Shown here: piece by piece, positions 1 through 41,314 of the stretch
How positions within the stretch are numbered: position 1 is the first letter of the stretch
Layout: each line of letters opens with the position of its first letter
Origin: a virus
Length of the DNA: 41,314 bases
Reading direction: 5' to 3' (one strand)
Virus record (IMG/VR): IMGVR_UViG_3300048586_000207
Span: 1-41,314 of that record
Translations under genes and position numbers: made by a program
Notes under the pieces: generated by a model
What the model saw: the letters and a program-made list of their open reading frames with translations, nothing else
Databases searched by the model: none
Told to the model about the DNA's origin: nothing

Positions 1-122
1 CGATGGTGTCGAGCGTGGTCTCGACCTGGGGGTGGTCGTTCATGGCCCATCCTCCGCCTCGAGGGCCTGCACGGCCCGCCAGAGCCGGAACGAGGCGACG
101 GTGCCGGCGAGGAAGAGCATGC
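1..122. repeat. terminal direct repeat, left copy
   Basis: Bases 1-122 are identical to 41193-41314. The repeat carries the start of the 38-residue membrane protein gene (43 down to 1) and the 3' end of the 117-residue membrane protein gene. Genes read continuously across the junction, so the molecule is circular or circularly permuted, with a unique length of 41192. A repeat this short is most simply the overlap left when an assembler closes a circle. A true physical direct terminal repeat cannot be excluded. Confidence 0.9.
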
Positions 123-393
123 CGATCACGAGTCGTACCCATTCCCGCGCCGTCTCGAAGCGCGCGGCCACCAGCGATGAGCGGTCCGCCACGGTCAGCA
201 GGTAGGCGATGCCGATCAGCCCGCACGCGACGGCGACGATGGTGTAGAGCCGGATCAGCCAGCGGCCGATCTCCGTGCTCACCCGCGTGCCCCGGATCAG
301 CAGCAGGGCCAGCCAGGCCTTCCAGAGGGCGAAGACGAGGGCCGGCGCGCCCACGGCGGCAAACGTCAGCATCTCCCACGTCGTCTCGCTCAT
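40..393 (-). CDS. three-helix membrane protein of the lysis region
   Basis: This 117-residue protein is almost entirely hydrophobic. It has candidate membrane segments near residues 10-33, 47-67 and 87-106, with positively charged stretches (RGTR, RFETAR) between them. I recognise no family. It lies in the lysis cassette, upstream of the endolysin in transcription order. Its ATG overlaps the stop of the upstream gene (ATGA at 390-393), and its own stop overlaps the ATG of the next gene by ATGA at 40-43. A holin, antiholin or lysis accessory role is an inference from size, topology and place. Confidence 0.75.
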   Translation of the reverse strand: MSETTWEMLTFAAVGAPALVFALWKAWLALLLIRGTRVSTEIGRWLIRLYTIVAVACGLIGIAYLLTVADRSSLVAARFETAREWVRLVIGMLFLAGTVASFRLWRAVQALEAEDGP

Positions 394-512
394 GGCTCCT
401 CCCGCCGCCGGGCCGCCCGGATGGCGTCCTCGGCGAAGTTGCCGGTCCGCAGGATCGCCACCTCCTCCCGCAGGTCGCGCAGGTCACGGCGCAGCTGGTC
501 GAGCTCGATCAC
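390..512 (-). CDS. coiled-coil tail segment: re-initiated small gene or frameshifted extension
   Basis: Read from a GTG that overlaps the TGA of the upstream gene (GTGA at 509-512), this gives a 40-residue charged helical peptide beginning IELDQLRRDLRDLREE. The same frame stays open upstream to about 600, and there its third codon positions are more GC-rich than in the annotated upstream frame. So this segment may instead be the true C-terminus of the upstream gene, reached by a -1 shift near 590-605. I see no slippery heptamer there. No function can be assigned. Confidence 0.45.
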   Translation of the reverse strand: MIELDQLRRDLRDLREEVAILRTGNFAEDAIRAARRREEP

Positions 513-811
513 TTGCTGGCGAGAGGCGGTGACGTCGGGGTCGTTGGTGAGGTCGGGATCGGTGCGGGTGAGCCGGTAGACGAGGCGCGTGACCCATCCC
601 GGACGTGTTGCAGGTCGGCCCGGAGCGCCGTGATCTCCGCCCGGAGATCGGCGATCACCTGGTCCTTGAGCTGGTCGAGCTCGGTTTGCGCCCTGGTCTT
701 CCGCCGCTCGATCAGCAGCAGGGGGTAGGCGGTCAACCAGCGCCAGCACAGGCCGATCCCACTGACGAGCATCCCCAGACGACCGGGCCACGAATCCACC
801 CATTGATCCAT
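509..811 (-). CDS. membrane-anchored coiled-coil protein, possibly frameshifted
   Basis: The predicted 100-residue protein has a hydrophobic segment at about residues 11-34 and then a charged coiled coil (residues 36-70, heptad-like L and I spacing). The last 30 residues are a low-complexity Ser/Thr/Pro tail that looks like out-of-frame translation, because the -1 frame over 512-600 has better codon composition and continues the coiled coil. The start is uncertain: ATG at 811, or TTG at 817 with a GGCAGG upstream. It is the first gene after the hairpin at 861-903 and leads the lysis cassette. A spanin-like or lysis accessory role is possible but unproven. Confidence 0.55.
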   Translation of the reverse strand: MDQWVDSWPGRLGMLVSGIGLCWRWLTAYPLLLIERRKTRAQTELDQLKDQVIADLRAEITALRADLQHVRDGSRASSTGSPAPIPTSPTTPTSPPLASK

Positions 812-860
812 CCTCAATGAACCTGCCCACGCGCCGAGACGATGGTCTGCCAACGAAAAT

Positions 861-903
861 GGGCCGTCAGCGTGCGCCTGGGAGGAAGCGCTGCTGACGG
901 CCC
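861..903 (-). terminator. intrinsic terminator in the leader of the lysis genes
   Basis: The arms GGGCCGTCAGC (861-871) and GCTGACGGCCC (893-903) pair perfectly over 11 bp. On the minus strand the stem is followed by ATTTTCG. The hairpin lies after the HNH gene and 50 bases before the first lysis gene, so it can either end transcription from upstream or attenuate the lysis genes. Confidence 0.65.
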
Positions 904-955
904 GAGCCATCTTCTTCGGTTATCGTGAGGGTCTCTCGAAATCGATTGACACTCG

Positions 956-1537
956 TTATGAGTATATACCAGTCGTTCGCTTTGGCTTTTGCCCATTCAT
1001 GCGATTCGAGCATGTCTTGTTGCAGGTAACGCGGAGGATGAATTGGCTCACGCGCTCCCCCTCTCGCCGGGTCAACAACTCACCGCAGTGCAGGCAGTAT
1101 TTCGGCTCGTCCGGCATGGAGCGAAGGCGTCGGTCAGTCTTGGGGATGTACACCGATTGACGTGGTGGCTTTGGCCCATAGGGTTTGGATGATCGTTTTC
1201 TTGCCTCCCGATCCCGCGCATTGTCGGCATAGGTGCCGAGGCGAAGATGGCGCGGGTTGCAGCATCGTGGGTTGTCGCAGTTGTGGAGCACCATCTTGTC
1301 TGCAGGGATGTCTTCGACCATCAACACGTACGCGAGTCGATGTGCGTATTCACGCCCGACCTCTGGATTGACGTGAAGGTAGCCATATCCGAACGAGTAT
1401 CCCACCTGAAGGTTTCTTCGCTCACGCATTCGCGGTCCCTGCCATTCCCAGCATTCATCCTTGCCAGCAGGGGAGAGGTGCTGCCAGAAGCGTCCTTTGG
1501 TATCGAGGTCAAGGTCGGATTTGGTAAGCTTGCGCAT
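956..1537 (-). CDS. HNH homing-type endonuclease
   Basis: This 193-residue protein carries a standard phage HNH_3 domain: a CWEWQG motif, then GYGYLH, AHRLAY, VLHNCDNPRCCNP and HLRLGTYADN. The metal-binding and catalytic HNH core is intact. The C-terminal part holds a second metal site with a CLHC pair and later Cys residues. The ATG at 1537 was chosen because GGAGG lies nine bases upstream; the open frame runs on to 1591 without a ribosome site. Free-standing HNH nucleases of this type spread by homing. It lies between the zinc-ribbon gene and the lysis leader and appears to have split a former junction. It is related in motif order to the plus-strand HNH at 12016-12507. Confidence 0.9.
   Translation of the reverse strand: MRKLTKSDLDLDTKGRFWQHLSPAGKDECWEWQGPRMRERRNLQVGYSFGYGYLHVNPEVGREYAHRLAYVLMVEDIPADKMVLHNCDNPRCCNPRHLRLGTYADNARDREARKRSSKPYGPKPPRQSVYIPKTDRRLRSMPDEPKYCLHCGELLTRREGERVSQFILRVTCNKTCSNRMNGQKPKRTTGIYS
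963..971 (-). promoter_or_regulatory. extended -10 promoter candidate for the lysis leader
   Basis: On the minus strand this reads TGG-TATATA, an extended -10 element. It overlaps the 3' end of the HNH gene and lies about 60 bases before the terminator at 861-903. No good -35 box is seen at normal spacing. Other putative promoters of this genome also have a TG one base ahead of the -10. Confidence 0.35.
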
Positions 1538-1600
1538 AGCTGTTTGCCTCCACAACAGGCGAATGGTTAGGGGGTAGTTCGTGACGGCCAAATGTCACGG

Positions 1601-1861
1601 CTACCCCTGAATTATACCCGATATATCCGAAGATTTCCTTTTCACACAGGTTCCACCGCCACCCGTGACGGCGCTTCGTTCGCCGATGCGCCAAATCCGC
1701 ACCGTCTCGCAGGCCGGGCACTGAAGATGCGCCACCTGCCTGCTCCGATCATAGAGTACCCGCACGTCGCGTGCCTTGATCAATCGCCCCGTGTCAACGC
1801 GCCAGCGGCCCAGCGGGTGCCGGCACGCGGGGTTCGGGCAGTGCAGCGCCATGGCGTTCAC
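1601..1861 (-). CDS. small zinc-ribbon protein, Com-like arrangement
   Basis: The 86-residue protein has two cysteine pairs, a CPNPACR near residue 8 and a CPAC near residue 48, separated by about 40 residues, as in small phage zinc-ribbon proteins of the Mu Com type. The start is a GTG overlapping the upstream TGA (GTGA); an in-frame ATG lies nine bases later at 1852. It ends the tail operon. Com of phage Mu binds an mRNA hairpin and activates translation. Whether this protein binds RNA is not shown. It is one of three such genes that lie just upstream of a leader hairpin, here separated from it by the inserted HNH gene. Confidence 0.65.
   Translation of the reverse strand: MNAMALHCPNPACRHPLGRWRVDTGRLIKARDVRVLYDRSRQVAHLQCPACETVRIWRIGERSAVTGGGGTCVKRKSSDISGIIQG
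1611..1616 (-). promoter_or_regulatory. -10 box (TATAAT) upstream of the HNH gene
   Basis: A perfect TATAAT on the minus strand lies inside the 3' end of the zinc-ribbon gene, 74 bases ahead of the HNH start. A small hairpin (GTGAC at 1581-1585, GTCAC at 1594-1598) follows. No clear -35 box is seen. It suggests the HNH gene has its own transcript. Confidence 0.4.
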
Positions 1862-2106
1862 GGCAGCGCCTGCACCGCGTCCCGGAACGCCCGGAACGCC
1901 GCGACGAGCTCGCTCACGGGCGCGTCCCCATCGGCGACGCGGTAGTAGGTCGCTTCCACGGCCAGCACCGGCTCGACGATGGCCGCCGGCGCGCCGTCGA
2001 TGAGCTCGTCCCGGTTGAGCGCGACCCAGCGGCCAATCGCCAGCGCCCGGTCCCGCGTGCCCGCGATGCTGGTCAACCGCTCCCGCAGATCCTCACGCCG
2101 TCCCAT
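1858..2106 (-). CDS. hypothetical protein after the tail tip gene
   Basis: This 82-residue, mostly helical protein is of unknown family. The ATG at 2106 shares its A with the TAA stop of the upstream tail gene (TAATG), which fixes the start. The composition is acidic with many Ala and Arg, and no membrane segment or cysteine motif is seen. Its place at the end of the tail operon suggests a tail or tail-assembly accessory role, but nothing in the sequence shows this. Confidence 0.7.
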   Translation of the reverse strand: MGRREDLRERLTSIAGTRDRALAIGRWVALNRDELIDGAPAAIVEPVLAVEATYYRVADGDAPVSELVAAFRAFRDAVQALP

Positions 2107-2642
2107 TACGTGTAGACCTTTCCGACGCGGTACAGCCATTGGTACACGCTGCCCGACGAGAGCGCCGTGCCGGTCGTGATCTGCCAGCTGGACGCCGAGC
2201 GGCTGGCCGGCCCGACGGTCGCGCCGGCGGTGCGCGCGGCCGCCGAGAAGGGTTGCAGGTGAACCGTGTAGTTGGCGCTTGCCCGGGCCAGCTTGAAGCT
2301 GACGATCGCCTGCGTGCCGGTGGTGATCCCGGTGCCGCCCGGGGTCAGGACGATGATCCCTTCCTCATCGTTGCCGGTGATAGTGGCGGTCGCGGTCGAG
2401 CCGGCGGCCGCCTGGGCCGCGATGGTGGGCGGGCCGCTCGGCCCCGGCTGCACCGCCGGCGGCGTCGCCACCGCCCCGCGCAGCGCCCGGCCCAGCTCGG
2501 CGTCGTGGCGGGCGATCAGCCGCTCGAGTGCGGCCACCCGTTCCTCGAGCGATTGCCGGGACGGAATGCCGAGCTGCTGGTCCGTGACGCCCCGCACCAC
2601 ATCGACCGGATCGACCAGACTTGGTGGGTGACGGCGGCTCAT
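2106..2642 (-). CDS. small tail tip or fibre-like protein
   Basis: The 178-residue protein begins with a short basic segment, then a coiled-coil stretch (about residues 28-50, LEERVAALERLIARHDAEL), a Pro/Ala linker, and a C-terminal beta-rich Ser/Thr/Gly domain. This order (trimerising helix, linker, beta domain) is common in small phage fibres. The ATG at 2642 overlaps the upstream stop as ATGA. It follows the hub-like tail gene, so a receptor-binding or tip role is a reasonable inference. I recognise no specific family. Confidence 0.65.
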   Translation of the reverse strand: MSRRHPPSLVDPVDVVRGVTDQQLGIPSRQSLEERVAALERLIARHDAELGRALRGAVATPPAVQPGPSGPPTIAAQAAAGSTATATITGNDEEGIIVLTPGGTGITTGTQAIVSFKLARASANYTVHLQPFSAAARTAGATVGPASRSASSWQITTGTALSSGSVYQWLYRVGKVYT

Positions 2643-3634
2643 CCGATCCTCCGATCCGTGACGATGCCGGAGACATCCATCACCCACTCTGGCTCACTGA
2701 TCGACCGCGCCAGCACCCGCACCGTCACCTGCTGGTTGTCCCCCGGCAGCAGGCACGCGATCGTGTCCCCCTCCCGGAACCAGCCGAAGCAGCGATCGAC
2801 ATTGACCAGCCGCAGTTCGATCGTCTGCCCGGCCAGCGCCAGCCGGTCCACCAGCGCCTGCGCGGCCGGCCGCAGCGCGATGACGCTGCCAGGATTGCCG
2901 AGCGCCGTCTCCCCCTGCCGGCGCCCGTGCGCGGCAATCGAGGCGGCGTTCTCCACCCGCACCGCCCGCCGCAGATCGGTCCGGTCATGGAGCGGGTAGA
3001 CCACCAGGTCGTTGATCACCGGGGTGATCGAATCGGGCAGCGTGTACGCCACGATGTGCCGGGGCGCGACGAGCTGCCGGGGCGCCGAGCGGTCTGTTCC
3101 GGTCCGGCCCCAGGTAAAGGCCAACGTGTCGGGATCGATCCGCCACTCGCCGTCCGAGGCGCTGGCCAGCCCGTCGAGCGCGTCGCCCAGCGACTGGCCA
3201 TCGAGCCGCAGCTCCACCGGCTGCCCGGTTTCGTCCGCCGTCCGGTCCCGCACCCAGACCGGCGCGTGCCGCTCGGCGTCGGCGATCGCCGCCAGCGCCA
3301 GGGTGCCGGGCGGGCCGAAGAGCGGCCGGGTGCGCCGCGAGAGGCGACGGTCCGTGAGCAGGATGCGCCAGTCGGTCGCGGTCAGCTCGGTGGTGCCGTC
3401 GTCGCGGGGCTGCGTTTCCTGGACGACGCCGGCCCAGGTGCCAACGTCGTTCGCCTCGACGCGGATCCACATGCCTTTGGGCTGTGTCAACCCGGCGTGC
3501 ACCAGCGTCTCGGTCAGCAGCTCGGCCGAGAGCGTGCCCGGCTGCTCAACTGACCATGAACGACTCGTGCCGTTCGTTGGCAAACGTTGTTCATTCCCCC
3601 CGCCGATGTCGCTGATCAGGATCCGGGCGGCCAT
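2639..3634 (-). CDS. tail hub / tail-associated minor tail protein
   Basis: This 331-residue protein follows the Dit-like gene with a TGATG overlap at its start. It has the general layout of siphophage hub proteins: an N-terminal beta region, a segment rich in short strands, and a C-terminal part that includes GDTIACLLPGDN and RVLARSISEPEW, typical of tail-associated proteins with OB-like and baseplate-hub folds. No peptidoglycan hydrolase motif is visible. Its place between the Dit-like protein and the fibre-like gene supports the assignment more than any single motif does. Confidence 0.6.
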   Translation of the reverse strand: MAARILISDIGGGNEQRLPTNGTSRSWSVEQPGTLSAELLTETLVHAGLTQPKGMWIRVEANDVGTWAGVVQETQPRDDGTTELTATDWRILLTDRRLSRRTRPLFGPPGTLALAAIADAERHAPVWVRDRTADETGQPVELRLDGQSLGDALDGLASASDGEWRIDPDTLAFTWGRTGTDRSAPRQLVAPRHIVAYTLPDSITPVINDLVVYPLHDRTDLRRAVRVENAASIAAHGRRQGETALGNPGSVIALRPAAQALVDRLALAGQTIELRLVNVDRCFGWFREGDTIACLLPGDNQQVTVRVLARSISEPEWVMDVSGIVTDRRIG

Positions 3635-5925
3635 CAGCCGAAGACCGCCGGCGTATACGAGAGCTCAAGATCATAATCATTCCCGTCCGCTTTGGCCGAG
3701 AGCTTGAGATCGTGGGTGCCCGGCGTCAGCCACAGCCACCGCTCGGCGAGCCGTTCGGTGCCGTCCGCCTCCACGTCATGCACCAGCAGGGCGCGGGGCG
3801 GCACGCTCCGCAGCTCCACGCCGCTGCCGTTCTCGATCCAGGCCCGCTGCTCCTCGCCGTCGATGACAAAGGTTTCGCCGCTCACCAGGACGATGTACCG
3901 ACTGGTATCGTCCGGATCAAACTGGAACCGCTGGTACGGCGGGTCACTGCTGCTCGTGTCTCGGTCCACGTAGAGGGTCCGGTTCAGGAGGTAGCCGCTG
4001 GCCGGCGACGAGACGGCGCTGATGGTGAGATCGGTGGCGTCCCACGTCAGTTCAAGGCGGTCGTTGGTCCGCGCCGTCGCCACCAGGCCCCATTTCTGCC
4101 GGATCACATAGCGGCTGGTCGAATCCGGGGCCGTCGCGAAGCTCGCCGTCAGCGTGTTGGTGCCGTTGTCGGTGATGGCCGATTCCTGCCCCGCCCCGGT
4201 CCCGGAGATGATCCGCACGCTGGCCCCGATCCACTGGTCAACGATCCACTCCTTGGTGTTGTCGTTGAGCTGCGTGGTGCTGCCGCTCGTCGCCGTCCCC
4301 TCGTCGCCGGCCCAGCGCTCCCCGATCTCGTCCTCGACCGTGTTGTCGATCGTGGTCGGGATCAGGCCGAGGTAGAGCTGGATGGTGTCCGCGGTCAGGG
4401 TGAGATTCTGCTCGCTCCGGTTGGTCAGCGTCGTCAGCTGCGCCGTGTCGGTGAACTCGTGGATGAAACCGAGCGCGCCGCCCGCCTCCCGGCTCCCCAC
4501 CACGAACGTCGCCATCCCGTTCGGGTTCTTGAGCTGGTAGGTGAACCGCAGCCCGGTGATCGGGAACGGCAGGGTGATCGAGACGCCGTCCGCGCCGTTG
4601 TCCTGGAGCGATGAGCCGCCCGGGAACGAGCGGTCCGCGTCGAGCGAGGCGAAGTAGTCGACCGTGCCGACGTTGACCGCGAACCAGTCGGACTGGTTCT
4701 TGACGTCATCGTTGTCGACGTACAGGTACGGCGCCCACGCCCCCGGCACATCGAACCGCGCATCCCCCGGCTTCTTCTGACCCTGGTTGACCCACCAGAG
4801 CCCGCGCCGGTTGTCGTTGCGCTCCGTCTGCCGCACCGGGTAGACCCACTTCCCGTTACTGCTCAACGTGATCAGCACGCTTTCGCCGCCGGCGACCGCG
4901 CCCGGAAAAGCCGCCGTCGTCAGCCCGGCGGCGGTGCTGGCCGTGATCTCTCGCTCCTGCCCGGCGTAGGTGCCGGTCAGGGCGCGCATCACGCCGCCGC
5001 GCCACTGGTTCGTCTCCCACGCCACGCTACTGATGTTGTGCGTCGTGGTGCTCCCCGGGCCCGCCACAATCGTCCGCACCTCGTACTGCGTGTCAAAGGC
5101 CGGCTGGGTGTAGGAGTTGAAGGCCGTCCCCGGCATCAGGAAGGTATCGGAGAGCAGCAACGTGTAGTCCGCGGTTTCGCCCGGTGCCAGGTGATCAACC
5201 ACGAGCCAGAGGTAGGCGATGTTGCGCCCGTACTGGTTGATCAGCTGCATCCGCTGCCGCACGCCGTCCTTGAGCAACGCGAAGTAGAACGACGAATGGG
5301 GCAGCCCGTCGTAGGTGTTGCCCAGATCGACCCGAACCGGGAAATTGACCAGCGGCTGCGTGCCGTTGTTGGTGATCGAGAAGGTGCGGACCGTTACCTG
5401 CTGATCGGCCGCCGTGGGGGTCAGGCGCACGGTGCCATGCACCGGCGCATCCCCGGCAATCGTGACATCGTTGTACCCGCCGTAGCTCCCTTTCGCGACA
5501 CTGACGGCGGTCTCCGTCGTTTCGGTCAGCGCCCGCCACATCGGATCGGTGGTCAGGAAGGTCACGGCGATCGTGTTCACCTCGCCGTCGATCGTCTGCT
5601 CCCCCGGTGTCACGATCAGCGCCGGGCAGGCCAGCTGCGTCACGCCATCGTTGAGCTGGATCACAAGTTCGCCCGGCTCGGGATCGAGCGGGTTGAGCGC
5701 GCCGAGCAGCCCGTAAAAGGCATCCTCGTGGCTGCCGGCCCCGATGTGCCCGATCTGGCAGGCGATCGGCCGGTCGCTGATGGTGGTGCCCGTGATCTCG
5801 CCCATGTCGTTGCGCCGGGCCGCGATCTGCGGGATCACCGCCCACCGCCCCCGCGCGTTCTCGTTGGTCACGCCGACCCAGAAATCGGGAGAAAAGGTGA
5901 CGCCCTTGTAGGAAATGATCTGCAC
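3634..5925 (-). CDS. large distal tail (Dit-like) protein with inserted beta domains
   Basis: This 763-residue protein starts with a GTG at 5925, just after the tape measure stop. The first 150 or so residues resemble phage distal tail proteins, with an RPIACQIGHI segment, a GLLGALNP segment and a VTFLTTDPMWR motif. The rest is beta-rich with several Ser/Thr/Asp-rich modules and is far longer than a minimal Dit, so extra domains for carbohydrate or surface binding are likely. The stop overlaps the next gene (TGATG). Assembly at the tail tip, joining tube and hub, is expected for this family. Confidence 0.7.
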   Translation of the reverse strand: MQIISYKGVTFSPDFWVGVTNENARGRWAVIPQIAARRNDMGEITGTTISDRPIACQIGHIGAGSHEDAFYGLLGALNPLDPEPGELVIQLNDGVTQLACPALIVTPGEQTIDGEVNTIAVTFLTTDPMWRALTETTETAVSVAKGSYGGYNDVTIAGDAPVHGTVRLTPTAADQQVTVRTFSITNNGTQPLVNFPVRVDLGNTYDGLPHSSFYFALLKDGVRQRMQLINQYGRNIAYLWLVVDHLAPGETADYTLLLSDTFLMPGTAFNSYTQPAFDTQYEVRTIVAGPGSTTTHNISSVAWETNQWRGGVMRALTGTYAGQEREITASTAAGLTTAAFPGAVAGGESVLITLSSNGKWVYPVRQTERNDNRRGLWWVNQGQKKPGDARFDVPGAWAPYLYVDNDDVKNQSDWFAVNVGTVDYFASLDADRSFPGGSSLQDNGADGVSITLPFPITGLRFTYQLKNPNGMATFVVGSREAGGALGFIHEFTDTAQLTTLTNRSEQNLTLTADTIQLYLGLIPTTIDNTVEDEIGERWAGDEGTATSGSTTQLNDNTKEWIVDQWIGASVRIISGTGAGQESAITDNGTNTLTASFATAPDSTSRYVIRQKWGLVATARTNDRLELTWDATDLTISAVSSPASGYLLNRTLYVDRDTSSSDPPYQRFQFDPDDTSRYIVLVSGETFVIDGEEQRAWIENGSGVELRSVPPRALLVHDVEADGTERLAERWLWLTPGTHDLKLSAKADGNDYDLELSYTPAVFG

Positions 5926-5926
5926 G

Positions 5927-8900
5927 CTAGTACCCCCGTGCCCGCGCCAGCGCGGCGCGGCGTATGGCCTCCTGGGCCGTCCCGTCCCGTTGCACTGAAA
6001 GCGTCACCGGGCCGTTGAACACCACACCGGCATCGCCCCGTTGGGCGACGTTGGCCAGCACGGTGCGCGAGGCTGGGTTGCTCGTCACCTGGGCCCCGGT
6101 CGGCAGCCGCACCAGCTCCGGCCCGGCCTCGCCCACCAGCGCCAGCGTCCCGCCGCCGGCGAAGGCCGGCACCCCGTCGAGCACCCGCTGCCCGTTGGCC
6201 GGGATCGTGCCGCCGGTGGCGAAGGGGTTGTTGAGCGCCAGCCCGCCGGTCTGCACAGTGTTGACGTAGGTGGTAACCGTTCGGCCGTCGAGATTGGCCA
6301 GAATGTCGCTGATCTCGCCCGCGGTCAGGCTGACGTTGTCGACCGCGTTGAAGTAGGTGGTGACGTTCTTCGGGACCCCCTCGATCGCCCCGGTCAGGAG
6401 TTCCACCGCCACCTGCGTGGTGGCCGCGTCAGTGTCGGTATCGACGTTGAAGATCTCACCCAGGAGGTCGGCCAGCGCCTCGATCGTGGTGTTGAGTTCC
6501 TGGATCGCGGTGGTCGCGCTCACGGCGTCGTCGAAGTTGACTTCGTAAACGCCCGGCTTGACCTCGGAGATCAAACCCATTTGCACGAGCATGGCGGCCA
6601 GCACCGGATCGGCGTTCGCCATTTCGTTGACCATTTTCGTGGTCGCTTCGCGCTGCCCCTCGGTCGCCGAGGCCGCGGCCAGCTGCGCCACTTCGAGCGC
6701 CTTGGCGCTCTGCGCCTGGTCCATGAAGCCGAGCGCCGCGAGCTGCGCATCTGGGCCGAGGTCCTGCAGACCGTCGATGTATTCGGCTTGCTGCCGGGTG
6801 GCGTCAGCAATCACCGGCGCCAGGCCCGCCTGGACCGCGAGCAGATCCTGCTGCGCGTTCTCCACGTCCCGGCTGATGCGGATTTGCGCGTCCTGGGCGG
6901 CGTTGTACTGTTCGAGCGAGATGCGGCCATCGGCGAGCAGCTGGTCGAGCTGGCTCCAGGTCCCCGGATCCCCGATCAGCTTGTCGGCCCACGATTCGAC
7001 CGAGCCGAGCTGCTGGGACATCGCATTCGTTTGCCCGACGATCGTGCCGAAGACCGAGTCGAGCGCGTCCTGCCCGCCTTGCAGGTTGACCGCGACATCG
7101 AGCGACGGCGCCTTGATCCCCGCCGCCTGGAAGAGCCGCGCGTTGGTGCTCACAAGACCGAATTGCTCGGCGACGCCGGCCAGGGCGTCCTCGTACTGGC
7201 CGAAGACATCAACCTGCGACCGCGCGGCGCTTTCGACGTTCGCCAGCGCGGGCGGTACGTCCTGGGTCCGGTTGACGAGTTCCGTGGTCGCGCTCGCCGT
7301 CTCATAGAGCGCGTCGGCATAGGGCCGCAGGGCGCTGCGGGTATCGGTGATCTCGTCCTCGAAGTTCAGTTGCTGCACGCGGTCAAACGCATCGGACCCG
7401 CGCAGGATGCCGTCGAGATCAGCCCAGGCCGCCGCGAATCCGGTCAGGGTTTCATTGAGCGCCAACTGATCGGTCACCCAGCCGGCCAGCGCCGCGCGAC
7501 CGGCGGTCAGGGCGGCACTGAGGGCGATGACGGCGTCCGTGCCGGTTTCCACCGAGGTGTTGCCGTAGGACACCGCCTCGGCCCACTGGTGCATCGCCTC
7601 TTCGGAATCGCGTACCACATTGCCGTTGGAGAGTTTCGCGTTGTTATTGGCGATGACCGCCTCGGTGTTTTCTTCGACGGCAACGGTCTGTTCTTCGATC
7701 GATGTATTGCCGTAGGAAACCGCTTCGGCCCACTGGTGAAGAGCCTCTTCCGAGTCCCGAACGACGTTCCCATTCGCCAGCATCGCGCCCGTACCGGCTT
7801 GAAGCGCGGCGTTATGGGCCTCCGTAGCCGCAGCTGCTTGGAGCGCTTGCGTGTCGTAATTGCCGAGATCGGCTACTACCCCGTCAAGGGCATTTCGGAA
7901 GCCATCGAGCGTGAGTTCCCCGGCCTCGTACATATCAACGAGGTTGCTAACCGTCTGCAGCGCTGCGGCCTGCCCCGGCCCGGCGTACTGCATGACCGCT
8001 AGCATCGCCTTCTGCGCGCCCTCAGCATCGTCAATGGCTTCGCCAACGTCCCCCCATGTCTGTCCGTACTCCGCAACCCTTGCCTCTGCGGCCGCGACCT
8101 GCGCTTCCCATTCCGCAAAGCGAGGATCGGTGCCGGGAATGCCGGAGGGCGGAGCATTCCGCAGGCGGTCCAATTCATCGAGCGCGGCCTTGTATTCACC
8201 GAGCGTGGCGAGTTGTTCCTCAAGTTGCGCGTTGCCCTCGCGGAGATTGAGCCCCAGCGTGGCGTTGTTCATCGTCATGGTGAGTTGAGCAATGGTGAGA
8301 TCGAGCGTGCTGACATTCGCCTCAGCACGCCCGAGGGCGTTCGCGAGGTCGTCCTCCATGATGCCGGAGAGCTCAACCGCCGCGACGCCGGCGCCAACCA
8401 GTGCGCCGGCGATTCCCGCGCGTCCGAGCACGCCCATGAGGCCGGTACCGGATCGGATGGCCGCGCCGAATCCACCCGCAGCCGACGTCGCTTCCCGCAT
8501 ACCCTTTGCAAGGGCGACGGTGCCAGAGAGCGCTAGCCCAGCTTCCAGTCCGAACGACGAGATCACGCCGGCCGCCTGACCGACCGGACCGGTCATTTCG
8601 ACGAACCCGGTGATCGTGTCCTGGAGGCGGTTGGCGAATTGCTGCGTCTTGCCGGCGGCATTCTCCGTGGCGTCACTCGCCGCGCCGAGGGCGAACGTGC
8701 TCTGCTCCATGAGCGCGTTGAACCGGAACTGGCCCGCCTCCGCGTTGCTCATGGAAAGGGTGAGGCCTTCGGCGTCAATCGCGGTCTGGTTCATGGTGAG
8801 GCCAAGTGCCTCAATCGACTCTCCTTCGCCGCGGATTGACGCGGCCACCCGCTGGGCCGCATCGGTAAGCGTCGTGCCGTTGACGGCGGCAAGATCGGCG

Positions 8901-9529
8901 CTCGTCATGATGAGCTGCTGAATCTGCTCGTTGGTGAGTTCGTAATTTCGCTTGAGGGTGCCGAGAATGTTGGCCGCCTGCACCGCCTCGTCATTGCTGA
9001 AAATGGTGGTGTTCTGGATGGTGTCAGCGAGCGCGACGAACTGGCCGGCGGCATCGCCGTAAGTGCGTCCTAGGGCCGCGACATTGCGCTCGTAGTCGAC
9101 GAGCTGACTGGCATACATCGAGAACGATGTACCCAACAAGGCCAGGCCTGCACCGACTTGCTTGCCCGCGTCTTCGAAGTCCTTGAGTGACCGGCTAGCT
9201 GTCTCGACATCGCGGCCCATTTCGCTGGCCGACTGCCCGACCTGATCCTGGGCCCGGTCCAACTCGTCGAGCGCGCGCCCGGCGCGATCGGCACCCGCTG
9301 GCAGCTCACGGCCAATTTCATCGGCCGCGCGTCCGACGTCGAGCACCATATCGACGGCGCTCTGTCCGACCTCCTCTTGCGCGCGTTCCATGTCATCGAG
9401 CGCGTCAGCTGCCTGCTCGGCCCCGCGATCGATCTCCTCGCCCATTTCACGCCCGGCTCGCCCCGTCCGCTGGAAGACGGCGCTCGCGTTGTCTTTCGCT
9501 TCGAGTCGGATCAGCAGATCTTTGGCCAT
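5927..9529 (-). CDS. tail tape measure protein
   Basis: With 1200 residues this is the longest gene of the genome. It has a helical coiled-coil N-terminus, hydrophobic glycine/alanine-rich stretches around residues 310-390, and long helical repeats, all typical of tape measure proteins that set tail length and enter the cell envelope on infection. An internal duplication is visible near residues 585-660: GNVVRDSEEA, then HQWAEAVSYGNTS, occurs twice (about 7697-7781 and 7551-7629). The ATG at 9529 follows AAGGA. By tail length rules, about 1200 residues would predict a tail near 180 nm. It follows the chaperone genes as expected, but a plus-strand gene lies in between. Confidence 0.92.
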   Translation of the reverse strand: MAKDLLIRLEAKDNASAVFQRTGRAGREMGEEIDRGAEQAADALDDMERAQEEVGQSAVDMVLDVGRAADEIGRELPAGADRAGRALDELDRAQDQVGQSASEMGRDVETASRSLKDFEDAGKQVGAGLALLGTSFSMYASQLVDYERNVAALGRTYGDAAGQFVALADTIQNTTIFSNDEAVQAANILGTLKRNYELTNEQIQQLIMTSADLAAVNGTTLTDAAQRVAASIRGEGESIEALGLTMNQTAIDAEGLTLSMSNAEAGQFRFNALMEQSTFALGAASDATENAAGKTQQFANRLQDTITGFVEMTGPVGQAAGVISSFGLEAGLALSGTVALAKGMREATSAAGGFGAAIRSGTGLMGVLGRAGIAGALVGAGVAAVELSGIMEDDLANALGRAEANVSTLDLTIAQLTMTMNNATLGLNLREGNAQLEEQLATLGEYKAALDELDRLRNAPPSGIPGTDPRFAEWEAQVAAAEARVAEYGQTWGDVGEAIDDAEGAQKAMLAVMQYAGPGQAAALQTVSNLVDMYEAGELTLDGFRNALDGVVADLGNYDTQALQAAAATEAHNAALQAGTGAMLANGNVVRDSEEALHQWAEAVSYGNTSIEEQTVAVEENTEAVIANNNAKLSNGNVVRDSEEAMHQWAEAVSYGNTSVETGTDAVIALSAALTAGRAALAGWVTDQLALNETLTGFAAAWADLDGILRGSDAFDRVQQLNFEDEITDTRSALRPYADALYETASATTELVNRTQDVPPALANVESAARSQVDVFGQYEDALAGVAEQFGLVSTNARLFQAAGIKAPSLDVAVNLQGGQDALDSVFGTIVGQTNAMSQQLGSVESWADKLIGDPGTWSQLDQLLADGRISLEQYNAAQDAQIRISRDVENAQQDLLAVQAGLAPVIADATRQQAEYIDGLQDLGPDAQLAALGFMDQAQSAKALEVAQLAAASATEGQREATTKMVNEMANADPVLAAMLVQMGLISEVKPGVYEVNFDDAVSATTAIQELNTTIEALADLLGEIFNVDTDTDAATTQVAVELLTGAIEGVPKNVTTYFNAVDNVSLTAGEISDILANLDGRTVTTYVNTVQTGGLALNNPFATGGTIPANGQRVLDGVPAFAGGGTLALVGEAGPELVRLPTGAQVTSNPASRTVLANVAQRGDAGVVFNGPVTLSVQRDGTAQEAIRRAALARARGY

Positions 9530-9565
9530 GTCGTATCCTTACGAGGCGTTGAAAGAGGGAGTCGC

Positions 9566-9808
9566 ATGCCAAACATTCTTCAGCGTCTGTTTGAGGAACC
9601 GGACCACCAGGAGATCGAATCATCAGATTCCGATCGCCCTATCGGAATCGCAGACTGGATCATCGCGTCCGGGCTGCTTTCGCTTGTCGGCGGCGTCGGC
9701 ATCGGTCTCTGGCGAAGCGACACAGAACCGGGCCTCATCGCAGGTGCCATCCTATTTGCGCTTTCCATGCTCGCCATCATCGCCACCAACACCAGCCACC
9801 GTTCCTAA
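9566..9808 (+). CDS. two-helix small membrane protein on the opposite strand
   Basis: The ATG at 9566 follows GAGGGAG at a close four-base spacing. The 80-residue product has an acidic N-terminal stretch of 25 residues and two membrane segments (about residues 28-48 and 56-75, WIIASGLLSLVGGVGIGLW and AGAILFALSMLAII). Codon choice is less GC-biased than in its neighbours. It lies convergent to the chaperone extension (3' ends overlap by four bases) and divergent from the tape measure gene. Such lone reversed genes are often morons expressed in lysogens. A role in superinfection exclusion or envelope change is only inference. Confidence 0.6.
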   Translation: MPNILQRLFEEPDHQEIESSDSDRPIGIADWIIASGLLSLVGGVGIGLWRSDTEPGLIAGAILFALSMLAIIATNTSHRS

Positions 9809-10607
9809 CCCGTCTGCTCCCGTTGCCGCTTGAGCTCCGCCTGTTCGGCCCGGTAGTCCTGCCGCCCCTGCTCCCAGGCATGCCGGATCTCGGTGATCCG
9901 GTAGTAGTCGTGCGCATCCATGGCCGCCCATTCCCAGGGCCGCAGCCCGCTCACGTCGACGCTTTTGGCCCAGACGACTTCGCTCGGCGGCGTGGGGAAG
10001 GTGACAATGGCTCGCGGATCTGCGGCCCGCCGCTGCTCGGCGTCTGCCCAGGCTCCGGCGCAGCGGCTGATCTCCCGGAGCCGGTCGCGAAACCCGCGCC
10101 ACCCGTATACGCGTTGGGGATCTCCCGGCAGAGCCAGAACACCACATCAGGCGACACCTCACGCAGCCCATCCGGGTTCACGCACGGCGGGGGCAGCTTG
10201 GACGGCTCCTGCCCGTCCGGCGCCGGAACGTAGAAATTCCAGTCGCGGATGTACGGGGCGATCAGGGTGCGCCGCTCGATCCCGATTGGCGTCAACGCCG
10301 CCTCGTACGCGCGCCGGTTCTCCACCGCCTCCCGAACGCACGCCCTCCGTCCCGTTCGGTCATCCTCCGGCAGGGCATTGCGCCGCTCGTCAATCGATTC
10401 GGCCAGCTCGAGGAAGTGCTCGCTAATCTCGGTGACCTGGTCATCCAGCGCCCGCAGCGCCTCCCGCAGCTCCTCAAGCTCGCCGTTGGAGAGGTTCATC
10501 CGCACCTCGAACCAGAGGCCGGCGTAGCCGTCGAGCGGGCAGTCGATGCGCGTAAAGCGCTCCTTGAGGATGAAGGGTGTGGGAGAAAATGATGGGGTCA
10601 CGCTCAC
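9805..10607 (-). CDS. tail assembly chaperone, frameshifted product (GT-like)
   Basis: A -1 shift at 10089-10095 joins the first 173 residues to a 94-residue extension that ends at the TAG 9807-9805. The extension reads FRDRLREISRCAG, then VTFPTPPSEVVWA and WEWAAMDAHDYYRITEIRHA, with a clean coding composition and no start codon of its own nearby. This is the usual G/GT arrangement of siphophages, where a small share of ribosomes make the longer form needed for tail assembly. The extension ends four bases into the convergent plus-strand gene. Confidence 0.8.
9951..10607 (-). CDS. tail assembly chaperone, zero-frame product (G-like)
   Basis: The 218-residue protein starts at GTG 10607, five bases after GGAGG. 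This start was preferred over the upstream ATG at 10682 because a hairpin terminator lies between them. Residues 36-80 are helical and charged. It occupies the place of lambda G between tail tube and tape measure, and carries the slippery heptamer GGGTTTC at codons 171-173. Beyond that point the zero frame becomes a low-complexity Ser/Pro/Gly tail, as expected when the coding burden moves to the other frame. Chaperones of this family bind the tape measure protein during tail assembly. Confidence 0.8.
   Translation of the reverse strand: MSVTPSFSPTPFILKERFTRIDCPLDGYAGLWFEVRMNLSNGELEELREALRALDDQVTEISEHFLELAESIDERRNALPEDDRTGRRACVREAVENRRAYEAALTPIGIERRTLIAPYIRDWNFYVPAPDGQEPSKLPPPCVNPDGLREVSPDVVFWLCREIPNAYTGGAGFATGSGRSAAAPEPGQTPSSGGPQIREPLSPSPRRRAKSSGPKAST
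10089..10095 (-). promoter_or_regulatory. -1 ribosomal frameshift site GGGTTTC
   Basis: On the minus strand the heptamer G-GGT-TTC sits in the zero frame of the chaperone gene and fits the X-XXY-YYZ rule. The slip re-pairs on GGG-TTT and moves into the frame of the 94-residue extension. The match of heptamer, phase and open downstream frame makes this a strong call. Confidence 0.85.
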
Positions 10608-10615
10608 GGTGTCCT

Positions 10616-10672
10616 CCGAAACGAGAAAGGGCCGCCGACCAGCCCTACCGAAGTAGTGCCAGCCGGCGGCCC
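10616..10672 (-). terminator. terminator-like hairpin in the chaperone leader
   Basis: The arms GGGCCGCCG (10629-10637) and CGGCGGCCC (10664-10672) pair over 9 bp. On the minus strand a T-rich run TTTCTCGTTTC follows, and then GGAGG and the GTG start of the chaperone. The hairpin lies right after the zinc-ribbon gene. It may lower transcription into the chaperone and tape measure genes relative to the tail tube. Confidence 0.55.
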
Positions 10673-10695
10673 TTGCGTCCACCGCACTGATACCG

Positions 10696-10893
10696 TCAGT
10701 TTACCACCCGCCGCAGCTCCATGGCGTAGCCACTGAAGACGCGCGGGAGATCACACGACGGGCAGATCGCCGTGCCGCAGATGCCGTGCCAGATGATGGT
10801 GACGCCGGGCGCAGGGCGGAAGGCCTTACTCCCGCCATGCACCCAGCCCAGCGTCGTCTGGCAGGCCTTGCACTGCCACTCGGACCGGCTCAT
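10696..10893 (-). CDS. small zinc-ribbon protein after the tail tube gene
   Basis: This 65-residue protein has two cysteine pairs, CKAC at residues 8-11 and CPSC near residues 44-47, with the sequence GVTIIWHGICGTAI between them. This is a small zinc-ribbon layout. Its ATG overlaps the tail tube stop (TGATG). It lies 23 bases before the leader hairpin of the chaperone gene, matching the arrangement at 22.6 kb. The function is unknown. An RNA-binding role like that of Mu Com is a hypothesis. Confidence 0.7.
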   Translation of the reverse strand: MSRSEWQCKACQTTLGWVHGGSKAFRPAPGVTIIWHGICGTAICPSCDLPRVFSGYAMELRRVVN

Positions 10894-11834
10894 CAGGCCA
10901 GCGACGCCAGCGCGTTGACGATCTCAAGCTCGACGATGTTGGCCTCGCCCGTGTCGTAGAACGCCTGCCCGCCGAAGGTGGCAATCAGGTTGCCGTTCCG
11001 GTCGCCCCTCGCAAATGACGACCAGTACATCTCCGGGAAGTCGAGCCGCATCCGTTTCTTGACGGTCGTGTGAATCGTCGTGCCCTCGCGCTCGAGCCGG
11101 ATCAGCCGCGGCACCGGAGTGGCGCTGCGGTAGTTGGCGAACTCGTCGTCGTCATCGAACTCGAACTGGAACTGCGCATCGACGGTGTACTCGCCGCGGC
11201 CCACCTTGTTGGCCGCGTAGTTGTTTTCGTCTTCCGAGAAGTTCTTGAAGTGGATATTCGGGTTGAAGGTGAAGCTGCCGGAAATCAGCTTCCCGAGCAC
11301 CTGCGTGGCGCCCATCGTGCCGCCGGCGTTGTCAATGAAGAGCTTGGTGCCGCGCCCGAGAATGACCTCGGTGTCCCGATCGGAGAGGGCCACGGTGAAG
11401 GTGGTCGTCACCCAGTCTCGGCCCATCAGGGTCAGGTCGAGCATCCAGGCTGGCTCGTTGTTGTTGCCGACGTTAAAACGCAGGGTGGCCTGCGTCGCCA
11501 TCACCTGACCCGATTCGTACGGGTTGCCGTCGTCGTTGAACTCCAGCGTGATGCTCTTGAGGTTGTCGGCATTGGCCGTCGGCGCGAAGGTGTAGGTATA
11601 GGCCGGCGGCGTCCCCGCGTCGGTCACGCCAGTGACGCCACCCTTCATGAAGAGCTGCGCCCACCACGGCAGGTCTTCGAACGTCGCCAGATCGAGCGCG
11701 GTGAAGCCGATCTCCTCGATGCCGTAGGCGGGCCGGCGACGCGCAAAGTAGGTGCCGCTCGTGTCCTGAAACTGCTGGAGCGGCTTGTTGTAGGTCGGGT
11801 TGACCTGCGCGTAGATCTTGCGCGTGGCGGCCAC
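10893..11834 (-). CDS. major tail tube protein (start uncertain)
   Basis: This 313-residue protein, from the first ordinary start (GTG at 11834), has tail tube character: RKIYAQVNPTY, TYFARRRPAYGIEEIGFT, then beta-rich segments ending in an immunoglobulin-like strand pattern. The reading frame clearly continues upstream with AIGTNEVILLRAQAGIEVT, up to a TAG at 11912-11910, yet this stretch has no ATG, GTG or TTG. Translation may start at ATC 11900, seven bases after AGGG, or the normal start was lost when the plus-strand HNH gene entered just upstream. It forms the tail tube around the tape measure. Confidence 0.82.
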   Translation of the reverse strand: MAATRKIYAQVNPTYNKPLQQFQDTSGTYFARRRPAYGIEEIGFTALDLATFEDLPWWAQLFMKGGVTGVTDAGTPPAYTYTFAPTANADNLKSITLEFNDDGNPYESGQVMATQATLRFNVGNNNEPAWMLDLTLMGRDWVTTTFTVALSDRDTEVILGRGTKLFIDNAGGTMGATQVLGKLISGSFTFNPNIHFKNFSEDENNYAANKVGRGEYTVDAQFQFEFDDDDEFANYRSATPVPRLIRLEREGTTIHTTVKKRMRLDFPEMYWSSFARGDRNGNLIATFGGQAFYDTGEANIVELEIVNALASLA

Positions 11835-11942
11835 GCGCGTGCCCCGCGTGACTTCGATCCCGGCCTGGGCGCGGAGCAGGATGACTTCGTTCGTTCCGAT
11901 GGCTTTACCCTACCTTTCTTAGCCCCACAGGGGAAAATGCGG

Positions 11943-11965
11943 TATAATTGGGGCACAAAAGTGCC
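11943..11965 (+). promoter_or_regulatory. promoter (-10 TATAAT) and start-site hairpin for the HNH gene
   Basis: A perfect TATAAT lies at 11943-11948 on the plus strand. It is followed by a small hairpin, GGCAC-aaaa-GTGCC, at 11952-11965, near the expected transcription start. A weak TTAGCC at 11919-11924 could act as -35 with an 18-base spacer. The unit reads into the plus-strand HNH gene. Confidence 0.5.
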
Positions 11966-12015
11966 ACGCGATGCTGTGAACATCCGTGGCGCGGCCAATC
12001 TGCAAGGAGATTGAC

Positions 12016-12507
12016 GTGCCCACTATACCCCACGACCAGTACGTCCGATGGTTCTTTGCCCAGATCGATCGCACGCCATCGCCGGCCGGTTGCTGGCTCT
12101 GGAAACGCGCGCTCCATCATTCGGGCTACGGCGTTGCGTACTTGAATCGCCGGCAGTGGCAAGCGCATCGGTTGGCCTATCACCTGTTCATTGGCCCAAT
12201 CCCCGATGGCCTGTGGGTGCTGCACCAGTGCGACAATCGGCAATGTTGCAACCCTGATCACCTTTTTCTCGGCACGCAGGCCGACAACATGTCCGATTGC
12301 GCTCGCAAGGGCCGCACGAACAAGCCGCACGGCGAGGGTCATTCCGCCGCAAAGCTGACGGAAGATCAGGCGCGTGAAATCCTTCGGCTGCGCCGGGAAA
12401 CGTCCCTGACGATGCGCGAGATTGGCGAGCGCTTTGGGGTGACCATCGGCGCCGTCAGTGGCATCGTGAATGGCCGCAATTGGCCGCATATCAAGGACGC
12501 TGCCTGA
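12016..12507 (+). CDS. HNH homing-type endonuclease with C-terminal HTH
   Basis: This is a 163-residue protein from GTG 12016, chosen because AAGGAG lies six bases upstream. The HNH_3 core is complete: GCWLWKR, GYGVAYL, AHRLAYHLF, VLHQCDNRQCCNP and HLFLGTQADN. The last 45 residues form a helix-turn-helix (LTEDQAREIL, then TMREIGERFGVTIGAVSGIV), which in such nucleases helps bind the target. It is the only gene on the plus strand in the neck-to-tail region and stands between the 83-residue protein and the tail tube, at the point where the tail tube start codon would be expected. This fits insertion by homing. Confidence 0.9.
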   Translation: MPTIPHDQYVRWFFAQIDRTPSPAGCWLWKRALHHSGYGVAYLNRRQWQAHRLAYHLFIGPIPDGLWVLHQCDNRQCCNPDHLFLGTQADNMSDCARKGRTNKPHGEGHSAAKLTEDQAREILRLRRETSLTMREIGERFGVTIGAVSGIVNGRNWPHIKDAA

Positions 12508-12512
12508 CACGA

Positions 12513-12764
12513 CTAGGTGTCCTTCCCGCTCGTGGCATCGGTCTTGGCTGGTGCGTCGTCGCCCTTGCCTTTCGAATCGGCCTTCGGCGGCTCCGTCTTC
12601 TCGTAGAGATCGGACGCCACCACCGTCGCGTACTGGTCGTCATCCAGCCGGTCGATGTCCCGGTCGGTCAGGTCGCGGGCTGGGATGCCGGTGAAATACC
12701 GCTGTGGCTTGCCGGCCGCGTTGCGCTCGCCGGTGAAGGCCCAGGTGCCGTGTCGTTTGGCCAT
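12513..12764 (-). CDS. small neck/tail-region protein, hypothetical
   Basis: This 83-residue protein is of unknown family. A short N-terminal part with aromatic residues (WAFTGERNAAGKPQRYFTG) is followed by an acidic segment (DLTDRDIDRLDDDQYATVV) and a Lys/Asp/Ala-rich disordered tail. GGAGG lies ten bases ahead of the ATG. It is placed between the tail terminator-like gene and the tail tube, where some phages code for short connector or tail proteins. Its 3' end lies six bases from the end of the plus-strand HNH gene. Confidence 0.7.
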   Translation of the reverse strand: MAKRHGTWAFTGERNAAGKPQRYFTGIPARDLTDRDIDRLDDDQYATVVASDLYEKTEPPKADSKGKGDDAPAKTDATSGKDT

Positions 12765-12795
12765 ATCGTCGCTGCCTCCAATCGCCCGGGCGGCC

Positions 12796-13227
12796 TTAAG
12801 CCATCGAGACGGGCGTCTTTTCCTTGACTTCCACCGTGAGCGCGATCGCCACGTAGTGCGCGTCCATATAGGTCACCGGGCCGATGTCGTAGTCGAGCAC
12901 CTGCGCCCCGTAGTACGTGGCCGTGCTGAAGCTCGTGTTCGCCTCGAAGGCCGCCAGCAGCGGCTCGAGCAGCGGCATCGCCGCCGAGTAGTCGGTCGGC
13001 AGCTCCTCGGTCCGGGCCACGAGGGCGATGACGTGGTAGCGGTGCGTCACCACCCGCAGCGTCGCGCCGTATTCCACCAGTCCCGTGTCCGGGCGCTGGA
13101 AGACCGCCGGCAGCTTGCCGTTCGGAATCGGCGCCTGCGGCGGGTGCTCGTAGACCGAGGTCAGCACCGAGGGCACCAGCGTCTCCAGCCGCGTTGCGCT
13201 CTTGGCGATCACGTCGGCCAGGCTCAT
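12796..13227 (-). CDS. tail terminator-like minor protein
   Basis: The 143-residue protein (MSLADVIAKSATRLETLVP, YHVIALVARTE, TYMDAHYVAIALTVEVKEKT) follows the HK97 gp10-like gene with an ATGA overlap. Its size, alternating alpha/beta pattern and place just before the tail tube gene fit tail terminator or tail completion proteins, which cap the tube and bind the connector. The family assignment rests mainly on gene order. Confidence 0.65.
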   Translation of the reverse strand: MSLADVIAKSATRLETLVPSVLTSVYEHPPQAPIPNGKLPAVFQRPDTGLVEYGATLRVVTHRYHVIALVARTEELPTDYSAAMPLLEPLLAAFEANTSFSTATYYGAQVLDYDIGPVTYMDAHYVAIALTVEVKEKTPVSMA

Positions 13228-13709
13228 CGCCCGCCCTCCAGCCGCGCCACGATGCGCGCTTCCGCCTGCTCGAACCGTTTGAGGATGCCGGGCTCGGCCT
13301 TGCGCAGCCCCTTATCCATGAACGGGTTGGCCGGGGCGGCCCGCACCCGCTTGCGAAAGATCGTCGTGCCGTCACAGAAGGTGATCTTGAGCGCCTTGCC
13401 CGGCTTCGCCTGCACCGGCCCCCGGCCGTCGTGCACCCACTCGTTGTAGGGCGCGATCGAGCCGAGACTTTTCACGGTGCCGGTCATGTCGCGGCCGCTC
13501 TGCGTGATCTCCTGCTGGAGCGAGTCCTGGAGCTTGCCGGTGCGGCAGCGAGGCGTGACGTCTTTGATGTCGCCGTAAAGGTCCTGCACCCCGCCTTCCA
13601 TCGCGGTGAGCAGCTCCTCCTGGGCGATGGTCGCGCCGTCCTCGAACTGCCGGGCGAAGGCCAGGAGTGGCGCGGTATCGACGGTGAAGGTGCGGCCCAT
13701 GGTCGCCAT
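13224..13709 (-). CDS. HK97 gp10-like neck/tail completion protein
   Basis: The 161-residue protein resembles the HK97 gp10 family: an N-terminal helix region (DTAPLLAFARQFEDGATIAQ), a TPRCRTGKLQDSL motif, a GSIAPYNEWVHDGRG motif with the family's typical Y-x-x-(W)VHDG pattern, and a C-terminal NPFMDKGLRK. The start is the ATG at 13709, which shares its A with the upstream TGA; the open frame beyond it is shadow. It joins head and tail during assembly. Confidence 0.8.
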   Translation of the reverse strand: MATMGRTFTVDTAPLLAFARQFEDGATIAQEELLTAMEGGVQDLYGDIKDVTPRCRTGKLQDSLQQEITQSGRDMTGTVKSLGSIAPYNEWVHDGRGPVQAKPGKALKITFCDGTTIFRKRVRAAPANPFMDKGLRKAEPGILKRFEQAEARIVARLEGGR

Positions 13710-14077
13710 CAGACCGCCTCCCGTGGCCGGCGAACCTCGATGCAATCGACCGGCCGCAGCAGCTCATCGGCGTGCAGCCCCGGCAGCCCCACGATTTGAT
13801 AGATCCGCCCTGGCTCGCCGTCCCACGTCAGTCGGTAGCCCGGCGCGATAACCGTCCCTACCGGCACCCAGAACCGCGACGCCGGGACCTCCTCATACAT
13901 CAGGTCCTCGCCCCCGTCGCTGCCGGGGTTCCCCTTCATGCAGGCCACCGTGACCGCGCCGCCGGCCGGCCAGGTCTGCGCGCCGTCGGCATCGACCACC
14001 GGGGTGATCGTGCAGGTAGCGCGCAGCTGACGGGCGATGATGGCGCGGGCGTGGTGGAGCATGTGGGCCGGAATCAT
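13709..14077 (-). CDS. head closure / stopper-like protein
   Basis: The 122-residue protein is beta-rich, with WVPVGTVIAPGYRLTWDG and GRIYQIVGLPGL, as in small head closure proteins of siphophages (SPP1 gp16-like fold). Its ATG overlaps the upstream stop as ATGA. It sits between the adaptor-like and gp10-like genes, exactly where a stopper is expected. The family call is by pattern and order. Confidence 0.65.
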   Translation of the reverse strand: MIPAHMLHHARAIIARQLRATCTITPVVDADGAQTWPAGGAVTVACMKGNPGSDGGEDLMYEEVPASRFWVPVGTVIAPGYRLTWDGEPGRIYQIVGLPGLHADELLRPVDCIEVRRPREAV

Positions 14078-14490
14078 GTGCGGTAGCGCTCAGCGGGGTC
14101 CCGCACCGTCCGCTCGAAGAACGGCGTCACGCGATCGGTGTTGTCCTGCCGTCCCTGCACGTCCGCCCGGCTGACGCCGCCGGTGAACGGCGTGCCGCCG
14201 AAGTTCGCCTGGAACTCGGCCGCCATCGCCGTGTAGCCGGCGGCCTGATCGGCAAACGTCAGGCTGGTGTCCCCAACGCTCATGCTGGCCAGGTGCCGGA
14301 AGCGGGCGGCCAGCGCCCGCGCCGCCTGGTACGCCGCTTTCCAGACGTTGTCACCGTTCTCCGCCAGCAGCGCGTCGAGCTCCTCATCGGAGAAGAGCGC
14401 CGCCGTCGCCGGGCTGACCACGGTGTCCTGCAACCGGAACCGCAGCCAATCGCGCGTCGTGCTTAGTGAGGAGTCGTACGACGCTGTCAC
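14074..14490 (-). CDS. head-tail adaptor (connector) protein
   Basis: The 138-residue helical protein has a typical adaptor layout: an N-terminal RDWLRFRLQDT helix, LFSDEELDALLAENGDN, a helix with YQAARALAARF, and a loop before a final helix (ADQAAGYTAMAAEF). This matches the all-helical gp6/gp15 connector type that binds beneath the portal. The GTG start at 14490 lies just after the upstream stop, with GGAG nine bases ahead. Confidence 0.78.
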   Translation of the reverse strand: MTASYDSSLSTTRDWLRFRLQDTVVSPATAALFSDEELDALLAENGDNVWKAAYQAARALAARFRHLASMSVGDTSLTFADQAAGYTAMAAEFQANFGGTPFTGGVSRADVQGRQDNTDRVTPFFERTVRDPAERYRT

Positions 14491-14493
14491 CGT

Positions 14494-14751
14494 CTACTCC
14501 GCGTCTGGTTCCAGCGCCACCACGTAGCGCTGCTCGATGAACTGGCGGACGCGGTGGTAGGGCAGGTCCTTGCCGACGGTCAGGATCGAGCCCGGCTCGA
14601 TCACTGAGCCGCCGCCATTGGGAATGCCGCGAATGACCCGCACCCGCTGATCGGGCACTGTCTCCGGCGCGGCGACCGTGGTGGTTGCCGCCGCCGGTTC
14701 GGGGGTTCGCTCGCTGCCGCCGTTCGGGCGCTGCCGTCGCCGTGTCGCCAT
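14494..14751 (-). CDS. hypothetical head-region protein
   Basis: The 85-residue protein has a basic N-terminus (MATRRRQRPNGG), a Thr/Ala/Pro-rich linker and a compact C-terminal part (GGSVIEPGSILTVG, then YHRVRQFIEQRYVV) that looks like a small SH3-like or Rho-N-like fold. Similar short proteins often stand between the major capsid and adaptor genes in siphophages. I cannot name the family. Confidence 0.65.
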   Translation of the reverse strand: MATRRRQRPNGGSERTPEPAAATTTVAAPETVPDQRVRVIRGIPNGGGSVIEPGSILTVGKDLPYHRVRQFIEQRYVVALEPDAE

Positions 14752-14783
14752 ACCATTCCGCTCCGTTTCAGCCGTCAGCCGGT

Positions 14784-15734
14784 CTAGGTCGTCAGGTCGC
14801 TGAAGAAGTAGCCGAGTGCCGGGGCGACGACCTTGGAATCCCAGGCCATCTGCGATTCGACCCGCACCGCCCGCTTGAGCGGCATCTCGATCCGCGTGAC
14901 GCCGACGTTCATGCCCATGCCGTCACTGACGCCGGTCCACTCGAAGGTGTAGCCGGCGCTCGGCGTCAACAGGGATGGCGTCGGGGCCACGTAGGCCAGC
15001 AGGGCGCTGTCGCTGAAGATTTGGCTGTAGGCGGCCGTCTCGCCTTCGATGTTGGTGGCCTTGATGGCGCGGGCCACGAAGACCCGATCGACCCCGAACA
15101 GCCGCGCCATGATTTCCTGGGTGATCGCCTCGGAGCTGGTGTACTTGATCCGATCCACGAAGTCGGGATGGTTCAGCAGCGCCGCATAGACGTCGTAGCC
15201 AAGCACGAGCGTGTTCGGCTCGTAGCCCGTGGCATTGAGCATGGTGCCCTTGGCCGTCTGAATGTCGAGCAGGGGCGTCGAGGTAGCGTAGACGTCCCAG
15301 TCGGTGGCCGAGGTGTTGTCGGTGCTCCAGACGCCGGTCTTGAAGTAGGTCGAGGCCCACTCGATCTCGCGCTTGAGCAGCAGTTTGCGGGTCACGAACC
15401 GGGCCGCGTCCGCTTCCAGGTTCAGCGGCGCGTCGGCGTTGGCCAACACCTGATCGGGCAGGTCCTGGTGAAACGCGAACACGTCGGCCGAATAGGAATC
15501 GGTGCTGATGTCGAACCCGCCGCCGGCCGATTCCGTGGACGGCGGACGGATCTGCGCTTCATCCCGGAACCAGTCGTTCTGGTCGTAGGTGAAGTACTTG
15601 TCGGTCTGCTTGCTGACCGGGATGCTCGGAAAGACCCGGCCGGAGATGAAGTCGGCCTCGGACTGCACGTAGGCGACGCTGATATTCGTCAGCACCGCGT
15701 CAATGTGGACCTGCGAGGCGGATGGCTGAGGCAT
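14784..15734 (-). CDS. major capsid protein
   Basis: The 316-residue protein follows the decoration gene. It has the usual content of a phage coat of the HK97 fold in short form: NISVAYVQSEADFISGRVFP near the N-terminus, a KYFTYDQNDWFRDEAQIRPP segment, NTLVLGYDVYAALLNHPDFVDRI in the middle and a C-terminal strand region before ALGYFFSDLTT. No N-terminal scaffold (delta) domain is attached, which agrees with a separate scaffold on the protease gene. AGGAG lies nine bases ahead of its ATG. Confidence 0.85.
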   Translation of the reverse strand: MPQPSASQVHIDAVLTNISVAYVQSEADFISGRVFPSIPVSKQTDKYFTYDQNDWFRDEAQIRPPSTESAGGGFDISTDSYSADVFAFHQDLPDQVLANADAPLNLEADAARFVTRKLLLKREIEWASTYFKTGVWSTDNTSATDWDVYATSTPLLDIQTAKGTMLNATGYEPNTLVLGYDVYAALLNHPDFVDRIKYTSSEAITQEIMARLFGVDRVFVARAIKATNIEGETAAYSQIFSDSALLAYVAPTPSLLTPSAGYTFEWTGVSDGMGMNVGVTRIEMPLKRAVRVESQMAWDSKVVAPALGYFFSDLTT

Positions 15735-15775
15735 CGCTCATTGCTCCTGTTCTGGTGAATCCACCACTCGCCGCG

Positions 15776-16171
15776 CTAGGCCGCCCGGCTAGGCGCTGCG
15801 CAATTGATGACCGCCGTGATGAGCCCGCCGACCGCCGTGTTATCTTCGAGCACCTGCCCGATGACGTAATTCGTCGTATCGGTGCCCGGCGTCTTCTTGG
15901 CCGCCTGCCCGTCGGCGCTCGTGCCGATCAGGTCGGTCGTCGCCAGGTTGGCATCGGCCACGATCTTGCTGATGCCGATGATGCAGACCTCCGCGGCCTG
16001 CCCCGAGGTTGGCGTGTTCTGCAGCACGCCGATCGGCACGTCGGTGACCGCCGCGCAGACGACGACCGTTTTGTTGGCCGCCAGCTTGACCAGGTGATAC
16101 TGCTTGCCGCTCAGGTCGGCGCCCGCCGTGTGCCCCACGAGCTTGACGACGCCATCAACTTCCCAGGCCAT
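15776..16171 (-). CDS. head decoration/stabilisation protein (DUF2190-like)
   Basis: The 131-residue beta-rich protein has the pattern of DUF2190-type capsid proteins: a GVVKLVGHTAGADLSGKQYHLVKL start, ADVPIGVLQN-like turn (here TDVPIGVLQN), GQAAEVCIIGISKIVAD, and a C-terminal GQVLEDNT segment. Such proteins trimerise on the capsid surface and stabilise it. The start shares its A with the upstream TAA (TAATG). It lies between the protease/scaffold and the major capsid gene as usual. Confidence 0.78.
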   Translation of the reverse strand: MAWEVDGVVKLVGHTAGADLSGKQYHLVKLAANKTVVVCAAVTDVPIGVLQNTPTSGQAAEVCIIGISKIVADANLATTDLIGTSADGQAAKKTPGTDTTNYVIGQVLEDNTAVGGLITAVINCAAPSRAA

Positions 16172-17895
16172 TAGTTGCGCTCCTTCGCGACGGCCGTCGC
16201 CAGCTCACGATCGGTGGTGAGAATGTGCGTGATGGCCTGCTGCTGGGTGACCTTGTTGGCCTCGGCGTACACCTTTGCCTGCTCTTCCACCCGCTGCCAC
16301 GCGCTCTTGCCCGCATCACCGTCCCCGCCGGCGCTGGTGCCCGCCGCCGAGAAGAGCCCCGACTGCGCGACCGATTTGGCGTGCTCGGTGTTCGTCTTGA
16401 TGTAGCGCTTGACCTGCTCGGAGTCCTCCCCGAAGGTGGCGGCGAGGTCGTTGAGCATGGCCACGTGCTCGCCGGCATCGCCGAACCAGCGCGGGCCCCC
16501 GTCAGTGCCCTTGACCAGCGCGGTAAAGCGCTGGCTGCGCTGCGCCGTCTCGAGCGAGGCGATGCGCCCCTCCTGGGCCGCGATGGTCGTCTTGGCTTCG
16601 GCCAGCTCGGTAACCGTCGCCTCGTACTTCGGCTTGAGCTCGCGATACTCGCGAATCTCCGCCTCGGTGAGCGTGACCGCCTGCCCTGCCGCTGGCGGCT
16701 GCTGGTTCTTGGCGTCAGACACGCCAGTACCCTCCTGCCGGTGCGCGTCGCGCCCGGCCTGATCATCCAACGTCCCGGTTTCGCTGGCCGCCAGCGGCCG
16801 GAGAACGTCCGTCTTGAAGTGCGGGCGGACACAGATCGCCATGCCGACCGCCACGTTGTCGTGAAAGTCGGCGGTGACGGGGTCCTGCCACTGGTCGTAG
16901 ATCTCGGCGGAGACGTAGCGGAAGCGGTCGCCGGCGATCAGCTCGCGGCCCCGGTCGTTCCACTCCGGCCGGACCTCGATCGATCCGTCCTCAGCGAGAC
17001 GCATCTCCCGAATCCAGCCGACCGCCCCGGCCGAGCGATAGTCGTGTTCGACGTTGATGGGCAGATCCTGCCCGTAGGTGTTGGCGGAGAAGTTGGCGAC
17101 GATCGCCGCGTACTTCTCGGCCGTGAAGTCGAGGGTCCCGAAGACCGCATGGGTGTAGGTGCCCGGCGGGGGGAGGAACTGCACCCACTCGCTGGCCGCC
17201 GTGAAGGTGCGTGGGCGAACGAACCGAATGCCGGCGTGATCGCTGATTGACTCGGCGTAAACCATGCCGTCTGTCATGCCGCGCAGCGGGATAACCACCC
17301 GCCGCTCGCCGGCCACGATCACGATGTCCGTGAAGCGCAAGGGCAGCTCGGCCAGGTCCGGCGTCAGGTCGGTGCCGGCCGGCACATAGGCGAGCGTGAT
17401 GTGCGGCGAGTAGCCATGCTCCCTGCTGATCGCCGCACCGGTGAACCCGATGCTGTCCACGATGGCGCCGCGCAGTTCCGTCAGCCCCGGCACATCGGGC
17501 ACGGCGTAGATGACATCACCGTCGTCACCGCCATAGAACCGCCCATGCCCGCCGATCGTGCCGGTGAGCGGTGCGTGGTAGGCCGCGATGTCATCCACCG
17601 CGCCAACGATGCGGGCAAAGGTCAGATCATCGGCCGTCGCCATGTCCGGCACGATCGCCAGCGTGATGTGCAGGTTCTCGGCTGGTTCGCCACCCGGCTG
17701 CGCGAGGGCGGCCGCGGTGGCGTCATCCAGCCACAACGCCACCAGCAGCCCGGTGTAAGCGCCTTCGGTCAGTTGCAGCGATGTGGGGAGCTGCTCGTTG
17801 GGGATGCGGACGCCCCGGCCCATCGCCTGCCGGAGCTGGGCGACGATCGCCGCGCGGTCGCTATCGCTGAGAATGAAGTCGTCGCTCGGTGTCAT
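16171..17895 (-). CDS. 2H-phosphoesterase fused to Mu I-like prohead protease and scaffold
   Basis: This 574-residue protein has three parts. Residues 45-205 form a 2H (2'-5' RNA ligase-like) domain with both signature motifs, H76-I-T78 (NLHITLAIVPD) and H165-I-T167 (PHITLAYVP). Residues 225-365 match the Mu I-type head protease: FLPPPGTYTHAVFG, ALIV-type core, INVEHDY with H284, GWIREM and FRYVSAEIYD. Residues 405-574 are coiled coil and Ala/Glu/Lys-rich, as in scaffolds. The ATG at 17895 was chosen because it lies after the leader terminator and behind a GGAG; the open frame beyond is leader. 2H enzymes cleave cyclic phosphates or 2'-5' bonds. Their fusion to a head protein is odd. Confidence 0.85.
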   Translation of the reverse strand: MTPSDDFILSDSDRAAIVAQLRQAMGRGVRIPNEQLPTSLQLTEGAYTGLLVALWLDDATAAALAQPGGEPAENLHITLAIVPDMATADDLTFARIVGAVDDIAAYHAPLTGTIGGHGRFYGGDDGDVIYAVPDVPGLTELRGAIVDSIGFTGAAISREHGYSPHITLAYVPAGTDLTPDLAELPLRFTDIVIVAGERRVVIPLRGMTDGMVYAESISDHAGIRFVRPRTFTAASEWVQFLPPPGTYTHAVFGTLDFTAEKYAAIVANFSANTYGQDLPINVEHDYRSAGAVGWIREMRLAEDGSIEVRPEWNDRGRELIAGDRFRYVSAEIYDQWQDPVTADFHDNVAVGMAICVRPHFKTDVLRPLAASETGTLDDQAGRDAHRQEGTGVSDAKNQQPPAAGQAVTLTEAEIREYRELKPKYEATVTELAEAKTTIAAQEGRIASLETAQRSQRFTALVKGTDGGPRWFGDAGEHVAMLNDLAATFGEDSEQVKRYIKTNTEHAKSVAQSGLFSAAGTSAGGDGDAGKSAWQRVEEQAKVYAEANKVTQQQAITHILTTDRELATAVAKERN

Positions 17896-17911
17896 CTCGG
17901 CTCCGGCCAAC

Positions 17912-17952
17912 AAAAACGGCCAGTGGCGCCCGGGCGGGGGCGTCACTGGCCG
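17912..17952 (-). terminator. intrinsic terminator in the protease/scaffold leader
   Basis: The arms 17917-17930 and 17939-17952 pair over 14 positions with one mismatch, around an eight-base loop, and on the minus strand TTTTTG follows. The strong hairpin plus U-tract lies only 17 bases before the ATG of the protease/scaffold gene and downstream of a putative promoter, so it acts as a leader attenuator or the 3' end of a short RNA. Confidence 0.75.
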
Positions 17953-17986
17953 ACAATTGGCCGTCGCTCGTGACGTCAGTGTAGCA
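17953..17986 (-). promoter_or_regulatory. extended -10 promoter and conserved 15-mer
   Basis: On the minus strand TGC-TACACT (17986-17978) forms an extended -10 element. Thirteen bases past TACACTGA lies the start of GGCCAATTGTCGGCC, which runs into the terminator stem. The same set (TGnTACACTGA, the 15-mer, a hairpin and GGCCGTTTTTG) recurs at 22520-22598. A TTGCGC at 18003-18008 could be a weak -35 with a long spacer. The expected transcript to the terminator is about 60 bases. Confidence 0.5.
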
Positions 17987-18013
17987 CGCGACAACATGCC
18001 GCGCGCAATCCGC

Positions 18014-18724
18014 CTAGTTCGGCGTCACCTGGAAGAAGAACCGGGCGGCTTCCTGCGTCAGATCGGTTGGCTCCACGACACCAACGAGCGTGCTTGGCAT
18101 GGCGGTGTGCGCGCCGGTCGATGCGACGCTGATGCCAGCCGATGACACGGACGATCCGTCCGTGAACGCAGCACGGCCAACCGTCCCGCCGTAACTCCGG
18201 AATCCCGTGATGCTGACCGTCGCGGTGGCGGACCCTCCAACCCAGTACAGGCCCGGCGTCACCGGCGCATCCGGCGACAGACTGAACCCGTCTCCCGGTT
18301 GCGCCCCGTCCGTCACCACGACCGTGCCCAGATCAGCCACTTTCGCGCCCGCCAGTCCCCGGCTCGCTCCGGTTTCCGAGACGGCGAAGAGGGCGAACCG
18401 GGCCGTCGCGTCCCCGTCCTGGGGGGCGTACAGCACAAATCCGATGCCGGTGAGGTTCGCGTCGGGATCACCGATCCTGATGAGCGCGAGCGTGATGGTG
18501 TCCGGTTCCAACGTCGCCGGATCGTCGCCTTCGCTCCCCGCCATCGCGGTGCCGTTGTCGTACCAGACGTTCGGGTTCATGGAGTACGTGTCGCCGCCCC
18601 CGCCGCCGGCATCCACCGGGATCGCCATTCCTATGCCGCCCGCCGTCACCGAGTCGAGCGGGATTACCCATCCATCTTCGCCGCGCAGCACGTACCCGCC
18701 GCTGCCGTCCGGGTAAATTCTCAT
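18014..18724 (-). CDS. head-region fibre or decoration protein with shared N-terminal peptide
   Basis: The 236-residue protein begins MRIYPDGSGGYVLRGEDGW, then VIPLDSVT, which aligns with the first 27 residues of the phosphoesterase protein at 20800-22518. After a Gly-rich linker the rest is a beta-rich domain (NPNVWYDNGTAM, LYAPQDGDATARFALFAVSE, PVTPGLYWVGGS) of jelly-roll type, as in phage surface proteins that bind sugars. GGAGG lies ahead of the ATG. Its place between the Mu F-like and protease genes suggests a head-attached protein. The shared N-terminus may be a docking peptide. Both are inference. Confidence 0.65.
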   Translation of the reverse strand: MRIYPDGSGGYVLRGEDGWVIPLDSVTAGGIGMAIPVDAGGGGGDTYSMNPNVWYDNGTAMAGSEGDDPATLEPDTITLALIRIGDPDANLTGIGFVLYAPQDGDATARFALFAVSETGASRGLAGAKVADLGTVVVTDGAQPGDGFSLSPDAPVTPGLYWVGGSATATVSITGFRSYGGTVGRAAFTDGSSVSSAGISVASTGAHTAMPSTLVGVVEPTDLTQEAARFFFQVTPN

Positions 18725-18733
18725 TGCTTCCTC

Positions 18734-19432
18734 CTACCCGCTCGCCATCGGGTACTCCACCCGCTGGTAGAGCCGGCCCCGCTCCGCGCACCCATCGCAC
18801 ACGTTGCCATCCGATTCCGTGATCCAGGTGGCCACCCACATGTGCTGATCGTTGTCGCCGACGATCGACCACGAACAGCGGCAACGACTCTTGCACTCCG
18901 TACCACCGTCCGCCGGATACACCGGCAGCCGACCCCCGGTGCGCCCGATCCCCTTGGCTGAGGCGTTTCCCCGTTCATAGCCCTCCACCGCCGCACCGCC
19001 GTAGAGCGCCGCCCGCTGTGCGGTGCGCGGTTCCAACGCCTCCTTGATCGCCTGCAACGGCGTCACGCCCCGCTGGGCATCGATCGCGGCCTGGAGCACG
19101 TTGAGGAAGCGTTGCCCGTAGGCCGTCTGCCGAGTCACTACCACGGCGAGCTCATCCCAGTCGGCATCGGTCATCAGCGCCGTCCCGCCGCGGCCCAGCA
19201 CGTAGCCATGGGAGGCCGCTTCGACGATCAGGGTCAGGAAGCGATCTTCCCACGTCACCTTCGCAATCTCGCCGCCGACGTAGGACGCCACCAGCGCCAC
19301 GAGGCGCGTTTCGTAGGCATCGGCCATCGCGTTGCGCAGCGCGATCAGCTGCGCTTCGGTGACGAGCCGGCCGGTCCGCTTGTGGCGGTAGCGCTGCGTG
19401 CGGTCATCCCACACGAGGTCGTTCGGGGTCAT
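18734..19432 (-). CDS. Mu F-like head morphogenesis protein
   Basis: The 232-residue protein has the C-terminal hallmark of the Mu F/SPP1 gp7 minor head family: ERGNASAKGIGR, VYPADGGTECKSRCRCSWSI with the conserved Cys cluster, and VWP-like aromatic pairs near W and CDGC further on. The N-terminal half is helical. Its ATG overlaps the portal stop (ATGA). Such proteins enter the prohead in few copies and help assembly or DNA delivery. Together with the gp29-like portal and I-like protease it shows a Mu-type head module on a siphophage tail. Confidence 0.85.
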   Translation of the reverse strand: MTPNDLVWDDRTQRYRHKRTGRLVTEAQLIALRNAMADAYETRLVALVASYVGGEIAKVTWEDRFLTLIVEAASHGYVLGRGGTALMTDADWDELAVVVTRQTAYGQRFLNVLQAAIDAQRGVTPLQAIKEALEPRTAQRAALYGGAAVEGYERGNASAKGIGRTGGRLPVYPADGGTECKSRCRCSWSIVGDNDQHMWVATWITESDGNVCDGCAERGRLYQRVEYPMASG

Positions 19433-20778
19433 CCCTCGCCGCCATCAGCCGGCTCACCGCCGCTGCTCTTCGTCGCCGCCCACGCCTCCCGCTGGGCCTT
19501 GATCTCCTCGGCCGTCGGCAGATCGTTGATCGGCAGCCCGGCCACCTCGTGCAGGAACTCCCGCAGCTCCGGCGAATCGATCAGGGTGCCGGTGTTGGCC
19601 AGGCGTACCAGGTAGAGCCCGAGATTCTGGAGGTCCTTGCTGTCGATGCGGCCCGGCTTGAGCTTCGGCGCCAGCTCGCTCTCCATGCCGTTGAGCCGCA
19701 GCAACCGGGGAATCGCCTGCGTGTTGATCGCATCGGCCACGATGTCGAGGTGCGCGCCGATCGCGGACTGGAAGAGCCCGCTCTGCGTTTCCGAGAGCGC
19801 CAGCGCCCCGATCCCGTCCTGCCCGGTCCGCATCACGTTCGCCAGGAAGACGGTCACGATCTCGTTGGCGTAGCGCCGGACGACCGGGTCTGTGTCGAAC
19901 GCCTTGCCGCCGCCCGACTTGATCAGCTCGAACTCATACTGCTTGTTGCCGTCGGAGTCGCTGTCGCTCGGCAGGATAATGCCGGCCTGCTCGCCGTTGC
20001 GCAGGCTCGTCACCATCTGCTGGTAGGCGGCGTAGAGCGGATCGCCATCCTGCATCGCCGATGCCGGCATCCGGATCATCGGGATGCCGGCCAGATCCCG
20101 CTCGATACCGATCCCCTCGATCTTCTGGATCGCCCGCTTGTAGTACCACGCGTCGTACGCCGGCCGCAGCGGCGTCCACCCTTCCGGCGAGTTGGTCTTG
20201 CCGGAGTAGACGATGTGCAAGAGCCGCTCGATCGGAATCTCGTACTTCTGGAAGCTGGCCGGATCCTGCTGGATCAGCGCGGTCACGTCGCCGGCGTCAT
20301 CGAATGTCCAGCCAAACCGCGTCGCCTGTGGCCGGGTCGCCCAGCGCCGCCAGCCGATGCGGCCGTCATCGAACTGGCTCCGCTGCGTGGGATCGGCCTG
20401 CTCGGGTCCGCTCCGCCGCTTGTAGATGATCTCGCCGGCGTACCAGCCCCACGGGATGTAGGAGAGGATCGCCGAGAGGGTGTCGCCTGGCCAGTAGCCG
20501 TCCATGTCGGCCAAGCATTCCTCGATGAAGGTGGCCAGCTCGGTCGCCGGCGCCGATTCATCGGCCGGCTCGATGGACCAGTCTACCCGCCGCACCAGCA
20601 TCTCGATGCCGTGCAGGATCGCCCCGATTTCCGGCGAGTGGATCATCGCCCGGATGGTGCGGTCCCGTTCGGTGCCGCGCCAGGCCCTGTCAGGATCGTC
20701 GGACCACAGGACACCGCCATAGTGGACGAGGCCCGGGGAGCCGTGGGTGACGAAGGGCGCGCGTGCGCGGTCGGTCAT
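19429..20778 (-). CDS. portal protein (Mu gp29 / DUF935-like)
   Basis: The 449-residue protein has typical portal segments: EIGAILHGIEMLVRRVDW, IPWGWYAGEIIYKRR, FDDAGDVTALIQQDP, PIERLLHIVYSGKTNSPEG, LRPAYDAWYYKRAIQ and GIERDLAGIPMIRMP, and a C-terminal helix region before a Gly/Glu tail. These match the Mu gp29-like portal family. It forms the ring through which DNA enters and leaves the head. GGAGAGG lies ahead of the ATG. TerL is upstream, but a zinc-ribbon and the phosphoesterase gene stand between the two, which is unusual. Confidence 0.9.
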   Translation of the reverse strand: MTDRARAPFVTHGSPGLVHYGGVLWSDDPDRAWRGTERDRTIRAMIHSPEIGAILHGIEMLVRRVDWSIEPADESAPATELATFIEECLADMDGYWPGDTLSAILSYIPWGWYAGEIIYKRRSGPEQADPTQRSQFDDGRIGWRRWATRPQATRFGWTFDDAGDVTALIQQDPASFQKYEIPIERLLHIVYSGKTNSPEGWTPLRPAYDAWYYKRAIQKIEGIGIERDLAGIPMIRMPASAMQDGDPLYAAYQQMVTSLRNGEQAGIILPSDSDSDGNKQYEFELIKSGGGKAFDTDPVVRRYANEIVTVFLANVMRTGQDGIGALALSETQSGLFQSAIGAHLDIVADAINTQAIPRLLRLNGMESELAPKLKPGRIDSKDLQNLGLYLVRLANTGTLIDSPELREFLHEVAGLPINDLPTAEEIKAQREAWAATKSSGGEPADGGEG

Positions 20779-20799
20779 CGTGTGTCTGCCTCTCCAGAA

Positions 20800-22518
20800 C
20801 TAGCCGAGCACCGTGTTCATCGTCCAGTCATCCGATGATGTATTGACAAAGCGCATGTGCTCCTGACTAGTCAGGGGCCGCCGGAACGCGGCCACGCCCA
20901 GCAGCGCTCCCCCGATGCCACTGGTGCTCGATGACCCGCCGAAGTACATGGCCGTGCTGATTGCCACCAGGTCGTAGTAGCCGACCGATCCGGCGTCCTT
21001 GCCATTGACCCGCAATTGCGCCACCTTGCCGTCCCAATCGAGCGCCAGCGTCACGATCTGCCCCACCGGTACCGGGTACGACGTGCTGATCACACTCAGA
21101 TTGCTGCCGACGCTGGCCGAGGCATTTTCGGATGCGTTGACGGTCAGGAAGATGCGGCTCAGCCCGCCGAGTGCGGGTTGGTATGCGACATTCTTGGTGG
21201 CGGCGGTATCCGCGATCGTGCACCGGACAATGACGCTGCCCTTGCCCGGCAGGAGGTAGCTGCTCGGGTTGATCAAGGTCCGGTTGTTCTGGTCCGTCAG
21301 GTCCAGCCCGCTCTCTCCGTTGACCGTGGTATAGAGAGCCGAGCCAACCATTGTCAGGGACGCCGCGCCGTTGATTGTCTCCCCGGCCAACGAATCGACC
21401 AGCGGAAACACGAACGCGGTCGGGTTGCCTTCCGGCGGCGCCGGGGTGCTGCGGGGCACCGGGATCGCCGCGTAGCCGTTTAGGGTCTCCCACGCCTGCG
21501 TGCGGTGATTCCGGATGTGCACGTCAATCCGGTCGTCAAGCACCGTCAGGAAGAGCGAGCGCAGGGGATCGGTCTCGCCGGTCAGCGCCTCATCCGTCCA
21601 GGCCAGTGACCCGGCGTTGATGTGGGCGATGTGCCGGGAGCCGAGCCAGTGTCGGTCAAAGCAGCCGACCGCCTCGTACTGCGAGTGGGTGTGGCCGCAG
21701 ATCCACGCCCGCGCGTTGCTGTGCTTGTCGAGGACCGCCTGCACATCCGTACTGGGCTGGGTCATGAAATTGGGATTGATGCTCGAAAGCCCACCGGTGG
21801 CCGCGCCGCCCGGCCGCATGGTGTAAACCGTGCGTTCGAGCGGCGAGTGGCAGAGGATGATCGCGTCACGCCCATCGGCGGCCAGCTGCTGATCGAGCCA
21901 GGTCACGGTCGCCGTCGAGAGGGTGACCGGATTGGCCCCACCACCCGCCACCGTATCCAGCCCGATCACGATCAGGCGGCACCAGCCGAAATCGGTGACG
22001 AAGTTCTGGTCCGCGTAGCCGTAGACCGCCGCCCACTGGTCGGCGGTGCGTTCGCCGTTGGTGTCGTGATTGCCGACGCAGGCGGTCCAGTCGGCCCGGT
22101 CCGGATCGAGCGCGGCGGCGCGGGCCAGGAACTCGGTGTCGTTCGCGCCGGGTGTCGTGCCAGACGAATCGACCCGATCAACCAGGTCACCGACGTAGAG
22201 ACGGTGGAAATGCAGGTGGTTGAGCGTCGCGAGATCGGTGAACGCCGCGTCGAGCCGCGCGTCAATGCCGGTGCGGGTGGTGTACCCGACGTGCACGTCT
22301 CCGATCACACTGAAGGTCCGATCGGGAAAAGCGGGCGCGGTGCCAACGATCGTTTCAACGACCGCCCTCGCCGCGCTTCCCGGCGTCTCAAGGTCCGCCT
22401 GCGTCACGCCGACATCGGCCGTGCCGAGCGCCCCGTCCGTCACCGACTCCAACGGGATGACGAAGCCTCGCTCGCTGCGCAGGAACAGGTCACCGTTCGG
22501 CGCGCGGTAGATCTTCAT
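20800..22518 (-). CDS. metallophosphoesterase with C-terminal LamG-like domain
   Basis: The 572-residue protein has all motifs of a calcineurin-like phosphoesterase: GDVH (73-76), GDLVD (110-114), GNHD (149-152), CHSP with H224, and GHTH (275-278). Residues 365-560 form a concanavalin/LamG-like sugar-binding fold (LPGKGSVIVRCTI, ALDWDGKVAQLRVNG, FRRPLTSQEHMRFVN). The first 27 residues match the N-terminus of the protein at 18014-18724. The ATG at 22518 was chosen since it begins that shared peptide; its AGGAGG is inside a terminator stem. Its place before the portal gene suggests a virion surface enzyme acting on a phosphate-containing polymer or nucleotide. The substrate is unknown. Confidence 0.85.
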   Translation of the reverse strand: MKIYRAPNGDLFLRSERGFVIPLESVTDGALGTADVGVTQADLETPGSAARAVVETIVGTAPAFPDRTFSVIGDVHVGYTTRTGIDARLDAAFTDLATLNHLHFHRLYVGDLVDRVDSSGTTPGANDTEFLARAAALDPDRADWTACVGNHDTNGERTADQWAAVYGYADQNFVTDFGWCRLIVIGLDTVAGGGANPVTLSTATVTWLDQQLAADGRDAIILCHSPLERTVYTMRPGGAATGGLSSINPNFMTQPSTDVQAVLDKHSNARAWICGHTHSQYEAVGCFDRHWLGSRHIAHINAGSLAWTDEALTGETDPLRSLFLTVLDDRIDVHIRNHRTQAWETLNGYAAIPVPRSTPAPPEGNPTAFVFPLVDSLAGETINGAASLTMVGSALYTTVNGESGLDLTDQNNRTLINPSSYLLPGKGSVIVRCTIADTAATKNVAYQPALGGLSRIFLTVNASENASASVGSNLSVISTSYPVPVGQIVTLALDWDGKVAQLRVNGKDAGSVGYYDLVAISTAMYFGGSSSTSGIGGALLGVAAFRRPLTSQEHMRFVNTSSDDWTMNTVLG

Positions 22519-22519
22519 C

Positions 22520-22562
22520 AAAAACGGCCTCCTGCTTCGCCCGTGGGCGCCGCATGAGGCCG
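22520..22562 (-). terminator. terminator that contains the ribosome binding site of the phosphoesterase gene
   Basis: On the minus strand CGGCCTC (22562-22556) pairs with GAGGCCG (22531-22525), with an inner CGCCC/GGGCG stem in the loop, and TTTTTG follows directly before the ATG at 22518. The Shine-Dalgarno AGGAGG (22533-22528) is part of the closing arm. The element could stop transcription and also hide the ribosome site in read-through mRNA. Confidence 0.7.
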
Positions 22563-22598
22563 ACAATTGGCCATGATTGCTTTGGGTTCAGTGTATCA
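22561..22598 (-). promoter_or_regulatory. extended -10 promoter and conserved 15-mer
   Basis: On the minus strand TGA-TACACT (22598-22590) forms an extended -10 whose TGA is also the stop codon of the zinc-ribbon gene. Fifteen bases past TACACTGA, GGCCAATTGTCGGCC begins and merges with the terminator stem. The layout copies that at 17912-17986. The expected short transcript is about 65 bases. Confidence 0.5.
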
Positions 22599-22790
22599 GG
22601 TCCGATCCCGCCTGATCTGCTCCAGACGCTCCGGTGGCAGGGACGGCGCCGGCTCATCGAGCCGCACGATCACCCACGCCTGGCAGGCCTTGCAGTAGAT
22701 GCGTAACCGGCCGAGCGGGTGATCGATCTCTCCGAGGAAACGCCGGCACGACGGGCAGAGGATCGGCCGCAGCTCTGTCGCCGCGCTCAT
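22596..22790 (-). CDS. Com-like zinc-ribbon protein
   Basis: This 64-residue protein has CPSCRRFLGEI near its N-terminus and LRIYCKACQAWVIV later, the layout of Mu Com and related small zinc fingers (C-x2-C ... C-x2-C with an aromatic after the second pair). The ATG at 22790 overlaps the TerL stop (TGATG), so this start was chosen over the upstream GTG. In Mu, Com opens a hairpin that hides the mom ribosome site. Here the next gene has its Shine-Dalgarno inside a hairpin, which makes a similar role worth testing. Confidence 0.75.
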   Translation of the reverse strand: MSAATELRPILCPSCRRFLGEIDHPLGRLRIYCKACQAWVIVRLDEPAPSLPPERLEQIRRDRT

Positions 22791-24331
22791 CAACGCCACA
22801 CCGACGGCGAGGTCAGGACGGCGGGGGCGACCTTCACCGGCGTCCCGTGCCGCAGGTCGTGCCAGCTCCAGAAGGCCGCATCGACCAGGTCGAACGGCTT
22901 GATCAAGAGGTAGCGCCTGAGCGCCCGCTGAAGCGTCTCGTGCGTGCCGATCACATGGACGAGGCGCCCCTTCTCGTAGTCGGCCAGCATCTGCGAGGCC
23001 CGGTGCGCTTTCGGGCCGTGTCCCGCGCCGGCCTTGTCCTGCCGGAATTGCGGCGCCCGCTCCTTGCGGCCCAGCTCGCCCGAGGCACGCAGCTGCTCAA
23101 CCACGCCGGCATAGGTGCTCTTCCAGGTATCGCCGCCCTGATCGGTCTCCACGCCGACGCATTCCGCCTTGAGTTCGAGCGCCTTGCGCAGCGCCCGGGT
23201 CAGCGCGTCATCCGGCGAGGTGCGCGCCTCCCACGAGAAGAGCCGGTAGATCGTGCCGTCCGCTGCCAGCCCGTCGGCCTGGATGCCGTGCGCGTCCGAG
23301 CGATCGGTATCCGTGACGGCCGGATCCACCCAGACAACGATCCGCTCCAGCGCCGGCACCGCGCTCCATTCGCAGTGCCGGAACGTGAGGTGCCCGAAGA
23401 TGCCGCCGTCGACGTTGCCGACCTCGTGCTGCTTTTCGCGCAGGAAGGCGGTCAGCCCGATCTCGTTCAGCTCGGCTTGGAGCTCCGGGATCCCCATCGC
23501 CGGCCAGGTCGGCTCGCCATGGGTGATGATCGCCTTGCCGCTCCGCTGCTCGGTCACCAGATTGCGAATCGCCGGATGCGGCCCCGAGACGATGCGATCG
23601 GCGAGGAAGTCGGCGCGGCCGTCGGCGAGCCGCGACACGATGCCGTGCTCGTGGATGAGGTTCTGCGCCACCAGCACGGCGGCGTGCGCGGCCCGCGACG
23701 GCAGCAGCGATTGCGTGATGGTGGCGATCTTCTTCTCGACGGTGCCCGGCGAATCGAGCAGGCCGTCGATGTCATCGAAGATGAGGATGTCCGGGCGGTC
23801 CTCATCGATCTTGGCCCCGCGCGCCGCGGTATCGAGGCCGATCGCATCGAGGGTAAACCCGCTCGCCGTGCGGAGCCGATTCCGGCGCCAGCCGGCGGCG
23901 TTGCCGTACTTGCCCAGCTTGCGTTGCGAGGCGGCCGGGTAGTGCTGCGTGAAGGTGCGCGATTCGAGGAGCCCGCCGACGTTCTTGACGTGATCGTCCG
24001 CCCGTTCCTGGGTGGCGCAGATGTAGAGCCCGTACCGGCGCGTCTGCCGCGCAGCGACCATGGCGCAGGCCACCTCGGTGCTGGTCGATTTGGCGAAGCC
24101 ACGCGGCCAGATCGCCACGAACGGCGCGGCCGGCGCACCCGACTCGATCGCCCACGCCCACTGCCAGAACTGCTCGTGGTAGGCCGCATACGGGGGCCAG
24201 AGGTAGCCGGCGAAGTTCTCGGCAATCCACTCCTGCCAGGTTCCGGGTTCGGTGCGCTGACGAAATGATCGGATCTTTTCGAGCATATAGCCGGTCGCTT
24301 TGACCGCTTCGGACTGCGAGACGACTTCCAT
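22790..24331 (-). CDS. terL: terminase large subunit
   Basis: The 513-residue protein has an ATPase with Walker A WPRGFAKST (75-83), Walker B DILIFDDID (181-189) and, after a linker, a nuclease with VVWVDPAVTDTDRSD (acidic D336) and a later GVETDQGGDTW. It cuts and pumps DNA into the prohead through the portal. The ATG overlaps the TerS stop as TGATG. The length is normal for the family. The presence of both active sites supports headful or site-specific packaging, which cannot be told apart from sequence alone. Confidence 0.93.
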   Translation of the reverse strand: MEVVSQSEAVKATGYMLEKIRSFRQRTEPGTWQEWIAENFAGYLWPPYAAYHEQFWQWAWAIESGAPAAPFVAIWPRGFAKSTSTEVACAMVAARQTRRYGLYICATQERADDHVKNVGGLLESRTFTQHYPAASQRKLGKYGNAAGWRRNRLRTASGFTLDAIGLDTAARGAKIDEDRPDILIFDDIDGLLDSPGTVEKKIATITQSLLPSRAAHAAVLVAQNLIHEHGIVSRLADGRADFLADRIVSGPHPAIRNLVTEQRSGKAIITHGEPTWPAMGIPELQAELNEIGLTAFLREKQHEVGNVDGGIFGHLTFRHCEWSAVPALERIVVWVDPAVTDTDRSDAHGIQADGLAADGTIYRLFSWEARTSPDDALTRALRKALELKAECVGVETDQGGDTWKSTYAGVVEQLRASGELGRKERAPQFRQDKAGAGHGPKAHRASQMLADYEKGRLVHVIGTHETLQRALRRYLLIKPFDLVDAAFWSWHDLRHGTPVKVAPAVLTSPSVWR

Positions 24332-24795
24332 CACACCCCCGCTCGTTGCGCCGCCAGGAAGGTGGCAACGCTCGCCTGAAGCTCTACACGCTCGTCCGGG
24401 GTCAGGCCGAAGCGATCGGCAGTCTCCGCGATCACCTGCTCGATATTGATCTTCTGTGGGGCGTCAAGGCCGAGCAGCCGGGCGCGGCGCTCCAGCACCT
24501 TGATCGCCACTTCGACGGCGCGGGGGTTGCCATCGAGCACCTTGGGCCAAAGCCCGTCGAGCATCGCATCCATGCGGGCAACTTCGAGCGCCCGGAGATC
24601 ATCAGCCGGCTCCTGGAGGGTCTTGCGCAGCGCCGCCTTCACCGCGTTGTGCGCACTGGACGGACCGCCATAGCCCAACTCCTGAGCGATGGCCTCATAG
24701 GACTTGCCGGCCTTGCGCAACTCGAGCGCGGCGCGCTGGCGTTCGACGGCCGTGAGGCGTTTTTCACTCGTCATGGATTCAGTGCGACCCGCCAT
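24331..24795 (-). CDS. terS: terminase small subunit
   Basis: The 154-residue protein has an N-terminal helix-turn-helix of the usual TerS kind (TAVERQRAALELRKAGKSYEAIAQELGYG, with the turn at GKSYEAIA), then long helices and a C-terminal segment (INIEQVIAETADRFGLTPDERV) typical of phage terminase small subunits. It binds the packaging site and hands DNA to TerL. The ATG at 24795 follows GAGGGG; the longer upstream frame is shadow. A 7-bp dyad lies just ahead of the ribosome site. Confidence 0.82.
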   Translation of the reverse strand: MAGRTESMTSEKRLTAVERQRAALELRKAGKSYEAIAQELGYGGPSSAHNAVKAALRKTLQEPADDLRALEVARMDAMLDGLWPKVLDGNPRAVEVAIKVLERRARLLGLDAPQKINIEQVIAETADRFGLTPDERVELQASVATFLAAQRAGV

Positions 24796-24807
24796 CACCG
24801 GCCCCTC

Positions 24808-24844
24808 GATGTTGTCGTATGCAACATCATTTGACCCTATTCTA
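24808..24844 (-). promoter_or_regulatory. promoter and dyad ahead of the terminase genes
   Basis: A -10-like TAGAAT (24844-24839, minus strand) is followed by the inverted repeat GATGTTG-tcgtatg-CAACATC (24808-24828), which ends where the GAGGGG of the terS ribosome site begins. The dyad could be an operator or an mRNA hairpin. No good -35 is seen. This may be where late transcription starts. Confidence 0.4.
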
Positions 24845-25076
24845 CATGGTCCGGGCGGTGCGCCTTCGCCTCGTCCATCGCCGCCGCGATGCCGGTCTGG
24901 AGCCGCTGGATGCGCAGCTGCTGGGCCGTGATGGTCTCCCGCATGCCGGCGATCACCAGCGACTGCCCCCGGATGGTGTGCGCCTGCTCGGTCACGAGGG
25001 CGCGGAGTTCGCGCAGTTCGCGGGCCTGCGTTTCGATGGTGCGCGCCGTGGCGTCGGCGTAGGTGGGATCGATCAT
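24837..25076 (-). CDS. coiled-coil protein, hypothetical
   Basis: The 79-residue protein is a single long amphipathic helix (TIETQARELRELRALVTEQ, then ITAQQLRIQRLQ) with no membrane segment. Its ATG overlaps the upstream stop (ATGA). It stands directly before the terminase genes. A packaging or assembly accessory role is possible; nothing further can be said. Confidence 0.7.
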   Translation of the reverse strand: MIDPTYADATARTIETQARELRELRALVTEQAHTIRGQSLVIAGMRETITAQQLRIQRLQTGIAAAMDEAKAHRPDHVE

Positions 25077-25399
25077 GCGTCACCGTCCAGCCCAAGGAGG
25101 GCGAAAAGGTCGCGGCGGGCCTGTGCTTCCGTCTCGATCACGTTCCGATCAACGCCCATGGGCAGCCCATTCGCATGACGGCGATTCGCGTTGTGCCCGA
25201 CGTCGTGGGCGGCACGAATCAATCGCCCAATGGCCAGATCGATCTCCGGTTCCATCGCCCGCAACGCGGCGGTGACGGCGGCTTCGGCCATCGCTGAGTA
25301 GAGGGTGCGATTCCATGCCGGATGCACCTCCTTTTGCCCATGTCGCGTCTTCCAAAGTTCGCGCGCCGCCGCCTCGATCACGCGGTCATCGATCGCCAT
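25073..25399 (-). CDS. hypothetical early protein
   Basis: The 108-residue helical protein (MAIDDRVIEAAARELWKTR, then AMAEAAVTAALRAMEPEID) is of the kind often coded in actinophage and Chloroflexota phage early regions, with a start like MSDRVIEAAA. The ATG shares its A with the TGA of the RusA-like gene. Residues 62-90 include IRAAHDVGHNANRRHA. No catalytic motif is seen. Confidence 0.75.
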   Translation of the reverse strand: MAIDDRVIEAAARELWKTRHGQKEVHPAWNRTLYSAMAEAAVTAALRAMEPEIDLAIGRLIRAAHDVGHNANRRHANGLPMGVDRNVIETEAQARRDLFALLGLDGDA

Positions 25400-25785
25400 C
25401 ACGCCGCCTCCACAAGCTCGATCTCGATATAGCCCAGGTTCGCCGGGTCCGGCTCCGTCCGGATCTCGATGCACTCCCAGCCGGCATCCTCTCCCCCGGT
25501 CAGCACGTCGGCCAGCCCATCGATCGCCGCCTTGATCCCGTAGTGCCCGTGGAGATTCAGTTGATCCATCGGCTGCGCCACCTGCCGGGCAAGCAGCCCC
25601 ACGGTGACCCGGAACCGGACCGGTGGGGTCAGGGTCAGGCCGGCGGCTTTGGCGATCCACCCGGCCTGCTCCCGGATCTCCTTGACGTACCGCGCTCGTT
25701 TGCGCCAGTGGGCGCGGCCGTTCGGCCCGTACTGCTGCGTCACCGGGGCGATGATGCGGAACGCGAGGGGGGTGCGGGTGGCCAT
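25399..25785 (-). CDS. RusA-like Holliday junction resolvase
   Basis: The 128-residue protein has the RusA fold signature: GRAHWRKRARYVKEIREQA near the N-terminus, then D74-Q-L-N77, K85, D89-G-L and an acidic pair E99-D100 before AGW. In RusA enzymes such conserved aspartates hold the metal and the lysine assists cleavage of four-way DNA junctions. This suits the recombination-based replication implied by the RecT-like gene. The ATG overlaps the upstream TGA; one GTG earlier is possible. Confidence 0.8.
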   Translation of the reverse strand: MATRTPLAFRIIAPVTQQYGPNGRAHWRKRARYVKEIREQAGWIAKAAGLTLTPPVRFRVTVGLLARQVAQPMDQLNLHGHYGIKAAIDGLADVLTGGEDAGWECIEIRTEPDPANLGYIEIELVEAA

Positions 25786-25937
25786 CACCGCAACGCCTCC
25801 AGGTCGCGCCGGAAATTGGCCTCGGCTTCCTCATCTCCGGCCAGCACGGCGGCAATGAGCGCCATCGCCACGATCCGGCGCGTCTCCCGCCGTCGCCGCT
25901 CCCGCCGCTGTCGCCACCAGGTGCGCGGGCCGGTCAT
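25785..25937 (-). CDS. short basic protein, hypothetical
   Basis: The 50-residue product starts with a very Arg-rich half (residues 5-21, WRQRRERRRRETRR) followed by a helical acidic half (AGDEEAEANFRRDLEALR). Start and stop overlap both neighbours (ATGA and TGATG), which is the best evidence that it is real. The function is unknown; a nucleic acid contact is plausible from charge alone. Confidence 0.6.
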   Translation of the reverse strand: MTGPRTWWRQRRERRRRETRRIVAMALIAAVLAGDEEAEANFRRDLEALR

Positions 25938-26137
25938 GACGCGGCCTTTCGGGCGGCGATGAGGCGAAGCGCGATCTGGTCAACGTAGGCGTGATAGTCG
26001 TCATACGCTTGCCGCCATTTCTCTCGATCACGGACGGCCTGCGTGCGACGCCAGCGACTCACCACCTCGAATACCTCGTCACGCGCGAAGTCCAGCTCGG
26101 ATGTCTCAAAATCCGCCTCGGTCGGCTCGGCCTGCAT
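25934..26137 (-). pseudogene. C-terminal part of a split early gene
   Basis: The frame reads MQAEPTEADFETSELDF and on to the typical end LRLIAARKAAS. The neighbouring intact protein at 26743-27036 has AAMQVEPTEVEIEA in its middle, showing that this is an internal stretch and not a natural start. An 11-base tandem duplication at 26131-26152 shifted the frame. Translation may still restart at the ATG 26137 inside the duplicated unit. Function unknown. Confidence 0.7.
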
Positions 26138-26274
26138 CGCGCCTGCATCGCGCCTGCCCGGTAGGCGTCAAGCGTGGCAATCGCCACCCGCGCCATGCTG
26201 TCGGCATTCCACCCGCCGCCGCTCCGTTCCATCTCGTTCCAGAGCGCCGTGCGCACCGCATCCCGTTCGCTCAT
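26059..26274 (-). pseudogene. N-terminal part of a split early gene
   Basis: The intact N-terminus (MSERDAVRTALWNEMERS, DSMARVAIATLDAYRAGAM) resembles the start of the protein at 26743-27036 (MSELRDRVAMAIYAV). After AGAMQA the frame is lost and continues with Arg/Pro/Ser-rich out-of-frame residues to 26059. Removing one 11-base unit gives AGAMQAEPTEADF, joining it to the downstream part for a protein of about 110 residues. Confidence 0.7.
26131..26152. repeat. 11-base tandem duplication that breaks a gene
   Basis: CCTGCATCGCG occurs twice in direct tandem (26131-26141 and 26142-26152). Since 11 is not a multiple of three, it shifts the reading frame of the early gene in which it lies. Confidence 0.85.
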
Positions 26275-26495
26275 GCGTCAACCCCCGAAACGATGTCGCG
26301 GCCATGCCACACGATCACGCGGGTATCGGTATTCGCCGCGTAAACACGGCCACACGCATCGCAGGCGTTCTCATCATCGAGCTGGACGTAGACCAGATCC
26401 TCAGCTCCGCACGCGCACTGAATGACGGCGCAGGTATCCACCCAATTGATGCGCCTGACTTCCGGGAGTTGCACGACTGTGTTTTGCTCACTCAT
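26271..26495 (-). CDS. small zinc-ribbon protein of the early region
   Basis: The 74-residue protein has cysteines at CAVIQCACG and CDACGRVY, about 18 residues apart, forming a C-x-C ... C-x2-C zinc ribbon. Both ends overlap neighbours by ATGA. It is not next to a leader hairpin, unlike the other three zinc ribbons. Function unknown. Confidence 0.7.
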   Translation of the reverse strand: MSEQNTVVQLPEVRRINWVDTCAVIQCACGAEDLVYVQLDDENACDACGRVYAANTDTRVIVWHGRDIVSGVDA

Positions 26496-26746
26496 CTCAC
26501 GTCCTCCTGCCCGGCCTTCCGGGCGGACACCCGTGCGATTGCGTCGTTGACCAGCGGTGTCAGATCGCCGTACAGCGCGGTGCGCAGGCCGATAGCGACC
26601 TGCTGGCTATAGCGTTTGCCGAAGGTACGATCCTCGATCAGGTCGTAAAGCTCGCGATGCGCTCCATCACGAAACGTGCTGGAACGGTCCTCATCCGTGA
26701 AGCACTCGTTTTGCACGGACTCCCAGTCCGACACCGTAAGTTTCAT
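26492..26746 (-). CDS. hypothetical early protein
   Basis: The 84-residue protein (MKLTVSDWESVQNECF, DLIEDRTFGKRYSQQVAIGL) is acidic and likely alpha-helical. Both ends overlap neighbours, which supports expression. It has no recognised motif. Confidence 0.7.
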   Translation of the reverse strand: MKLTVSDWESVQNECFTDEDRSSTFRDGAHRELYDLIEDRTFGKRYSQQVAIGLRTALYGDLTPLVNDAIARVSARKAGQEDVR

Positions 26747-27036
26747 GCCTGATCTCCGTTCTGCCCGGCATTCCGGGCGGCGATGAGAGTGGTAAGCAGA
26801 TCAGTCACGGCATCGTCGCAGTCGTCGGGCCGGTCCCATTCGATGCTGTTTCGGCGCAACCATCCATGAACCGCCTCGATCTCCACCTCGGTCGGCTCGA
26901 CCTGCATCGCGGCGATGGCGGCGTCAGCCTTGCTCCGGTAATCAGCGCGGAGCCATTCCGCCTCCGACGCCCAATGCTCCTCATCGTTGACCACGGCATA
27001 GATCGCCATCGCCACCCGGTCTCGCAGCTCGCTCAT
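26743..27036 (-). CDS. hypothetical early protein, paralogue of the split gene
   Basis: The 97-residue protein starts MSELRDRVAMAIYAVVND and contains DAAIAAMQVEPTEVEIEAVH and a final LLTTLIAARNAG. This pattern is common in phage early genes of high-GC hosts and is shared with the broken gene at 25934-26274, so the two look like duplicates. The ATG at 27036 overlaps the upstream TGA; two GTG codons lie just before it. Function unknown. Confidence 0.72.
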   Translation of the reverse strand: MSELRDRVAMAIYAVVNDEEHWASEAEWLRADYRSKADAAIAAMQVEPTEVEIEAVHGWLRRNSIEWDRPDDCDDAVTDLLTTLIAARNAGQNGDQA

Positions 27037-27254
27037 CACCACACCCGCTTCAGTTCCGCCCGCCGCTCGGCGAGCTCACGAATCCGCGCCTCGATGGCTT
27101 CCCGGGGAATGTAGTAGCGGGCCATCGGGTAGCTGAAGCAGCGGATGCGCCCCTGCTTGATGTCCTCATTGAGCTGGTTCAGCGGGTAACGGTACTGCCG
27201 CACCACGTCCGCCTTGGTCAGGAGCTCGCATGCCCGGTCTTGTCGCTCGCTCAT
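27036..27254 (-). CDS. excisionase-like small DNA-binding protein
   Basis: The 72-residue protein looks like a winged helix of the excisionase/MerR sort: LLTKADVVRQYRYPLNQLNE (helix-turn-helix), IKQGRIRCFSYPMARYYIPR (wing and tyrosine/proline pattern), then a helix. Proteins of this kind bend DNA for excision or act as regulators. It could be the recombination directionality factor for the serine integrase, though such factors have no common sequence. That is a guess. Confidence 0.6.
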   Translation of the reverse strand: MSERQDRACELLTKADVVRQYRYPLNQLNEDIKQGRIRCFSYPMARYYIPREAIEARIRELAERRAELKRVW

Positions 27255-27478
27255 CCCCGCGCCTCCTTCCGCCGTTCCTGTTCCTTCGCCACCCGCCGCG
27301 CCACCGCATCGCGCGCGGCCGCATACGCCTTGAGCTTGCCCCGCACGAACGGCTGATCGGGTTTGGTGGCCGCCCGCGCCGCCGCTTCCACCACGGAGAC
27401 GGCGCTATCCAGCCGGGTCAGGGCCTCGAACCAGCCCGCGTACTCGTCGTCGGTCATGGGCTTGCTTTTGGCGCTCAT
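27251..27478 (-). CDS. hypothetical early protein
   Basis: The 75-residue helical, basic protein (DDEYAGWFEALTRLDSAVS, VRGKLKAYAAARDAVARRV) has no recognised motif. It has ATGA overlaps at both ends. Confidence 0.68.
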   Translation of the reverse strand: MSAKSKPMTDDEYAGWFEALTRLDSAVSVVEAAARAATKPDQPFVRGKLKAYAAARDAVARRVAKEQERRKEARG

Positions 27479-27771
27479 GGCGTCACCTCGTGGAAGAGTC
27501 CAGCCTGCTGCGGCGCGTGCGAGGGCGTGACGAAGATCTCGTCATCGTGGGCGTTGAACCAGCGATCTCCCTCGCGTCGAATGTTGTTGAGCCAGAAGTG
27601 CGACTCCCGCCGGCCGGGCCGAGGCGCGCCGGGAGCGATCAGCTCAAGCGAGATGAGGCCTCGGTCGAGCGGATAGATGTCCCAGACCTCATACGGGCCG
27701 GTGTTGTAGCTCGTCGAAACAATGTCGCCGGTGCTGATGCCGAGCGCGGTCTTGAAGGGCGGTTTGCTCAT
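27475..27771 (-). CDS. hypothetical early protein
   Basis: The 98-residue protein is beta-rich (GDIVSTSYNTGPYEVWDIYP, LISLELIAPG, HFWLNNIRREGDRWF), with the look of a small SH3-like or YorP-like fold. It has ATGA overlaps at both ends. Function unknown. Confidence 0.68.
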   Translation of the reverse strand: MSKPPFKTALGISTGDIVSTSYNTGPYEVWDIYPLDRGLISLELIAPGAPRPGRRESHFWLNNIRREGDRWFNAHDDEIFVTPSHAPQQAGLFHEVTP

Positions 27772-28208
27772 ACCGGCACCACCGCTTCCAGGTTGCGCAC
27801 CGAGCGCCCCAGCAAGTGCGCCAGCGCCATATGCCAGTCCGGAACGACCGTGACGTCCGATCGTTCCGTCACGCCCATCTGGTAGAAGATGTTTTCCGCC
27901 GGGCCAACGACGATGATCGGGATCCTCAGCGCCAGCGCGTACCCGGCCTCGACGTGCCGGCCGCCGCTCATGTAGCCCACCGTTCGCCGTTCGGTGAAAG
28001 CAATCAACACATCTGATGCCTCGATGTCTTCCAGGTCTTCCAAGGCGAAGGTGGCGAGCGTCTCGTCGGTGTAGACGGCATTCGCATCATCCAGCCCGTG
28101 CCCACCGAGCCAGCGGCTGGTCACCGTCAGACCGATCTGCCGAAGTTCGTCCCGATAGGTCCGCAGTTCATGGCCCCGACTGAAGCGGGATGCAAGGTAG
28201 ATCTTCAC
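27768..28208 (-). CDS. nucleoside 2-deoxyribosyltransferase-like protein
   Basis: The 146-residue protein begins MKIYLASRFSRGHELRTYRD and has LEDIEASDVLIAFTE (D66) and GGRHVEAGYALA (E87), the layout of nucleoside deoxyribosyltransferase-like enzymes in which the glutamate is the nucleophile. Relatives in phages are common. They may exchange bases on deoxynucleosides or cut N-glycosidic bonds of nucleotides. It sits among early genes, so nucleotide salvage or removal of a nucleotide signal are both possible. The fold call is good, the substrate unknown. Confidence 0.75.
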   Translation of the reverse strand: MKIYLASRFSRGHELRTYRDELRQIGLTVTSRWLGGHGLDDANAVYTDETLATFALEDLEDIEASDVLIAFTERRTVGYMSGGRHVEAGYALALRIPIIVVGPAENIFYQMGVTERSDVTVVPDWHMALAHLLGRSVRNLEAVVPV

Positions 28209-28642
28209 ATCGTCACCCCGCTCGCTTCGGCCTCGAGCGCGGCCAGCTTGGTCCGGATCGCGACGTTGACGCTGATCGCGCCGTTCGTCCGCTCCCAGCC
28301 GCGCACCAGGGACAGCGACACGCCGAGCCGGGCCGCCAGCGCTTCAGCGTCGATGCCGAGCAGCGCCATCAGGCGACGGACGCGCACCGCCGTCCAGATG
28401 TCACCGTCATCAGCCGGCGCGGTGCCGTTCGTCCGGGGCGGCGTGCTTGCCGCCGTGACTGCCGCTGGCGCTGCACTGGCCACCGTGGCGCGCAGGGTGA
28501 CCGACTGCGGCTGGAAGAGGGTTTCGGGCACGTCGAGCACGAGCGTTGCCGTGAGCTCGCCCTTCTTCGGCTTGCTGTCCGAGCGGGTGGCGAGCCGGAT
28601 GCCGCCGTCCGCCGTGAGATAGACCGTGGTCGTGATGATCAT
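28205..28642 (-). CDS. protein with C-terminal XRE-type helix-turn-helix
   Basis: The 145-residue protein has an N-terminal beta part (MIITTTVYLTADGGIRLAT), a long Ala/Thr/Pro linker and a C-terminal HTH (VRRLMALLGIDAEALAARLG, SLSLVRGWERTNGAI). The HTH at the C-terminus is an unusual order. It could regulate early or late genes; no target can be named. Confidence 0.7.
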   Translation of the reverse strand: MIITTTVYLTADGGIRLATRSDSKPKKGELTATLVLDVPETLFQPQSVTLRATVASAAPAAVTAASTPPRTNGTAPADDGDIWTAVRVRRLMALLGIDAEALAARLGVSLSLVRGWERTNGAISVNVAIRTKLAALEAEASGVTM

Positions 28643-28971
28643 GCCTGTACCTCCGCGATCACCGCGTGCTGGAGCGCGATCCGCTCATACCGCGCATTGA
28701 GATCCCGCAGCTCGTCCCACGACTTGCCGCGTGCCTGCGCGGCGAGGTCCTGCAACTCCGGCGTCATCTGGACGTGAACGATCTCCACCGCGCCGTCATG
28801 TTTGGCATACCCGGCCAGGCGCTCCAACGCGGCGATCTGCTCGTCTATCGCCTCGATCCCGCGCTCAATCCCATGCTTCTCGTCTTCAAGCTCCTCGATT
28901 TGGCTGTCCAGACTGTCCCATTCATTGGCGAGATCAGCGCGCTCACTCCTCAGGTCGTCCAGGGTCTTCAT
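28639..28971 (-). CDS. coiled-coil protein, hypothetical
   Basis: The 110-residue protein is a long coiled coil over residues 1-52 (LRSERADLANEWDSLDSQIE, KHGIERGIEAIDEQIAAL), followed by a short helical domain ending near RYERIALQHAVI. It has ATGA overlaps with both neighbours. Function unknown. Confidence 0.7.
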   Translation of the reverse strand: MKTLDDLRSERADLANEWDSLDSQIEELEDEKHGIERGIEAIDEQIAALERLAGYAKHDGAVEIVHVQMTPELQDLAAQARGKSWDELRDLNARYERIALQHAVIAEVQA

Positions 28972-29255
28972 CTGTTCGTCTCCATGCCGGTGAACAACGG
29001 CAGCCCGGCCAGATCCGGGGCTGCGGACGGCGGAACGAGCGGCGCCGGCCGGTCAAGGGCGATGAACTGCTGGAAGCAGCGCTCGCGGGCCGCGCTCAGG
29101 TTGGCGATGCTCTCCAGGAGCGCATCGGCCCGCCGCGCCTGCCCGTCCCGCCGCAGCGCGGCCCACTGGGCCCGCATGGCCGCGATCCGGGCGTCGAACT
29201 GGGTGAGCTTGTCCAGGTAGGCCGCAATGCGGGCCTGCGGGTCATCGGTGGTCAT
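28968..29255 (-). CDS. hypothetical helical early protein
   Basis: The 95-residue protein is helical over residues 7-70 (ARIAAYLDKLTQFDARIAAM, ALLESIANLSAARERCFQQF) with a Pro-rich end. It overlaps both neighbours by ATGA. Function unknown. Confidence 0.68.
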   Translation of the reverse strand: MTTDDPQARIAAYLDKLTQFDARIAAMRAQWAALRRDGQARRADALLESIANLSAARERCFQQFIALDRPAPLVPPSAAPDLAGLPLFTGMETNR

Positions 29256-30133
29256 CGGGTCGCCTCCTCCGTCATCGCGATCTCAAACCAGAAGCGTCCA
29301 CCGCCGCGTGCCGATCGAAACTCATCGATCGTTCGTGCGTGCTTTGCGCTATTGCAGGACCGGCACGCCGGTACGAGATTGTGGAGGTCGTTCCCGCCGC
29401 CACGCGACACGGGGTGCAGGTGGTCAACCTGGAAGGTCAGGAAGGGATCGAGATCACACCCGCAGTACCAGCACAATCCGTCGCTTTTGCTCCACACCGC
29501 CGATCGGATTTCACGGGAGATCGGTGAGCGCGCGGTGCCTGGCGCCGGCTCCGTCCTGGATCGCGGTCGCTTGACGGGTGTGATCTCCTTGACGTGGATG
29601 AGCCCGCGATCGACCCGAAAGACGCGCACCGGCGCTCCGCCATGTGCGGGGATGATCTCGGTCCCATCGTCCACGAGTGGGAACGTGCGATCAAGATCGG
29701 CTTGCTCGGCAAGCGCCTCGCCCCGTCGATCTGCTCGCCACGCGATCGGCACCAGTCGGTATTCCGGCCACGCCCACCACAGATCGTCATTGCGCCGGCA
29801 ATGTGCCTGTCGGCCACCGAGAAACTGGCGCGGATCGTTGGATCGATCGCCAATCACCGATTCCGGCGCAAGCGCGTCGAACCCGCGATGCCAGTGCTGG
29901 CCGTCGCAATACGGGCAGCGGATCACCCGCCAATACCATGCTTCGAGGGGCGTGCTACTTGGCAGCATGACCGGCTCATCGTCCGAGCCAAACACCATGG
30001 CCCAATGCAGATCAACGGGAGCGCTCGGCGCTCCGCTCCAGGTAGGCGTGCGCTTGAACGTCGGATGGAGCTGTCCGTGCTCCAGCACTTCGAGGTAGCG
30101 GAATGTTCGAGGGGATGTAGAATGCATACGCAA
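29252..30133 (-). CDS. large HNH endonuclease of the early region
   Basis: The 293-residue protein ends with a complete McrA-type HNH domain: CWYCGCD, QVDHLHPVSRGGGNDLHN, LVPACRSCNSAKHARTIDEF. An earlier CPYCDGQHWHRGFD suggests another metal site. The start is a TTG at 30133, six bases after AGGAGG; the first ATG (30127) would be twelve bases away. It has its own promoter-like leader with a hairpin. HNH enzymes near replication genes may nick DNA for replication, recombination or packaging, or may be selfish. The N-terminal 200 residues are not recognised. Confidence 0.8.
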   Translation of the reverse strand: MRMHSTSPRTFRYLEVLEHGQLHPTFKRTPTWSGAPSAPVDLHWAMVFGSDDEPVMLPSSTPLEAWYWRVIRCPYCDGQHWHRGFDALAPESVIGDRSNDPRQFLGGRQAHCRRNDDLWWAWPEYRLVPIAWRADRRGEALAEQADLDRTFPLVDDGTEIIPAHGGAPVRVFRVDRGLIHVKEITPVKRPRSRTEPAPGTARSPISREIRSAVWSKSDGLCWYCGCDLDPFLTFQVDHLHPVSRGGGNDLHNLVPACRSCNSAKHARTIDEFRSARGGGRFWFEIAMTEEATR

Positions 30134-30139
30134 CTCGGA

Positions 30140-30219
30140 CCTCCTAGCGTCTGAGTGCCATGCCGGAGGACGTTGGCGCGTCGCTCCGGCGCTTTCGTTT
30201 TGTTTCCGCCATTTTAGCA
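30140..30219 (-). promoter_or_regulatory. promoter, hairpin and Shine-Dalgarno of the early HNH leader
   Basis: On the minus strand TGC-TAAAAT (30219-30211) is an extended -10. The leader then holds a hairpin, GCCGGAG (30190-30184 read on the minus strand) with CTCCGGC (30168-30162), whose second arm carries CCTCC, able to pair with the AGGAGG at 30145-30140. The two pairings exclude each other, so translation could be switched. Read on the plus strand the same hairpin is followed by a T-rich run and could end antisense transcription. Confidence 0.45.
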
Positions 30220-30268
30220 TGTCCTTGGGCGAAATGGCGCGTTCGTTCGCAGGTTTCGGCCCGATTTC

Positions 30269-30628
30269 TCATCGAACGATGATGCCGGATTCCAGCAAGT
30301 CCTCCTGGCTGATGATCCCGAAGCGGGTGATCGTCGCGCCCTGGGCGCGTACCAGGTGATCGACGAGCGCAACCAGGGCCGGGCGGCGCGGGTCGTCGGC
30401 GTCGGCGCTGGTCATTGCGAGGAACCGCGCGTACGTGGCGCTCTCAATCGCGCGGCCATGCCGGTCAAGACAGGGCAGCGGCGTGATCTTGGCGGCTTCG
30501 TCCCAGGGGAGCGCGCCCGCCTGCCAGTGCATCGCCGCGTCCAGGACTTCCTCCACCGCCCACGCTTCCGCGGCGTCAAGCGGCCGGCGGCCGCCATCCG
30601 GCAACAGGTGACTGATCGCCTCGATCAC
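30269..30628 (-). CDS. hypothetical early protein
   Basis: The 119-residue helical protein (MIEAISHLLPDGGRRPLDAA, EVLDAAMHWQAGALPWDEAA) resembles no family I know. It follows the helicase loader with an ATGA overlap. The gap of about 135 bases after it holds the HNH leader. Confidence 0.7.
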   Translation of the reverse strand: MIEAISHLLPDGGRRPLDAAEAWAVEEVLDAAMHWQAGALPWDEAAKITPLPCLDRHGRAIESATYARFLAMTSADADDPRRPALVALVDHLVRAQGATITRFGIISQEDLLESGIIVR

Positions 30629-31146
30629 GACATCCCTCCCGTCAGCGCCGCCCCGGCTCCGGCCGGCAGCGCGGCATCACCGGTCTGGATCGCCTTCGTG
30701 CGGCGCTTCGCCCCGGCCTCATAGACGTTCCGGAACTGCGCCCGGATGGTCGGAAGCTGCTCCGCATCAGCGGCGCAGACCTGCTCATACCCCACATGGT
30801 TGACCGCGGCGGCGACCAACTCGTCGGACCAACCCGGCCAGTCCCGATGGGCCGCATGCCGGAACAGGTAGCTGCCATGGCGCCGGATGGTGGTCATCAG
30901 CTCATCCCACGCGGTTTCCCATGGGTCGATGCCCGTGGCGGCCTCAGCCAGGACGCCCCGGATCTCGGCGGGCGTCGGCATGAAGGTGGAGGTCCGGATC
31001 AGGATCGCCACGGCGCGCTCGGCCGCCGGATAGGGCACATCTGACAACGCCAGGTGGTAGGCATAGGCGGTTTCGGTTCGGGTTGGCGCTGATGGATAGG
31101 CGGCGCTCAGAATGGCCACGAGCTTCGCGGCCTCGTTGCGGTTCAT
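30625..31146 (-). CDS. G39P-like helicase loader
   Basis: The 173-residue protein fits the loader/inhibitor family of SPP1 G39P: MNRNEAAKLVAILSAAYPSA at the start with the typical AYP, then PYPAAERAVAILIRTSTFMP and TPAEIRGVLAEA. Such proteins bring the replicative helicase to the origin. The ATG at 31146 overlaps the initiator's stop (ATGA), which excludes the longer upstream frame. The C-terminal half (WDELMTTIRRHGSYLFRHAA, GYEQVCAADAEQLPTIRAQF) is like that of many phage loaders. No helicase gene is visible, so the host helicase is probably recruited. Confidence 0.78.
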   Translation of the reverse strand: MNRNEAAKLVAILSAAYPSAPTRTETAYAYHLALSDVPYPAAERAVAILIRTSTFMPTPAEIRGVLAEAATGIDPWETAWDELMTTIRRHGSYLFRHAAHRDWPGWSDELVAAAVNHVGYEQVCAADAEQLPTIRAQFRNVYEAGAKRRTKAIQTGDAALPAGAGAALTGGMS

Positions 31147-32039
31147 GCGGTGCCCCGTTCTGCGGTCTGGGCCGCGTCTTCCCGTTCCCACTCCTCGGCC
31201 TGCCGGAGAAAGAACGCCGGCGTTGGATTGCCCCGGTGATCGAACACCGGCTGGCCGTTGAACAGTTCCGCCGGCGCACGGCCCCGGAACGGTGTCTGCT
31301 CGGCTCGATACCCCACGGCCCGAGTAATCCAGTTCTTCCAGGCCGCCTGCCAATCGACGTAGGTCTGCCCCTTCGACCGGCACCAGTTCAGAAACCGCTC
31401 CGTCTCCTCGATCGTCTGCGGGGTCGTCAGCCCTTTGACCGTGGCGTACTCGTAGTGCTCATCGGTCAGCTCGAAGGCGGCCGGCGCTTTTGTGGCCCGC
31501 TCCCCTCTCGTCCGCTTCCCCGGCAACGGTGCATCCGGGGACGGCTTGGGGGCAGGTGGCGGCGCCTGCGCCGCGCTCCCACAATCAGGAATCCGGAATC
31601 CGGAATCCGGATGAGGGTTAAGGGAATCAGCCGGGCTCTTCTCGTGCTCGTCCGGTGTAAGCCCAGTGCTCGTCTGGTGCTGGTCTAGTGCTTGGCAGTC
31701 TGATCCATCAGTCGAAGGCGGGGCCGGGATGGTGCTCGGTGCCTCCTTGACGTGGGGATTCTGGTGCTTGAGGAAGTTCACGATCTGGAGATACCGGACG
31801 CCATCAACCTCATATCGCAGGACGAATCCACGCGCCGCCAGGGCGGTCAGGAGCGCATCGACATCGGCATCGAAGTACGGCAACGCCTCAATCTTCAACT
31901 TCTTCGGTCGGTCTTCCATCCGGCCTTCACGGTCTGCCAGGCACCAAAGCGCCTCGAAGAGCAGCATCCCGAGTGGCCCGGTTTCGGCCAGTTCGTCATT
32001 CGTAAAGAACCCTGGCTTCAGATTGCGTGCGCGTGCCAT
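31143..32039 (-). CDS. replication initiator / DnaD-like replisome organiser
   Basis: The 298-residue protein starts ARNLKPGFFTNDELAETGPL, then LLFEALWCLADREGRMEDRP, KKLKIEALPYFDADVDALLT and VRYLQIVNFLKHQNPH, the winged-helix N-terminal domain of phage replisome organisers. A long Pro/Ser/Asp linker leads to a C-terminal helical part (ETERFLNWCRSKGQTYVDWQ, AAWKNWITRAV). It should bind the origin and recruit the loader coded just after it. GGAG lies ahead of the ATG, and a long hairpin stands in the gap upstream. Confidence 0.83.
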   Translation of the reverse strand: MARARNLKPGFFTNDELAETGPLGMLLFEALWCLADREGRMEDRPKKLKIEALPYFDADVDALLTALAARGFVLRYEVDGVRYLQIVNFLKHQNPHVKEAPSTIPAPPSTDGSDCQALDQHQTSTGLTPDEHEKSPADSLNPHPDSGFRIPDCGSAAQAPPPAPKPSPDAPLPGKRTRGERATKAPAAFELTDEHYEYATVKGLTTPQTIEETERFLNWCRSKGQTYVDWQAAWKNWITRAVGYRAEQTPFRGRAPAELFNGQPVFDHRGNPTPAFFLRQAEEWEREDAAQTAERGTA

Positions 32040-32054
32040 GCGTGCTCCGTCACA

Positions 32055-32086
32055 GACACCCGCCGGGAACCATCCCGGCGGGTGTC
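32055..32086. promoter_or_regulatory. 14-bp perfect hairpin between recT and initiator genes
   Basis: The arms GACACCCGCCGGGA (32055-32068) and TCCCGGCGGGTGTC (32073-32086) pair perfectly around a four-base loop. No U-tract follows on either strand, so it may be an mRNA stabiliser or processing site, a partial terminator, or a DNA cruciform. It lies 16 bases before the initiator ATG. Confidence 0.7.
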
Positions 32087-32096
32087 CTCATTCGTG

Positions 32097-32999
32097 CTAG
32101 GCGAACATCGGATTCGGTTGCCGGGGGTGACTCGCCTCGAAGCCGGCCAGCAGATCCGCATGCTCGTCCGGCAGGTCCACGATCTCCGCATCGACGGCCC
32201 GCGCCTGGCGCAGCCGTTCGGCGAGCTCCGCATCCGACGCTTTGTCGATCAGGCGGTAGAGCGCCCGCCCCTGTTCGACGGTCAGCTCTTCGAGCCGTTC
32301 CACGCCGTTCTGATCGACCGCCAGATAGAGCAGGTCTTCGGCGGTCAGGCCGCGCTCGTTCCGGCGCTGCGCCAGTTTGGTCAAGGCATCGAGGCTGATG
32401 GCGTCGCCGGCGTCAACCACCCGCGCCGTCGCATCGATCACCGTCTCCCCGTCAAAGACGACCGTCTCGCCCTCCACCCGCACCGACGCGCCCAGTTCAT
32501 CCGGGCTGTACATGCCGCCGATGGAATCCGGGAAGGCCATGCGCGCCACCGCCGAAAGGCACCGCGCCCGCAGCATTGCCGCCGGGTATTGCTTCCAGGT
32601 CATCGAATCGAGCCCGGCCTGCTTGGCCTGCGCCCGCGTGAACTCGTAGCGGCTCGGCTCTTTCCACGTCCGGCGCCGGTACTCGATCACGCAGCGATCG
32701 TCGGACGCTTCCACGAACCGGAGCGCATCGTCGCCGTGGTCCCGGTAGATCAGCGCGGCCATCAGCTCCGCGGAGCAGGCCGGCTTGCCCTTGATGACCA
32801 CGATATTCGAGAGGCTGTACATGGCCGGGAGCCGCAGCTCGTGGCCCTTGAGGATGATGGCCGCCGCGGCTTCCCGGGTCTTGATCGCATCCGGGAACAG
32901 GCCGCTCTTGACCAGCGTCCCGGCTTTGTTCAGAATCGTCTCCCACGTCGCTCCATCGGCGTCGCCGCTGATCGCGAGCGCGTGTGTCTGGTCACTCAT
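32097..32999 (-). CDS. RecT-like single-strand annealing protein
   Basis: The 300-residue protein has RecT family features: TLVKSGLFPDAIKTREAAAA, IILKGHELRLPAMYSLSNIV, VIKGKPACSAELMAALI, then TWKQYPAAMLRARCLSAVAR and AFPDSIGGMYSPDELGA. RecT-type proteins anneal complementary strands for recombination and replication. A partner exonuclease is not visible. The ATG overlaps nothing but follows a start region shared with the next upstream gene's stop (ATGA at 32996-32999). Confidence 0.82.
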   Translation of the reverse strand: MSDQTHALAISGDADGATWETILNKAGTLVKSGLFPDAIKTREAAAAIILKGHELRLPAMYSLSNIVVIKGKPACSAELMAALIYRDHGDDALRFVEASDDRCVIEYRRRTWKEPSRYEFTRAQAKQAGLDSMTWKQYPAAMLRARCLSAVARMAFPDSIGGMYSPDELGASVRVEGETVVFDGETVIDATARVVDAGDAISLDALTKLAQRRNERGLTAEDLLYLAVDQNGVERLEELTVEQGRALYRLIDKASDAELAERLRQARAVDAEIVDLPDEHADLLAGFEASHPRQPNPMFA

Positions 33000-33109
33000 T
33001 GATCGTTGTCCTTCTCACCCTGGCAGCGCCGGCAGACGCACGGCACGATCACCAGGACCGTCGCCGCCACCGCGCCGAGCACGACCGCCGCCAGTTCGGC
33101 CCAGTCCAT
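32996..33109 (-). CDS. single-pass membrane microprotein
   Basis: The 37-residue protein reads MDWAELAAVVLGAVAATVLV, then IVPCVCRRCQGEKDND, giving one membrane helix and a short Cys/Arg-rich end. The ATG follows the upstream stop by one base, and its own stop overlaps the RecT-like start (ATGA). It could be an early membrane-acting protein such as an exclusion or inhibitor peptide; that is only a guess. Confidence 0.6.
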   Translation of the reverse strand: MDWAELAAVVLGAVAATVLVIVPCVCRRCQGEKDNDQ

Positions 33110-33110
33110 C

Positions 33111-33347
33111 TCAGCGCCAACCCTTCCCGCGCCTGGCCTTCTTCGCTCGGGAGGCGTTGCCCTTGCGGAAATCCGCCATGGCGCGACGTCGGCCGTTTCG
33201 GTTGTTCGGGTACTGCGTGGCGGGGTCCTTGAAGATTTCCACGGATTCCACATCCGGCTCAGCGAGTCGCTGCTCCGCCTCAGCGAGTAGATCGCTCAAT
33301 GCACCATGTGTGGTTTCTGTCGTGCCATCGGTGCGAGTGACGTTCAT
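33111..33347 (-). CDS. hypothetical early protein with basic tail
   Basis: The 78-residue protein starts MNVTRTDGTTETTHGALSDL and ends in a strongly basic stretch (NRNGRRRAMADFRKGNASRA, KKARRGKGWR). AAAGGA lies about nine bases ahead of the ATG at 33347. A nucleic acid binding role is possible from charge; no family known. Confidence 0.68.
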   Translation of the reverse strand: MNVTRTDGTTETTHGALSDLLAEAEQRLAEPDVESVEIFKDPATQYPNNRNGRRRAMADFRKGNASRAKKARRGKGWR

Positions 33348-33367
33348 GGGGATGTGTCCTTTCGTGG

Positions 33368-33664
33368 CTACGCCACCACGCGCGGCCCGATCGAGCGCGG
33401 CACGTAGCGGCCGTGCCGGATCGTTTCGAGTTCCGCGTAGAGGGTGCTGTTCTCGGTTTCGAGCGTCCGGATCAGCGCCCCGTGGGCCTCGTTGTCGGCC
33501 CAGTGGCGCTCCTGGCATTCGATCCGCTCGGCGCTCTCAACGCCCGCCCGCGTCTTCCAGCGGGCGATCTCCCGGTCGGCCAGCCAGACGGTCAGCACGA
33601 AGCTCACCGCCGCGCAGACGGCGCCCGACGTGGCGGCCAGCAGGATCGCGTTCGCGGTGGTCAT
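33368..33664 (-). CDS. membrane-anchored coiled-coil early protein
   Basis: The 98-residue protein has an N-terminal membrane segment (residues 4-27, AILLAATSGAVCAAVSFVLT) and a helical coiled-coil part (LIRTLETENSTLYAELETIR). The ATG at 33664 overlaps the upstream stop as ATGA; the longer frame upstream is shadow. Function unknown. Confidence 0.68.
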   Translation of the reverse strand: MTTANAILLAATSGAVCAAVSFVLTVWLADREIARWKTRAGVESAERIECQERHWADNEAHGALIRTLETENSTLYAELETIRHGRYVPRSIGPRVVA

Positions 33665-33939
33665 GACGCCTGCTCCAGTTCCACCGTGCCGCCGCTGTTG
33701 CGCCGGTCGGCTTCCGCCACGCCGGCATCGAACACCGCCCGGTCGGTCCGGTCCATCGTCTCGGTCAGGCCCGCCAGCGCGAACCCGACATCGAGCCCGT
33801 CGAGACCGGGGACCGTCACGCTCACGGTGGTCTTGGAGCCGGCGAGCCGCCAGCCGTCTTTCAGGGTGTGGCTGTACTCGCGCCACGCCGTGATGGTGAC
33901 GCCGCCGGGGTCCGGTGTGGTATCGTGGTGCTCAGTCAT
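33661..33939 (-). CDS. hypothetical early protein
   Basis: The 92-residue protein has a beta pattern in its middle (ITAWREYSHTLKDGWRLAGS, KTTVSVTVPGLDGLDVGFAL) and an acidic end. AAGGA lies ten bases ahead of the ATG at 33939, and a hairpin stands further upstream in the leader. Function unknown. Confidence 0.68.
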   Translation of the reverse strand: MTEHHDTTPDPGGVTITAWREYSHTLKDGWRLAGSKTTVSVTVPGLDGLDVGFALAGLTETMDRTDRAVFDAGVAEADRRNSGGTVELEQAS

Positions 33940-33961
33940 CGTGATCGTTTCCTTCGGTGAG

Positions 33962-33990
33962 GCGCTCGTCTGTTTGCCGCAGACGGGCGC
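33962..33990 (-). promoter_or_regulatory. leader hairpin ahead of an early gene
   Basis: GCGCTCGTCTG (33962-33972) pairs with CAGACGGGCGC (33980-33990) over 11 positions with one G-T type mismatch, loop of seven. No U-tract follows on the minus strand. It lies in the 59-base gap between two early genes and may be a weak terminator or mRNA structure. Confidence 0.5.
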
Positions 33991-33998
33991 TGCTGTTG

Positions 33999-34271
33999 TC
34001 AGGCCGCCGAGTCCGGGTCCGGCAGGATCTGCCGGGCGAGGCGCTGGACGTGATCGCTGCGCCGGCTGCGCCGGAAGAGCCCGATCGCCAGCAGCTCGTC
34101 TTCGGCCTTCTCGGTCAGGTCGGTTTCCAGGTCCCCGAGGCGTTGCAGCGCCTCCCATTCCTCCGCGTCGATGTCCGCCGTGCGCGGCGCTGTGACGATC
34201 CGAATAACCAGTTTGCGGATGCTGCCGACGTCGATCGCCAGCTCGGCGGCGCGGCTCTCTTTCATGCTCAT
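33999..34271 (-). CDS. hypothetical early protein
   Basis: The 90-residue helical protein (MSMKESRAAELAIDVGSIRK, LVIRIVTAP, DIDAEEWEALQRLGDLETDL, FRRSRRSDHVQRLARQI) has no known family. The start is unsure: ATG 34271 has no good ribosome site, while an in-frame ATG at 34377 has AGGAG ten bases ahead and would add 35 residues. The choice matters because a perfect 10-bp dyad (34314-34338) lies between the two. Confidence 0.6.
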   Translation of the reverse strand: MSMKESRAAELAIDVGSIRKLVIRIVTAPRTADIDAEEWEALQRLGDLETDLTEKAEDELLAIGLFRRSRRSDHVQRLARQILPDPDSAA

Positions 34272-34746
34272 CGCGGGGATCACTCGTTTCGGGAGGCCAG
34301 GGCGGGGGTCCGTGGGATTGATCACGGCGATCAATCCCGGCAACGGAAACAGCGATAGGCTCGCTGCATGCGGCATCCGATAGGCGCTCCTGTTCACGGA
34401 GAATCGATCCGCCACACCGGCGGTGCGAAGGCCCGGCATGCCTGGCGCTCGCACCGCCGCCCCCGGGTGTTCAGGGGCAGGGGCGACAGTGGCCGCGCGG
34501 CGTGTGCGGCGCCGCGTGGCTGACATAGGGAGAGGAGAGATGACGCCCGTGTCAGACGACACAAGCGCCACGTCGAACGGATGCGCGACCGCCGAGGCCC
34601 CGCAACCACCAGCCTGTCCCGATCGCGACTCGGTGCATCCGTTCGACGTGAAGCTCGAATCGATCGAGCCGGGGCCGGGCACCACCTGGGCGTGGCGCCG
34701 GCCGCTCTGCTCAGAGGAGGGAAAAAGAGGAGTGAGGGGGAACACA
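34272..34746. other. 475-base structured gap in the early region
   Basis: No convincing gene fills this stretch. It holds three large inverted repeats: GGGATTGATC/GATCAATCCC (34314-34338), CGGCGGTGCGA/TCGCACCGCCG (34418-34459), and 16-bp arms at 34569-34584 and 34635-34650. On the plus strand an ATG at about 34541 follows GGAGAGGAGAG, a strong ribosome site, but the frame runs on antisense through the XRE gene, so I do not call it. The region could be a replication origin, a structured leader, or a set of operators. Confidence 0.6.
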
Positions 34747-35103
34747 TCAGGCTCCGAGGGCCGTCAGATCGATCGGCTGATGCCACCCTGGATGGATCTG
34801 CTCGCGGGTGAAGAACGGCGTCGCCACCGGCACGGCCAGCTCGGTCTCCGGGAACGTGACGCCGAGATCGTCGAGCGCGTCCTCGGTCAGGCCGGTCGCC
34901 GTCACCAGCTCGTCGCGGGTGATGCCGAGCGCTTCCACATAGGCGGGGAGCACCCGCTTGGGAAAGCGCTCGCCCTGCTCGTGCTTGATGATGTTGCTCC
35001 GATGGACGCCGACCAGCCGGCCAAGGGCGTCGAGGCTCAGCCCCTGCGACTGGCGTTTCTCGCGAATCAGCGCGCCGAGCGCGGTCGTGGGGATGGTGGC
35101 CAT
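34747..35103 (-). CDS. XRE-family regulator
   Basis: The 118-residue protein has an N-terminal XRE/CI-type HTH (LGALIREKRQSQGLSLDALG, RLVGVHRSNIIKHEQGERFP) followed by a helical part with LGITRDELVTATGL and a C-terminal tail. GGAGG lies eleven bases ahead of the ATG. It is transcribed with the early genes away from the CI-like repressor, so it may be the lytic (Cro-like) regulator. The structured gap follows it. Confidence 0.83.
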   Translation of the reverse strand: MATIPTTALGALIREKRQSQGLSLDALGRLVGVHRSNIIKHEQGERFPKRVLPAYVEALGITRDELVTATGLTEDALDDLGVTFPETELAVPVATPFFTREQIHPGWHQPIDLTALGA

Positions 35104-35106
35104 GGT

Positions 35107-35535
35107 TTACGCGACCTCCGTTCGGTTGGCGGCGTTCATCGTCACGCCCCGGCGCGCCACGTCCAGCAGCTCGGTGAAGGCCGGATCGTCCGCGCCGTCG
35201 ATGGTCGGCACGCGCTGACCGGAGGTGGCCGGGTTGACCGCGAAGCCCCGTTCGAGCGGTTTGCGGTTCAGGCCGAGTGCCGGCACGGTGCCGGGCTTGC
35301 GCAGAAACGCGGTGCGGCCGTCGCTGTTGGTCATCGTCAGGACGCCGGGCCGGCCGGGCTGTTGCCGCACCGACACCGTTTCATCGGTGTGCAGATCGGT
35401 CAGGCGATAGAGGCCGTCAGCGCGCACGTGGGCCAGCGCGGCCTCCGCCGTGGCGAAGCGGTTGATGGGCTGCCAGGTCCAGCCATCGTCACGGCGATCG
35501 AGTCGGAATTGGCCATCCGGAGTGGGCAGGTACAT
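35107..35535 (-). CDS. hypothetical early protein
   Basis: The 142-residue protein begins MYLPTPDGQFRLDRRDDGWT and has a beta-rich first half (FATAEAALAHVRADGLYRL, TVSVRQQPGRPGVLTMTNSD), with an acidic helical end (DPAFTELLDVARRGVTM). No family known. The stop lies three bases before the XRE gene. Confidence 0.7.
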   Translation of the reverse strand: MYLPTPDGQFRLDRRDDGWTWQPINRFATAEAALAHVRADGLYRLTDLHTDETVSVRQQPGRPGVLTMTNSDGRTAFLRKPGTVPALGLNRKPLERGFAVNPATSGQRVPTIDGADDPAFTELLDVARRGVTMNAANRTEVA

Positions 35536-35547
35536 CGCGGGGTCCTT

Positions 35548-35823
35548 TCAGCTCGCCTGCTGCGTCGCGGCGGTCTCGTACATCTGGCCGGGCAGCCGCG
35601 CGGCCGCCTCTTCCACGCGCTCGCGGGTTTCCTCCAGCGTCCAGACCTGGGCGTCTGCGATGCCGGGCTGATCCAGCAGCTGCCGGCGGAACGCGTTGGC
35701 CTCCGTGCGGGTCCGGCAGACCACCATCGCCGGCACCACCGACAGGCCCTTGGTTTCCAGCAGCCAGTGCGGCTGGGGATCGCCGTCCCGGGTGTAGGAA
35801 ATGGCGAAGCCGGTGGGCGTCAT
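35548..35823 (-). CDS. hypothetical early protein
   Basis: The 91-residue protein (MTPTGFAISYTRDGDPQPHW, LVVPAMVVCRTRTEANAFRR-like segment, TLEETRERVEEAAARL) has an alpha/beta pattern without a known motif. Its ATG overlaps the upstream stop (ATGA). Confidence 0.7.
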   Translation of the reverse strand: MTPTGFAISYTRDGDPQPHWLLETKGLSVVPAMVVCRTRTEANAFRRQLLDQPGIADAQVWTLEETRERVEEAAARLPGQMYETAATQQAS

Positions 35824-36050
35824 GCGGCAACGCCTTCCCGCTTCTCAGCGTCCGCCAGCAGCCGGGCCACTTCCAACTCGAAGCGGGGTCCGAGGGCCTC
35901 GCGCAATGCCATGACGGTGGTGCAGGCGTACTTCACGAAGTGCGCCTTTTTGCCGCCGAACGCATCCGCGCTCGCGTGGCCGTCGAGCCTCGCTTCGTAC
36001 TCGGCATCGCACCGGAACTGGATCGCGATGTTGTCGGAGCGTTCGGTCAT
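35820..36050 (-). CDS. first gene of the early operon, hypothetical
   Basis: The 76-residue protein starts at ATG 36050 with GGAG eight bases upstream. It reads MTERSDNIAIQFRCDAEYEA, then HFVKYACTTVMALREALGPR, and may have a ribbon-helix-helix-like or helical fold. It is the first gene after the early promoter at 36088-36116 and so is probably made soonest in the lytic cycle. A regulatory or host-takeover role is possible. Confidence 0.7.
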   Translation of the reverse strand: MTERSDNIAIQFRCDAEYEARLDGHASADAFGGKKAHFVKYACTTVMALREALGPRFELEVARLLADAEKREGVAA

Positions 36051-36062
36051 CGGCTGATCTCC

Positions 36063-36119
36063 GTGTCGACTAACTGGTAACACAATGATGTTACAACGTC
36101 GAGTAACCAGTGTCAACAC
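36063..36119. promoter_or_regulatory. nested dyads of the lysogeny switch
   Basis: The 57-base stretch begins GTGTCGACTAACTGGTAAC and ends GTAACCAGTGTCAACAC, whose reverse complement is GTGTTGACACTGGTTAC: the two ends are inverted copies with a two-base offset. A separate perfect dyad, GTAACA-caatga-TGTTAC, lies inside. The region separates the divergent early and repressor genes and overlaps the early promoter. It fits operators for a dimeric repressor. A serine integrase attP, which also has this size and symmetry, is another reading. Confidence 0.6.
36088..36116 (-). promoter_or_regulatory. early leftward promoter
   Basis: On the minus strand TTGACA (36116-36111) and TAACAT (36093-36088) are separated by exactly 17 bases. 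It is the best -35/-10 pair in the window and reads into the early operon. The -10 lies in the dyad GTAACA-caatga-TGTTAC (36077-36094), a likely operator for the CI-like repressor. Confidence 0.75.
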
Positions 36120-36132
36120 TCTGCAACCGGAA

Positions 36133-36138
36133 TACACT
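36133..36138 (+). promoter_or_regulatory. -10 box of a leaderless repressor promoter
   Basis: TACACT lies seven bases before the ATG at 36145, so the transcript should start at or next to the A of the start codon. There is no Shine-Dalgarno sequence before this ATG. The same TACACT hexamer is found in the leaders at 17.98 and 22.59 kb. This resembles the leaderless cI message of phage lambda. Confidence 0.55.
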
Positions 36139-36144
36139 CAAGAC

Positions 36145-36642
36145 ATGGCTCTGACGTTTGCCGATTGGGTGCGAGGGCATCGAATGCAACGCCGCTGGTC
36201 GCAAGGCGAACTAGCGCGGCGTCTTGATATACACCGGAGTTACATCAGTCGCATCGAGAGTGGTGCGATCCAACTTCCCGAGCTGGAGACGCGACAACGG
36301 TTCCACGATGTGTTTGGTACGGAAGAGGCTGATCTAGAGGCCTACGGCATCGTGCCTCGCTATGACGAGTGGGGCCGGGTCTTGCCGGGAACGGCTGAGG
36401 CAACGGGCGGGCGGGTCACTGCGTCCGATCGTGGGCAGATCAGCGTGACGGAATCCGCCACCGTCACATCGCCTGGAAACCCGTTCGATACCGGCGACTT
36501 ACGGTGGCACGTGGTCGAGGCGTTGCGGACGCTCGATATGACCAGCGATCAGAATGAATGGCTGATGCAGATGTTCTTACGGGAACTCAAACGCGACGAC
36601 TATCCGCGTACCGATGCCGCTGCAATACGGGATGCCGGATGA
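36145..36642 (+). CDS. CI-like phage repressor
   Basis: The 165-residue protein has an N-terminal XRE HTH (FADWVRGHRMQRRWSQGELA, RRLDIHRSYISRIESGAIQL), a middle linker and a C-terminal helical part (LRWHVVEALRTLDMTSDQNE, WLMQMFLRELKRDD). No LexA-like peptidase is seen, so induction would need another signal. It is divergent from the early operon. The stop overlaps the integrase ATG (ATGA), coupling repressor and integrase translation. The ATG at 36145 was chosen because it begins the HTH domain and suits the leaderless promoter; an ATG at 36085 is unlikely. Confidence 0.83.
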   Translation: MALTFADWVRGHRMQRRWSQGELARRLDIHRSYISRIESGAIQLPELETRQRFHDVFGTEEADLEAYGIVPRYDEWGRVLPGTAEATGGRVTASDRGQISVTESATVTSPGNPFDTGDLRWHVVEALRTLDMTSDQNEWLMQMFLRELKRDDYPRTDAAAIRDAG

Positions 36643-38168
36643 CTCGCGCAATTGCCTACACCCGCCAGAGCCGCGGCAAAGAGGGAGAAGACGAGGGCAG
36701 TTCACTCAGCCTCGAGTCACAGGCCGACGCCATCCGCCGCTACTGCGCCGAGCGCGGCTGGGAACTGGTCGAGACGATCAGGGACCACGACCTCTCCGGC
36801 GAGGACTGGCAGCGCCCCGGCATGCGGGAGCTGCTCGCCGCGGCCGAGCGGGGGGACGTGGACGCCGTCGTGGTCTACAAGCTCTCCCGCTTCTCGCGTG
36901 ACGTGCTCTACCAGGAGATCACGCACCGGGAGCTGACGAAGCGCGGCGTCGCCCTCCACAGCGTCACCGAAGCCGGAATCGACAAGACGCTGATGCGGCT
37001 CGTCTACGGCGGCATGAACCAGCAGTTCAACGAGGACCAGCGGGAATGGCTCAAGGGGGCCATCGAGGCGCGCGCCCGCCGTGGCCTCCACCATGGCCGC
37101 GCCCCCTACGGCTACCGCGTCCCGGCCGGCACCGATCGCGGCACCCGCCGGCTGGAGATCGTGGAAAGTGAAGCCGAAACGGTGCGGTGGATCTTCCGGA
37201 TGCGCGCCGAGGGGATGGGGATGATCAGCATCGCCAACCGTCTCAACGCGGCCGGCGTGCCGAGCAAGCAGCGCGGCACCTGGGGGCACGCCAGCGTCCG
37301 CCAGCTGCTCAAGAACCCCACCTACGCTGGCTACGTCCGCCACCGGGGGCAGATTGTCGGCGAGGCCGATCCCGCCAACACCCCGCCGATCATCGACCGC
37401 GCCCTCTGGCACCAGGTCGAGCGGATGTGGCAGCGCGGCCGCGCCACCCCGGAGACGGCCGAGATCGTCACCTGGATTCAGGGGCTCGTCGATCACGCCT
37501 GCGGGTCGAAGATGTGGCTCGTCGCCAGCGGCACCGTGGACGGCTCCACCCGCCGCAAGCCCTACTTCACCTGCGGCAAGCATGCCCAGCCCGCCGCGCA
37601 CCGCTGCCGGGAACCCCGCGCCCAGATCCGCGCCGAGCCGGTCGAGCGGGCCGCGCTCCTCTGCCTGGCCGCCGATCTGGCCGGGCTGCCGCCGTCGCTG
37701 GACGCCGCGCTCGCCGCCCACGCCGCCGCCCTCGGCCAGCCCGACGCGCTCGATCGCCGGGCCGAGCTGGAACGGCGCCGGGATCACCTCCGGGCCAGCA
37801 TCGCCCGCGCCGAGGAGCTGGTCATCGGCGGGCTGCGCGACGCCGCCTGGTTCCGCGCGCAGGACGGCCGGCTGCAGGCCGATCTCGCCGCCGTCGACGC
37901 CGAGCTGGCCAGCCTGACCGAGATCCCGAAACCGGCCGACGTGGCCCCCGCCTTCGCCCGCGTCCGCGAGCTGGCCGCCGCCCTGCCCCTGCTCGGCGAC
38001 GATGCCCGCCGGCGGTTGCTGCTCGCGCTCGGCCGCATCCGCTGGGACGGCAGCGTCCGCATCGTCTACGCGCCGGACTACCGCCCCCTCATCCCGCAGC
38101 CGACGGTGATCACCCCGCGCTACCGGCCCGGCGTGGATGAATGGATCGTTGAGCTCGATGCGGGCTAG
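36639..38168 (+). CDS. int: large serine integrase
   Basis: The 509-residue protein begins MTRAIAYTRQSRGKEGED with the catalytic S11, followed by SLSLESQADAIRRYCAERGW and VVVYKLSRFSRD, the resolvase domain. The recombinase domain includes RRGLHHGRAPYGYRVPAGTD and NPTYAGYVRHRGQ. The zinc-binding region has DHACGSKMWL and YFTCGKHAQPAAHRCREP, then a coiled coil (LERRRDHLRASIARAEEL). It integrates the genome by attP x attB recombination without host factors. It overlaps the repressor gene at its start and the methyltransferase gene at its end, leaving no attP space beside it. Confidence 0.93.
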   Translation: MTRAIAYTRQSRGKEGEDEGSSLSLESQADAIRRYCAERGWELVETIRDHDLSGEDWQRPGMRELLAAAERGDVDAVVVYKLSRFSRDVLYQEITHRELTKRGVALHSVTEAGIDKTLMRLVYGGMNQQFNEDQREWLKGAIEARARRGLHHGRAPYGYRVPAGTDRGTRRLEIVESEAETVRWIFRMRAEGMGMISIANRLNAAGVPSKQRGTWGHASVRQLLKNPTYAGYVRHRGQIVGEADPANTPPIIDRALWHQVERMWQRGRATPETAEIVTWIQGLVDHACGSKMWLVASGTVDGSTRRKPYFTCGKHAQPAAHRCREPRAQIRAEPVERAALLCLAADLAGLPPSLDAALAAHAAALGQPDALDRRAELERRRDHLRASIARAEELVIGGLRDAAWFRAQDGRLQADLAAVDAELASLTEIPKPADVAPAFARVRELAAALPLLGDDARRRLLLALGRIRWDGSVRIVYAPDYRPLIPQPTVITPRYRPGVDEWIVELDAG

Positions 38169-38854
38169 GCGACATCGAGCGGGAGCACCTGTTGCGACAG
38201 GCGCTGCACCGCGATCTGGCAGTAGGCTTCCGAGAGTTCGATGCCGATGTAGCGGCGGCCGAGCATCTTGGCTGCTTGTGCAATCGGGCCAGACCCCATA
38301 TAGGGGTCAAGAATCAAATCGCCCGGCTTCGATGCTCGTTCCAACAACCAGAGCATCAGCGCCACCGGCTTCTGCGTTGGGTGAACGTGGCGCGGCGGTT
38401 CGAGTTGATCCTTCTCTCGGGTGAATCCCCGCCAGCATTGCCGGTAGATGCGGAGCACGCCGCCGATGTTCGACCAGATCAGCTCTCCGTCCGCGTTGTC
38501 GTCCGGTGTTGCCCCGTTGCGCTTGTCCCAGACAAACCATGACGACGTAGGCGGCAAACGATCTGCGTAGTGGTTCGCTCCGAACAGAATCAGGCGAGGG
38601 AATCGCAAGAGCGGGGCCGGGTCGAACGGCTCGTCATCACCGTCAATGACCTCCCACGACCGCCACGTCCCCGGCGCGTTGTTTGGGGGTGTGTCCTTGC
38701 CGTTCCGGGGCCGTCCATTGCGCTGCACGGCAGCTACCCCATACGGCGGATCGGTGAGCACCAGCGCCACACTCGCCGGGTCGATCGTCGGCAACACATC
38801 GCGGCAATCGGCGTTCCAGATTTGGATCTGCCCGTCGTCGTAATATGGTTCCAC
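38165..38854 (-). CDS. DNA adenine or cytosine-N4 methyltransferase
   Basis: The 229-residue protein has the catalytic motif TDPPYG (DPPY at 35-38) before the AdoMet-binding LDPYMGSGP (182-190), the order of beta-class amino-methyltransferases, and HPTQKP (158-163). It should methylate DNA at an unknown site, which may protect the phage from restriction. No matching endonuclease is seen. The GTG start at 38854 follows a GGGGG by four bases. It converges with the integrase gene (4-base overlap). Confidence 0.88.
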   Translation of the reverse strand: MEPYYDDGQIQIWNADCRDVLPTIDPASVALVLTDPPYGVAAVQRNGRPRNGKDTPPNNAPGTWRSWEVIDGDDEPFDPAPLLRFPRLILFGANHYADRLPPTSSWFVWDKRNGATPDDNADGELIWSNIGGVLRIYRQCWRGFTREKDQLEPPRHVHPTQKPVALMLWLLERASKPGDLILDPYMGSGPIAQAAKMLGRRYIGIELSEAYCQIAVQRLSQQVLPLDVA

Positions 38855-39075
38855 ATCGCCCCCTCTCAGTATTGGAGCCAGTATGCGGTATAGGGTATGT
38901 GTTGGGGAACTCTCACAGGAGAGGTAACTATCACTGACCCTGCCGGAAATGACCGAACCCCGGGGAGATTGATCATCCCTCCGGGGTTCGTCTGTGCCGC
39001 GATTGCGCCCCGCGGTACGTGGGATGATGATAGCACCGCGCCAGACGCGCCAGGATCGCCCAGGACGCGACGAGG
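38855..39075. other. non-coding gap between methyltransferase and holin genes
   Basis: The gap of 221 bases separates the end of the late operon from the methyltransferase gene. It holds the hairpin at 38954-38990 and, near the methyltransferase start, AT-richer sequence with TATACC and CATACT that may be a weak promoter on the minus strand. An open frame on the plus strand (38897-39226) runs antisense into the holin and has no coding look. Confidence 0.55.
38954..38990 (-). terminator. terminator at the end of the late operon
   Basis: CGAACCCCGG (38954-38963) and CCGGGGTTCG (38981-38990) pair perfectly, with a further partial GGGA/TCCC match inside. On the minus strand GTCATTTCC follows, so the U-tract is poor. 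It lies 85 bases past the holin gene, the last of the late genes. Confidence 0.55.
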
Positions 39076-39321
39076 CTACTTCAAGACCTTCGGAATCACG
39101 TCACGCTCTTCCAGCAGGTTCTGGGCGAAGCTGATCAGCGACACGACGCCTCCAGCGATCGCCGCGATGATGACGGCGCGCCAGAAGTTGAGATCGACAT
39201 CGATCTGGCCGTCGCCGGCGTCCTGAATCAGGTTCTGGAGCGCCGGCACGGCCATGAGGATCAGGATGCCGATGAAGCCCTGGGCGAAGGTGCGCGCCGC
39301 CCGCTTGAGTGTCTCGTTCAT
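39076..39321 (-). CDS. holin, r1t-like
   Basis: The 81-residue protein has two membrane segments (about 13-32, FAQGFIGILILMAVPAL, and 47-67, FWRAVIIAAIAGGVVSLISF) with an acidic loop (DAGDGQIDVDLN) between, and ends in a charged tail with DVIPKVLK. The FWRAVIIAAIAGGVVSLIS pattern is like r1t-type holins, which open the membrane for the endolysin. GGAGG lies ahead of the ATG inside the end of the upstream microprotein gene. Confidence 0.75.
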   Translation of the reverse strand: MNETLKRAARTFAQGFIGILILMAVPALQNLIQDAGDGQIDVDLNFWRAVIIAAIAGGVVSLISFAQNLLEERDVIPKVLK

Positions 39322-39325
39322 GCGT

Positions 39326-39403
39326 TTACCTCCGCACCGCGCCGAGCAACACGACGACGGCCACCACGATGATGAGAATCACCAGCGCCTGTTCGACGCT
39401 CAT
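39326..39403 (-). CDS. 25-residue membrane microprotein
   Basis: The protein MSVEQALVILIIVVAVVVLL, then GAVRR, is one membrane helix with a basic end. GGGAGGAG lies six bases ahead of the ATG. Its stop lies just before the holin ATG. It is too short for ordinary gene calls, but its ribosome site and tight fit between neighbours support it. It may be a pinholin-like, antiholin or disruptor peptide. Confidence 0.6.
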   Translation of the reverse strand: MSVEQALVILIIVVAVVVLLGAVRR

Positions 39404-39406
39404 CGC

Positions 39407-39484
39407 TCACTCCTCCCGATCGCGCAGGGCGATCATCAGTACGATGACGAGCGCCACGATCAGCGCCCATTGGAATCCGGTCAC
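39407..39484 (-). CDS. 25-residue membrane microprotein
   Basis: From a GTG at 39484, one base after the endolysin stop, the frame reads MTGFQWALIVALVIVLMIAL, then RDREE: a single membrane helix with a charged end. It has the same length and form as the next microprotein. The start codon is in tight contact with the endolysin stop, suggesting translational coupling. Function unknown, probably in lysis. Confidence 0.55.
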   Translation of the reverse strand: MTGFQWALIVALVIVLMIALRDREE

Positions 39485-39485
39485 G

Positions 39486-41117
39486 CTACCCGGCCGCTTT
39501 CGCCTTCAGCGCCCGTTCGTCGGTCCAGGTCCACGGCACCCACTTGTTCGGGCGCCAGAGCTGCCACGCCTCGCGCCCGCCCTCGAAGGTGATCAGGTCC
39601 GATTTGGTGTCCTCATCGACGGCGATCACCTGCCAGAGCTGTGGCTTCGGCAGATCACTGATCGTCGTGATGCCATCCGCCGCGCCGCGCGCGATCCAGG
39701 CGTTCGCGATCGCCGCGATGGGGTTCTTGGTGACGGCGAAGTGGAGGCTCGTCACCGATCCGCCCGGATTGACGCGAGGCAGGACGCCCCACTGGTCTTT
39801 CAGGGCCGCTGCCGTCCACCCGTTCGGGTAGCGGTCGTGATCCTGCTCGATCGGCTGCTCCGGCGGGAGTTCGTTGCCGGCGTCCGGCGCCACCGTCTGT
39901 GCGGCTTTCAGAATGGCGCGCACCCGGTCCTGAAGGCGGCTGATCTCGTTGTAGACCGGCGGGAACGGGCAGTCCTTGGTGGCGAACTCCTTATGGATCA
40001 TGTGGGTGACGCAGCCGACGTTCGGGTTGACCGGGTAGGTGTTCCACGGCACCCGCGCCTGATCGAACCAGTAGGCGGTGAGCTGCGCGATCGACTCGAA
40101 CTGTTTCGGCGACATCGGCTGCGACTGGTAGTTGCCGCCGTCGCTGCGTTCGATGCTGACCAGGTCTCGGTTGATGGCGTCGATGCCGAGCGTGCGCACA
40201 AAGAGCGGGCCGTCGCCTTCGAGGCCGTCGCTACCCCCGTTCGCCCAGCCGGCGCGGCGTCCCTTTGGATCGTTGTGGCGCCAGATCACGCCGTCGTTCG
40301 CGCCGTCCGTCGCCCCGCCGACGCTGTAATCCCAGAGGGCCTGACCGCCGCCACCGGGCAGGATGTAGGTGTAGGAACCGCGAAGCGTGCCAACCATCGA
40401 ATGCTGACAGACGCCAACGGCTCGCCGTGGCCCGAGGTCTTGCCAGAAGCGGTTGTCCACGATGAGGTCAACGAACGGCGGGTGCGGAACCCGCCCGAAA
40501 ATGAGATCGGCCATTGGCGGTTTCTCCGGTGTGGGGGTGATGCTCGATTGATCGGGAACGCCGGGCACGTAGGCGTTGAAGCGCGTGACGTGCCCCATGT
40601 AGGCGTCGTCAGCGGCCCAGGTGGCGCGCGTGAACGGCTCGCCAGGAATCTGGTACTGGATGTGCTGGTGCTGCACCTGGGTGACGGTCGCGGGGTAGCG
40701 CGGGTGCCGCACCTTCGGCAACCAGACGCCATTCATCCAGCTGACCGCGCCCTCCGGCATCGGCACGGCGGGATGCCACTGCTTGCTCGGCATGGCGTAG
40801 ATCGCCTGCACCATCACCCGCGCGGCCTCGTCGGCGTTGGTGATCCTGAACGGCTGAATCGTGGCGTCGCCGGTGATACCGATGCCCGCCGGATTGAGGT
40901 CACGGTTCCAGCGCGGGGCTTTCATGTCATCGGTTTCCCAGATCATCTGACTCAGGGCGTTGGCATCATCGACCCCGGCCACCCTGCACCAGTAGCGCAG
41001 CCGGTCCACGAACTGCCGGTCCTTGGCGTCGGGTTGATCGATGCGCGCGAACAGTGACGCGATGTGCGCGTCGGTGAGCCGTGGCGGCCCGAGGAGAAAA
41101 TCGGTGGTGCGAAGCAT
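39486..41117 (-). CDS. endolysin, N-acetylmuramoyl-L-alanine amidase
   Basis: The 543-residue protein carries an amidase_2 domain at about residues 205-390: VCQHSMVGT (H239), DLVSIERSDG, VGCVTHMIHKEF (H372/H375) and KDCPFPP (C383), the zinc ligands. Residues 1-150 form an N-terminal domain with WCRVAGVDDANALSQMIWET, DLNPAGIGITGD and WMNGVWLPKVRHP, similar to glucosaminidase-like segments of tailocin and phage lysins. A C-terminal domain (about 440-543) may bind the wall. The ATG at 41117 follows GGAGG; the upstream frame is shadow. It cuts the peptide-glycan bond of the cell wall. Confidence 0.85.
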   Translation of the reverse strand: MLRTTDFLLGPPRLTDAHIASLFARIDQPDAKDRQFVDRLRYWCRVAGVDDANALSQMIWETDDMKAPRWNRDLNPAGIGITGDATIQPFRITNADEAARVMVQAIYAMPSKQWHPAVPMPEGAVSWMNGVWLPKVRHPRYPATVTQVQHQHIQYQIPGEPFTRATWAADDAYMGHVTRFNAYVPGVPDQSSITPTPEKPPMADLIFGRVPHPPFVDLIVDNRFWQDLGPRRAVGVCQHSMVGTLRGSYTYILPGGGGQALWDYSVGGATDGANDGVIWRHNDPKGRRAGWANGGSDGLEGDGPLFVRTLGIDAINRDLVSIERSDGGNYQSQPMSPKQFESIAQLTAYWFDQARVPWNTYPVNPNVGCVTHMIHKEFATKDCPFPPVYNEISRLQDRVRAILKAAQTVAPDAGNELPPEQPIEQDHDRYPNGWTAAALKDQWGVLPRVNPGGSVTSLHFAVTKNPIAAIANAWIARGAADGITTISDLPKPQLWQVIAVDEDTKSDLITFEGGREAWQLWRPNKWVPWTWTDERALKAKAAG

Positions 41118-41118
41118 C

Positions 41119-41235
41119 TCAGCCTCCGTAGCCGAACCGGATGCAGGCGATGATGAGCAGGACGGCAAGCAGGGCGAGGCGGGTGGCGAAGCCGATGGTG
41201 TCGAGCGTGGTCTCGACCTGGGGGTGGTCGTTCAT
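41119..41235 (-). CDS. 38-residue membrane microprotein
   Basis: The protein MNDHPQVETTLDTIGFATRL, then ALLAVLLIIACIRFGYGG, has a short acidic N-terminus and one membrane helix. The ATG overlaps the stop of the 117-residue membrane protein (ATGA), best seen in the left repeat copy at 40-43. Its stop lies one base before the endolysin ATG. The genome break lies within it. Its place directly ahead of the endolysin suggests a holin-like or signal-arrest role. Confidence 0.65.
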   Translation of the reverse strand: MNDHPQVETTLDTIGFATRLALLAVLLIIACIRFGYGG

Positions 41236-41314
41236 GGCCCATCCTCCGCCTCGAGGGCCTGCACGGCCCGCCAGAGCCGGAACGAGGCGACGGTGCCGGC
41301 GAGGAAGAGCATGC
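41193..41314. repeat. terminal direct repeat, right copy
   Basis: This is the second copy of the 122-base terminal repeat. It completes the 38-residue membrane protein gene (41119-41235) and ends inside a second copy of the 3' part of the 117-residue membrane protein gene (41232-41314 equals 40-122). Confidence 0.9.

What the first reader, a model, noticed from the sequence alone, without database searches (positions are those of the whole stretch)
16171..17895. 2H-phosphoesterase domain built into the head protease/scaffold gene
The sequence shows two HIT motifs at residues 76-78 and 165-167, at the usual 2H spacing, directly ahead of a Mu I-like protease and a scaffold-like tail. Known 2H enzymes include phage Acb1, which cleaves cyclic nucleotides in CBASS immunity. 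If the protease frees the N-terminal domain inside the prohead, the enzyme could be packaged and injected, giving early protection. The injection idea is inference.
Basis: partly seen in the sequence, partly recalled or inferred. Interest (0 to 1): 0.72.

Follow-up and report, generated by a model that had tools for sequence, protein, structure and literature searches.

The report
Head-protease gene carrying a 2H enzyme
This phage makes its head-maturation protease and scaffold as one protein with an intact RNA/nucleotide-cutting (2H) enzyme attached to its front. The same enzyme family is bolted onto many different head proteins in other phages, which suggests, but does not prove, that it is carried inside the virus particle.

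Summary
The minus-strand ORF 16171-17895 (574 aa) has HxT motifs at residues 76-78 and 165-167, inside a significant 2H domain (PF13563, E 5e-11). Its model (mean pLDDT 85) matches 2H enzymes: drCPDase Z 17.8, E. coli LigT 15.6, Acb1 10.5. Next come a flexible linker, a Mu-I-type assemblin-like protease (invariant His284 and Ser329; VZV protease Z 9.2) and a helical scaffold tail. An internal GTG with a perfect AGGAGG site suggests the scaffold is also made alone, a nested I/Z-like arrangement.

The arrangement recurs. In 69 distinct relatives found with 2H queries, both catalytic motifs are invariant, and about 54 are fused to head proteins: four protease families, portal (some with MuF) or capsid. 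Partners swap along the 2H tree, and two of nine protease relatives lack the 2H.

I favour a virion-cargo enzyme delivered with the DNA. Packaging and injection of 2H-portal and 2H-MuF fusions were already predicted (Iyer 2017, 2022), so this is a new variant of a known kind. Acb1 membership is not supported: it is a more distant match, and the substrate is open. Release by the protease and presence in virions are unshown.

The parts
16171..17895 (-). whole gene: N-terminal 2H phosphoesterase + Mu-I-type head protease + scaffold (574 aa; ATG at 17895 preceded by GGAG)
17278..17760 (-). 2H phosphoesterase domain (residues 46-206)
   Evidence: PF13563 E 4.8e-11; model mean pLDDT 85, 137 of 215 residues at 90 or more; Z 17.8 to drCPDase, 15.6 to LigT
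17662..17670 (-). first catalytic motif H76-I-T78
   Evidence: invariant in the 61-row 2H alignment
17395..17403 (-). second catalytic motif H165-I-T167
   Evidence: invariant in the 61-row 2H alignment
17200..17277 (-). linker between 2H and protease (residues 207-232), candidate release site
   Evidence: pLDDT under 50 over residues 207-230 in the full-length model; cleavage itself is inference
16780..17199 (-). assemblin-like (Mu gpI-type) head-maturation protease (residues 233-372); His284 at 17044-17046, Ser329 at 16909-16911
   Evidence: PF10123; His284 and Ser329 invariant in 9 relatives; Z 9.2 to VZV protease over residues 233-369
16731..16736 (-). internal Shine-Dalgarno AGGAGG for the nested scaffold
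   Evidence: only start codon in the gene with a 6/6 match; same spacing in L002, similar sites in most relatives
16171..16722 (-). nested scaffold reading frame (GTG, residues 392-574), helical
   Evidence: helices at 411-462, 474-511 and 532-573; internal start with SD at the matching place in most of 9 relatives
17911..17952 (-). hairpin plus T-run directly upstream of the gene, terminator-like
   Evidence: -50.5 kcal/mol over 17895-17975, z -6.3; hairpin with a different sequence in the same place in L002, L042, L121, L046, L048, L054
14784..15734 (-). major head protein (context)
   Evidence: phrog_1005 E 4.5e-96
15776..16171 (-). small head gene next to the scaffold (context)
   Evidence: phrog_673 E 1.5e-14
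19429..20778 (-). Mu-type portal protein (context)
   Evidence: PF06074 E 1.4e-32
22790..24334 (-). terminase large subunit (context)
   Evidence: phrog_38 E 3.8e-37

Best explanation
The gene is a head protease/scaffold gene with a catalytically intact 2H phosphoesterase added at the front as cargo. Shown by sequence: 2H domain, linker, assemblin-like Ser/His protease, and a scaffold that also has its own start codon. Inferred: most scaffold is made from the internal start; a minority of full-length protein is drawn into the prohead by its scaffold tail; the protease cuts the flexible linkers; the compact 2H domain, of roughly 23 kDa, is too large to leave and stays in the head; it enters the next host with the DNA. 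There it acts before any phage gene is expressed, most likely by hydrolysing a ribonucleotide phosphodiester (2',3'-cyclic, 2'-5' or cyclic oligonucleotide) and so blunting RNA-cleaving or nucleotide-signalling defences. My confidence by step: active 2H enzyme fused to the head protease, about 0.95; virion cargo, about 0.6; counter-defence role, about 0.4; CBASS cyclic oligonucleotides specifically, about 0.2.
For: 2H domain and fold. Catalytic H and T residues of both motifs invariant in 61 aligned domains and in the 69 full-length set. Assemblin-like protease with invariant His/Ser. Nested scaffold start. With 2H-domain queries, 275 viral loci encode relatives; of 69 distinct relatives the partners are XkdF protease 14, Phage_portal 14, Mu-like_Pro 9, S78 protease 8, MuF 4, capsid 3, Portal_Mu 3, DUF2213 1. 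Partner swaps on the 2H tree: at least 13 changes against a minimum of 5, with two starred sister pairs of different partners (DUF2213 with Mu-I; capsid with portal). Such partners are parts of the head, which suits packaging better than a cytosolic task. The 2H is an accessory: protease relatives L126 and L129 lack it while L121, L125, L127 and others have it. Flexible linker at 207-230. Published prediction that 2H-MuF and 2H-portal fusions are packaged and injected, and that assemblin-like peptidases process such proteins (PMC5512222, PMC9503650).
Against: No proteomics, cleavage or activity data. The literature searches found no virion evidence for this family. Stand-alone members exist, for example a 183-aa protein in Mycobacterium phage LRRHood, in a region that has ThyX and unannotated genes, so fusion is not obligatory. 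Head proteases commonly digest themselves and their scaffold, and fragments may leave the prohead. Full-length model confidence is only moderate (mean pLDDT 67, pTM 0.34). Detection patterns included parts of the HxT motifs, so invariance of the motif used for a given hit is partly built in.
Confidence: 0.5

Rival explanations
1. Late cytosolic RNA enzyme: the 2H domain works in the infected cell before or during head assembly, for example opening 2',3'-cyclic phosphate ends left by host RNases, and fusion to the protease only ensures late, stoichiometric expression.
For: Nearest solved relatives are RNA 2',3'-cyclic phosphodiesterases. Stand-alone family members exist. 2H domains of other phages have been linked with RNA repair (PMC7824862).
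Against: A stand-alone gene would do this better. Fusion partners are mostly head components. No RNA ligase was sought or seen beside this gene, and Iyer 2017 never saw this 2H type with RNA ligases.
Confidence: 0.22
2. Structural or regulatory module: the 2H fold binds nucleotide or nucleic acid and gates protease activation or scaffold assembly, with catalysis unimportant.
For: It is attached directly to the protease, and low dN/dS also fits a structural role.
Against: Catalytic His/Thr are invariant over distant relatives. The same domain is attached to portals and capsids as well as proteases. Protease relatives lack it.
Confidence: 0.13
3. A true Acb1 relative that protects against CBASS by cleaving cyclic oligonucleotides.
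For: Same fold and HxT/HxT active site; Acb1 structures match at Z 10.5; two of 69 relatives reach the Acb1 profile at E under 0.001.
Against: The window protein does not hit PF23474 at E 1; Acb1 ranks far below LigT/CPDase in sequence and structure; the relatives shown individually score under the curated cut-off.
Confidence: 0.1
4. No special role after assembly: the 2H is fully degraded or expelled with the protease and scaffold, and persists as a mosaic passenger.
For: Head proteases of other phages remove themselves and the scaffold (established knowledge).
Against: Strict conservation of catalytic residues and repeated fusion to head proteins that stay in the virion, portal and capsid.
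Confidence: 0.1

Closest known systems
2H domains fused to MuF or portal proteins (polyvalent/virion effectors; Iyer et al. 2017 PMC5512222, 2022 PMC9503650)
   Same: Same superfamily and same general idea: an enzyme attached to a head protein, predicted to be packaged and injected against nucleotide-based immunity; this survey finds 2H-portal and 2H-MuF members of the same sequence family.
   Different: Here the partner is the Mu-I-type protease/scaffold, and the sentences about 2H in those papers name only MuF and portal. The 2017 paper mentions assemblin-like peptidases at the C termini of polyvalent proteins; the 2022 paper mentions Nudix fused to the capsid peptidase.
Arthrobacter Laroyevirus gp18 (annotated capsid maturation protease or RNA ligase) and Gordonia phage Phinally gp18
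   Same: Laroyevirus gp18 is a 2H fused to a head protease, sitting between the portal/MuF genes and the capsid gene; the Phinally gene is annotated as head maturation protease or RNA ligase and holds a weak 2H match.
   Different: The Laroyevirus protease is XkdF/S78_2, not Mu-I type; in Phinally only the 2H was detected by Pfam, below its cut-off.
E. coli LigT/ThpR and D. radiodurans CPDase
   Same: Closest solved fold and sequence; same HxT/HxT tetrad.
   Different: Stand-alone cellular enzymes; LigT Arg130, which holds the water and product phosphate (PMC5283653), is Tyr170 here (97% Tyr in the family).
Phage Acb1 (anti-CBASS 2H nuclease)
   Same: Fold and catalytic tetrad.
   Different: Free-standing in the studied phages; more distant in sequence and structure; no Pfam Acb1 match for this protein.
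Phage Mu gpI/gpZ and lambda C/Nu3 nested protease-scaffold genes (own knowledge)
   Same: Scaffold is the C-terminal part of the protease gene with its own internal start.
   Different: Those proteases are not described, to my knowledge, as carrying a 2H domain.

Membership tests
2H phosphoesterase superfamily (PF13563 / LigT-like) | two H-x-T/S motifs at about 90-residue spacing | tested here: met
   residues 76-78 and 165-167, invariant in relatives
2H phosphoesterase superfamily (PF13563 / LigT-like) | 2H fold (two-lobed beta/alpha) | tested here: met
   model pLDDT 85; Z 14 to 18 to many 2H structures
2H phosphoesterase superfamily (PF13563 / LigT-like) | metal-independent phosphoesterase activity | not testable with these tools
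   needs biochemistry
LigT/ThpR RNA cyclic phosphodiesterases proper | Arg five residues after the second catalytic His (LigT Arg130) | tested here: not met
   Tyr170 in the window, Tyr in 97% of 61 relatives; role of Arg130 from PMC5283653
Acb1 (PF23474) | match to the Acb1 profile at its curated cut-off | tested here: not met
   no PF23474 match at E 1 for the window protein
Acb1 (PF23474) | fold resemblance nearer to Acb1 than to other 2H groups | tested here: inconclusive
   Acb1 Z 10.5 against 15 to 18 for LigT/CPDase; a lower Z does not exclude it
Acb1 (PF23474) | aromatic base-stacking residues and C-terminal lid | not tested
   no superposition coordinates were available
Mu gpI-type (assemblin-like) head protease | profile match and conserved Ser/His | tested here: met
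   PF10123 E 5.8e-8; His284 and Ser329 invariant; VZV protease Z 9.2
Mu I/Z-type nested scaffold | internal start with ribosome-binding site at the scaffold boundary | tested here: met
   GTG 392 with AGGAGG; a start with a strong SD at the matching place in most relatives; use in the cell not shown
Virion-packaged, injected phage effectors | fusion to a head component encoded among head genes | tested here: met
Virion-packaged, injected phage effectors | presence in the virion and delivery to the host | not testable with these tools
   needs proteomics and ejection assays

The most novel reading that the evidence does not exclude
A single 2H family is a general head-delivered, pre-expression counter-defence enzyme of tailed phages, released from head proteases, portals or capsids by the head protease, with a substrate that is neither LigT's nor Acb1's (family-specific Tyr in place of LigT Arg130).
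Probability: 0.25. Interest if true: 0.8.

Novelty: new variant of a known kind. Interest (0 to 1): 0.52.

Why it matters
If the 2H domain is virion cargo, phages can blunt nucleotide or RNA based immunity before making any protein of their own, and the head protease is the release mechanism. The family is common in cultured actinobacterial phages (346 phage records match one query), so the idea can be tested at once by virion proteomics and simple mutants.

Tried and rejected
(1) Chance HIT motifs: rejected, the Pfam, PHROG and structure matches are significant. (2) Acb1 identity: no profile match, lower structural rank. (3) LigT orthology: Arg130 position is Tyr. (4) PADLOC gave no match at E 1. 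(5) phmmer of the full protein against PDB sequences gave nothing; a profile was needed. (6) A bacterial-genome scan with the protease alignment found no relative; a 2H-based scan found only four, in Calidithermus, a Chloroflexi MAG, Herpetosiphon and Streptomyces, so the host of this phage stays unknown. (7) The highly diverse 2H alignments could not be used for scans. (8) The overlapping ORF 16155-16832 (-) has no family match and no support as a gene. (9) Published virion proteomics for any 2H-fusion phage: none found.

Full report
WHAT IS THERE. The minus-strand ORF 16171-17895 encodes 574 aa. An in-frame ATG 102 nt upstream exists, but the ATG at 17895 has GGAG in front of it and corresponds to the start of the close relative L002. 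HIT occurs at residues 76-78 and 165-167, exactly as reported. Pfam finds PF13563 2_5_RNA_ligase2 (E 4.8e-11, residues 71-183), LigT_PEase (3.8e-5) and PF10123 Mu-like_Pro (5.8e-8, residues 257-460). PHROGs finds phrog_14859 'RNA ligase' (3.2e-24) and phrog_328 'head maturation protease' (1.7e-12). The gene lies in a head cluster, in transcription order: terminase 24334-22790, Mu-type portal 20778-19429, a small gene 19432-18734, ORF 18724-18014, this gene, a small head gene 16171-15776 and the major head protein 15734-14784.

STRUCTURE. A 61-sequence model of residues 1-215 has mean pLDDT 85. Its best structural matches are D. radiodurans CPDase (Z 17.8), T. thermophilus TT0787 (16.4) and E. 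coli LigT (15.6); AKAP18, Usb1 and rotavirus VP3 PDE lie at about 12-14, and Acb1 at 10.5 (Foldseek also ranks the LigT/CPDase group first). A profile search of PDB sequences also prefers LigT-like entries (best E about 1e-10 or lower) over Acb1 (E 0.13). In the full-length model (mean pLDDT 67, pTM 0.34) residues 207-230 and 370-410 are disordered, and residues 233-369 match herpesvirus assemblin (VZV protease Z 9.2). His284 and Ser329 are invariant in nine Mu-I-type relatives, so the protease looks active. Residues 411-573 are helical.

NESTED SCAFFOLD. Among in-frame start codons of the gene, only GTG 392 has a full AGGAGG. L002 has the same site, and most of the other seven relatives have an ATG with a 5-6 nt SD match at the same boundary; L040 has only a weak one (4 nt) there. 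This resembles Mu I/Z and predicts excess free scaffold plus a minority of full-length 2H-protease-scaffold. That internal initiation happens is inferred from sequence only.

CONSERVATION. Against L002 dN/dS is 0.20 in the 2H, 0.14 in the protease and 0.35 in the scaffold (NG86). Across 61 aligned 2H domains H76, T78, G116, F120, P164, H165 and T167 are invariant; Y170 is 97%. LigT has Arg130 at the Y170 position, which coordinates the nucleophilic water and the product phosphate (PMC5283653). So the family is not LigT proper, and its substrate should not be copied from LigT. Caveat: the scan patterns touched the HxT motifs, so part of the invariance is built in.

HOW WIDESPREAD. Using 2H-domain queries only, 275 viral loci were confirmed, 80 of them kept, after 30 in an earlier scan. 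Pfam on 69 distinct proteins: 2H in all; XkdF/S78_2 14, Phage_portal 14, Mu-like_Pro 9, S78 8, MuF 4, capsid 3, Portal_Mu 3, Phage_capsid_4 1, DUF2213 1. Counting by local clustering plus these Pfam results, about 54 of 69 carry a recognised head component and 32 a head protease. Individual examples include portal-2H (L009), 2H-DUF2213 (L012), S78-2H (L010, L020), 2H with HK97 capsid (L034, L077) and portal-2H-MuF in Herpetosiphon (L132). On the 2H tree partner type changes at least 13 times against a minimum of 5, and two starred sister pairs carry different partners (quick method; deep branches uncertain). In a search seeded on the protease alone, seven distinct relatives carry the 2H, while L126 and L129 do not. 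The 2H is therefore an accessory of a protease that works without it.

CULTURED RELATIVES. Arthrobacter Laroyevirus gp18 is 2H plus XkdF protease, variously annotated 'capsid maturation protease', 'RNA ligase' or 'aldolase'. Many Gordonia, Streptomyces and Mycobacterium phages hold relatives (346 records with one query). In Bxz1-like Mycobacterium phages the 2H is a stand-alone 183-aa gene.

HOW IT MAY WORK. Shown: active-looking 2H enzyme, flexible linker, active-looking head protease, scaffold tail. Inferred: co-assembly into the prohead, cleavage, retention of a folded domain, ejection with DNA, and action on a ribonucleotide phosphodiester relevant to defence. The strongest argument for cargo is that one enzyme family is attached, repeatedly, to head proteins of unlike families. 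The strongest argument against is the total lack of virion data and the existence of stand-alone members.

PRIOR ART. Iyer 2017 (PMC5512222) and 2022 (PMC9503650) proposed that 2H domains fused to MuF or portal are packaged, injected, and counter nucleotide-signalling immunity or act as RNases. They also noted assemblin-like peptidases at the C termini of polyvalent proteins and Nudix domains fused to the capsid peptidase. New here are the Mu-I protease/nested-scaffold architecture, the finding that protease fusions are at least as common as portal fusions in this sample, the demonstration of partner swapping, and the Tyr-for-Arg family signature. I did not find these stated elsewhere, but supplementary data of those papers were not readable.

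VERDICT. Real feature; new variant of a known kind; moderate interest, because it is directly testable in cultured phages.

Noticed in passing
window 17911-17952 (-): A very stable hairpin followed by a T-run sits directly before the start of the 2H-protease gene (-50.5 kcal/mol, z -6.3). A terminator-like hairpin of different sequence sits in the same place in L002, L042, L121, L046, L048 and L054 but not in L040, L125 or L127: possibly a conserved transcription boundary or dose control for the protease.
   Followed up: partly
window 18014-18724 (-) and 20800-22566 (-): Two different proteins of the head region share an N-terminal segment of about 25 residues (MxIY...LRxExGxVIPLxSVT). One of them has a calcineurin-like metallophosphoesterase plus a laminin-G-like domain; the other is an ORF absent at the matching place in L002. 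The segment may be a shared attachment tag.
   Followed up: partly
L026:979-3576 (+): Relative in which the 2H follows a histidine-phosphatase domain and a weak ChaB-like segment: a multi-enzyme protein; the ORF runs off the contig end.
   Followed up: no
L048 and L129, N-terminal about 60 aa: Similar ChaB-like N-terminal segments precede the protease in both, but only L048 has the 2H between them: a likely insertion or loss of the 2H.
   Followed up: partly
L126:1176-5969 (+): Mu-I-type protease with a very long N-terminal extension of about 1,250 residues and no 2H, and no other Pfam match.
   Followed up: no
phages collection, Arthrobacter Laroyevirus gp18 and Gordonia phages: The same gene family is deposited under conflicting names (RNA ligase, aldolase class I, capsid maturation protease, head maturation protease), an annotation problem.
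   Followed up: no

Follow-up and report, generated by a model that had tools for sequence, protein, structure and literature searches.

Candidate attenuators bearing a genome-specific 15-mer before late genes in a 41.3-kb virus genome and its relatives

In the BglG/SacY/LicT systems, a small RAT hairpin follows the promoter and includes part of the 5' arm of an intrinsic terminator, the two structures being mutually exclusive, and one factor can serve several operons. Further arrangements are found among the phages. The Com protein of phage Mu binds a short hairpin adjoining an inhibitory stem in the com-mom leader, its SELEX motif being GAG-NN-CC (PMC6483171). In phage Xp10 the late-gene terminators are bypassed through p7, a polymerase-modifying protein (PMC6624301), and the put RNA of phage HK022 consists of two stem-loops which make RNA polymerase ignore downstream terminators (PMC9378689). 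Cluster K mycobacteriophages possess 11–19 copies of the SAS/ESAS sequence (13-bp GGGATAGGAGCCC), located 3–7 bp upstream of start codons, within the non-structural genome half (PMC3203893). No description of units such as those reported here was found in a few searches of the open-access literature.

The stretch of DNA analyzed (hereafter the window) is a 41.3-kb virus genome with a G+C content of 67%, in which the late genes are mostly on the minus strand. It is bounded by identical 122-bp direct repeats at 1–122 and 41193–41314, from which the record is taken to be probably either a complete, terminally redundant genome or an assembled circle. The initial annotation had pointed to two minus-strand copies of TGnTACACTGA, a 15-mer and a terminator, each followed by a gene, and both copies read as described. 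The order in each is an extended −10 promoter, a leader of 13–15 nt, the 15-mer GGCCAATTGTCGGCC, a terminator, TTTTTG and the gene. The units span 17986–17911 (copy 1) and 22598–22519 (copy 2) on the minus strand; the place first given was right, but each stretch begins one base lower (17911 and 22519). The features are as follows.

17978–17986, minus strand: extended −10 promoter of copy 1, TGCTACACT (from sequence)
17971, minus strand: predicted transcription start of copy 1, an A (from spacing to the −10 hexamer)
17948–17962, minus strand: shared 15-mer GGCCAATTGTCGGCC of copy 1, a possible 4-bp hairpin (from sequence and the nascent-RNA fold, GGCC:GGCC)
17912–17952, minus strand: predicted intrinsic terminator of copy 1, stem 17917–17952 and T-run 17912–17916 (from folding)
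17901–17963, minus strand: predicted P1 helix of copy 1, CGGCCAA (17957–17963) with TTGGCCG (17904–17910)
16171–17895, minus strand: RNA-ligase-like/head maturation protease gene behind copy 1 (PHROG 14859 and 328 matches)
22590–22598, minus strand: extended −10 promoter of copy 2, TGATACACT (from sequence)
22583, minus strand: predicted transcription start of copy 2, an A (from spacing to the −10 hexamer)
22558–22572, minus strand: shared 15-mer GGCCAATTGTCGGCC of copy 2 (from sequence)
22520–22562, minus strand: predicted intrinsic terminator of copy 2, stem 22525–22562 and T-run 22520–22524 (from folding)
20800–22518, minus strand: metallophosphoesterase/lectin-like gene behind copy 2, 572 aa (Pfam Metallophos 7e-10, Laminin_G_3 7e-7)
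22596–22799, minus strand: Com-like zinc-ribbon gene (weak family match to PHROG 6417 'translational regulator', 1.1e-5)

TGnTACACTGA (17976–17986 and 22588–22598) has no other exact match in the genome, the exact 15-mer is present only at the two sites listed, and GGCCGTTTTTG, in which the terminators end at 17911 and 22519, likewise occurs exactly at these two places only. As was first noticed, identical parts are combined with different stems, the 15-mer being the same in both copies and the leaders and stems unrelated. The 3' half of the 15-mer is the base of the terminator stem. In the folding-based scan the copy 1 hairpin (−28.5 kcal/mol) lies immediately 5' of TTTTT; that of copy 2 (−27.1 kcal/mol) holds the Shine-Dalgarno sequence AGGAGG (22528–22533) in its 3' arm. 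The P1 helix of copy 1 adjoins the Shine-Dalgarno sequence GGAG (17901–17904), and 16 bases lead from the T-run to the ATG, the start codon lying at 17895. In copy 2 a single base stands between the T-run and the ATG at 22518 (TTTTTGATG), and the Com-like gene ends in the TGA of the promoter, its stop codon. Since there is no space for a promoter between T-run and start codon, both genes should be expressible only by read-through of the terminator. The distance from predicted start to terminator end is about 60–64 nt, and the 15-mer begins 9–11 nt from the predicted 5' end of the RNA. The description of the downstream genes as structural is firm for copy 1, the gene of which heads a protease-scaffold-major capsid operon (scaffold 15776–16171, major capsid 14784–15734), but not for copy 2, where the metallophosphoesterase/lectin-like gene sits between terminase and portal.

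The whole unit occurs twice in the window and in none of 100 dinucleotide shuffles. The element GGYC-N6/7-GGCC alone is common, with 11 occurrences on the unit strand, two of which have a terminator behind them. Neither copy has a −35 consensus and the standard promoter scan detected neither site; both hairpins were missed by the standard terminator scan, which is limited to short loops and uninterrupted stems, and detected by the folding-based scan. A screen of the window with Rfam covariance models produced no match at gathering score, the matches of copy 1 falling far below it. Antitermination of the HK022 put type, one of the initial proposals, finds no support here, each unit having its own intrinsic terminator and no Rfam match at gathering. 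The exact 15-mer was found in 43 IMG/VR stretches, none with the promoter and terminator context; therefore, its letters alone are no marker. Architecture scans (GGCC-N7-GGCC and GGCC-N6-GGCC plus GGCC-N-TTTTTG) returned 67 stretches, among which one clear unit was recognized (L164, the genome G033), itself a portal relative; the others look like chance or are without promoter. To judge from these scans, the GGCC-type unit seems confined to the lineage of the window phage. Portal and protease queries found no prophage relatives in bacterial genomes.

We read the units as attenuators in late promoters, opened by a phage-specific factor which recognizes the 15-mer, and give this reading a probability of roughly 55%. 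RNA polymerase would start at the extended −10 promoter, at about 17971 and 22583, and by default would stop at the intrinsic terminator just 5' of the start codon, leaving an RNA of about 60–64 nt. The factor would hold the 15-mer, probably as the GGCC:GGCC mini-hairpin, whereupon the terminator stem would lose its lower 4–5 pairs beside the T-run and read-through would follow, presumably late in infection. In copy 2 the start site would at the same time be released from the stem, in copy 1 from the P1 helix. One factor would serve all copies in a genome, so that the target sequence would change in concert. We infer that transcription actually terminates at these sites, that read-through is regulated and that the mini-hairpin is the bound form. 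Among the initial proposals, releasable attenuators under shared control are best supported, by the conserved terminators, the lack of promoter room, the constant place of the units and the concerted change of the 15-mer, or tag.

Relatives were gathered by searches with the portal, terminase, capsid and protease proteins; all are metagenome contigs, and the near-identical L046, L047 and L068 were counted once. The family comprises G001/G002 (L046/L047), with a portal 92% identical to that of the window, G003 (L048/L070; portal 64%), G004 (L049; 63%), G033 (60%) and G006 (L071; terminase 63%). All contain the unit, in the order −10 box, short leader, tag, terminator and gene, at places which are mostly homologous and mainly 5' of the protease-scaffold-major capsid operon. 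The protease gene has a unit ahead of it in the window, G001/G002, G003, G004 and G033, and a unit follows the Com-like gene in the first three of these (window, G001/G002, G003); in addition, one unit of G003 precedes the portal gene and one of G006 is found some 1 kb 5' of the terminase gene. At the −10 promoter the orthologous L047 site reads TGCTAAACT. In nine of the 11 family units an A is found 7 nt past the −10 hexamer, the two G002 units having G and T instead. Unit-like sites without the tag are present at 16141 in G002 and 7657 in G003.

The gene at 18014–18724, which precedes copy 1 in the window, is missing in L047, and the unit adjoins the protease gene in both. This bears on another initial proposal, that the units specify two short RNAs. 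If terminated, RNAs of 60–64 bases are indeed to be expected, and a promoter and a strong terminator bounding an identical core in different stems would suit sibling small RNAs acting in trans as antisense RNAs or protein sponges, with the 15-mer as seed and the next gene expressed by leakage. We regard this as quite unlikely. The trans role is unsupported, since the complement of the nine-base center of the tag, GACAATTGG, has no occurrence in the window outside the units; a late gene begins immediately past each unit, and its start codon or Shine-Dalgarno sequence is in contact with the terminator; and copy 1 stays with the protease gene although the upstream gene differs between the window and L047. 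Nor would a plain insulating terminator need its position kept beside the protease gene.

The initial annotation had suggested a search of related phages for the 15-mer plus terminator. The layout is kept in the relatives, but the tag differs by genome:

Window: GGCCAATTGTCGGCC, 2 copies
G002: GGCCATGCAYGGGCC, 2 copies
G003: GGYCTYTGTTGGCC, 3 copies
G004: GGCCTCTGTCGGCC, 1 copy
G033: GGCCATGTGACGGCC, 1 copy
G006: GRCGYGCGTTTkGmCGYC, 2 copies

At least two tagged copies are present, besides the window, only in G002, G003 and G006, and inside each of these multi-copy genomes the tags agree, while differing between genomes. When the orthologous copies of the window and G002 are compared, six of the seven loop positions differ (GGCCAATTGTCGGCC vs GGCCATGCAYGGGCC) and the flanking DNA is 85–89% identical. 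The leaders and stems within one genome are largely unrelated, and therefore copying of the whole unit fails to explain the match of the tags. Homology of the window DNA to that of G002 is lost at about 22742, within the Com-like gene, and regained near 20769, within the portal gene; copy 2 therefore belongs to an exchanged block which does not include copy 1. Copy 1 nonetheless bears the tag of its own genome. On sequence comparison, this match of copy 1 and copy 2 across the exchanged block is the strongest argument that a trans-acting reader may exist.

The same data can be set against an explanation without any trans factor, according to which constitutive promoters and leaky terminators would set protein ratios and the matching tags would reflect recent copying. 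It could draw on the presence of only two tagged copies in the window and on the abundance of GGCC repeats noted above (the 11 occurrences of GGYC-N6/7-GGCC). We consider it quite improbable, as the 15-mer is identical while the leaders and stems of both copies are unrelated, the orthologous L047 site has another 15-mer despite orthologous flanks, and the pattern of matching tags recurs in G002, G003 and G006.

As to the factor which would open the attenuators, the Com-like zinc-ribbon protein is, from its position and divergence, the best candidate, albeit a tentative one, whose role as the factor we judge less likely than not. Its gene is the sole one identified as common to the exchanged block in the window, G002 and G003, and it has diverged far more than its neighbors: between the window and G002 (L047) the Com-like proteins are 39% identical, as against 95% for terminase, 92% for portal and 86% for the MuF-like protein. 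A zinc-ribbon gene lies directly upstream of a unit in L047, L048 and L183 also. The Com-like protein of the window was not matched by Pfam PF10122. A second small zinc-ribbon protein (65 aa) is specified in the tail region at 10696–10893 (minus strand), its version in the L047 genome being 53% identical. The fuller proposal would be an undescribed class of late-gene switch, in which a promoter-proximal RNA attenuator would lock transcription, and in some copies translation, of capsid and other late genes, and the Com-like protein would open it in trans, its RNA specificity co-evolving with its targets and passing with them between phages as a set; we rate this as rather unlikely.

The terminator stem before the protease gene differs in sequence between the window and L047, the pairing being kept by compensating changes. 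The tag can form a hairpin of 4–5 bp, the 3' arm of which doubles as the base of the terminator stem. The geometry of a small hairpin overlapping the 5' arm of the terminator is found in all 11 family units (the pairing itself is not specific by permutation), and the mini-hairpin is the predicted nascent-RNA fold in most of them. The two copies of G006 show a double change from A-U to G-C in it, and GGUC:GGCC of G003 is consistent with its pairing. In the re-pairing permutation the GGCC group gave p about 0.9, owing in part to the self-complementarity of GGCC, and the capsid-protein relatives p 0.01–0.02; forcing the mini-hairpin costs 2–18 kcal/mol against the full structure. In these models, pairing within the 15-mer is weakly supported.

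A second pairing, P1, joins the leader with the ribosome-binding site 3' of the T-run. In the capsid-operon units the true pairing ranked first among 120 re-pairings for five units or 720 for six, figures to be discounted accordingly as the test was devised after the folds were seen. P1 consists of 11–12 canonical or wobble pairs in G003 and G004, is weak in L047 and is absent in copy 2. The predicted folds suggest that the ribosome-binding site can be hidden in most capsid-operon copies.

The main rival to the attenuator reading is antitermination of the Q/Xp10 p7 type, in which a protein-modified polymerase would ignore the terminators and the 15-mer would be a DNA or pausing signal. Terminators ending about 60–64 nt past the predicted starts would accord with it, as would the permutation result, which shows no specific mini-hairpin pairing in the unit family. 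It gives no account, however, of the P1 helices or of the constant coincidence of the tag with the base of the terminator stem. Binding of a Q-like protein would be expected upstream, a region in which the units have only the −10 box in common, and no Q, N or p7-like protein was found among the window proteins scanned (a subset of ORFs). We hold this mechanism to be unlikely.

Three further candidates were rejected: a kissing-loop between copies (CAAUUG, AUGCAU), as the loops of G003, G004 and G033 are not palindromic; a leader peptide, as copy 1 has no in-frame ATG, GTG or TTG before the tag comparable to copy 2; and a direct repeat (slipped terminator arm), as copy 2 of G006 retains the inverted and not the direct repeat.

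Nine contigs with major capsid proteins 56–60% identical to that of the window show a −10 box, then an ACC-YGYG-GGT hairpin that overlaps a terminator, then a gene, this leader lying 0.8–1.15 kb upstream of the scaffold gene. The capsid-operon leaders of L079, L082, L085, L096, L099, L111, L115, L116 and L122 have the core AGACCYGYGGGT, with variants in some; six of the nine such contigs encode a small conserved zinc ribbon (CWRC...CxRCKAxN) 4–7 kb downstream. Yet another leader is present in L183 and L184 (protease 44%), where CGCTCC is able to pair with GGAGCG of the Shine-Dalgarno region. Conserved CGCTCCTCCGCCCGAGGC...GTAGGCGGC stands before the same protease gene at 7870–8000 in L183 and 2660–2780 in L184; the GGAGCG partner lies past the terminator, at whose base GGCGG is a possible pairing partner of CCGCC. 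Judging from these sequences, the capsid-operon layout may be older than any one tag, or of independent origin. Among phages in culture, those of Arthrobacter and Microbacterium that have related capsid proteins showed no such unit in the regions read.

The window also contains a related site without the 15-mer:

856–966, minus strand: third site, with promoter TATACT (961–966), a longer leader and terminator stem 861–903

The complementarity between leader and downstream sequence is long here (780–1060 region; about −31 to −34 kcal/mol), and the site is conserved at 22.9 kb of G002 (L064 6830–6960). In the window an HNH endonuclease gene (956–1591) overlaps its upstream side. A promoter and terminator at about 11960–12040 were set aside as part of an inserted HNH endonuclease gene missing in L047. 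This plus-strand gene (11986–12507), inserted relative to L047, has a sigma-region-4-like domain; beside it (11940–12507 region) is a palindrome containing −10-like boxes that face both ways (GGTATAATTGGGGCAC / GGTATAGTGGGCAC), as well as a hairpin. The probable tape-measure gene (5927–9529) contains a pair of 94-nt repeats with 77% identity, separated by 147 nt (7547–7787).

Late-gene control has been worked out for few phages, and the cassette, if true, would be a simple late-gene timer, holding back transcription of the capsid genes, and in some copies their translation as well, until the arrival of a factor specific to the phage. Because the tags change in concert, they offer a natural test of which protein reads them: a swap of candidate factors between the window phage and its L047 relative should swap specificity. 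With the layout found around another hairpin in more distant phages of the same capsid kind, it may be a widespread control of capsid operons.

When set beside the known systems, the units share with SAS/ESAS the short repeats before gene starts, some of them inverted repeats, with gene-specific conservation and variation between phages; unlike these, they are few, of other sequence, and placed before late genes and upstream of terminators. The window shares with HK022 putL/putR the possession of two related RNA elements near promoters, of about 65–70 nt, but in each unit TTTTT follows the second hairpin, which thus forms a terminator. The likeness to lambda Q/Xp10 p7 lies in intrinsic terminators behind promoters and before late genes, which would be passed for late expression; the difference lies in several separate attenuated late promoters, each with a genome-specific transcribed tag. 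In common with Mu com-mom, a small zinc-ribbon gene is directly upstream and a predicted short hairpin abuts a stem holding the start signals of the next gene, whereas in the units the large stem is an intrinsic terminator with a promoter of its own ahead of it, at least two genes share the element, and the Com motif GAG-NN-CC is absent from GGCCAATTGTCGGCC. As in RAT/BglG, the predicted small hairpin comes just past the promoter and takes in part of the 5' arm of an intrinsic terminator; the element is, however, 15 nt with a 4-bp stem, the RAT hairpin being longer, the units serve phage late genes, some copies can mask the ribosome-binding site, and a PHROG and Pfam scan of a subset of the window's ORFs turned up no BglG-like protein. 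A protein of this kind may also be supplied by the host. By analogy, the units most likely act like RAT/BglG in transcription and resemble Mu Com in arrangement, standing apart from both by the tests that define them.
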